A stretch of 43,475 nt of DNA. It comes from Anaerolineaceae bacterium (GTDB lineage Bacteria > Chloroflexota > Anaerolineae > Anaerolineales > Anaerolineaceae). A program made the translations under genes and the position numbers. Below the pieces are notes generated by a model, which saw only the letters and a list, made by a program, of their open reading frames with translations, made no database searches and was not told where the DNA came from. The stretch is taken from positions 1 to 43,475 of the forward strand of contig JAAZOQ010000305.1 in assembly GCA_012797695.1 (NCBI GenBank), given 5' to 3'. This document shows positions 1-43,475 of the stretch, piece after piece. Numbering within the stretch: position 1 is the stretch's first letter; the number at the start of each line of letters is the position of its first letter.

Positions 1-362
1 AAACGAGAAGAACTGTCTGAACCAAAGACTTTGGCCAGCTCAATGGCTTCGTTGATCGCTACTTTGATAGGGGTAACTTCAGAGACGGCAAATTCCCACA
101 GGGCAATGCGCAGAATATTGCGGTCGATCACTGCTACCTGATCCATAGGCCATTCAGGAGCGTGTTCGGCGACGATAGCGTCCAGACAGTCAATGATGGG
201 AACGACTCCCATGACGATGGAACGCGAAAATTCCTGGATCTTTTCGTCCGTCTCTTCTTCTGAAAGCCGGGATTCCAGAATTTCTCCAATGGGATGCCCA
301 GTCAGGTCATATTCGTAAAGAACTTGCAAGGCGATGCCTCTTGCCTTGGTACGTGATTTCAT
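1..362 (-). CDS. nusB: Transcription antitermination factor NusB (3' end truncated by window edge)
   Basis: Reverse-strand translation [22 protein letters not shown]...[41 protein letters not shown], a NusB-type C-terminal motif; downstream of asp23 as often seen. Confidence 0.9.
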   Translation of the reverse strand, partial: [120 protein letters not shown]

Positions 363-371
363 TGATGAATT

Positions 372-773
372 CTACTTTTCTGCAAATGCGATATCTTCGA
401 CGTGAATGTTGATTTTCCCAACGTCCATTCCAACCATTTCAGAGATAGAGCGGGATACTTGATTTTGAATGTTGTGGCTGACATCGCGTACGTTGAAATC
501 GCGCTTCAAGACAACATAAAGATCAATGTAGACGACATCATCTTCGACTGAAATATCCACGCCTTCAGCCAAACCCTTTTTAAACAGGGTGTTGACTTCG
601 CGAGGGACTGGGGTGAGGTGGCTGACACCCTCTACGCTGAGCGCAGCGAGTTGGGCAATTGATACCAAAACCTCGGGTGCAATTGTCGTTTTGCCGATTG
701 ATTTTTGTTTCTTTTCCATGTGTAAATCACTCCATTCCGGCATGAAAACCTTATCCATTATAACCCCAATCAT
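372..773 (-). CDS. Asp23/Gls24 family envelope stress response protein
   Basis: ISVEDDVVYIDLYVVLKRDFNVRDVSHNIQNQVSRSISEMVGMDVGKINIHVEDI is a typical Asp23 core. Confidence 0.9.
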   Translation of the reverse strand: MIGVIMDKVFMPEWSDLHMEKKQKSIGKTTIAPEVLVSIAQLAALSVEGVSHLTPVPREVNTLFKKGLAEGVDISVEDDVVYIDLYVVLKRDFNVRDVSHNIQNQVSRSISEMVGMDVGKINIHVEDIAFAEK

Positions 774-791
774 TCTGAAAGGCCACGCACG

Positions 792-1538
792 CTACTGGTG
801 CGCGCGGATGAACTCAAGCACCGTGGCCTCTACGTCGGGGAGCTGCTGGTCGATCAGAATGCAGTGCGTCGAATTTTCCATCCAAACCAGCTCTTTGTCA
901 ACGGAGGCAATTCCTTCCAGTATCACAACCGAGCTCATTTGATCAATAGAGTGATCCAGTTTGCCCTGGAAAATTAGGGTCGGGGTAGACATGTTCTGCA
1001 TCTGATGGCGTACCTGTCGCTGCAATTTGCGTAATTGGGCGGCCGCGTGTAAGGGCACAACGTTGAAGCCCTGCCATTCCATGGTCTCGTCGACTCTTTT
1101 TTTGAAAATATAAGGCTTGAATGGCCAGATGAATTCCGCTGGCGCCAGCCCGGGAACCTGCAAAGCCGGGGCAAAGAGCAATGTGCCTGCAATATCGGGA
1201 TGACGAATGGAGAGCAGCATTGACAGCAGACCACCCATGGATTCACCCAAGACAAACACCTTATTGCATTCTGCTTTCAGACGCAGATACTCTTTTTCTA
1301 CGGCTTGATACCAGTCCTGCCAACTCACGCTGTTCATTTCCTCAATTGTATGGCCGTGACCAGGCAGCAAAGGGCCTGCAACTGTGTAGCCAAAGTCATG
1401 GAGAAACTTTGCGATTGGACGAACTTCAACCGTAGTGGCGGTGAAGCCATGCAGGGTCAGGACACCAATTGGGTTGCCTTTCCAAAAAAAGGAGGAACCA
1501 TCAAGATCGGCGTGTTGAAAGATTTTTGGAGTTTCCAT
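792..1538 (-). CDS. Alpha/beta hydrolase (carboxylesterase/monoacylglycerol lipase-like)
   Basis: LTLHGFTATTVEVRPIAKFL, GESMGG nucleophile elbow, C-terminal NSTHCI His region. Confidence 0.88.
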   Translation of the reverse strand: METPKIFQHADLDGSSFFWKGNPIGVLTLHGFTATTVEVRPIAKFLHDFGYTVAGPLLPGHGHTIEEMNSVSWQDWYQAVEKEYLRLKAECNKVFVLGESMGGLLSMLLSIRHPDIAGTLLFAPALQVPGLAPAEFIWPFKPYIFKKRVDETMEWQGFNVVPLHAAAQLRKLQRQVRHQMQNMSTPTLIFQGKLDHSIDQMSSVVILEGIASVDKELVWMENSTHCILIDQQLPDVEATVLEFIRAHQ

Positions 1539-1541
1539 TAT

Positions 1542-2810
1542 TTATCCCTCGAATACTGGAATGGTTGAAACGGCGTAAGGCATAATTGCTACAGTGTGAA
1601 TGTGTGGATTAATTTGAAAAGCAGTCTGGATGCCCTGATCAAGGCTGGAGCAGGGTTGCAGGAGCAAGCGCTGGACGGTTTCAGCCGGAATATTGGAGGT
1701 TAGCAGAATGGGATGCTTTTGCAAAATCCGGGCAATTTGAATGGCTTTATGGGGGCCTACTTGAAAGCCAAGCTGGTCAAATTTGCGATAAACGGCCTCG
1801 ATTGAATCTACTCCCTGCATGAAGTCGAGATAAGGTTGACTGCCGACCCCTTCTTCGCAAGCCGCGGCCAGTAGAATGATTCCACCCGGTTTCAGAGTCA
1901 GAGAGGCGTGCGTCATGGCTTTTTGCGCCTGATAGAGATTGATATCTTTGGGGAATCCGCCGGCAGAAGCAATTACCAGATCAGCCAATTGGGGCACAGG
2001 CTGCATCGAAACCTTGCGGGATTCACAAATTCCTGCCTGCATAACGGCTTGAGGCCGTCCCCAAAAACAAGACAGGATCTGCTTTTCGGAGTTCATTACT
2101 ACATTCAAAGCCAGATCCAGGTGAATCATGGCTCCAATTTCTTCAATATCCTGGCGTAACGGATTGTCTTCATAGTGACCAACATGAGCGGCTTCATCGA
2201 GAAGAAAGGCGTGGTTCGCGGTGATGGTTTTACGTCCACATACGCCGATGGAGGCGCTTTTTGCTCCTCCAGAAAAGCCAGCAAAGTGATGTGGTTCGAT
2301 ATTGCCAACGGCAATTCGCACGTCCGCGGCGTGGAAAAGGCGATTGACATAGACCGGGGTTTGCCGACTGGTTGTTCCTACGTAGATCAATTCCTGCTCC
2401 GCATCACAGTTGTGGGCCACAATGCGGTAATTTTGGATGATCTCGGGAGAGAGAATTTTATCAAATTCACTGGCGGTCATAGGTGTATGGGTACCCATAC
2501 CAATGAGAAAGGTAATTTGATCTGCAGAGATTCCCAGTTCTTTCAACTGGCGCAGCAGAGGCGGCAAAAGAACGGCGTGTGGCACGGGACGCGTTTTATC
2601 GTTGATGACAATTACTACCCGGTTTGTGGGCTGGAAGATATGTGACAGCGTGAGTCTTTCCAGCGGGTGATCAAGGGCTTTTTGAATGATCTGGGATGCG
2701 GACTGCTGGGGTTCAATTTTGGCAGGCAAAATCTCGTAAGAAGCTACCTGGTCCGGTAAAGAAAATTGCGTATAACCGTGCCCGTAATGAAACTGATAAG
2801 AGGTTGTCAT
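1542..2810 (-). CDS. LarA family nickel-pincer-dependent racemase/epimerase (DUF2088)
   Basis: GMGTHTPMT and EPHHFAGFSGGAKSASIGVCGRKTITANH motifs; His/Lys/His spacing matches LarA H174/K184/H200. Confidence 0.88.
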   Translation of the reverse strand: MTTSYQFHYGHGYTQFSLPDQVASYEILPAKIEPQQSASQIIQKALDHPLERLTLSHIFQPTNRVVIVINDKTRPVPHAVLLPPLLRQLKELGISADQITFLIGMGTHTPMTASEFDKILSPEIIQNYRIVAHNCDAEQELIYVGTTSRQTPVYVNRLFHAADVRIAVGNIEPHHFAGFSGGAKSASIGVCGRKTITANHAFLLDEAAHVGHYEDNPLRQDIEEIGAMIHLDLALNVVMNSEKQILSCFWGRPQAVMQAGICESRKVSMQPVPQLADLVIASAGGFPKDINLYQAQKAMTHASLTLKPGGIILLAAACEEGVGSQPYLDFMQGVDSIEAVYRKFDQLGFQVGPHKAIQIARILQKHPILLTSNIPAETVQRLLLQPCSSLDQGIQTAFQINPHIHTVAIMPYAVSTIPVFEG

Positions 2811-3463
2811 GCGTTCCGCTCGAGGTGATTTGAGTTGTGCCAGATCCCATGTCCGCCGTAGATGTGTTCTGGCTGTAACTGCAGTTGTCTTTCAAAAGAT
2901 ACTTGGGCTTTTTCGGGGTTCCAGGTGTTTGCACCGGAAGAAGGCTTTAGATGAGAACCGTGAATACGGATGGAATCCCCACTAAAGAGAGTTTTCGTTG
3001 CTTCTGACCAAAGAGAAATGTGACCGGGGGTATGGCCGGGTGTTTCGAGAATAGTTAATTTCCCGAGGTAGGGGAGGGTCTCCCCTTCTTGCAGAGTTTG
3101 TTGGATAGCGGCCGGCGGTACGTGCATGAGCGGCGCTGCCAAACCATAGAAGAGCTTTTCTATGGCGCCGACTGGTTTGACAATGCGCGAGACGTTGCCA
3201 GATTGGATTGCCTGGGCCTCAAGCGGTGAGGCGGCGCAGAGCACGGCCGGGAATTGATTTTGAAGGCGCTGCAGGCAGCCGTCATGATCGCCGTCGGCAT
3301 GGGTAATCACGATCTTTTCGGGTCGGCAAGAAGCTGCCCGGAACGATCTCATAAGATGCGCATAGTTGTACTCAATTCCAGTGTCGATCAGCAAAGCTGC
3401 AGTTTTGCCTACGATCAAATATTGATTGGAAATAGGGGAAGTAATTGCAATGATCCGATCCAT
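2807..3463 (-). CDS. MBL fold metallo-hydrolase
   Basis: THADGDHDGC (HxHxDH-like), ETPGHTPGHISLW, FSGDSI; 4-nt ATGA overlap with the larA-like gene. Confidence 0.88.
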   Translation of the reverse strand: MDRIIAITSPISNQYLIVGKTAALLIDTGIEYNYAHLMRSFRAASCRPEKIVITHADGDHDGCLQRLQNQFPAVLCAASPLEAQAIQSGNVSRIVKPVGAIEKLFYGLAAPLMHVPPAAIQQTLQEGETLPYLGKLTILETPGHTPGHISLWSEATKTLFSGDSIRIHGSHLKPSSGANTWNPEKAQVSFERQLQLQPEHIYGGHGIWHNSNHLERNA

Positions 3464-3590
3464 CGATTTTTCCTATGGCTTTATTATATTGTCTTTGTCC
3501 GGTTTTTACACAGAATTGCGTGGATCGGGGGAGGGCTGAAAAACCAGTAAAGCTCATGGTTTCGATAAGTATTATTATAATAAACATGCT

Positions 3591-3596
3591 ATAATC
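3591..3596 (+). promoter_or_regulatory. Candidate -10 element (TATAAT) for the recombinase gene
   Basis: ATGCTATAATCG about 40 bp upstream of the ATG; no strong -35 identified. Confidence 0.4.
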
Positions 3597-3630
3597 GTAG
3601 TAACGATGATCCTAAAGGAGATTTTGTGAG

Positions 3631-4608
3631 ATGATCACCATCCAGAACGCTATTGACCAGTATCTTGAATCTGTCCGATTGGCACGCAGCGCGCGCACCG
3701 CGGTGACCTACGCCAATGCCATGCACTATTTTATTGAAACACTGCAGCGTCATGGCCTGGATACCGAGAAGGATGATCTTTCTCGACTCAATGAGGATGC
3801 CATTACCTGGTTGGCGCAGGACCTCAAGTCTTTGGCTGCCACAACGGAACGGCTGTATCTGACGGCCGCCACAGGCTTCTATTCTTTTCTGGCTGCCGAT
3901 AATCTGGCCAATGTGAACCTGCCCCGAATCAAGATGCTCATCCAGCAGCGTGCCAGACGGCCTGGACAGCGCTTACCGCAGTTCCCGGTCAAAGCCATTG
4001 AAAAAGTTCTGCTATGCGCAACTGATCTCTCCAAGAAGCCCTATGAAACGAGCGAAGAGCGGCTGATCAATCTGCGGGATCGGGCTTTTTTGCTGACGCT
4101 GGCGGATACCGGGCTGCGCGTGCACGAGGCCTGTGCCCTGCGGCGCGGCGATCTGGACTGGAATGAAGGGAAAGCCATGATTATCGGCAAAGGCAATCGG
4201 CAGGACATTGTGCGCTTTTCAACGCGGGCCACAGATGCCTTATCTGATTACCTGAACGCTCGCCGCGAGATCGATGGCTCTTCGAACCGGGCGCTCTCTT
4301 CTTTACCGCTCTTCGCACGTCACGACCGCGGTGCTGGCAGCAAGATTAAACCCATGACCACGACCACAGGCCGCAATATTGTGACCAGCCGCGTAGAAGA
4401 GTTTCTAGGCAAAGAAGCCGTGGGCACGATCACTCCACACTCATTTCGGCATTATTTCGTCACTCGCGTGTTGCGCTCTTCCGGGAATCTCAAACTGGCT
4501 CAGGAGCTGGCACGGCATAAGAATATTGCAGTGACCCAACGCTATGCTCACCTCACCGATGACGAACTGGATAAAGGCTACTGGGAAGCCATTGAAGAAA
4601 AGAAATAA
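3631..4608 (+). CDS. Tyrosine recombinase/site-specific integrase (XerC/D-like)
   Basis: Catalytic R (TGLRVHEA), K (GKGNR), HSFRHYF, ARHKN, TQRYAH all present; SAM-like N-terminal domain. Confidence 0.9.
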   Translation: MITIQNAIDQYLESVRLARSARTAVTYANAMHYFIETLQRHGLDTEKDDLSRLNEDAITWLAQDLKSLAATTERLYLTAATGFYSFLAADNLANVNLPRIKMLIQQRARRPGQRLPQFPVKAIEKVLLCATDLSKKPYETSEERLINLRDRAFLLTLADTGLRVHEACALRRGDLDWNEGKAMIIGKGNRQDIVRFSTRATDALSDYLNARREIDGSSNRALSSLPLFARHDRGAGSKIKPMTTTTGRNIVTSRVEEFLGKEAVGTITPHSFRHYFVTRVLRSSGNLKLAQELARHKNIAVTQRYAHLTDDELDKGYWEAIEEKK

Positions 4609-4613
4609 AAAAA

Positions 4614-4640
4614 ATCCGCTCCGAGTTTCTCGGAGCGGAT
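4614..4640 (-). terminator. Intrinsic terminator of csp (minus strand)
   Basis: ATCCGCTCCGAG-TTT-CTCGGAGCGGAT perfect stem followed on minus strand by a T-run. Confidence 0.85.
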
Positions 4641-4663
4641 CCAGTTTATGCAATATTGTTTAA

Positions 4664-4876
4664 TTACTTGACAACAACAACATTACTTGCCTGGAGGCCT
4701 TTCGGGCCTTTTTCGATAGAAAACTCGACTTTTTGGCCTTCTTCAAGGTTGCGATAACCCTCGCCCTGGATAGCGGAGAAGTGCACGAAGACATCCTCGC
4801 CGCCTTCGCGGGAAATGAAGCCATAACCTTTGGTTCCGTTGAACCACTTGACCGTACCGACGATCCGTTCAGACAT
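4664..4876 (-). CDS. Cold shock protein, CspA family
   Basis: [30 protein letters not shown]. Confidence 0.97.
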
Positions 4877-4943
4877 TTATTTGCCTCCTATAGCAAAACG
4901 ACCAAATATTAGGATAGTGTTTTCGTTCTATCGGAGCGGTCAA

Positions 4944-4987
4944 AAAAAGACAGCCCTGGTGCTTTCACGCCTTGGGGTTGTCTTTTT
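4944..4987 (-). terminator. Terminator-like hairpin between typA and csp
   Basis: AAAAAGACAGCCC ... GGGTTGTCTTTTT long stem with flanking A/T runs, about 100 bp after the typA stop. Confidence 0.7.
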
Positions 4988-5084
4988 ACATCCAACAAGA
5001 ACTACTAAGCATCCTACGCGAATAACTTTATCATAATTATTCGCGAAAGTCAATAGCATTTGTTAATCAAAATTTAACAAACTT

Positions 5085-6944
5085 TTAGTCTTCGGCCAAA
5101 ACTTCTTTGGCCTTCTTGGATTGCTTGCCGCGTTCTTCAGTATCCAGAATGCGCTTGCGAATGCGGTAATTGAGCGGTGTTACCTCGAGCAGCTCATCCT
5201 CGGCCAGATATTCGATGGCCTGATCCAGGCTCATTTCCAGTGGCGGGGTCAAGCGGATTTCGATATCCTTGTTCGAAGAACGCATGTTGGTCAGGTGCTT
5301 CTTCTTGCATACGTTGACGGTCACGTCATCCGGGCGCTGGGTTTCGCCGACCACCATACCTTCGTAGACATCCACCCCGGCGCCATAGAACAGGACGCCT
5401 CTCTCTTCGGCGTTCTTCAGCCCATAAGTAGAAGCCTGCCCGGTTTCCCAGGCGACGATGGAACTGGTGGCACGGGCCGAGATTGGGCCGGCCAGAGGCA
5501 GATAACCATGGAAAAGGGTGTTCAGAATACCCATGCCGCGGGTGGCGGTCAGAAACTGATAGCGGAAGCCCAACAGGCCGCGAGTTGGCACCAGATAGCT
5601 CAGGTGCACGGTGTTATCGGGATTGTTGGTCATATCCAGCATTTTGCCACGGCGATTGCCCAACATTTCGACCACAGTTCCAACGGTATCGGGACTGGTA
5701 TCGATGGAAAGGTCTTCAAACGGTTCCAGCACTTCCCCATTGGGACCAGATTTGAAAATGGCCTCGGGCCGGGAAACCTGAAATTCATAGCCTTCACGGC
5801 GCATGGTTTCGATCAAAATAGCCAGATGCAGCTCTCCCCTACCCGAAACCAGGAAGGTATCTGGACTGTCTGTTTCTTCTACACGCAATGCTACGTTATT
5901 TTTCAATTCATCAAAGAGGCGATCCCGCAATTTGCGCGAAGTACTCCATTTGCCCTCTTTGCCGGTGAAGGGCGACGTGTTGACGCCAAAGGTCATGCGC
6001 ACGGTAGGCTCTTCGACGGTGATGGTCGGCAGTGCTACCGGATGCTCGGCATCGGCCAGTGTTTCGCCAATGTTGATGGCTTCGAGGCCGGCAATGGCCA
6101 CGATGTCCCCTGCAGTGGCTGATTCCACCTCAACCTTATCCAGGCCCTGGTAGACGTACAAATAACGGGCGCGTTCGGGAACAATGGTGCCGTCTTTGAG
6201 GATGCGGGCCACTGGTGCACCGGCGACCATCTTACCGGCATGAATGCGGCCAACGGCAGTGACGCCGCGGTAATCATCGTAGCCCAGATTGGTAACCAGA
6301 AGCTGCAGGGGCGCATCTACATCCACGACCGGGGCCGGAACGTTTTCAAGGATGGCGTTGAAAAGAGGCTGCAAATTCGGTTCGAGTTGATAGGTCAGCC
6401 CGGCCTGCTGGGTAATGGCGTTGCAGTAAATAATGGGGAAATCACACTGCTCATCATTGGCGCCCAGTTCCACAAAGAGATCAAAGGTCAGGTTGACGGC
6501 GCGTTCGGGGTCAGCGTCTTTGCGGTCCATTTTGTTGATGACCACAATGGCCTTGTGACCCATTTCGAGCGCTTTCTTGAGCACAAAGCGGGTCTGCGGC
6601 ATAGGGCCTTCTGCGGCATCGACGAGCAGCAGTACACCATCGACCATGTTCATGACACGCTCTACCTCACCACCAAAATCGGCGTGCCCTGGGGTATCGA
6701 CAATATTAATTTTGACCATCTCCCCAGTTTTGGGATCGGGGATGGTAATGGCCGTATTTTTGGCCAGAATGGTAATACCACGCTCGCGCTCCAGGTCATT
6801 GGAGTCCATGACGCGCTCCTGCACCTGCTGATTTTCACGAAATACGCGGGCCTGTTTGAGTAAACCGTCTACCAGTGTCGTCTTGCCATGATCAACGTGA
6901 GCGATAATGGCAACGTTGCGAATATCATTGCGAACTTTTTCCAT
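5085..6944 (-). CDS. typA: Translational GTPase TypA/BipA
   Basis: [37 protein letters not shown], full-length with EF-G-like domains. Confidence 0.97.
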
Positions 6945-7313
6945 GAGTTGAATCCAGTCTCTAATACCCTTCCAGAATTAACAACCCTTTATCTTATCAG
7001 AGGCGCGCTTTCTTGAAAAGGGTCACTTTTGTCATTGTTACGACCAAGTTATAGCGTCCCCTTTTCTCGAAGGAAATTACAGAGATGGGTTCCTTCCGCG
7101 AATCAGAGCGAATGAAAAGAGCAAAAAAGTTTGAAATGGAATTCACCTTCATGGTTTCGATAACTGAGGGCCCCTCCAAAAAAACGAGGGCGAGCGAATC
7201 GAAACGATTCTCTTCCAGTGTTCCCCAACCCAGCAACAGGGGCCGCGCTAAACAGAAAATATGTTCCATACTTTACTTATAGCCCAGGTGTCAAGTTTGC
7301 CGGAGACAAAAAA

Positions 7314-7334
7314 GAGTTCCCTTGTGGGGAACTC
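7314..7334 (-). terminator. Intrinsic terminator downstream of the LiaF-like membrane protein gene
   Basis: GAGTTCCC-TTGTG-GGGAACTC stem followed on minus strand by TTTTTT. Confidence 0.8.
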
Positions 7335-7421
7335 CTGTATCCTGGATAAGGAAAGATTTGTTTCGATACGCATTACTTGCTTGTCAGCGGGTTGAAATCG
7401 TGAATCAGGTTTGGCAAAGTA

Positions 7422-8279
7422 CTAGTCTTTGTTTTGCATGCCGAAGCGCAGCAAGAGGAGGTAAACCCCAAAGATGATCAGGGCAATCGAACCCGTATTG
7501 CCGACAAAGCCCAACGCGTTGGCTGGATTGCCGCCGATATACAGCCCCCAACCCACCATGGCAAGCACTCCGCCGGGAATCAGCGGCCACCAGGTGAACT
7601 TTTTGAGAATAATCCGCGAGAAAACGGTGATGAGCAGCCAGCCCAGGGCAAACCAGACCAGCATCACCCCGGTTTCCACCAATCCCTGCGGGCTGGCGGC
7701 GCGGCTCCAGGCGATGGAGATGCCTGGGCCAATGGTAATCAGCAAACAGCCCGGAATGACCAGCCCCAGTAACTTTTGCAGATAGCCCCAGAGCAGAAAA
7801 ACGGCCCCCAACAGCAGGCAAATGCTCATCACAAAGTCGAAAATGGTGGCTTTGGAAAAGAGCAAGGAATAGGCGGTTCCGCCAAAGACAGCGGCGCAGA
7901 TCAGCGACCACCAGGCGGTGTTCTGGAAGAAGAGCCGCAGGATGATGAAAATGATGATCCAACTGAGAGTAAAGAAGAGGGCCAAATAGCCAAAACGGCT
8001 GATGAGGGGGAATTCGTAGAAATGCTGCAGCGCAAGGAAGGCACCCAGCCCGATGCCGGTGACCAGCAGCCCAGCAATGAGCCAACCCTTGCCCTTGAAC
8101 ACGATGCCGTACATCAACAGGAGCAGGCCCAAAACAGCGGGAATCGAGATGATCAGCCACTGAGTATGCAACTGCTGGTCCACCAGAAAGAACACCCCAG
8201 CGACGATTAACATCAATCCAAACAGCGTGGTAATTTGATTATTCTTTTTCATTGGATTGTCCGTGCGATTGTGTAACAT
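7422..8279 (-). CDS. Multi-spanning membrane protein, LiaI/LiaF-TM-like (DUF5668-type) repeats; start may be the ATG at 8252
   Basis: LFGLMLIVAGVFFLVDQQLHTQWLIISIPAVLGLLLLMYG and repeated helix pairs; adjacent to a two-component system. Confidence 0.7.
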   Translation of the reverse strand: MLHNRTDNPMKKNNQITTLFGLMLIVAGVFFLVDQQLHTQWLIISIPAVLGLLLLMYGIVFKGKGWLIAGLLVTGIGLGAFLALQHFYEFPLISRFGYLALFFTLSWIIIFIILRLFFQNTAWWSLICAAVFGGTAYSLLFSKATIFDFVMSICLLLGAVFLLWGYLQKLLGLVIPGCLLITIGPGISIAWSRAASPQGLVETGVMLVWFALGWLLITVFSRIILKKFTWWPLIPGGVLAMVGWGLYIGGNPANALGFVGNTGSIALIIFGVYLLLLRFGMQNKD

Positions 8280-8294
8280 GGAAAGCCCTTGCCT

Positions 8295-8954
8295 TTAGAT
8301 ATTGATGATACCGAGCTCTTTTGCTTTCAAGACCGCCTGCATGCGATCGCGAACGCTCAGTTTGCTCAGAATACTGGAGAGATGATTCTTGACGGTCCCC
8401 TCCGAAATGACCAGTTTGGCCGCGATTTCTTTGTTACTGGCCCCGGTGGCTACCAGGCGAATGATCTCGATCTCGCGCGGCGACAGCGGATCAGGCAAAA
8501 AATTCTCGGTATTCTTCGACACTGGTTTGGAGATGCGGGAAAATTCTGACACCACTTTGGCGGTAACGGAAGGAACCAGAAAGTACTCTCCTTGCGCGGC
8601 TGCCCGAATGGCTTCAGTGAGCTTCTCTGAGGATACGTCCTTCAGCAAATAGCCGACGGCGCCGGCGCGCAGCCCTTCGAACACGTTTTCGTCATCATCG
8701 AAAGTGGTCAGCACGATCACGTGGGTGGGTTTATTCAACTGCATGATGCGTTTGGTTGCCTCGACTCCATCCATTACCGGCATGCGTAAATCCATGAGCA
8801 CCACATCAGGGGAATGCTGCAGCACCATGCGAATCGCCTCTTCCCCATTGGAAGCATCCCCCACGATCTCGAAATCAGGATAGGCAGTCAAAAGCGTACG
8901 CAACGCTTCGCGAAACAAGGATTGATCATCGACAATTAATATTTTGATCGTCAT
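8295..8954 (-). CDS. LuxR/NarL-type response regulator
   Basis: IKILIVDDQSLFREALRTLL receiver, DVVLMDLRMP, C-terminal LSPREIEIIRLVATGASNKEIAAKLVISEGTVKNHLS. Confidence 0.97.
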   Translation of the reverse strand: MTIKILIVDDQSLFREALRTLLTAYPDFEIVGDASNGEEAIRMVLQHSPDVVLMDLRMPVMDGVEATKRIMQLNKPTHVIVLTTFDDDENVFEGLRAGAVGYLLKDVSSEKLTEAIRAAAQGEYFLVPSVTAKVVSEFSRISKPVSKNTENFLPDPLSPREIEIIRLVATGASNKEIAAKLVISEGTVKNHLSSILSKLSVRDRMQAVLKAKELGIINI

Positions 8955-8959
8955 AGCCT

Positions 8960-10144
8960 TTATCCAGGTATATTTACCAGAATCTGAAATCCTTCGCCTT
9001 TTGCTGTTTTGATCTCTACCTTGCCATTAATCAGCCGAACACGTTCGCGAATCCCGATCAGGCCAAAGCCGCCCTCCGCGATGTCGGAACCAACCCCATT
9101 ATCGGTGACAGACAGGGTGATTTCTTGGGTATTCTCAAAACTCAGTACTATTTTAACCTGAGTTGACTGAGAATGCTTATTGGCATTGTTGATGCCTTCC
9201 TGGACGACGCGAAACAGGGTAACGTCGGTTTGCGGTGGAATCTGGCGAGGAGAACCCAGCACGGTGAAATCAAATTTGCGTCCCTCACTCTCTGAGGTAG
9301 TGATCAATTTCTCGATGCGTTCAGAGAGGGTCAGAGCGCCCAGGTTATCTTCGCGCAAAGCAGAAACACTGTTGCGCACGTCCTGTAATGCGGTAGCGGA
9401 AAGGTCCTGTGCTTTTTCGAGAAGCTGCGCTGACTTCTGAGGGTCTTCCTGAATAACTGCCAGAGCTGCCTTGATCTGCATATTGATCGTGGTCAGATAG
9501 TGGCCCAGACCATCGTGAATTTCGCGAGCCAGGCGGTTGCGTTCCTGCGAAACCGCCAGATCCTTGACTTGAGTGGCATATTCGCTGAGGTGGTGATTGG
9601 CTTCAGAAAGCTCCCCCGCCAGCTTTTCCATCTTGATGCGTCCCTTTTGTTCGGTATAGGCCATTTCGGTAAAGATCAAAATGAACACCTGGCCGGCAAA
9701 GAAAGCAGGCAGCCCTTCCCAGACCACTCCCCAACTGCTGGTGTAACTCATGATCGAAAGCACATAAGTAATGAAAATACCCGCATTAACCACCAGAATC
9801 CAGTCATGATCCAGTGACATGGCCGTATGAGCGACCAGGGGCAGCAAAATGAGAGCGTTGAAACCGGCGCCCTTGCCAAAATAAACAATCAGACCGCCAA
9901 TGACAAGCTGTACCCCGAAATAGATCAATTTGGGGATCAGTTTGCCTAACTGGTTGACATAGGCAAAGCCATAAATCCCTAAAGTGATGTAGGCGATCCC
10001 CAAACAAATGAGGACCGTAATCAAAAAGAGAGAAGTCTGCGGCGGTTTACTGAAGGTGGTGAAATACGAAATCAGTACCACCAAAGCAAAGGCAAGATCG
10101 GTACCGCTGGAAATGTTGAAATCGGAGAAAGCAGTCCTTTTCAT
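8960..10144 (-). CDS. Membrane sensor histidine kinase (HisKA_3/NarX-like)
   Basis: N-terminal TM segments; ERNRLAREIHDGLGHYLTTINMQ H-box; HATPase GFGLIGIRERV; 5 bp upstream of the response regulator. Confidence 0.95.
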   Translation of the reverse strand: MKRTAFSDFNISSGTDLAFALVVLISYFTTFSKPPQTSLFLITVLICLGIAYITLGIYGFAYVNQLGKLIPKLIYFGVQLVIGGLIVYFGKGAGFNALILLPLVAHTAMSLDHDWILVVNAGIFITYVLSIMSYTSSWGVVWEGLPAFFAGQVFILIFTEMAYTEQKGRIKMEKLAGELSEANHHLSEYATQVKDLAVSQERNRLAREIHDGLGHYLTTINMQIKAALAVIQEDPQKSAQLLEKAQDLSATALQDVRNSVSALREDNLGALTLSERIEKLITTSESEGRKFDFTVLGSPRQIPPQTDVTLFRVVQEGINNANKHSQSTQVKIVLSFENTQEITLSVTDNGVGSDIAEGGFGLIGIRERVRLINGKVEIKTAKGEGFQILVNIPG

Positions 10145-10298
10145 TGAGGTAATTATAGCAACATTGATTTTTCAGGGGAATTGATCGAAAGGCATACTTT
10201 CAGGGCAAGTCTATCTTTGGATAGGCTTTGGAGTATGACCTTTTTCACATTACAAGGTGATGAGGGAGACCTAAACTTAGGGTACAACAAGGTGAAAA

Positions 10299-11834
10299 AT
10301 GAACTTATTAATGATCTACCCGGAATTTCCAGATACTTTTTGGAGCTTCAAGCATGCGCTGAAGTTCGTCGATAAGAAAGTCAGCAACCCCCCGTTGGGC
10401 CTGATGACCGTTTCGGCTCTCCTCCCGAAGGAGTGGAACAAGAAGTTGATCGATACCAACATCTATCCGCTTACCGATGAGGATATCGATTGGGCCGATC
10501 TCGTCTTCGTGAGTGCCATGGATATCCAACGCAACACAATCGAGGCAATCATCCGACGAGTGCAGGCGCGCGGCAAGAAAGTCGCCGCCGGCGGACCCTT
10601 ATTTACCGAAGATTATACCCAGTTTGATTTCGTCGATTATCTGGTGTTGAACGAAGGCGAGATCACTGTTCCTGAATTTGTCCACGACTATCTGGCCGGC
10701 ACAGCCAGGCAAATTTACCAGGCAGAGCAATTTGCCGACATGAGCCAATCGCCGGCCCCGGATATCTCGGTCATCAAGCTGGCGGATTATGACTGCATGA
10801 GCATCCAGTTTTCACGCGGATGCCCCTTCCACTGCGATTTTTGCAACGTAACCGCTCTGCTGGGGCACGAACCGCGCTTGAAAACAGCAGCACAGATCAT
10901 TGCCGAGCTGGACCAGCTCTATGCAGCCGGTTGGCGGCGCAACGTCTTTTTTGTAGATGACAATTTCATTGGCAACAAAAAATATCTCAAAGAAGAGGTC
11001 TTACCGGCATTGATCCGCTGGCGGAAAGGCAAAGTAGGCTGCCTGTTCCTGACTGAGGTTTCCATTAACCTGGCAGATGACAAACAACTCATGAAAATGC
11101 TGGTCCAGGCCGGCTTTATCTCGGTTTTCATTGGCATCGAAACCCCGGATGAAGACAGTCTGCAAAGCTGCAACAAGAAGCAGAATGTCAAACGGGACCT
11201 GATCGCCAACATTCATGAAATTCAACAAGCCGGCATTCAGGTCATGGCCGGATTCATCGTTGGGTTCGACAGTGATACTCCCTCGATCTTCAACCGGATG
11301 ACCGACTTCATCCAGAAGAGCGGCGTGGTCACCGCGATGGTGGGGCTGCTGCAGGCGCCTAATAAGACGGAACTGTATAACAAATTGGAGCAACAGGGCC
11401 GGATCATCAAAGAGATGACCGGGGATAACACTGACGGCACCAGCAACATCATCCCGGTAATGGATGCCGGCGTGCTGCGCGATGGCTACCTGCAGATCAT
11501 GGACCACATCTATGCGCCCAAGTACTTCTATCAGCGCATCAAGACCTTTTTGCGCGAGTACCAACCGACGAAATCCAGCGTGACCATCGAATGGAATGAG
11601 GTGGCGGCATTACTGAAGACGGTGGTACTGATCGGCTTCAACCCGAAAGTCGCCGGTTATTACTGGAATCTATTCTTCTGGACATTGTTTCATTTCCCCT
11701 CCAAATTCCCGCTGGCGATCACACTGACTGTCTATGGCTACCACTTTCACAAGGTGGCTGACCAAAACAAGCGGCGAATTCTGCACAAAGGTCCGGCTGA
11801 ATCCCCGGCCGGAGCTCTGGGAGAAAGCCTTTAA
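10299..11834 (+). CDS. B12-binding domain radical SAM protein (DUF4070-type C-terminus likely)
   Basis: N-terminal B12-binding-like domain, RGCPFHCDFCNV CxxxCxxC, FVDDNFIGN, GFIVGFDSD. Confidence 0.9.
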   Translation: MNLLMIYPEFPDTFWSFKHALKFVDKKVSNPPLGLMTVSALLPKEWNKKLIDTNIYPLTDEDIDWADLVFVSAMDIQRNTIEAIIRRVQARGKKVAAGGPLFTEDYTQFDFVDYLVLNEGEITVPEFVHDYLAGTARQIYQAEQFADMSQSPAPDISVIKLADYDCMSIQFSRGCPFHCDFCNVTALLGHEPRLKTAAQIIAELDQLYAAGWRRNVFFVDDNFIGNKKYLKEEVLPALIRWRKGKVGCLFLTEVSINLADDKQLMKMLVQAGFISVFIGIETPDEDSLQSCNKKQNVKRDLIANIHEIQQAGIQVMAGFIVGFDSDTPSIFNRMTDFIQKSGVVTAMVGLLQAPNKTELYNKLEQQGRIIKEMTGDNTDGTSNIIPVMDAGVLRDGYLQIMDHIYAPKYFYQRIKTFLREYQPTKSSVTIEWNEVAALLKTVVLIGFNPKVAGYYWNLFFWTLFHFPSKFPLAITLTVYGYHFHKVADQNKRRILHKGPAESPAGALGESL

Positions 11835-11840
11835 TCACGA

Positions 11841-11869
11841 AATCAGAGTAGCCAGTGGCTACTCTGATT
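11841..11869. terminator. Near-perfect 29-nt palindrome, candidate bidirectional terminator between convergent genes
   Basis: AATCAGAGTAGCCA-G-TGGCTACTCTGATT; overlaps the stop codon of the minus-strand EEP gene; weak T-tract on + side. Confidence 0.6.
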
Positions 11870-13595
11870 CTTTAAAAGTGAGTTCGAGCAAGAAAGGATC
11901 GTGATCTGATACCTGCTTCGACTCGGGAAAGCCAGTATTCAGATGAATAACAGTGGATTGGATTTCTGTCTGAGCGGCACAAGCGCGATTCAGCAGCATC
12001 TGGTCAAATAAAGAAGCGCTGCCTTGATACAGAATGGAATAACGGGATTCTGCAGGAACGGTGCTGGCCAGATTCAGCCACTGAGCGGAGGCAAATTGCG
12101 CCAATGCCTGTGATTCAGGCGTGTCGTTAAAATCACCCGCAACAAGAATGCAGGCAGCAGGGTCATCCTTCTGCAATTTTGCGGCGAAAGCAGCGATCCA
12201 TTGCGTTTGAGCGATGCGTTTGGGCTCTTCAGGCCGAGACGGCGGCTGGATGGCACCAAACTCGGCAGAATTGGCCAGATTCGACACCAGATGCACCCCC
12301 ATAACCTCCACATGCTGCCCCATGAACTCGAAGGTTCCCAAAACTGGCGGTCGGCTATTGTGAAACGCGGCCACGTTTTCTGCATTGACCGCAAGGGAAT
12401 CGTTGCGCCAGCTCAACCCGCGATCGGTGCGATACAGAAAGACCGTGCGAATATTGCCCCCGCTGACCCCACCGCTGGAATCGTTGACCGGCAGATTATC
12501 TACGTAATGATATTGAGGACCGCCCTGTTTGTGAATCTGAGTGACCAATGCCTGCAGCGCCTGGCTGGCAGAAACGGTGCCATCATCTTCTTCGCCACTG
12601 TCATCCTGAATTTCCTGCAGAACCAGAATGTCTGGCGAAGCGAGGGAAGTAACAATCTGGGCGGAGAGCGACTTGAGCCGCGCAGAATCGAATCGGCTCA
12701 AGTTTTCAACGTTATAAGTGGCGATGAGCAGACTGGCCGAGGAAAGGTCAGCGGTGAACTTCTCTTTGGACAAGGCCGCAGTTTCACCAAGTTGAGGCTG
12801 GTTGGTCTCGATCAGCGTATAACTGCCGTAAGCGTAGCTGAGAATGCCAATCAGCGGAGTAGCAAAATGAGATCCCAGAGAAACGGATTTCTTGAATGAA
12901 TCAGGCAAGATTACCTGGATTCTTTCGGGGTTTTGATCTGCAGCCGTTGCGAGCAATGCTCCCTGGGGGGAAAACTGGTTAAGCAACTGCATTTCGCCCG
13001 GCAGAACATAAATTTCGTGATAAGAATTCTCTGGCTGAACCACAATGGCCTGATCGATCTCGACGCGCATCGATTCCAGACTTTCGTAGAAATCCAGGCC
13101 ATCCTGATCGATATCGAAGGAAGTAAAGCCATCATCTTCGATGATCTGAGCTGGAGGCAAACGGCCTGCACTGCCCAGGAGGATCGGATCGGGCAAGGGA
13201 TTCCCGGAAGAGAGCAGCTCGATGCTGGGTGAGGTGATCTCAGTCTGCGTGAGTTGATCTTTGGCACTGTTATTGGAGGCAAATTCTTTCACCTGACCCG
13301 AAACGGCAACGGAATCGCCCGGAATATTCTCGGGGTAATGATCTGTGAATACATAGATGCCTTCTGAAGTGCAGGCACGATCATCCGGAGAGGGATCCTG
13401 CATGTAAAAACCGCGCTGATCTTTCCAGGTCACAATGCCGGTCACGTGCGAGACTGTCTGCCCAACATAAGGTGACGTATGGCTGCATCCCTGCAGGTCA
13501 TGAATGGCTGGGGAAACCGCCCGGGAAGAATTGCCGGGGAAAGTACAACTCGAGATCAGGAAAATTATTGGCCAAATCCACCAAGTTTTCTTCAA
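11859..13595 (-). CDS. Secreted lipoprotein endonuclease/exonuclease/phosphatase (EEP) family, with N-terminal OB-fold-like domain (ExeM/NucH-like)
   Basis: TTG start at 13595 proposed (the ORF track's 13724 start would overlap glpK): LKKTWWIWPIIFLISSCTFPG lipobox; SD-like AGAGGTG upstream; EEP motifs TYNVENLSRF, LQEIQDDSG, GDFNDTP, SDHDPFLLEL. Confidence 0.85.
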   Translation of the reverse strand: MKKTWWIWPIIFLISSCTFPGNSSRAVSPAIHDLQGCSHTSPYVGQTVSHVTGIVTWKDQRGFYMQDPSPDDRACTSEGIYVFTDHYPENIPGDSVAVSGQVKEFASNNSAKDQLTQTEITSPSIELLSSGNPLPDPILLGSAGRLPPAQIIEDDGFTSFDIDQDGLDFYESLESMRVEIDQAIVVQPENSYHEIYVLPGEMQLLNQFSPQGALLATAADQNPERIQVILPDSFKKSVSLGSHFATPLIGILSYAYGSYTLIETNQPQLGETAALSKEKFTADLSSASLLIATYNVENLSRFDSARLKSLSAQIVTSLASPDILVLQEIQDDSGEEDDGTVSASQALQALVTQIHKQGGPQYHYVDNLPVNDSSGGVSGGNIRTVFLYRTDRGLSWRNDSLAVNAENVAAFHNSRPPVLGTFEFMGQHVEVMGVHLVSNLANSAEFGAIQPPSRPEEPKRIAQTQWIAAFAAKLQKDDPAACILVAGDFNDTPESQALAQFASAQWLNLASTVPAESRYSILYQGSASLFDQMLLNRACAAQTEIQSTVIHLNTGFPESKQVSDHDPFLLELTFKESE

Positions 13596-13678
13596 TGAAG
13601 CACCTCTGCTTTGATGCCTTAATTGTATAATGAACGCAGACAAACTCAGAAAAGTGATCTTAAAAAATGGAGGGTTCA

Positions 13679-15175
13679 ATGCCGAATTTTGTTGCAGCCA
13701 TCGACCAGGGGACAACCAGCACACGGTTCATTGTCTTCGATCACGAGGGGAATATCGTTGCCATCGATCAAAAAGAACACAAACAATATTACCCGGCTCC
13801 CGGTTTGGTCGAGCATGACGGCATGGAGATCTGGAACAATACCCTGGAAGTAATCACGAACGGCATGCGGAAATCGAACCTGGCCGCAGAGGATATCGCG
13901 GCTATCGGCATCACCAATCAGCGGGAAACAACCATTTTGTGGAATCGCATCACCGGGCGGCCGTACGATAAGGCGATCGTCTGGCAGGATACGCGCACCA
14001 ATGAAATCTGCGCCGAATTCGAGAAAAAAGGTCTGGCGGAAAAAATCCGTGAGAAGACCGGACTGCCCCTGGCCACCTATTTCTCTGGCCCCAAGATCAA
14101 GTGGATTTTGGACCGACACCCAGAGATCATCGATGACATTGCCCGCGGCGAGGTCTATTTCGGCAATATGGATTCCTGGGTGATCTGGAACCTGTCGGGT
14201 GGTCCGCGCGGCGGCATCCATGTGACCGACGTCACCAACGCCTCGCGAACGCTGCTGATGGACATCCGAACGCTGGACTGGGATCAGGAAATGCTGGATC
14301 TAATGGGCGTACCGCGCAGCATTCTGCCGCGAATCGTCTCTTCGTCTGAGATTTATGGCTACTCTCGTTTGGGCATCGAAAACGTGCCGGTGGCTGGTGA
14401 TCTGGGTGATCAGCAAGCGGCACTGTTCGGACAGGCCTGTTATGAACCCGGTGAGGTCAAAAATACCTACGGTACAGGCTGCTTCATGCTGATGAACACC
14501 GGCACCACCCCGGTTTTGAGCAAAAACGGTTTGCTGACAACAGCCGGGTACAAGTTGGATGGTCAGCCGGCTGTATACTGCCTGGAAGGCTCCATTGCCA
14601 TTGCCGGCGCACTGGTACAATGGCTGCGCGACAATCTGCAACTGATCGAGAAATCTTCTGATATCGAACCGCTGGCCCGTACGGTTAAGGATAATGGGGA
14701 CGTGTACATTGTACCGGCTTTTTCAGGGCTGTTTGCGCCCTACTGGCGCGCGGATGCACGCGGGGTGATCGTGGGCCTCACTCGCTACGTCAACAAAGGA
14801 CACATTGCCCGGGCCGTGCTTGAATCCACAGCGTATCAAACCCGAGAAGTGCTGGATGCCATGGAAAACGATTCGCAGGTCAAGCTGGCCAGCCTGAAAG
14901 TGGATGGTGGCATGGTGGTCAATGAAATGCTTATGCAATTCCAGGCTGACATTCTCAACGTGCCGGTGGTCAAGCCGCGGATTGCCGAGACCACTGCCTT
15001 GGGAGCGGCTTATGCAGCCGGTCTGGCTGTCGGGTTCTGGCAAAATTTGGATGAGCTTAAGAAAAATTGGGGCCAGGACAAAGAGTGGAAGCCCAATATG
15101 TCGGAGGAAGCACGCGCCCAATTGTATGCCAGATGGAAAAAAGCCGTCTCGCGCACCTTCGACTGGCTCTCTTGA
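13679..15175 (+). CDS. glpK: Glycerol kinase
   Basis: [47 protein letters not shown] 13679 preferred because GGAGG lies just upstream. Confidence 0.97.
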
Positions 15176-15280
15176 CCGGAATCTGGCTTCACGATAAAAT
15201 CAGTGGTTGCCCGTAAAGGGTAAAAATCCAAAACAGGTGAAGGTAACCGGAAACGGTGAGAGGCACCGAAGGAAAATAAA

Positions 15281-15940
15281 ATGGAAAAGAACGTTATTGA
15301 AGCTTCCAAGCGCTCTGTCACTGGCAAAAAGGTCAGTGTTCTACGCCGCGAAGGTAAACTGCCGGGTGTGGTCTACGGTCACAAGTTCACTTCTGAACCG
15401 ATCGTAATGGACAGCAAAGCTGCCACCAAAGTACTTAATTCGGTCACTTCTTCAAGCATTGTGACGCTTGTGATCGATGGTGAGGAACATGCAGCCTTGG
15501 TACGTGAAAAACAGCGTGACTATATCCGCAATCAATTCATTCATATCGATTTCCAGGCTGTTTCGCAAACCGAGAAGATCCGCACCAAAGTGGGCATTAC
15601 CCTGACCGGGTTTGCTCCTGCCGTGAAAGATTTCAACGGTGTCGTGGTGGAAGGGATCGACTCTATCGAAGTAGAGGCTTTGCCAAAAGATCTGCCAGAA
15701 CAATTTGTCATCGATGTTTCGCATTTGGCCAATATTGGGGATGCCATTTACGTGAAAGACATCGCTGTCCCCGCTAACGTGGAAGTGATGGATTCACCTG
15801 AGGAAAGAATCGTTCTGATCGCCTCACCGGCTGCCGAAGAAGTTGAACCTGAACCGGCTGCTGCTGAAGGTGAAGTGGTTGAGCCAGAAGTCATCGAAAA
15901 AGGCAAGAAAGACGAAGACGCCGAAGACGACGGCAAATAA
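15281..15940 (+). CDS. rplY: 50S ribosomal protein L25/general stress protein Ctc
   Basis: GKKVSVLRREGKLPGVVYGHKFTSEPI, two-domain TL5/CTC-type with acidic tail. Confidence 0.95.
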   Translation: MEKNVIEASKRSVTGKKVSVLRREGKLPGVVYGHKFTSEPIVMDSKAATKVLNSVTSSSIVTLVIDGEEHAALVREKQRDYIRNQFIHIDFQAVSQTEKIRTKVGITLTGFAPAVKDFNGVVVEGIDSIEVEALPKDLPEQFVIDVSHLANIGDAIYVKDIAVPANVEVMDSPEERIVLIASPAAEEVEPEPAAAEGEVVEPEVIEKGKKDEDAEDDGK

Positions 15941-15957
15941 CCAAAACTGTTGGAATC

Positions 15958-15988
15958 AAAATAGAGCGGAGAAATCTGCTCTATTTTT
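15958..15988 (+). terminator. Intrinsic terminator of rplY, overlapping the 3' end of the convergent Nudix gene
   Basis: AAATAGAGC ... GCTCTATTTTT. Confidence 0.75.
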
Positions 15989-16565
15989 GTTTAATGAGGT
16001 CGATGAATTGCTGGGTTACCCGGGCAGAAAAGCCCCATAATCTTTCGCCGTCGAAATCTTTATACACAGTGGTCGATATTTGACCATGACCGGGAATGTC
16101 GAATTTCTGAATGCTGGAGTTTTCCTTTTGCATCAACCAGTCAAGCGGAATCGAAAAAACGCGGTCTACCTCTGCCTGACTGCGGGTAATGGAAACCGGC
16201 CAGCGTAAAAGCCCGATCACGGGCGTGACAATATAGCCGGTAACTGTCTCGTGGATTGGCATTTGCCCCAGAACCTGCACCGCCGAAGCGGCAATCCCCA
16301 GTTCTTCGTGAGTTTCACGTAAGGCAGTGGCAGCGCGATCCGCGTCTTCGGGTTCGACCGCACCCCCAGGGAAGGCGACCTCACCGCGATGGAATTCTCC
16401 CTGATTGCCGCGGCGAATGTAAAGCAGCTTCCAGATACTGGCATCCAGATACAACGGGAGGAGCACAGCAGCGGGCGTGAGCCCCGGTTTAGCGGGCTGG
16501 TCAGGGCTTTTTTGCCCAGCTAACCGCTGTTTAATGCGATCAATCAATTCTGCAGGATGATTCAT
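15981..16565 (-). CDS. Nudix hydrolase (CoA pyrophosphatase-like)
   Basis: GEVAFPGGAVEPEDADRAATALRETHEELGI Nudix box. Confidence 0.93.
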   Translation of the reverse strand: MNHPAELIDRIKQRLAGQKSPDQPAKPGLTPAAVLLPLYLDASIWKLLYIRRGNQGEFHRGEVAFPGGAVEPEDADRAATALRETHEELGIAASAVQVLGQMPIHETVTGYIVTPVIGLLRWPVSITRSQAEVDRVFSIPLDWLMQKENSSIQKFDIPGHGQISTTVYKDFDGERLWGFSARVTQQFIDLIKQK

Positions 16566-16581
16566 TTTCCCCCAACTTTTC

Positions 16582-17475
16582 TCAGTCTTGTGCTGCTTGA
16601 TCGGTCAACTCCTGATCCCACTCTTCTTCCTCGGTTAAACCGATGGCACCCGTTTCTTTGAGCAATTTCTTGTCACTGGTTTCATGGTTGATCAGCACCG
16701 GGCGGGCAAAGATCAGGTAACCTGTATGGGCCACCATCCGATCTGTAGGCCGAAATCGAGTAGGCTCAGGTTTATAGTAACGCAACGAAATTTCGCAAAC
16801 ATCGATAAAACCAAAATCATTCTGGCGCAGGGCATTGAGCAAAGTAATCACCTGATTGGCGGTGGGTACGATGCTGCCGAAATAGCCCCCTGCCTTCAAG
16901 GCGCGCCGCGTCTGCTGAATGTAGTCATAAGGATTGGCCACATCCAGGAACAAGGCATCTACCTCGGTTTCATCGAAGCCCGTGCCAATGTCTTTGAGCT
17001 TGAACTCCACCTGCTCAGCCAGGCCGAGGCGATCCAGATTGCGGCGAGCTTTCAATTGGTGTTCTTCGCGATACTCATAGGAATAGACACTGCCAGTAGC
17101 TCCCACCGAATGCGCCAGGGCCGCGGTGAATGCCCCACTGCCCGTCCCGGCTTCGATCACGCGCGTGCCAGGACCGATGCCCATAACCATTAAGATATAC
17201 GCAATATCTTTGGGGTAAAGGATTTGAGTTGCCCGTGGAACATTCTTGAGCAAGTCAGGCAAAGAAGGCTGCAGCAAAAAAAAGGGGCTGCCAATGTGGC
17301 TGAAGACCTGGGTACCCCAGGGCAAGCCAATCAGATCGTCATGCTTGACTACCCCACGATGGGTATGCAGCGCTTTCCCGGGTTCAAGCGGAAAAATATA
17401 ACTTTTATAGCTCAGCCCCACCAACTGAACCAGATCACCTGCTTTGACCAAACTGCCATGAGATTCCCAGCTCAA
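16582..17475 (-). CDS. trmI: tRNA (adenine-58-N1)-methyltransferase, TrmI family
   Basis: YPKDIAYILMVMGIGPGTRVIEAGTGSGAFTAALAHSVG. Confidence 0.9.
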   Translation of the reverse strand: MSWESHGSLVKAGDLVQLVGLSYKSYIFPLEPGKALHTHRGVVKHDDLIGLPWGTQVFSHIGSPFFLLQPSLPDLLKNVPRATQILYPKDIAYILMVMGIGPGTRVIEAGTGSGAFTAALAHSVGATGSVYSYEYREEHQLKARRNLDRLGLAEQVEFKLKDIGTGFDETEVDALFLDVANPYDYIQQTRRALKAGGYFGSIVPTANQVITLLNALRQNDFGFIDVCEISLRYYKPEPTRFRPTDRMVAHTGYLIFARPVLINHETSDKKLLKETGAIGLTEEEEWDQELTDQAAQD

Positions 17476-17496
17476 AAGAATGCCTCCGTAAAAAGG

Positions 17497-17766
17497 TCAG
17501 CGCTTCACCGGCTGAAAATTGGTCAGCCAGTAGCCCAATGCGATAAATGCCAAACAAAAGAGAAGATCGATGCCTAAAATCAGCGGTCCGGTTTTGAGAA
17601 AAGACCAGCCCCGCCACATGGCCACTGCCTGCCCGGCAAAGAAGCCCACCCAGGCGAAGAGATTGAGCACGAGCAGTTTGCGTCCGTTGCCGGCAAACAA
17701 AAAGTTCGCCAGGCAGGCGGGAATGGAAGCAATTACCAATCCGAAGAACACAGAAGCCAAAGTCAT
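17497..17766 (-). CDS. Small (89 aa) membrane protein, unknown function
   Basis: Three predicted hydrophobic segments; 4-nt overlap with mnmA, 21 bp before trmI. Confidence 0.7.
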   Translation of the reverse strand: MTLASVFFGLVIASIPACLANFLFAGNGRKLLVLNLFAWVGFFAGQAVAMWRGWSFLKTGPLILGIDLLFCLAFIALGYWLTNFQPVKR

Positions 17767-18860
17767 TCTTTCCCTCCGCTGCTGGATACTGATTTTATCA
17801 TTCCGCTGCCAATTACGGTATCCCCGGCGTAGAAAACGGCAATCTGCCCCGGGGTGATGTCGCGCAGCGGATGCTCAACCTGAACCTGAATCGTTGATAA
17901 AGAAGGATCATGAATCACACAAGACACCGGAAGCGCCTTGTAACGTATCTTGACCTCACAACGCAGATCAAGCTGGCCCTGGACAGGCTGGATCCAATTC
18001 AGATTCACGACTTCAAAGCGATCCTTGCCCAAGTCCGCGGCGGTGCCGATGATGACCGCGTTCTGCTGCGTATCTTTCTCGACCACGTATACCGGTTCAG
18101 CGTTGCCGGCGCCCAACCCTTTACGCTGGCCGATGGTGTAATTTACCAGCCCAGCGTGGCTGCCCACGACTGTGCCGCTGACCGTACGAATTTCCCCAGC
18201 GGCGAAGGCATTGGGCGAATTCCGCTTGAGAAATTCGCGGTAGCCGGCTTTACCAATAAAGCAGAGATCCTGAGAATCGTGCTTCTCGGCTACGGGAAGG
18301 TTGAATTGATGAGCCAACTGACGTACTTCAGGTTTGGTCAATTTGCCCAGCGGCAGAAGGGTATGGGAAAGTTGATCCTGGCTCAAACCAGAAAGTACGT
18401 AAGATTGGTCTTTCTTCGGGTCCAGACCTTTGCGCAACACATAAGCACCCTCAACGGCTTCCACCTGCGCGTAATGCCCGGTGGCAAAATAAGGAATACC
18501 TGAATCAAGAACGCGGTCGATGAACACTCCCCAGCGGATCTTCTGATTGCAGAGGTAGCAGGGATTGGGAGTCAGGCCAAGGTTAAGGGCCTCGATGAAA
18601 CGATCGACCACCTGCTGCTTGAACTCTTTCTGTACATCAAGCACATAAAAGGGAATGCCGAGCAGATTAGCGACCTGCCGGGCCTGATTGATGGCTTCGG
18701 GTGGGCAGCACGCATTCTCCGCCTCGTCACAATCATCCGACCAGAGCTTCAACATCATGCCGGTAACCTCATAGCCCTGCTGCACGAGCAGCGCCGCGGC
18801 TACCGAACTATCCACGCCACCGCTCATGGCGATGACGATCTTCTTTCGGGAAGGATCCAT
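17763..18860 (-). CDS. mnmA: tRNA-specific 2-thiouridylase MnmA
   Basis: VIAMSGGVDSSVAAALLVQQGYEVTGMMLKLW; NPCYLCNQKIRWG; GHYAQ. Confidence 0.97.
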   Translation of the reverse strand: MDPSRKKIVIAMSGGVDSSVAAALLVQQGYEVTGMMLKLWSDDCDEAENACCPPEAINQARQVANLLGIPFYVLDVQKEFKQQVVDRFIEALNLGLTPNPCYLCNQKIRWGVFIDRVLDSGIPYFATGHYAQVEAVEGAYVLRKGLDPKKDQSYVLSGLSQDQLSHTLLPLGKLTKPEVRQLAHQFNLPVAEKHDSQDLCFIGKAGYREFLKRNSPNAFAAGEIRTVSGTVVGSHAGLVNYTIGQRKGLGAGNAEPVYVVEKDTQQNAVIIGTAADLGKDRFEVVNLNWIQPVQGQLDLRCEVKIRYKALPVSCVIHDPSLSTIQVQVEHPLRDITPGQIAVFYAGDTVIGSGMIKSVSSSGGKE

Positions 18861-18862
18861 GG

Positions 18863-20011
18863 CTATTTCCGTAATTTCTTGACGGCGACCGGCAAGTATT
18901 CGAGGAAGCGATCCACATCGTCTGCGGTAGTGTCTTTGCCCAGGGTGACCCGCAGTGACCCCAGTGACTCCTCAGCGGGATAGCCCAGGGCCAGGATTAC
19001 TTTCGAAGGTTTGGGGTCGCCCACTTTGCAGGCTGAACCAGAAGAACAGGCAAAACCTGCCATGTCGAGCATAATGACCAGGTCATTGCCGGAAATTTCG
19101 TCAAAAAGCAGGCTGACGTGATTGGGCAAGCGATTCTGCGCTGAGCCCGTCAACTGGCAGCCCGAGATTTCCGCGCAGGCTGTCTGAATGATACGATCAC
19201 GCAAAGGGGACAGGCGGGCTACCTCTTGCGGCTGACGCTGCAAGGCCAATTCCAGGGCTTTGGTCAGGCCTACGATGCCCGGTACATTGTGTGTCCCGGC
19301 GCGCAGTTTGTGTTCCTGCTTGCCTCCAGAAGTATGGGAGATCAGAGGCGTGCCGCGCCGCAGCAAGGCCCCCACCCCCTTGGGACCGTAAAATTTGTGA
19401 GCGGCGAAAGAAAGCAGATCGATCTTCTGCTGCTGCAAATCAATGGGCAAATATGCACAGGCCTGCACAGCATCTGTATGGAAGGGTACCTGCTGTTCAG
19501 CACAAATAGCGCCTAACGTTTCCACATCGTTGATCGTGCCGATCTCGTTATTGGCGTAGATCACCGAAACGACGGCGACCTGATTTTGAGCAAGCTGCGC
19601 GTGCAGATCCTCGGCGAGAACAGCGCCGGCTTTATCGGTTTTCAGCTCGATCAGCTTGAAGCCAAACTCGTTGCGCAACTGCTTGGCAGAATTGGCCACG
19701 GCGGGATGCTCCACCGGGCTGATCAGCACAGTATCCGCGCCACGAGCGTTGCGCTGGGCAAAAGCAGCCCCTTTGACGGCCAGGTTATCCCCTTCGGAGC
19801 CGCTGGCAGTGAACAGAACGTCCTCTGCCTGAGCGCCCAGGAGGCTGGCAACTTTGGTGCGGCATGTTTCGAGAACAGCTTCAGCCTGCTGGCCGAAGTA
19901 ATGATTGGAAGAGGGATTACCAAAAATCTGGGTGAAATAAGGAGACATGGCCTCAAGTACTTGAGGATCCAGTGGGGTCGTAGCTGCATAATCAAGATAT
20001 ATTCTATCCAT
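18863..20011 (-). CDS. Cysteine desulfurase (IscS/NifS family)
   Basis: MDRIYLDYAATTPLDPQVLEAM, SFAAHKFYGPKGVGAL, CSSGSAC. Confidence 0.96.
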   Translation of the reverse strand: MDRIYLDYAATTPLDPQVLEAMSPYFTQIFGNPSSNHYFGQQAEAVLETCRTKVASLLGAQAEDVLFTASGSEGDNLAVKGAAFAQRNARGADTVLISPVEHPAVANSAKQLRNEFGFKLIELKTDKAGAVLAEDLHAQLAQNQVAVVSVIYANNEIGTINDVETLGAICAEQQVPFHTDAVQACAYLPIDLQQQKIDLLSFAAHKFYGPKGVGALLRRGTPLISHTSGGKQEHKLRAGTHNVPGIVGLTKALELALQRQPQEVARLSPLRDRIIQTACAEISGCQLTGSAQNRLPNHVSLLFDEISGNDLVIMLDMAGFACSSGSACKVGDPKPSKVILALGYPAEESLGSLRVTLGKDTTADDVDRFLEYLPVAVKKLRK

Positions 20012-20111
20012 ATTACCTCGCAGTGAGGATTATAGCATTAACCGAAACGTGGAACGACCACCTAAACGCTGATATAATCACTGCAAAATAACCAATTTGA
20101 TTGCGAGGTCT

Positions 20112-21533
20112 ATGATGACAAACAAGATCATTTTTGGAACAGATGGATGGCGCGGTGCAATTGCAGAAGATTACACCTTCGAAAACGTCCGTCGCTGTTC
20201 GCAGGGTTTTGCAGATTATCTTAAGAAGCATCAGAAACAGGGTCAGGATGTAATTGTTGGACACGATAAACGGTTCCTTTCGGAGAATTTTGCCTTAGCT
20301 GTGGCGGAAGTGCTAGCAGGAAATGGTTTTCATGTATATCTGACCGATGGGGCGACCCCCACCCCGGTCATTTCTTATGCGGTAGTGGATAAAAAAGCCT
20401 GTGCTGCTGTCAACATTACAGCCTCGCATAACCCGGCTAAAGACAACGGTTTCAAAGTACGCGAAAGCCACGGCGGAGCTATTCCTCCGGATGAGCTGAA
20501 GGAAATCGAGAGTCTGATCCCAGAGGATGAGACAAAAGTGGTGCGTCTGCCTGGTGCGGAAGCTGAAGCTGCCGGCAAGATCACCCGCTTCGATGCCTCC
20601 ATCAACTACATTGAGCATTTGAAGGATCTGATCGACCTTGAACCGATCCGCAAGGCCGGACTGCGCATCCAGTATGATGGAATGTGGGGCAATGGCGCGG
20701 GTTGGTTCACCCGGCTGCTGGCCGGCGATAAGACCGAAGTCATCGAGATCCACAATACGCGCAACCCAATCTTCCCCGAGATGAAACGTCCGGAACCGAT
20801 TCCTCCCAACATCAATGGGGGGCTGCAGGCAACCGTCGATAATCATGCCGACGTGCTGATCATCAACGATGGCGATGCTGACCGCGTGGGTGTCGGTGAC
20901 GAAAACGGCGTTTTCATCAACCAGTTGCAGGTGTATGCCCTGCTGGCGCTCTATATGCTGGAAATCCGCAAGGAGAAGGGTGCTATTGTGAAGACCCTTT
21001 CCACCACCAGCATGCTCGAAAAACTGGGCAAACTGTATGACGTGCCGGTGTATGAAACCGGCGTGGGTTTCAAATACGTGGCCCCCAAGATGCTTGAAAC
21101 CAACGCATTGATGGGCGGTGAAGAATCCGGCGGGTATGCTTTCCGCGGCAACGTACCGGAGCGCGACGGCATTCTGGCCGGGCTGTACATGCTCGACTTC
21201 ATGGTCAAGACCGGGAAGAAGCCTTCAGAATTGCTGCAATATCTCTTTTCGAAGGTGGGTGCCCATTATTACGACCGCATCGACACCATGTTTGAGGGAG
21301 ACCGAAGCGTTCGTGAAGATGCTATTCGTAATGCCAAGCCGCAGACCATTGGCGGCTTGAAAGTCACCGGATTGAACACTCTGGATGGCTTCAAATTCTT
21401 GCTGGAAGACGGCGGTTGGCTGCTCATCCGTTTCTCAGGTACAGAGCCCATCATGCGGGTATACTGCGAGACGACCCACCAAGAGAAGGTACAGGCCATC
21501 CTGAAGGATGGATTGAAGATCGCTGGTTTGTAG
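20112..21533 (+). CDS. Phosphoglucomutase/phosphomannomutase family protein
   Basis: [25 protein letters not shown] phosphoserine motif, [12 protein letters not shown] at 20112/20115 preferred over upstream TTG. Confidence 0.95.
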
Positions 21534-21535
21534 AA

Positions 21536-22306
21536 TTGCGTTATTTCGATACTCATTGCCATCTTAACCACGAGTCGTTTGCCGAGGACCTGACTGAAGT
21601 ACTGCAAAGAGCAAGCGATGGAAGGGTACAGGCCATTGTAGTGCCGGGCTGGGATGTCGATTCCAGCCGGAAGGCCGTCCAAATGGCAGAGGAATTCCCC
21701 AACCTGCTGGCAGCAGTGGGGATCCACCCTACCGAGTGCAATGAGAGAACTATCGCAGCAGAAGAAATTGTTGAAATCGAACAACTCGCTTTGCATCCAA
21801 AAGTAGTTGCGATCGGTGAAATCGGTCTGGATTATTTTCACGATGCCACCCATCAGCAGGAGCAAAGCGAGTTGTTGTGCCAGATGCTCGAAATCGCAGA
21901 GAAACTGGCAAAACCGGTACTTTTACACAGCCGCGCATCGATGGAGGATATGATGGGGTTACTACTCTCGAGAAAGATGCGCGAGAACCCGGGTATCCTG
22001 CACGCGTATGAAGGTAATCTTGAGCAAGCTATCCGTTTGAGCAAGGCAGGTTATTCTTTCGGTGTCGGCGGACAGCTCACCTACAAGAACTCACTGCTCA
22101 AACACGAGGTCTTTCGAGTGATCCCGAGCGAGCGAATCGTGCTGGAGACAGATGCCCCTTACCTTTCCCCGGTGCCGCAGCGCGGAAAAAGAAACGAACC
22201 GGCTTTTCTTCCCTTTGTTGGCCGGTATCTCGCTGAGCTACGAGATCAATCAGAAGAAGAGTTATTAGAACGGATTTATCAAAATAGTACTAAAATATTC
22301 TTATAG
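21536..22306 (+). CDS. TatD family hydrolase/DNase (TTG start proposed)
   Basis: LRYFDTHCHLNHESF, GEIGLDYFHDAT, LETDAPYLSP. Confidence 0.92.
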   Translation: MRYFDTHCHLNHESFAEDLTEVLQRASDGRVQAIVVPGWDVDSSRKAVQMAEEFPNLLAAVGIHPTECNERTIAAEEIVEIEQLALHPKVVAIGEIGLDYFHDATHQQEQSELLCQMLEIAEKLAKPVLLHSRASMEDMMGLLLSRKMRENPGILHAYEGNLEQAIRLSKAGYSFGVGGQLTYKNSLLKHEVFRVIPSERIVLETDAPYLSPVPQRGKRNEPAFLPFVGRYLAELRDQSEEELLERIYQNSTKIFL

Positions 22307-22317
22307 GATTTATCGCA

Positions 22318-23292
22318 TTGATCTCGACTTTTCAAATTCCCTCGGATGTGCAAGAACAAATCAGCCTGGTCGAAGAGCGCATGCTGCACCAGACGGCTGG
22401 ATATCACGCCCAGCTTGAAGCCGCCCTGCATCAATTGTTGGCTTCCGGCGGAAAACGAATGCGTCCGCTGTTGATCTTGCTGATAGGCAAGATGTGTGCC
22501 GGTCCTCAAGAAGAGCTGATCAATCTGGCCAGCTCGATCGAGCTTTTGCATACGGCCACACTCGTTCACGATGACCTGATCGACGGTTCCTCGCTGCGGC
22601 GTGGTGTGCCCACCCTGAATTCGCACTGGAATGCCGCCCCGACGGTATTGACCGGAGACTTTCTGTTCTCGAAAGCAGCGTCACTGGCAGCGGCAACCAA
22701 CGATCTGGAAGTGATCAAGCTCTTTTCGAAAACACTTGCCATCATCGTCAACGGCGAACTGGGGCAACTTTTTGACGGGCCCTATAATTCTTCACTCGAA
22801 GATTATTATCAACGCATCTATGCGAAAACGGCTTCTTTATTTGAAACCTCGACCCGGTCGGCAGCCATCCTGTCGCGTGTATCTGAGGAGAATATCGAGC
22901 GGCTGGCCCGCTTTGGCTATTCTCTTGGGATCGCTTTTCAGATCATCGATGACTTGCTGGATTACGTCGGAGATGCCACCCAGGTGGGTAAACCGGTGGG
23001 CAGTGACCTGCGGCAAGGGTTGATCACCCTGCCCATGCTGTTGTTTATCCAGGCTTACCCTGAAACCGGGTTCGTGAAAACGTTGGTGGCGCACCGCGGC
23101 CTGAGCAACGAAAATGAAATGGAAGAAGCTATCCGCGCCATCGGCAGCAATAAATCCATTATTCAGCAGACGCTGGGTGAAGCCCAGAAATTCGTAGACC
23201 AGGCGAAAGAAGCATTATTGCCCTTCGCTGAGAGTGACGCCAAGCGTAATTTGCTTATGATCGCGGATTTTACCGCGCAAAGAACTGTGTAA
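22318..23292 (+). CDS. Polyprenyl synthetase (trans-isoprenyl diphosphate synthase), TTG start
   Basis: GGKRMRP, LLHTATLVHDDLIDGS (DDxxD), FQIIDDLLDYVGD. Confidence 0.95.
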   Translation: MISTFQIPSDVQEQISLVEERMLHQTAGYHAQLEAALHQLLASGGKRMRPLLILLIGKMCAGPQEELINLASSIELLHTATLVHDDLIDGSSLRRGVPTLNSHWNAAPTVLTGDFLFSKAASLAAATNDLEVIKLFSKTLAIIVNGELGQLFDGPYNSSLEDYYQRIYAKTASLFETSTRSAAILSRVSEENIERLARFGYSLGIAFQIIDDLLDYVGDATQVGKPVGSDLRQGLITLPMLLFIQAYPETGFVKTLVAHRGLSNENEMEEAIRAIGSNKSIIQQTLGEAQKFVDQAKEALLPFAESDAKRNLLMIADFTAQRTV

Positions 23293-23313
23293 TGTGCTCT
23301 TTAAAACAAAAAT

Positions 23314-23327
23314 GCCGCTTTCGCGGC
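23314..23327 (-). terminator. Terminator of tRNA-Leu
   Basis: GCCGC-TTTC-GCGGC stem, followed on minus strand by ATTTTTGTTTT. Confidence 0.7.
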
Positions 23328-23338
23328 GATCTTGTGAG

Positions 23339-23420
23339 TGCGCTGGGTGGGATTTGAACCCACACGCCTTGCGGCACATGGCCCTCAACCATGCCTGTCT
23401 GCCAATTCCAGCACCAGCGC
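23339..23420 (-). tRNA. tRNA-Leu (anticodon GAG)
   Basis: Reverse complement GCGCTGGTGCTGGAATTGGCAGACAGGCATGGTTGAGGGCCATG...GGGTTCAAATCCCACCCAGCGCA; anticodon arm CATGG-TTGAGGG-CCATG; class II variable arm; closed acceptor stem. Confidence 0.95.
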
Positions 23421-23497
23421 AATGCTCCGTTATTATAATCGGCTATTGGACTGTGTCAAGCATATTCGATTGAAATATTAAAACCTGAGAGGTAAAC

Positions 23498-24511
23498 ATG
23501 GCAATTGTTCTTGATGCAATGGGCAGTGATGATCACCCTACTCCTGAGATCCTCGCAGCCATCCAGTTGAAAAAAGAGTTCCATGAAGAGGTCATCCTGG
23601 TCGGAAAGAAAGATTTGATCGAGGCCAAGGTCAAGGAATTAAACCTCACTCACGAAACTTTCAACATTGTGGATGCCCCTGACGTGGTAGAAATGACCGA
23701 TAAACCAGTGGATTCAGCACGCAAGAAGCCTAATAATTCGATGGCAGTCGGTTTGGCCCTAGTGCGGGATGGAAAAGCGGAAGCTTTCGTCACCGCTGGC
23801 AATACCGGGGGTGCATATTTCAATGCGGTGACCATCTTGCGCCGCATCCCGGGGATCAGCCGCCCCGCCTTGAGCAGTTTCATCCCCACCCGCCGCGGCG
23901 GCCGCTGTGTGTTTCTAGATACCGGCGCCAACGCGGATTGCCGCCCCGAATTTTTGCTGGAGTTCGCGGTCATGGGCTCTGCCTATGCCAATTCCGTGCT
24001 GAAAATCGAGAACCCGAAAGTGGCCTTGCTCTCGAATGGTGAAGAAGCCGGTAAGGGTAATGAACTGGTGAAAGGCACTTATCCGCTGCTGCAGGCCAGC
24101 GGGCTGAATTTCTACGGCAACGTGGAGCCCAAGGAAGTCTATGCAGGTATGGTGGACGTGCTGGTGGCTGACGGTTTTGCCGGGAACGTTTTCTTGAAGA
24201 CCAGCGAAGCTGTGGCCAAATTCATCACAGACCTGCTCAAAGAGGGTATCACGGCCCGTTTCCTGTCGAAAATTGGCTATCTGCTGGCTAAACCGGCTTT
24301 TGCCGTACTGAAGACAAAAATGGACCCGGCAGAGGTTGGTGCGGCCATGCTTTTAGGCGTCAACGGGTATGCTTTCGTTGGCCACGGGCGTTCGGATGCA
24401 CGCGCCTTGGTTTCGGCTGTGCGTCTGGCACGGAGTACCATTGATGCCCACCTGCTGGATGCCATCAAACTCGAAATCGAAAAACATATTCCCCAATCCT
24501 CTGAAAAGTAA
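23498..24511 (+). CDS. plsX: Phosphate acyltransferase PlsX
   Basis: AIVLDAMGSDDHP, SAGNTGGAYFNA-like VTAGNTGGAYF, GFAGNVFLKTSEA. Confidence 0.97.
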   Translation: MAIVLDAMGSDDHPTPEILAAIQLKKEFHEEVILVGKKDLIEAKVKELNLTHETFNIVDAPDVVEMTDKPVDSARKKPNNSMAVGLALVRDGKAEAFVTAGNTGGAYFNAVTILRRIPGISRPALSSFIPTRRGGRCVFLDTGANADCRPEFLLEFAVMGSAYANSVLKIENPKVALLSNGEEAGKGNELVKGTYPLLQASGLNFYGNVEPKEVYAGMVDVLVADGFAGNVFLKTSEAVAKFITDLLKEGITARFLSKIGYLLAKPAFAVLKTKMDPAEVGAAMLLGVNGYAFVGHGRSDARALVSAVRLARSTIDAHLLDAIKLEIEKHIPQSSEK

Positions 24512-24520
24512 GGGCTGAAC

Positions 24521-25219
24521 ATGAAAATCATTGCAAATGAAAAATTGATCAAACGGAACAACCGAATTGGGCAGATCACCTCGATCGGCAGTCTGGTAGT
24601 GCTAGCGGTGGGCATGTTTTATTCCTTCAAGGATTCTCAGGGAACCTACATGACCTTTACCTTTACTACCCTGATCCTGGGGTTCATCCTGTTTCAGGTG
24701 GGTAATTTCTATCTGAACCGCTTTGGCAAATCGCCCCGCCCGGACGAATTAATCAGCCAATCCCTGAAGGGCCTGGATGACCACTACAGCCTGTACCATT
24801 ACACCACTGGTGTCTCGCATTTGCTGGTCGGGCCGGCCGGGATCTATTCCATTCTGCCCTATGGCCAGGAAGGCACGCTGTATTACGATGCCAATAAAAA
24901 GCAATGGCGGCAAAAAGGCGGCAACTTCTTCATGAAGGTATTTGGTCAAGAAGGTATGGGCCGCCCTGTAGGCGAAGCTGAAATTGCCAAGGAAGAACTG
25001 GAGCGGTATTTGCTGAAGGTGGGCGTGAGCAAAGAGAAGGTTACAGGCAGCCCCGTCTTGCTGTTTACCAATGATCGGGCTACAGTCGAAGGCGAAGGCT
25101 CCCCGGTTCCCTACACCACCTCAGAGAAGTTCAAAGATTTTATTCGGCGCAAAGCCAAAGAGGCAGATTTTGACGCTGAACCGGTGATCGAACTCATCGA
25201 GCAGAAACGAAAAAAATAA
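24521..25219 (+). CDS. Membrane protein with possible NERD-like nuclease-related domain
   Basis: Two N-terminal hydrophobic segments; LKGLDDHYSLYHYTTGVSHLLVGPAGIYSI resembles the NERD core; 9 bp after plsX. Confidence 0.55.
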   Translation: MKIIANEKLIKRNNRIGQITSIGSLVVLAVGMFYSFKDSQGTYMTFTFTTLILGFILFQVGNFYLNRFGKSPRPDELISQSLKGLDDHYSLYHYTTGVSHLLVGPAGIYSILPYGQEGTLYYDANKKQWRQKGGNFFMKVFGQEGMGRPVGEAEIAKEELERYLLKVGVSKEKVTGSPVLLFTNDRATVEGEGSPVPYTTSEKFKDFIRRKAKEADFDAEPVIELIEQKRKK

Positions 25220-25241
25220 ATAAAAAAGAGATCGGAATATG

Positions 25242-25273
25242 AACTGCACCCTTATTAACTTTTGGGTGCAGTT
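25242..25273 (+). terminator. Intrinsic terminator
   Basis: AACTGCACCC ... GGGTGCAGTTTTT. Confidence 0.85.
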
Positions 25274-25405
25274 TTTGCGTTAAATTGGGAAATTACCTCG
25301 TGCAAACCAGTGTCTATTTTTCAGAACAGGTATATGCTTAAAGCAAGCGATTTTATCCGCACTGCTTAAAATCCAATTTAATATCTTTCCACCCGGAGGA
25401 AATCA

Positions 25406-26551
25406 ATGGCGAACAAAGACTTGTACGTCGAATTATGCAAGTTCTACGAGTTCATGCTGGGGGAAATTCCACAAAAAGACGAATTCATCAAGGCATTGAA
25501 AGAAACGGTAACGGAAGATGATTTGCGTGTGCTGTTCTTGATGCCATTTAACGGCGCGATCTTCCACAATGATCTGGTCAAAAAAGCTGCCAAACATGGT
25601 ATTGACGAGAAAACCGTCAAAGAGGCAGCGCTTCGCATGGCTGCTAAAGGCTATGTGCTCACCTACGAAACGACCCGCGGCCGTGCGTATGAACGTGGGA
25701 ACCCAGTTTTCATGACCGAACAGCAAGTGCGCAGCCAGGAAAAATCACAGGCCCGCTCAATCTTTGCCAATTTCATGGATTCCATGATCGAGGCAGATTC
25801 TGTCGCCAACCCCAACAAGACCCCATACTATCGGGTTTTGCCGGTGGAGTATACTCTGACTGGCAAGATCCCCGATGACGCTATCCGGTTGGATGCGCCG
25901 GTGCCCGATCAGAGGCAGGTCTTGCCGATCGACGTTGTAACCGATATGGTCAATGCCCAGGATGTGGTGGGAGTAGCTGAATGCTTCTGCCGTAAAGCAC
26001 GTGCGGTGGTTGGCAAAGCCTGCGAACATCCACTGGAGACCTGTTTCGTTTTCAATGAATTTGCTGAAGGGTTAATCGAAGCCGGGCTGGCCAGACAACT
26101 GACCAAACCTGAGGCGCTGGAAATTCTGCGTCATTGCGAAGAGGTTGGACTGGTTCATAATGTCGATAACGCTGAGGGACATCTTCGTACTCTGTGTAAT
26201 TGCTGTTCCTGCTCCTGTGTAATCATGAATGCCATTCATCATGGCTCTACCAGTTCTGGAGCACCTTCTCGCTACGTGGTGAGCCATGACGCCGTCAAGT
26301 GCATTGCCTGCGGTGCCTGCATCGATATTTGCCCTGTTGATTGCCGCGAGATCGTGGATGGCAAAATGGTTGTTAATATTACCCAATGCCTGGGCTGCGG
26401 CCTATGTGTAACCAAATGCGAACAGAGTGCCAACCACATGGAGCCGCGCAAGAAATATCCCAAAATCTATCCCACCCATAAAGCCTTATGGGGGCAGATT
26501 GGCAAAGAGTCGATCGTGAGTATTTTGAAGAGCAAAATACTGAGCAAATAG
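25406..26551 (+). CDS. 4Fe-4S dicluster domain protein with winged-helix-like N-terminus and central Cys-rich region
   Basis: CIACGACIDICPVDC and CLGCGLCVTKC; additional CFC...C...C and CNCCSCSC motifs. Confidence 0.85.
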   Translation: MANKDLYVELCKFYEFMLGEIPQKDEFIKALKETVTEDDLRVLFLMPFNGAIFHNDLVKKAAKHGIDEKTVKEAALRMAAKGYVLTYETTRGRAYERGNPVFMTEQQVRSQEKSQARSIFANFMDSMIEADSVANPNKTPYYRVLPVEYTLTGKIPDDAIRLDAPVPDQRQVLPIDVVTDMVNAQDVVGVAECFCRKARAVVGKACEHPLETCFVFNEFAEGLIEAGLARQLTKPEALEILRHCEEVGLVHNVDNAEGHLRTLCNCCSCSCVIMNAIHHGSTSSGAPSRYVVSHDAVKCIACGACIDICPVDCREIVDGKMVVNITQCLGCGLCVTKCEQSANHMEPRKKYPKIYPTHKALWGQIGKESIVSILKSKILSK

Positions 26552-26700
26552 TATTTCAGCCAATGGCTCAGTAAGTTTACTGCAAGATGCTTATGAGATT
26601 GGTTTACCAATTTCTGTCATTGAAATTCGTACTCTGTCAAACAAAGAAGTATTGTTTCGCTTTGTTCGCAGTGGATTGAAATCAGGAAACAAGGTTTGAC
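26552..26700 (+). pseudogene. Possible short coding remnant in the 5' region of hypA
   Basis: Open frame SANGSVSLLQDAYEIGLPISVIEIRTLSNKEVLFRFVRSGLKSGNKV* with no good start; loosely resembles a nucleotidyltransferase (MNT) C-terminus. Confidence 0.3.
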
Positions 26701-26708
26701 AGAGTACG
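26628..26708. repeat. 15-bp perfect inverted repeat with 51-nt spacer
   Basis: CGTACTCTGTCAAAC (26628-26642) and GTTTGACAGAGTACG (26694-26708). Confidence 0.9.
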
Positions 26709-27073
26709 TACGAATCAGAAAAGAGGGCCCTATTCACGAATCGGGTATTGCTGCCAATATCATTGAAATTGCAGAGAAAGCTGCAAAGAAAAACGGACTA
26801 TCTACGGTCAGGCGTGTGGATGTACAGATTGGCGCTTTTTCGGGAGTGGAACCCGAATTATTGACGTTCGCTTTTTCCGTCCTCAAAAAGAAGACGACTC
26901 TGGCAGAGGCAGAGCTGGAAATCATTAAGCTGCCGTTGCTCCTGTACTGCCGGGATTGTGAAACAGATTACGTGGGAGAAAGCGAAGATCTGCGCTGCCC
27001 GATCTGCCTGGGGGAAAACTATGACATCAAACAGGGCAGAGAGTTAAAGGTAATAGCCATCAGTGGAGGTTAA
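26696..27073 (+). CDS. hypA: Hydrogenase maturation nickel metallochaperone HypA (start uncertain: TTG 26696 or non-canonical ATT 26732)
   Basis: IHESGIAANIIEIAEKAAKKNG, zinc-site CRDC...CPIC; followed immediately by hypB. Confidence 0.9.
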   Translation: MTEYVRIRKEGPIHESGIAANIIEIAEKAAKKNGLSTVRRVDVQIGAFSGVEPELLTFAFSVLKKKTTLAEAELEIIKLPLLLYCRDCETDYVGESEDLRCPICLGENYDIKQGRELKVIAISGG

Positions 27074-27074
27074 A

Positions 27075-27776
27075 GTGACTGGAAAGGAAATTTCAAAGTC
27101 AATTAACGCGGAGCGTATCCGCGTGATCACGATGGAAGAAGATGTGCTCCAGAAAAATGACGAGATCGCGGCTGAAAATCGGGTCTTTCTTAAAGCGAAG
27201 AACGTGGTGGCAGTGAACCTGATCAGTTCACCAGGTTCCGGCAAGACCACTTTGCTTGAAAAGACCCTGAGTGATCTGGAAGGTAGATTGCGCTGTGCAG
27301 TGATCGAGGGGGATCAACAAACCAGCAATGACGCCAGCCGCATTGCGGCAACCAAAGTGCCCGTGGTACAGATCAACACCCTCTCGGGTTGTCATCTCGA
27401 AGCCGCTCAGGTGCGGTCAGCTATGCAAGAATTGCCGATGGCTGATATTGATCTTCTGCTCATCGAAAATATTGGCAACCTGGTTTGCCCCTCTGAATTT
27501 GATCTGGGCGAAATCGGCAAAGTGGCGATCATGAGCATCACAGAAGGTGAAGATAAACCGATCAAATACCCGCTTCTGTTCCATTTGGCTTCTGTGGTGG
27601 TGCTGACCAAGCTGGATTTATTGCCTTATTTACGCTTTGATTTAAAACGCTGCAAGGAATACATCCGGCAGGTCAACCCACATGCCGAGATCATCGAAAC
27701 CTCGGTGTTCAGTGGCAGCGGGCTGACGGTCTGGGAGGATTACCTCAAGAATCTGGTAAGTGTTTACCGCAAGTGA
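27075..27776 (+). CDS. hypB: Hydrogenase nickel incorporation GTPase HypB (GTG start after GGAGGT)
   Basis: VVAVNLISSPGSGKTTLLEKTL P-loop, EGDQQTSNDA, NTLSGCHLEA metal site, VVLTKLDLLPY. Confidence 0.95.
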   Translation: MTGKEISKSINAERIRVITMEEDVLQKNDEIAAENRVFLKAKNVVAVNLISSPGSGKTTLLEKTLSDLEGRLRCAVIEGDQQTSNDASRIAATKVPVVQINTLSGCHLEAAQVRSAMQELPMADIDLLLIENIGNLVCPSEFDLGEIGKVAIMSITEGEDKPIKYPLLFHLASVVVLTKLDLLPYLRFDLKRCKEYIRQVNPHAEIIETSVFSGSGLTVWEDYLKNLVSVYRK

Positions 27777-27786
27777 AAGAAAAGAG

Positions 27787-28635
27787 CTACCTTTCCCGTT
27801 TCTTCTCGGGTCTCTTTTTTGAACGCTGTTGAGAAGGTTGATTCCGCGGAGTAGCTCCCGCTGGCTTCTTCGCAGGAAAAATTTTCTTGCTAGAAGTGAA
27901 ATGACGTCTGCGTGGGGCGCCTGTGCTGCCCGATTTGAGCTGTTCTACTTCCAATTCGGAAAGCTCTTTCCATTCTCCAGATTTGAGGTTGCCCAGAATC
28001 AGAGCCCCAATGCGAATACGGACAATGCGCACCACGAACAGGCCCAGTGTCTTGGCGGTCTCGCGAATTTGGCGTTTGTGCCCTTCTTTCATCACCACCC
28101 GCATCCAGGCTCCTTTGCCCAGGGTGGTCTCGATGCGGACGTCCACGGGCGAAGTGCGATGACCATCTTCAAGCACAATTCCCCGGCGCCAGGCATCGAG
28201 CTGTTTCTCGTCTGGGCGTGAAGCAAGCAGCACGCGGTATTCTTTTTCGTGTTCGTAGCGCGGATGGGTCAGGCGGTTGACCATTTCTCCATCATTGGTC
28301 AGGAGGACCAACCCTTCGCTTTCGAAATCAAGACGGCCGACCACAGAGAGCTCTTCCCCATTGGGAACCAGGTCGAAAACGGTGCGGCGGGTATCGCCAG
28401 TCACTTTGTCACAAAGCACGAAGCGCGGTTTGTTATAGGCATAATACAACATCGGTTTTGCCTGAGGGATCAAGCTGCGATCCACTTCGATCTGATCTTT
28501 GGCGGCATCCGCTTTCTGCCCGATTTCGGCACGCGTGCCATTAACCGTTACCCGGCCGGCAGTGATCAGCTCTTCACAGGAACGGCGTGAGCCGTAACCA
28601 GCACGAGCCAGTATTTTCTGTAATCGTTCTTCCAT
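27787..28635 (-). CDS. rRNA large-subunit pseudouridine synthase (RluB/RsuA family)
   Basis: S4 domain ERLQKILARAGYGSRRSCEELI; GRLDFESEGLVLLTNDG. Confidence 0.95.
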   Translation of the reverse strand: MEERLQKILARAGYGSRRSCEELITAGRVTVNGTRAEIGQKADAAKDQIEVDRSLIPQAKPMLYYAYNKPRFVLCDKVTGDTRRTVFDLVPNGEELSVVGRLDFESEGLVLLTNDGEMVNRLTHPRYEHEKEYRVLLASRPDEKQLDAWRRGIVLEDGHRTSPVDVRIETTLGKGAWMRVVMKEGHKRQIRETAKTLGLFVVRIVRIRIGALILGNLKSGEWKELSELEVEQLKSGSTGAPRRRHFTSSKKIFPAKKPAGATPRNQPSQQRSKKRPEKKRER

Positions 28636-28639
28636 TTGC

Positions 28640-29224
28640 TTAATCCTTCAGGATCGTATTCTTGGGTTCATTTTCGTCTGTCAAAACCTCAAATGGCGGG
28701 AGTTGATCCAACGAGGTTAAGCCAAAATGCTGCAAAAAATCAGTGGTGGTTGAAAAAAGGATGGGCCGGCCTGGGCCTTCCCCACGGCCGACTTCCTGAA
28801 TCAAACCCTTGCTGAGCAGGTTCTTGATGACACCATCGCTGGAAACACCGCGGACGGCATCTATACCGGGACGGGAAATCGGCTGCCGGTAAGCAATGAT
28901 CGCCAACGCTTCGATGGCGGCCTTGCTCAGGCGCTGAAAGGACTCCAGGCCCAGAAATTTTTCTACATCCATTGCACAATCGGGAGCTGACGTGAGCTGA
29001 ACCCTGCCGCCGTGCCATTGCAGTGAGACCCCGCGGCTGGCGGCATAATCCTCCCCCAGTTGTTTCAACGCTTCTTCGACCTGCTTAGCGTCGGAATCAA
29101 GCGCTTCAGCGATCTGGTTGGGAGCGACCGGGCCAGTGGCAACAAAGAGCAAGGATTCCACTCTCTTTTGCAAAGGAATAAAATTGGTTTCGGAAGGATT
29201 TTCACTCATGCTATAATTACCCAA
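28640..29224 (-). CDS. scpB: Segregation and condensation protein ScpB
   Basis: ESLLFVATGPVAPNQIAEAL, ALAIIAYRQPISRPGIDAVRGVSSDGVIKNLLSKGLI. Confidence 0.95.
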   Translation of the reverse strand: MGNYSMSENPSETNFIPLQKRVESLLFVATGPVAPNQIAEALDSDAKQVEEALKQLGEDYAASRGVSLQWHGGRVQLTSAPDCAMDVEKFLGLESFQRLSKAAIEALAIIAYRQPISRPGIDAVRGVSSDGVIKNLLSKGLIQEVGRGEGPGRPILFSTTTDFLQHFGLTSLDQLPPFEVLTDENEPKNTILKD

Positions 29225-29281
29225 TTGGTAAAATGGTCTGTTGATTATACTCGATAGTTGATGTTCCCAGAGAAATGGGTA

Positions 29282-30832
29282 ATGAAAAAATCGCTCTTGG
29301 CTTTCTTAATTATATTGATATTTCTTCTGTCCGCGTGCCAGCCGACTGCGACCCAGGCACAGATCATTCAGGTAACCCTCCTTCATGACCAGACAACCTC
29401 ATCCCTCTCGATACCCGAGGGCCTGACCGTCCAGCAAATCCTTGCTCAGGCCGGTTTGAGCCTAAATCCGCTGGATACGGTTACACCAGCGCTGGACAGC
29501 ATCGTTAGCCAGGCACAAACTATCCAAATCGTGCGGGTGACCGAGACTTTCGAGGTTGAAGAAAAGACGCTGCCTTTCGAAAGTCAGACGGTCAAGAATG
29601 AATCGCTGCCCGTCGGACAAACCCTGCTGATCCAGGCAGGAGAAAACGGCGTGCAATCGATCACCTATCGGGTACTGGCTGAAGATGGCGTCGAGCAGTC
29701 GCGGACTGTCGTTAAAACAGAAACCACCCAGGCGGCTAAGCCTGAGATCATTATGGTGGGCATTCAGTCCCCCTTCAAATCGGTCGAGATCAGCGGCACG
29801 CTGGCTTATATTTCCTCGGCAAACGCCTGGATCATGCAGGCCAACACTGGCAATCGCTGGGAAGTGGTCAACAGCGGTGATCTGGATGGAAGAATCTTTT
29901 CTCTTTCCCCAAACCGGCACTGGCTGCTCTTTTCTCGTTCAGCCGGCGAGGATGAAAAGCAGACCATCAACTCTTTGTGGGTGGTGGATCTAACTCAAGA
30001 CGACCCTGCTCCAATTGCACTGGACGCCAAAAACGTGGTGAACTATGCGGAATGGGTCCCCGGCAAAGAAGCTACCCTTGCCTATTCCACCGTGGAGTGG
30101 CGCAGTACGGCTCCGGGCTGGCAGGCCAACAACGACCTGCAAATTCTGACTTTTGGTGAGGACGGAAAAGTACTGGCGACCAAGGCCCTGATCGATACCA
30201 ATACCGGCGGAATTTATGGCTGGTGGGGAACAAGCTACTCTTTTTCACCGGATGCATCGGAAATTGCGTATGCTCGCCCAGACAGCATTGGGTTGGTCGA
30301 TTCGAATGCCGGTTCCCAAACCCCGATTCAGGAATTCACCCCCTATCAGACGCAGGGCGATTGGGCCTGGGTGCCGCAACTGGCCTGGACAGCCGACCAT
30401 GCCGTACTGTATGCCGTTCTGCCCGAGGCGGACGGTACCAGCTTCGACCTTTTTGCTTATTTGAGTGCTTCACAAAGTATTTTTGCACTCCAGCAAAATG
30501 TTGGCATGTTCAGCTACCCGGTGATCTCTCCGGTGGCAGACAGCGGCAATTTTGTGGTGGCTTACCTCTCCGCGATCAACCCGGAACAAAGCGATACTTC
30601 CAAGTATGAATTGCGGGTCATGGACCGCGATGGTTCAAACGTAAAAAAGCTATTCCCCAGTGAAGGGGTGCAGGGACTTTCTCCACAATCAGTCGTGTGG
30701 GCTCCTTCCGGTGAAACCCAATCTGTGATAGCCTTTATTGCGCAAGGGAATTTAGAGTTCGTCGACCCGGATACCGGTGCGATCACCCAGATCACCGGCG
30801 ATGGCTCGGTAAGTAAAATTGATTGGAAATAA
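29282..30832 (+). CDS. Lipoprotein with DUF348 (ubiquitin-like)/G5-type N-terminal domains and a TolB/WD40-like propeller region
   Basis: MKKSLLAFLIILIFLLSACQP lipobox; VTLLHDQTTSSLSIPEGLTVQQILAQAGLSLNPLDTVTP; G5-like FEVEEKTLPFESQTVKNESLPVGQTLLIQAGENGVQSITYRV; repeated FSLSPNRHWLLFSR/YSFSPDASEIAYAR blades. Confidence 0.75.
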   Translation: MKKSLLAFLIILIFLLSACQPTATQAQIIQVTLLHDQTTSSLSIPEGLTVQQILAQAGLSLNPLDTVTPALDSIVSQAQTIQIVRVTETFEVEEKTLPFESQTVKNESLPVGQTLLIQAGENGVQSITYRVLAEDGVEQSRTVVKTETTQAAKPEIIMVGIQSPFKSVEISGTLAYISSANAWIMQANTGNRWEVVNSGDLDGRIFSLSPNRHWLLFSRSAGEDEKQTINSLWVVDLTQDDPAPIALDAKNVVNYAEWVPGKEATLAYSTVEWRSTAPGWQANNDLQILTFGEDGKVLATKALIDTNTGGIYGWWGTSYSFSPDASEIAYARPDSIGLVDSNAGSQTPIQEFTPYQTQGDWAWVPQLAWTADHAVLYAVLPEADGTSFDLFAYLSASQSIFALQQNVGMFSYPVISPVADSGNFVVAYLSAINPEQSDTSKYELRVMDRDGSNVKKLFPSEGVQGLSPQSVVWAPSGETQSVIAFIAQGNLEFVDPDTGAITQITGDGSVSKIDWK

Positions 30833-30853
30833 TTATTGCTCAGGAGATATTGA

Positions 30854-31813
30854 ATGCGTGTACTGATCACTGGTGCAGCAGGATTTTTAGGGTCGCATCT
30901 CTGCGACCGATTAATTGCTGAAGGTCATGATGTTGTTGGAATGGATAACTTTGTTACCGGTAATCCAGAAAATCTGGCCCATTTAGCGGGAAACCAGCAC
31001 TTTGAATTCATCCGGCACGACGTTTCGGAATATATTTTCGTGCCTGGCAAGGTTGATGCGGTGATGCATTTTGCCTCCCCCGCCAGCCCCAACCCGGAAT
31101 CCCCTTACAGCTACCCCAATTTGCCCATCCAAACGATGAAAGCTGGCGCGCTGGGGACTCATAATACGCTGGGCGTGGCCAAGGCCAATCAAGCCCGTTT
31201 TTTGCTGGCTTCTACAAGTGAAATCTACGGTGATCCGACCGTGCATCCGCAGAGCGAGTCTTACTGGGGGCACGCTGACCCGGTGGGGTTCCGCTCGGTC
31301 TACGATGAAGCCAAACGCTTTGCTGAAGCGTTGACCATGGCCTATCATCGCTTTCATGGCCTGGATACCCGGATCGTGCGCATTTTCAACACCTATGGCC
31401 CACGGATGCGTCTGGATGATGGTCGAGTAGTGCCTAATTTCGTCAAGCAGGCGCTGCAGAAGCAACCACTGACCATCTATGGAGATGGCCTGCAAACCCG
31501 CAGTTTTTGTTACGTAGAAGATCTGATCGAGGGAATCTATCGATTGTTAATGTCAGACGAGCACATGCCTGTTAACATTGGCAACCCCGCAGAAATCTCG
31601 ATCTTGGAGTTTGCCAAAGAGATCAACCGCCTGACCGACAACCCGGCCGGGCTTGAATTTCACAAAGATCAGCGCCTGGGCGACGATCCGCAGCGGCGGC
31701 AGCCAGACATTACCCGCGCCAAATCCATTTTGAAGTGGCAGCCAAGCATCGATCTGGCAACTGGTCTTGAACGAACCATTCAATATTTCAAAGGGCAAAA
31801 TTTCGCAAAATGA
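30854..31813 (+). CDS. NAD-dependent epimerase/dehydratase, UDP-glucuronate decarboxylase (UXS)-like
   Basis: [59 protein letters not shown]. Confidence 0.9.
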
Positions 31814-32283
31814 CCGTATTCAACGACTCCCTCGAAAGGCGCCGCTTCCTGCGTTTTGCTCTGGTGGGCATCAGCGGAAGTATCGTCGATTTTGGTATTT
31901 TCAACTTACTGGCGACTCTGCTGCACGTACCCTCAACCATTGCTCAGGCCGTTTCTTTCACGGTCAGTGTATTCAACAATTTTACCTGGAATCGTCTGTG
32001 GACCTATCCTGAAACCCGCAAAGTATCCGTGATGAAGCAACTCAGTCAGTTTGCCATCGTCAACGTGGTCGGGTTGGGAATTCGAACGCTGCTCTTTTCT
32101 TTGATCGAAAAACCGATCATCGGACTGGCTGCCAAGTATATTCCGCACATTCTGACCCCCACCATTGTGGGGCATAACGTGACCCTGGCGACGGTGATCC
32201 TGATCGTGATGTTATGGAATTATTTTGCCAATCGTTACTGGACTTTCAAGGATTTTTCAACTTTGAAGGAGGGTGCAAAATGA
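31810..32283 (+). CDS. GtrA family membrane protein
   Basis: [42 protein letters not shown]; 4-nt overlap with the UXS gene. Confidence 0.9.
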
Positions 32284-33275
32284 ATCTGTCTCATCGAGAA
32301 CGTATCGAACGAACCATTCAGGGCGCGCAGGTTGATCGTCCTGCTGTCTCTCTGTGGCGGCATTTCCCGGTGGATGATCAATCACCGGAGACGCTGGCGC
32401 GCTCCGTGCTGAATTTTCAAAAGCGGTTTGATTTTGATTTCGTCAAGATCACCTCAGCTTCTTCCTATTGCTTGCTGGACTGGGGAGTGAAAGATGAATG
32501 GAGGGGTAACCCGGAAGGAACGCGGCAATACGTGCACCAGCCGGTACAAACGGCCGAAGACTGGCAAAAGATTCAACTCTTCCCGATGAAGGGATCCAAA
32601 CTGTTTGAGCAGCTGCGGGCTTTCGAGCTGGTGCGCAAGAACACCCCCGATACCACCCCGGTCCTGCCCACCATTTTCAGTCCCCTTTCGCAGGCGAAGA
32701 ATCTGGTCGGCAAAGAAAATCTGGTAGCTCACCTGCGCCAATCCCCGGATCAGGTGCTGGGGGCCTTACAGGTCATTACTGACCTGACCCTCGAATTTAT
32801 CCAGCTGCTGAAGACCATTCACGTGGACGGAATCTTCTTCGCTGTGCAGCAGGCGCAATATTCCCTGCTTACGCGGGAAGAATTTCAGAAATTTGGAGCT
32901 GCCTTCGATCTGCAAATTCTCGATGCGGCCAAGGACTTCTGGTTCAATCTGGGACATCTGCACGGCACCCACGTCATGTTCGACGAATTAAGCCAGTACC
33001 CGGTACAGGTGCTCAACTGGCACGATTTGGAGACATATCCGGGGCTGGATGAAGGGAAAAAACTATTCCCGCGCGGGGCGGTGTGCGGTGGGCTGCAGCA
33101 GTGGCAAACGCTTGCATATGGCACGCCTGAAAGCGTCAAGGCAGAAAGCCGGCGCGCCATCGAACGCACGCAGGGCAAGCGGTTCATTCTGGGAACGGGA
33201 TGCGTTACCCCGATCATTGCCCCAGACGCGAACCTTTTCGCGGCCCGCGAAGTCGTCGAAGAATATCTGGGCTAA
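32280..33275 (+). CDS. Uroporphyrinogen decarboxylase (URO-D) superfamily protein, specific function unclear
   Basis: [50 protein letters not shown] 32280 overlaps gtrA stop. Confidence 0.85.
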   Translation: MNLSHRERIERTIQGAQVDRPAVSLWRHFPVDDQSPETLARSVLNFQKRFDFDFVKITSASSYCLLDWGVKDEWRGNPEGTRQYVHQPVQTAEDWQKIQLFPMKGSKLFEQLRAFELVRKNTPDTTPVLPTIFSPLSQAKNLVGKENLVAHLRQSPDQVLGALQVITDLTLEFIQLLKTIHVDGIFFAVQQAQYSLLTREEFQKFGAAFDLQILDAAKDFWFNLGHLHGTHVMFDELSQYPVQVLNWHDLETYPGLDEGKKLFPRGAVCGGLQQWQTLAYGTPESVKAESRRAIERTQGKRFILGTGCVTPIIAPDANLFAAREVVEEYLG

Positions 33276-33281
33276 TCCTCT

Positions 33282-33860
33282 ATGAGCAGCCCCCGAATCA
33301 TCAGCGGCACAGCCAGAGGAATCCGACTGCAATCGGTCCCCGGAGATACGACCCGACCGGTCACAGATCGCGTCAAGGAAGCCGTTTTCAACATTCTCTC
33401 AACGGATATTGTGGACGGAAACTTTCTCGACCTGTTTGGTGGGACGGGCAGTATCGGAATCGAAGCACTTTCGCGCGGAGCTGAAAAAGCTACCCTGATC
33501 GACCTGCATTCCCAGGCCGTGACTACCATCAAAAATAACCTCAAAACTACCCGTCTCGAAGGGAAAGCTACCGTGCATCAGGTGGATGCTTTCCGTTTTC
33601 TGGCGGGAAAAGCCAATCAGAAGTTCGATTACATTTACATCGCGCCGCCGCAGTACAAACAAATGTGGCTGACGGCACTGCACCTGGTGGATGAACACAT
33701 GGACTGGCTGGTTGAGGACGGCTGGGTAATTGTGCAAATCCATCCGGTCGAACTGGAACCGGTAGAGCTTCAGAATCTGGTCGAATTCGACCGGCGCCAG
33801 TATGGATCCACGGTAGTGCTGTTTTATGAGCCTAAAGCGGTTGCGGAGCAGAATAGCTGA
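33282..33860 (+). CDS. rsmD: 16S rRNA (guanine966-N2)-methyltransferase RsmD family
   Basis: RIISGTARGIRLQSVPGDTTRPVTDRVKEAVFNIL, FLDLFGGTGSIGIEALSRGA. Confidence 0.93.
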   Translation: MSSPRIISGTARGIRLQSVPGDTTRPVTDRVKEAVFNILSTDIVDGNFLDLFGGTGSIGIEALSRGAEKATLIDLHSQAVTTIKNNLKTTRLEGKATVHQVDAFRFLAGKANQKFDYIYIAPPQYKQMWLTALHLVDEHMDWLVEDGWVIVQIHPVELEPVELQNLVEFDRRQYGSTVVLFYEPKAVAEQNS

Positions 33861-34347
33861 AAGTAGCGACCAATTTTCCGACTGAATCGTAGGAATAATG
33901 ACCAAAGAAGATCTGGTCATTATTTTTTATCTTCTCGATGAGCATGGGGATGTCTTCCACCACGGGGTATTGAGGCAATTCATCCACGGCAATCCATTCC
34001 AGTTCTCCCTCTTCGGAAGGCCGTGGCTCACCCACGAGGCGGGATCCGCTCAGCACGAACATGAGGATCCCCTGCGAGGGCTGTACTTCGATGGTGACAA
34101 CGCCGCACAAATGCAGATCCGTGCATTCAAGACCAGATTCTTCAAGTAATTCGCGGCGGGCAGAAGAAAGAACGTCTTCACCATTTTCGATGTGGCCGCC
34201 AATGCCATTGTAGTGACCGGCCCAGATCTTTTTGGTAAGAGGGGCCTTTTGCATAAGTACTTTCTCCTCGCGCAGCAGCAGAGTGAGCGTGCGGGCTACA
34301 AAACTATAACGCCCGGGCAGGATGATTTGTGGGTTCAGATCGGTCAT
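33832..34347 (-). CDS. Nudix hydrolase (MutT/8-oxo-dGTPase-like)
   Basis: GHYNGIGGHIENGEDVLSSARRELLEESGL Nudix box. Confidence 0.93.
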   Translation of the reverse strand: MTDLNPQIILPGRYSFVARTLTLLLREEKVLMQKAPLTKKIWAGHYNGIGGHIENGEDVLSSARRELLEESGLECTDLHLCGVVTIEVQPSQGILMFVLSGSRLVGEPRPSEEGELEWIAVDELPQYPVVEDIPMLIEKIKNNDQIFFGHYSYDSVGKLVATFSYSAPQPL

Positions 34348-34360
34348 TTGCGCTCCAAAA

Positions 34361-34388
34361 AGACCTGGATAATTGCTTATCCAGGTCT
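34361..34388 (-). terminator. Intrinsic terminator of the phosphofructokinase gene
   Basis: AGACCTGGATAA-TTGC-TTATCCAGGTCT perfect 12-bp stem followed on minus strand by TTTTT. Confidence 0.9.
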
Positions 34389-34401
34389 GGGTTTGAGAAA
34401 C

Positions 34402-35571
34402 TTAGCTCAAGAACATGGGAATGCCCATGAAATCGCGAATCTTGGGCTTGTATTGCTCGATATCGTAGAAGCTGGGCACATCCACGCGTTTCTGTCCGGC
34501 CAGGACCATGTTAATGGGTACGGTGGTGTATTTGCCGCCATGCAGGGCAACCAGTTTGCCGGTCTCGTTGCGTTTGATCAACTGCACGGCCAGGTTGCCA
34601 TAAGACATGGCAACCATACGATCCAGAGAGTCAGGAGCGCCGGAGCGCATCAAATAGCCTAATTGCTGATACATGATGTCATAGCCAGTCAGCCGCTTGA
34701 TCTCAGAAGCCGTGATCTCGCCGACCCCTCCCAGCTTGCGGTGACCGTAGGCATCCGCCTCGCCAGTTTCGACGATGTCCCCACCTTCGATGGTAGCGCC
34801 TTCGCTAATGGTCATCATGCAATAGTGGGAAGGATTGCTCTTCTTATCCTCTACCAGGAATTTGGCCAACTTATCCATATCGAAGGGGACTTCAGAAATA
34901 ATGGAGCGATCGACGTAAGCCAGGTAAGAAGTGATCAGACTGGTTTCACCGGAATTGCGGCCGAACAGCTCGACGATACCGATACGTTCGTGGGAACCCA
35001 CAGAAGTGCGCATGTTGGTGATGAAATCCACACTGCGGGTAACGGCAGTAGAAAAACCAATGCAGTAATCGGTGCCGAAGACATCATTATCCATGGTCTT
35101 GGGAATAGCCACAACCGGGAAACCTTCTTTGCTGAGGCGAACGGAGAAACTCAAGGTGTCATCGCCGCCAATGGTGACCAGGGTATCGATGCCGAGATTG
35201 TCAAGCACCTTCAAAATGTAGTCGGTGTAATCCATCATCCCATCTGGGGCGATCTGCTTGCCATACTGGGAATTCTTGAGAAATTCGGGAACCGTGCCGG
35301 CTTTCACTTTCTGCGGATTGGTACGGGAAGTGTGGAGAAAGGTACCCCCGGAGCGGTCAATCGTGCGCACATCCTCGCGATCCAGAGGACGGACGTATTG
35401 GTCGCGGCTTTCAGGGTCGTCCAAGTTGTACTGCAAAAGGCCTGCCCAGCCTCTGCGGATGCCCACCATTTTGTAACCCAGTTCAAAAGCGCTCATGGCT
35501 ACAGCTTTCATGCATGGGTTCAAGCCTGGAACATCACCACCACCTGTTAAAATTCCAATTGTCTTTGTCAT
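34402..35571 (-). CDS. 6-phosphofructokinase, PPi-type signature
   Basis: [40 protein letters not shown]. Confidence 0.93.
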
Positions 35572-35604
35572 ATTGAACTCCTGGATGAAAAATGATGATA
35601 CAAA

Positions 35605-36675
35605 TCAACTATTCGCCGCTTGATCGGGAATAGGTACCTGCAAATTGACATCCGTGCCTTTTTCTGGGCTGGAGTTAATGTTCAAAAAGCCACCCAGCAT
35701 CGTTACGCGTTCCTGCAGCAGCTTCAAGCCGAGGCCGCCAGAATCTTTCAAGGAACCAGTATCAAAACCTTTGCCATTGTCCTTGATCGCTAATTTAATA
35801 TTGGCTGGATCAATAGAAAGGCTGACATCGATCTTCATTTTGCTGGCGTTCTCGAGATTGTGTTTTACGGAATTCCCCACTAACTCCTGAACGGAGCGGA
35901 AGATGAAAATATCCAGAAAGGGATCCAGCTTTTGCTCCCCACCCGAGATATTGCTGCCTACCTCGATGCCCGTTTGTTCTTTGATGTTCATCAAATAGCG
36001 TTTGAGTGTGGGAATTAGTCCCAGGTCGTCGATCATCATGGGGCGCAGATCATCGATATACGAACGCACCTTCTGAAAGGTGTTCATCGAAGAAGTCTTC
36101 AATTTTTCGAGTTCTTCTTTGGCCTTAGTGGGGTCCATGTCGAACATGCGCGAGGTGATCTCTGTCTGAACGATAAAATTCGAAAGCGCCTGGGCGGGTC
36201 CATCGTGCATCTGGCGCGACAAACGCTGGCGTTCAGCTTCCTGCGTGTTAACCAGCATTTCAAGGGTGGCCAGCGAATTTTGCGGCTGCCCCGCCTGGCT
36301 GGGCAATTGATTCGAGCCGACGAAATGATCGAGAATTGTATCCAGTAATTTCTTGTATTTTTGCAGTCCGGCAAGCTGCTCCTGCAGGCGATCGACCTGA
36401 GCCCTGACCACCAGCAAACGCTGTTGGGCATCCATCGCGTTAGTGAAAATATCCCGAATGCTCTGTCGAGAGGCATTATCGGGGTTCGTTTGCACCTGCT
36501 GTAATTGAGCGGTTACATTGGCTTTTTTCTGAGTCAAACGATTGAGTTCAGTCTGACTCTGATCGATGGTGGTGTTGATCTCTTTGATACTGGCATTGGT
36601 TTGTTGCAGCTCTTCTTTCAAGAAATCAATGAAGTTATCCGAAGAATTTGCATCCGTGTTGGGTTGATTGTCCAT
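35605..36675 (-). CDS. Soluble sensor histidine kinase (DegS-like, HisKA_3)
   Basis: N-terminal coiled coil; EAERQRLSRQMHDGPAQALSNFI; DNGKGFD...GGLGLKLLQERV. Confidence 0.92.
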   Translation of the reverse strand: MDNQPNTDANSSDNFIDFLKEELQQTNASIKEINTTIDQSQTELNRLTQKKANVTAQLQQVQTNPDNASRQSIRDIFTNAMDAQQRLLVVRAQVDRLQEQLAGLQKYKKLLDTILDHFVGSNQLPSQAGQPQNSLATLEMLVNTQEAERQRLSRQMHDGPAQALSNFIVQTEITSRMFDMDPTKAKEELEKLKTSSMNTFQKVRSYIDDLRPMMIDDLGLIPTLKRYLMNIKEQTGIEVGSNISGGEQKLDPFLDIFIFRSVQELVGNSVKHNLENASKMKIDVSLSIDPANIKLAIKDNGKGFDTGSLKDSGGLGLKLLQERVTMLGGFLNINSSPEKGTDVNLQVPIPDQAANS

Positions 36676-36743
36676 CGATTACTCCTGATTGCCAGTACAA
36701 GCTGAATTAATAAAAAAGTATAGCATACTTATTATAGCTTGAA

Positions 36744-38207
36744 CTATTGTAAATCAATGATCACAACTGTTTGTGGTTGATTTTGGTAATTCGCAGTGAA
36801 CGTTTGAACTACCCGTCCCCACTGGCTGGAACTGGAATACCAATCAGAAAAACCTACGAAATAAGCACAACCTTTTTCCAGCAGGTATTGATGCAGGCGG
36901 GGCTCGTCGCGCATAAAAGGAATGACTTCCGGGTTGGCCAACCCCGCCAGGTCAACGAGCTGATGGCCGGAGAAATATCCCATTGCCCCAATGTCGTGGA
37001 CTGCAATGATCTTCTCAGAAGGAACGTTTTCCGCTACCCAGCGGGCTGGCTGAACCATCAAATGGTCAATCAAAGAAATGTCCTGGCAATAAGCGGATAA
37101 GCCCGTGAAATAGAAAGCCACGGCAGTACACAGGGTCAAAGTGGCCCAGGAAAACTGGCCGAGCTTTTGCCAGCGCGGCAGGCGGATGCGCTGGAGCAGC
37201 CAAAACATTCCCAGCAAGCTGACCACCAGATAAGGCGCAATGATAGGTATCAGGTAGCGCCCGTGCTGGTAAGTTACCGGTAAGCGGATGGCATAAACCA
37301 GGATGCTTCCCAAAATCCACAGGATCATGCCGGCAGCAGGCACTGAGCGGTGCTGGAAAGTAAAAACGATGGCGGCGATAAATCCGGGCAGGAGGACGAT
37401 GCCGGTTCCCGTCAAAATGGGCAGTATTTCCTGCCCGATGCGAGTCAACAAAGGTAGTGCCCAGCGGGCACTGTATTCCTGCTGCTTGGCGTAAAAGGTG
37501 TTGGGGAAGAAAGCGCCGGTGGTAGAAACATTGAAGGCAATGTAAGCTGACAGCAAAACGACGAATGGAAGAACAAGCGCAAAAATGGCACGAACTGGTT
37601 CCTTTTTCTGGAGGCAGCGCGACACGAATACCAGCAAAATTGGGCCAAGCAGGGTCAACCCATCAGGACGTACCCAGAGAATCAGGCCAGCAAACAAGCC
37701 AATCTTCCCCCAGCACGGATGTTCTTGCGCCAACAGAAAGAATAAAGCCAGGATGAGGGCAGAATACAAAATGGTTTCCATCCCTGAGCCGGCGGCCCAG
37801 AGCAGGTGCCATTCGCTGGCAAGTACAAAAGCGGCCAAAAGGAGACCCGAGAAGGGAAGATCAATAAATGCGGAGAGTGTTTTTACCCCCAGCCAGATGG
37901 TCAAAGAGAACAGCAGAATCGAAAAAACGAAGGTTAACCAGAGACCCGCCTGCGCTGAGATCAGGTCCGCGGCGGCAATGAGCAGGGTCCACAGCGGAGA
38001 AGTGGACCCTCCCGAGACAGTGCCGGCAGTATAACTCCACTGGCCAGAGGCGGCCAGATTGCGGGCATAGGTCTGATGAATCCAGGCATCATCCAGCGGG
38101 AATCCGCCGCCGGATTGCATCTGTCCGCTTACGACAAAGACCGTTGCCAGGAGCAAGGATAGAAAAAAGATCACGAAAGCCGGGTGCTTCAAGAGGAATG
38201 TTTTCAT
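36744..38207 (-). CDS. Multi-TM glycosyltransferase-like membrane protein (GT-C fold/PMT-like)
   Basis: About 10 hydrophobic helices; GGFPLDDAWIHQTYARNLAASGQW, typical of GT-C first-loop DD motifs. Confidence 0.7.
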   Translation of the reverse strand: MKTFLLKHPAFVIFFLSLLLATVFVVSGQMQSGGGFPLDDAWIHQTYARNLAASGQWSYTAGTVSGGSTSPLWTLLIAAADLISAQAGLWLTFVFSILLFSLTIWLGVKTLSAFIDLPFSGLLLAAFVLASEWHLLWAAGSGMETILYSALILALFFLLAQEHPCWGKIGLFAGLILWVRPDGLTLLGPILLVFVSRCLQKKEPVRAIFALVLPFVVLLSAYIAFNVSTTGAFFPNTFYAKQQEYSARWALPLLTRIGQEILPILTGTGIVLLPGFIAAIVFTFQHRSVPAAGMILWILGSILVYAIRLPVTYQHGRYLIPIIAPYLVVSLLGMFWLLQRIRLPRWQKLGQFSWATLTLCTAVAFYFTGLSAYCQDISLIDHLMVQPARWVAENVPSEKIIAVHDIGAMGYFSGHQLVDLAGLANPEVIPFMRDEPRLHQYLLEKGCAYFVGFSDWYSSSSQWGRVVQTFTANYQNQPQTVVIIDLQ

Positions 38208-39772
38208 GGCAGGGTAACCTGATAAATCTTGCTCTTTTCAAACTGTCCCCAATAAGAAAGGGAGGGATCCTGGCAAAGCGATGTGTAACAATCATCGAAT
38301 TCAGGGGTGTGGTCGGACGCGACGATCAAATAGTGGATCTGATACCTTTTCATCGCGCTGAGAGCGTCTGAGAGGCTTCCAGAGGTCATCTGGATGGAAG
38401 AGTAACCTGTGCTCAGGGTAAAGCCCGGAGAATCGTTGACCATGAACTGCTGGTCGCTGGAAACGCCGTGTGCCCGCAAAAAGTTGCCCAGCCCGGCGAA
38501 CTCGACATATTGTGCATCAAATTTGCCCCCAAAAGTCTTGCTGGCAAAGAAACCAGCCGAGAGAAGCGCTGTGAGAACGAGGAAAGTACTGCCAAGCAGA
38601 CGCAGAGAACGTTCAGGCTTCCATCGGCGCCAGTGAGCGATACGAGTAATGGCCGCGGCGAAACCGAGGGGGATCATGGCCCAGAGCAGGCACTGGAAGG
38701 CACTCAACGAATGGAAGAAGCCTCCATGCACTCCAGCATAGGGGAACACGAGTGACATCAAGAAAGCAAGCAGGCCCAGCATAAGCAAGTAAAACTGGAT
38801 GATCTTCTGTTTGCGCTGCAGCCACAAGCCATAACCGGCAAAGGGTGCCCAAATGACCAATCCGGCAATCCCCACCCAGGTGCCCAGATTGCTGAGCAAT
38901 GCCTGCAGGCGATCCAGAATCAGTTTCGCAGCACCGGCAGAGAGCCAATGAGCCAACGTGAGCTTTTCAGACGGATAGGCAAAGAGGTCATTGTAGCCCG
39001 TGAAGAACAGGGATAGATTCGACCCTGGCGGGAAAACCCAGTGGAAGACAAGCAGGTTACGAATGAACCAGGGCGAAAGAACAGCAGCGTAGGCAACAAG
39101 CGCCATACCCGCAAACAACAAGGATTGCCCAATCGGCCGGGTCTGGCGCAGCATCCAGAGCGCCAGAAATACCCCCAACAGCCAGAGAATGCCATCTGCT
39201 CGGGTAAGGTGCATCAACCCAGCAACGATCCCCAGGGCCAGCACCCGTCCGATGATTTTTGGCTGTGCAGATTGGGAGAACAGCGAAAGCAATAGAAGAA
39301 AATAGAGGGCGCCCAGAACGCAATAAAGAACAAACGAATCGGGAAGGGTGAAATAAACTGCAAAAAAACCGCTGAAAACTGCCAGGAAAGCGGACGAAAC
39401 CAGATATATATGCTCATGGGTAAAATGTTCAGCGATCAAAACCGTCAGGACCGGGATCAAAGCGGCCAGCAGAATAAAAAAGAAGCGAGCCGCAAAAAAA
39501 CTCTGAGAGTGAAAGAGAATCATCCCCAGAGCGGCAATCACGCTGGTCAGCGGCATCCAATAGGTAAAACTGAGATTGGGCAGTTGAGCCGGATTTGCCA
39601 GATAAGTCCAGATAAAAGGTTCAATACCTCCCTGGCCTGCGGCAATTTGCCTGCCCATCAAGGTGTAATAAGCGGCATCCATGTAGCCTGGCGTCTTCTG
39701 AAGAGTACTGAGAAGGAGCCAGAAAAGTAAACTTACCAGATACAGAAGAACGTATTGCCGGCGTGACATCAA
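38204..39772 (-). CDS. Multi-TM glycosyltransferase-like membrane protein (GT-C/PMT-like)
   Basis: Many TM helices; DAAYYTLMGRQIAAGQGGIEPFIW; 4-nt overlaps with both neighbours. Confidence 0.7.
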   Translation of the reverse strand: MMSRRQYVLLYLVSLLFWLLLSTLQKTPGYMDAAYYTLMGRQIAAGQGGIEPFIWTYLANPAQLPNLSFTYWMPLTSVIAALGMILFHSQSFFAARFFFILLAALIPVLTVLIAEHFTHEHIYLVSSAFLAVFSGFFAVYFTLPDSFVLYCVLGALYFLLLLSLFSQSAQPKIIGRVLALGIVAGLMHLTRADGILWLLGVFLALWMLRQTRPIGQSLLFAGMALVAYAAVLSPWFIRNLLVFHWVFPPGSNLSLFFTGYNDLFAYPSEKLTLAHWLSAGAAKLILDRLQALLSNLGTWVGIAGLVIWAPFAGYGLWLQRKQKIIQFYLLMLGLLAFLMSLVFPYAGVHGGFFHSLSAFQCLLWAMIPLGFAAAITRIAHWRRWKPERSLRLLGSTFLVLTALLSAGFFASKTFGGKFDAQYVEFAGLGNFLRAHGVSSDQQFMVNDSPGFTLSTGYSSIQMTSGSLSDALSAMKRYQIHYLIVASDHTPEFDDCYTSLCQDPSLSYWGQFEKSKIYQVTLP

Positions 39773-41013
39773 ATCTCGAGAGTTTGGTTCGATAACTCAA
39801 TATTCCGCGAATGGGTGGTCCACCAGCGCACCCAATAGAGCAACAGAAAGGCCACGATCGGCAGCGGGAAGAAAAGCAGTGAACTCTGGATGGGCTGGTA
39901 ACTTTTCTGCACTGTGACCAGAAAGAGTGCCCAAATCCCTACAGTTAACACTGCCACAAGGGTGACGAGAAAACCAGCGGATTTTTGCTTCCAGCGGCTG
40001 GAGATCATTTCCATGCAGAAGAAAAGGCCGGGGTAAAGCAAAATGAAATTGCCCGGATCGGTCTGAATCCCGATCCACTGGCTGAGAGCCAGAGTTAGGA
40101 AGGCTACCCACAAGAAATATTTGTTGGCCGCGTGCCTTCCCAACCAACACTCCAGACCGAGCAGGACGATCAAGACCCCGCTGAGTGCGTAAGAGAGGCG
40201 AGTACCAATATCGCCCCACCAGGAGATCATCACCGCGCCGACTGTTCCAGGCGGATTGTAGGAGGGATAGCGCAAGACTTCACGGAAATTTTGGGTCAGC
40301 CAATCGGGGATCAGCAAGAAAGAAAAGCCCACCAGAATCACCATGCTGCCTAGAAAGTAGCCGATCAAACGATAGCGTTTGTTGAAAAAGGCCCAGAACA
40401 GCAGAAAGGCAATCAACAAAACGACGTTTTGGGGTTTGATGGTTGAAATGGCGAGCAGAATCCCCGCAATTTCATCTTTGCCGTCGCGGATCATCAAAAG
40501 ACTGGCCAGCAAAAGCAGAGTGACCACGATCACCGCGTTGCCGTTGATCAGCGGGCGGGTGCCGTGGTACGAGAAAAGGGTAAACAACACCAGAAGCGCA
40601 AACAAAAGCGGGCTGGGCTTCCAATAAGTCAGGCGAAAGCTCAAAATGGCGATCAGCACCAGACAGATCTCAAGTATAGCCATCCAGACGGCTCTGGCGA
40701 GGGAAAAATCCTTGATCAGCGCAAAGGGAGCAAAGAAAAAGAGAGAATACAGCGGATAAGCCACCCGCAGTTCGTGTTCTCCAGCCTCAGCAGCCCGGCC
40801 ATAGACCATCGTCTGAATCTTCAAAGCTGTGTCATCAGAATAAGGGCTCGTGCCAGTGGTAAAGAAATTACGCGTGCCTTCCCAATGCACCAGAAAATCA
40901 GTGCCACCGGGACTGGTTTTAGCAAACTGGTAATTCGCAAAAATCAAAGCTGCCAGTGAAAGCAAAATCACCGCAGCATAAGTGAGCCAACGTCGTTGAT
41001 TGATGTTTTGCAC
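39769..41013 (-). CDS. GT87/DUF2029-like polyprenyl-phosphate glycosyltransferase
   Basis: GTDFLVHWEGTRNFFTTGTSPYSDDT; ISTIKPQNVVLLIAFLLFW. Confidence 0.8.
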   Translation of the reverse strand: MQNINQRRWLTYAAVILLSLAALIFANYQFAKTSPGGTDFLVHWEGTRNFFTTGTSPYSDDTALKIQTMVYGRAAEAGEHELRVAYPLYSLFFFAPFALIKDFSLARAVWMAILEICLVLIAILSFRLTYWKPSPLLFALLVLFTLFSYHGTRPLINGNAVIVVTLLLLASLLMIRDGKDEIAGILLAISTIKPQNVVLLIAFLLFWAFFNKRYRLIGYFLGSMVILVGFSFLLIPDWLTQNFREVLRYPSYNPPGTVGAVMISWWGDIGTRLSYALSGVLIVLLGLECWLGRHAANKYFLWVAFLTLALSQWIGIQTDPGNFILLYPGLFFCMEMISSRWKQKSAGFLVTLVAVLTVGIWALFLVTVQKSYQPIQSSLLFFPLPIVAFLLLYWVRWWTTHSRNIELSNQTLEI

Positions 41014-41073
41014 CTGGTACCTCCAAATACCCCCTAATTATACCGGAATCCGTCTGAGAAAAATTCCAAAAAA

Positions 41074-41104
41074 ACAGGGTCCCCAGAAATTTTGAGGACC
41101 CTGT
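41074..41104 (-). terminator. Intrinsic terminator of the GNAT-like gene
   Basis: ACAGGGTCC ... GGACCCTGT followed on minus strand by TTTTTTT. Confidence 0.85.
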
Positions 41105-41125
41105 CAGATGATGCAGTAATAAGTT

Positions 41126-42268
41126 CTAGATGGTTTTATGGAAAATGCGGTGATTCTTGTAAGGCTGACCGCCCAGGTTAATCAGATCTTTGCGCATCTG
41201 CGCGGCTGTTTCAGCGACCTGAGTCATTTCGCAGTGATCGAAATGGAATTCTTTGATCGTCTTTTCCATTTCTGCATACATAATAGCGTTACCACCCAGA
41301 CCATGATACTCCGGGAGTACCCCAGCGCCGTTCACGGATACCCATTTGGTCTTTTTAAGTTCGCGCATCATGTCGAGAACTCCCAACGGAGTGATTTTGC
41401 CATCGTGGCGCTGCAGGGCGGACGTGATATCCGGGAACGCGAAGAGGAAGCCAACGATCTCATCGTTGTGGGTAATCAATTTGATCAATTTGGGATCGGC
41501 CACAACCAATAAGTTATCGAGCAGCAGCTTTACCTCGCCTTTCGTCAGGGGGTAATACTCCCAGTTGTTGACAAAAGTTTTGTTATATGCCTCGCCAATT
41601 TCCCAGGCATGTTTCATCATTTCGCGTTTGTTCTTGAACTGGAGAACTTTAAAGGAGCCACGTTTCTGCACTAATTCTGACGCTTTACGCACCTTTTCGG
41701 GCAAGACAAATTTATCCTTGTAAATATAGCAGGAGACGAAATCAACTTCCTTGGTAAAGCCGAGGTTCTCCAGCAGTTTGGCGTAATACGGGAAGTTGTA
41801 GTTCATCATGGTCATCATTTGATGATGTTCGAACCCCTCGACCAAAATGCCATAGCCATCGAAAGCGGAAAAACCCTTTGGCCCGACCACCTCGTTCAAT
41901 TCATGCTCGTGAGCCCAATCGAAAACGGCCTGGAAGAGCATATTCGCCACTTCCTGATTATCGATGCACTCAAAAAGATAGAACTGAGCTTTTTTGACTT
42001 TGTGATACTCATTGAATAGCTTATTCATCATGGCAGCGATGCGGCCCACGATCTTGCCATTCTCATCTCGAACCACAAAGAAATCAGCGATGGAATGTTC
42101 GTAAAAGGGATGCTTGTCGCGGTTCAACATCAATTTGATATCGCCGCGAAACGGGGGACAAAATTGCGGAGTTCCTTTGTAGAGATCGTACTGAAATTGG
42201 ACAAATTCATCGACTTGCTTTTTATTGCTGGTATCAATCTTTTCAATTTTGAACATAATAATCCTCAA
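41126..42268 (-). CDS. GNAT-like N-acyltransferase family protein
   Basis: ADFFVVRDENGKIVGRIAAMMN; VNGAGVLPEYHGLGGNAIMYAEMEKTI. Confidence 0.75.
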   Translation of the reverse strand: MRIIMFKIEKIDTSNKKQVDEFVQFQYDLYKGTPQFCPPFRGDIKLMLNRDKHPFYEHSIADFFVVRDENGKIVGRIAAMMNKLFNEYHKVKKAQFYLFECIDNQEVANMLFQAVFDWAHEHELNEVVGPKGFSAFDGYGILVEGFEHHQMMTMMNYNFPYYAKLLENLGFTKEVDFVSCYIYKDKFVLPEKVRKASELVQKRGSFKVLQFKNKREMMKHAWEIGEAYNKTFVNNWEYYPLTKGEVKLLLDNLLVVADPKLIKLITHNDEIVGFLFAFPDITSALQRHDGKITPLGVLDMMRELKKTKWVSVNGAGVLPEYHGLGGNAIMYAEMEKTIKEFHFDHCEMTQVAETAAQMRKDLINLGGQPYKNHRIFHKTI

Positions 42269-42341
42269 TTTTGAATAAAATGAAAAAGAATGAAAGTTTG
42301 CTTGGAGTATAACTCCGTTTTCAAGAAAAAGTTAAAAAAAG

Positions 42342-43160
42342 TTAAATTTTTTGGCTCAAAAAATTGGATATTGCTGCATTAAACTCTTGTGCATGATCCA
42401 CGTTCACGGCGTGTCTTCCCCCTTGAATGAAAATGTGGGTCGAGCCTGGGATGCGCCTGGCTAACAGCGTCTGATCCTCCAAACTGACGGTGTTATCCGC
42501 GGAACCGGTGATTACCAGAACGGGAATTTTCAGCGTTCGAAGAAAGCGAAAGCTGGAGAATTTGGCCAGCTCGAGCATGGCCTGGCGATACACCCGGATA
42601 TTGGCGTGGCAAATCTGGTCATAGAGATAATCGTGCCATAATTTTTGGTCTGCCTGCGGAAAAATGTGATCGGCCACATTTTGCGCCTGTTCTTTCAGCC
42701 TGCCGGAAAAGATCTGAATAATGCGGGAACGGAGATAGGGAAAATTCTTGCGCAGACGGGGGTGCAAACGACTGAAAGTGCTGACCAGGATCAGCTTTTT
42801 GATTTTCTGCGGACGAGCCTGAACCAGTTTTTGAGCAATCACGCCCCCGAGTGAAAGACCCATGACGTCGATCGGTTCAGGAAAGGAATCCACGATTTCC
42901 TGGGCAATCCAGTTGGTTACACGCCGGATACGCCAGATTTTTAATGGATAGAGGGAACGTCCAAACCCTGGCAGGTCGATGGCAATCGGTCGGTAGCCCA
43001 GCGCATCCAGCGCAGGAAACTGCAATTGCCACGAACTGCTATCAGATCCCAGCCCGTGAATAAGGAGGATGATCCGCTGATTATCAGGATATGGATCGAG
43101 ATAAAAAATCGAAGGTTTTCTTTTCAAGGCAAATTTGGCTTGCATTGACATGATGCTCAA
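42342..43160 (-). CDS. Alpha/beta hydrolase
   Basis: ILLIHGLGSDSSSWQLQFPAL, DVMGLSLGGVIAQKLV (GLSLGG elbow), GGRHAVNVDHAQEF. Confidence 0.9.
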   Translation of the reverse strand: MSIMSMQAKFALKRKPSIFYLDPYPDNQRIILLIHGLGSDSSSWQLQFPALDALGYRPIAIDLPGFGRSLYPLKIWRIRRVTNWIAQEIVDSFPEPIDVMGLSLGGVIAQKLVQARPQKIKKLILVSTFSRLHPRLRKNFPYLRSRIIQIFSGRLKEQAQNVADHIFPQADQKLWHDYLYDQICHANIRVYRQAMLELAKFSSFRFLRTLKIPVLVITGSADNTVSLEDQTLLARRIPGSTHIFIQGGRHAVNVDHAQEFNAAISNFLSQKI

Positions 43161-43174
43161 GCACCTGTTATGAT
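43145..43174 (+). promoter_or_regulatory. Candidate sigma70 promoter for murA
   Basis: TTGACA (43145-43150), 18-bp spacer, TATGAT (43169-43174). Confidence 0.65.
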
Positions 43175-43230
43175 ATTTGCAACACTCTTGATCTGTTTAA
43201 CTTTAACACTGATTTCATCTGGAGGTTGTC

Positions 43231-43475
43231 ATGGAAAAGTTTATTATCGAAGGTGGAATTCCGCTGAATGGGACTGTTACCCCTTCTGGTAATAAGAATG
43301 CTGCCTTACCCATCCTTGCTGCCTGTCTGCTGACCGATGAGCCAGTGATTCTGCACAACGTCCCGGATATTCAGGACGTGCAAAACATGCGCAAGCTGAT
43401 CCTGAGCCTGGGGGTAACCATCGACATTGTAGACGCCCATACCTGGAAGGTGCAGGCGAAAGTAGTGCGCCCCAC
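43231..43475 (+). CDS. murA: UDP-N-acetylglucosamine 1-carboxyvinyltransferase (N-terminal part; truncated by window edge)
   Basis: [50 protein letters not shown]. Confidence 0.95.

Follow-up and report, generated by a model that had tools for sequence, protein, structure and literature searches.

Initiation factor IF3 rejects AUH start codons (AUU, AUA and AUC), and infC, which is autoregulated by its own product, starts with ATT in Escherichia coli, ATC in Streptomyces and AUA in Staphylococcus aureus. To our knowledge, very few genes have been documented in which such a start codon is conserved. As ATG, GTG and TTG are the only starts allowed by standard gene callers, genes of this kind are mis-started in annotation. 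Among the described cases are ccpN (AUA) and cvfC1 (AUU) of Staphylococcus aureus (PMC13009471), rnhC (ATC) of Listeria (PMC13068326) and pcnB (AUU) of E. coli (PMC4245954). In each case a single gene has a fixed AUH start that its relatives share, an assignment based on ribosome profiling or reporters. A further point of comparison is Streptomyces sigR, whose GTC start was shown experimentally to be repressed by IF3 (PMC5472188); its operon partner starts canonically and the non-canonical codon sets the stoichiometry of the two products.

Here we describe a hypA gene that very probably belongs in this company. HypA proteins begin with Met-His-Glu and bind nickel via the N-terminal amine and His2; in the Helicobacter pylori protein the insertion of a single residue (MLHE) changed the nickel site, and urease maturation is reported to require nickel ligation by the N-terminal amine (PMC7055735). 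With the N-terminus of HypA being its metal site, misplacing the start in annotation would cut off functional residues or bury them. As to genomic setting, the closest described locus is the isoprene reductase operon of Acetobacterium wieringae, which encodes an Fe-S protein, HypA and HypB (PMC10134865).

The window, that is the whole stretch of DNA analyzed, comprises 43,475 nt (positions 1-43,475, forward strand, of contig JAAZOQ010000305.1) from an Anaerolineaceae bacterium represented by a metagenome assembly of 440 contigs (GCA_012797695.1). Like the A. wieringae operon, it groups genes for HypA, HypB and a 4Fe-4S protein outside a hydrogenase operon (Table 1), but the likeness is one of gene content and, unlike in A. 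wieringae, no oxidoreductase gene adjoins the trio. The host genome codes for three more HypA paralogues, all with canonical starts, and one of these, started by ATG (L003; L143/L144, G000:C93), shares its contig with a [NiFe]-hydrogenase large-subunit gene; thus, the HypA of the window operon may serve another nickel enzyme. We also observed a homologue of the LarA-like nickel lactate racemase (Lar_N and LarA_C domains) at positions 1542-2810 of the reverse strand, about 23 kb from the nickel-chaperone genes. Based on the comparisons presented below, we propose with high confidence that the window hypA is translated from AUU at 26732, and that AUH initiation is an old feature maintained in a HypA subfamily linked to the Fe-S protein and HypB.

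Table 1. Features of the Fe-S/hypA/hypB locus, with positions in the window
Feature	Position	Strand	Remarks
Fe-S protein gene	25406..26551	+	381 aa; C-terminal 4Fe-4S domain; Pfam Fer4 above cut-off; ATG start; operon partner 5' of hypA
Spacer, Fe-S gene stop to hypA	26552..26731	+	180 nt; about 165 nt longer than that of the nearest relative (L006)
Inverted repeat, 5' arm CGTACTCTGTCAAAC	26628..26642	+	perfect 15-nt repeat (repeat search); fold z = -2.3
Inverted repeat, 3' arm	26694..26708	+	repeat search, folding; contains the rival TTG
Rival TTG start codon	26696..26698	+	would add 12 residues; not considered the main start
Shine-Dalgarno-like GAGGG	26723..26727	+	4 nt 5' of ATT; equivalent motif in 6/6 AUH relatives
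Putative ATT initiation codon of hypA	26732..26734	+	fMet predicted; corresponds to TIGR00100 Met1; ATA/ATC in orthologues
hypA	26732..27073	+	113 codons and stop; His2-Glu3 and two CXXC zinc motifs; TIGR00100, PF01155; dN far below dS in subfamily
hypB	27075..27776	+	GTG start at 27075, GGAGG upstream; TIGR00073 260.9 bits (cut-off 121.2)

A preliminary description of this DNA had noted ATT in the place of HypA Met1 and GAGGG 4 nt upstream of it; CCCT separates the two, and profile comparisons confirm the placement of ATT. The protein matches NCBIfam TIGR00100 with 98.8 bits (cut-off 88.1), residues 1-110 aligning to model positions 1-111, such that model position 1 falls on the residue encoded by ATT and leaves no room for an extension, and the Pfam HypA domain (PF01155; 103.1 bits, cut-off 28.9) begins at His2. 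In an alignment of the subfamily His2 and Glu3 of the MHE motif are invariant, as are C73, C76, C89 and C92, which constitute the two CXXC zinc motifs. Furthermore, the subfamily is under purifying selection (dN 0.10-0.19 versus dS 0.68-1.37 for the closer pairs), and dN is far below dS over codons 2-28 as well, which supports translation of the N-terminus of hypA. The first canonical start codon downstream of the AUH codon lies 11-29 codons in, and we reject a start there, as it would delete the nickel-binding His2-Glu3.

We then looked for orthologues, first among 151 relatives and then by scanning 84,980 genomes and searching further groups. The first search recovered two orthologues reading I-H-E, both with ATA, namely L006 (63% identity) and L008 (46%), the latter being the same locus as L015 of Leptolinea sp. 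UBA4782. The genome scan and group searches added L011 and L012 (ATA) and L013 and L054 (ATC), all four from MAGs of Bacillota or of their class, as well as L014 and L020 (ATG). A separate scan of viral contigs yielded no relatives. In a maximum-likelihood tree of 61 HypA proteins, nine members (L001, L006, L011-L015, L020 and L054) from Anaerolineaceae, another Anaerolineae order and Bacillota MAGs form a clade with support of 100/99. Codon 1 is AUH in seven of the nine (ATT in the window, ATA in four and ATC in two) and ATG in the remaining two, whereas all 112 HypA loci outside the clade (52 in the tree and 60 further) have ATG or GTG. This contrast (Fisher p about 6e-10, a figure that ignores the relatedness of the members, which are a small, related set of metagenome-assembled genomes with non-independent counts) strongly supports the rare ATT initiation envisaged in the preliminary description, which had also proposed examining this codon in related genomes. 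At most three label changes on the tree are needed to account for the seven AUH members; accordingly, the AUH start would be either ancestral, with two reversions to ATG, or gained more than once. The members from Chloroflexota and Bacillota are interleaved in the clade, which suggests horizontal transfer of the Fe-S/hypA/hypB unit.

Since ATT, ATA and ATC are the three isoleucine codons, their conservation is not decisive in itself, and the residue could in principle be a true internal isoleucine, with HypA being a continuation of the Fe-S protein reached by stop readthrough or frameshift. In addition to the synonymy of the three codons, this idea draws on the spacing of the two genes, which are separated by 12-18 nt in five members, including L006 (14 nt before ATA) and the Bacillota representatives, and on L012, where the two frames coincide across a single TAG. 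However, the relation between the frames is inconsistent: in L013 they coincide across a TAG and a TAA, in L006 and L011 they differ, in the window the genes are 180 nt apart, and in L015 no Fe-S gene is present upstream of hypA. With the frames and the stops, both in count and in type, varying in this way, readthrough or frameshifting common to the members is excluded. What is retained instead is a Shine-Dalgarno motif 4-6 nt from the AUH codon in all seven cases, with duplex energies of -5.2 to -8.9 kcal/mol; a duplex of -5 kcal/mol or better is found in 45% of the other hypA genes (p = 0.005, with a cut-off chosen post hoc), and the difference in mean motif strength that might indicate compensation in AUH-started hypA is not significant (p = 0.09). 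Moreover, the six AUH relatives all lack an upstream ATG, GTG or TTG in the hypA frame, and in L012, L013 and L054 an in-frame stop lies just five codons 5' of the AUH codon. Given the lack of upstream starts, the inconsistent relation to the Fe-S gene and the positioning of the Shine-Dalgarno motif, we consider it very likely that the AUH codon serves in initiation and most improbable that it is an internal isoleucine.

In the window itself the hypA frame opens 36 codons 5' of ATT, and the only ATG, GTG or TTG in this interval is the TTG at -12. The preliminary description had offered it as an alternative start, yielding a HypA in which the extension MTEYVRIRKEGP precedes IHES and alters nickel binding. 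It is an accepted start codon, in frame and with AGG/AAGG stretches upstream, and could still see partial use. Against its being the main start, no relative has the extension or an upstream canonical start, the segment lies within the part of the spacer that is missing in L006, the nearest relative, and the codon itself forms part of the 3' arm in a 15-bp hairpin that includes neither GAGGG nor ATT; the effect of the MLHE insertion and the role of the N-terminal amine in urease maturation (PMC7055735) also speak against an extended form. We therefore regard it as very unlikely. A sequencing or assembly error that turned ATG into ATT, a sequencing error having also been raised earlier and the source being a metagenome assembly of 440 contigs, is refuted for the subfamily and, for the window, less credible than any other explanation, the equivalent codon being ATA or ATC in six independent genomes.

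The sequence harboring the TTG is a local peculiarity. With an inverted repeat and a short open frame, the 180-nt spacer looks like the remnant of an inserted gene or element. Of 172 tiles of 500 nt taken across the window, 8 contain a perfect repeat 15 nt long, which makes such repeats uncommon but not unique. The spacer had no match to an Rfam family and no second copy in its own genome, arguing against a known RNA element or mobile repeat, and its short open frame ISANGSVSLLQDAYEIGLPISVIEIRTLSNKEVLFRFVRSGLKSGNKV had no Pfam match. As the TTG sits in a spacer and hairpin arm specific to the window, the putative extension would be a by-product of local sequence rather than a product of HypA evolution.

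Initiation at AUH codons, including AUU, is normally carried out by the initiator tRNA with fMet. Hence, while the preliminary description was very probably right to suspect an unusual initiation codon, the altered metallochaperone it considered alongside can mostly be set aside: if initiated at ATT, the window HypA would begin with Met-His-Glu and is probably a normal metallochaperone.

The host also provides an apparent instance of the classic IF3-controlled class. Its infC lacks a canonical start at the N-terminus before the conserved domain and has AAAAGGAG-CCAACT-ATC there, a leader very similar to that of the window hypA, and thus appears to start with ATC. This ATC is at L139:1480-1482 (G000:C74), and an internal ATG at L139:1510 is the likely pick of gene callers, with loss of the conserved N-terminus. 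Like hypA, infC combines an AUH start with a good Shine-Dalgarno motif and the lack of a usable canonical start, but as HypA is not a translation factor any control of hypA would have to act in trans. The canonical starts of hypB, the Fe-S gene and the three further hypA copies argue against a genome-wide AUH habit. Across the clade operons hypB and the Fe-S genes start with ATG or GTG, save for L077, a genome with an ATG-started hypA, where TTG is the only candidate; in this pairing of a non-canonical start with canonical partners hypA resembles sigR, from which it differs in using AUH instead of GTC.

In light of the rejection of AUH codons by IF3, we posit a translational throttle as the simplest mechanism. 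The GAGGG motif would place the ribosome at AUU 26732, where the initiator tRNA would pair at two of three bases, and the product would start with fMet-His-Glu and retain the normal N-terminal nickel site. Translation of hypA is likely to be reduced relative to an AUG version, such that the AUH start might throttle HypA in comparison with the ATG- or GTG-started genes of the operon and render its output dependent on the level of IF3, as for infC and the GTC-started sigR; the AUA-started ccpN of S. aureus (PMC13009471) is a further parallel for such a throttle.

A genuine but simply tolerated AUH start, ATG having decayed under weak selection on hypA and relaxed demand, with no regulatory role, is about as likely as such a throttle; we give this an even chance. 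It is consistent with the two ATG-started clade members, which indicate that AUH is not essential for the protein, with the host's further hypA paralogues, one of them on the [NiFe]-hydrogenase contig, and with the in-frame stop found in each of two Fe-S genes upstream of AUH-started hypA. These stops, a TAA at codon 185 (L078:1333-1335) and a TAG at a glutamine position, codon 106 (L072, G586), may reflect a pseudogene, an assembly error or recoding. On the other hand, the AUH codon persists through saturated synonymous divergence with A, T and C swapped at its third position, and the Shine-Dalgarno motifs and codons 2-28 remain constrained. On balance, functional IF3-dependent control, as opposed to a tolerated weak start, is possible and somewhat the less probable reading of the sequence comparisons.

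Given infC, pcnB, rnhC, ccpN and cvfC1, genes with AUH starts are already known; what is new is that hypA joins them, and does so in two phyla with the three AUH codons freely exchanged. A literature search that covered few subscription journals gave no report of an AUH-started hypA. Strong Shine-Dalgarno motifs are shared with ccpN and cvfC1 of S. aureus, and conservation among relatives with these as well as rnhC and pcnB; unlike those four, which have experimental backing, the hypA start is deduced from comparison, and it differs from them in occurring in two phyla with interchanging codons. We tentatively suggest that start-codon discrimination by IF3 acts constantly on this HypA subfamily, whose AUH start, kept in two phyla, would couple nickel-cofactor delivery to the ratio of IF3 to ribosomes in the cell and hold HypA at a lower level than HypB and the Fe-S protein; HypA would then be the first metallochaperone controlled in this way. 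The subfamily offers a compact, testable example of the identity of a start codon being used, or tolerated, as an expression setting beyond translation factors.
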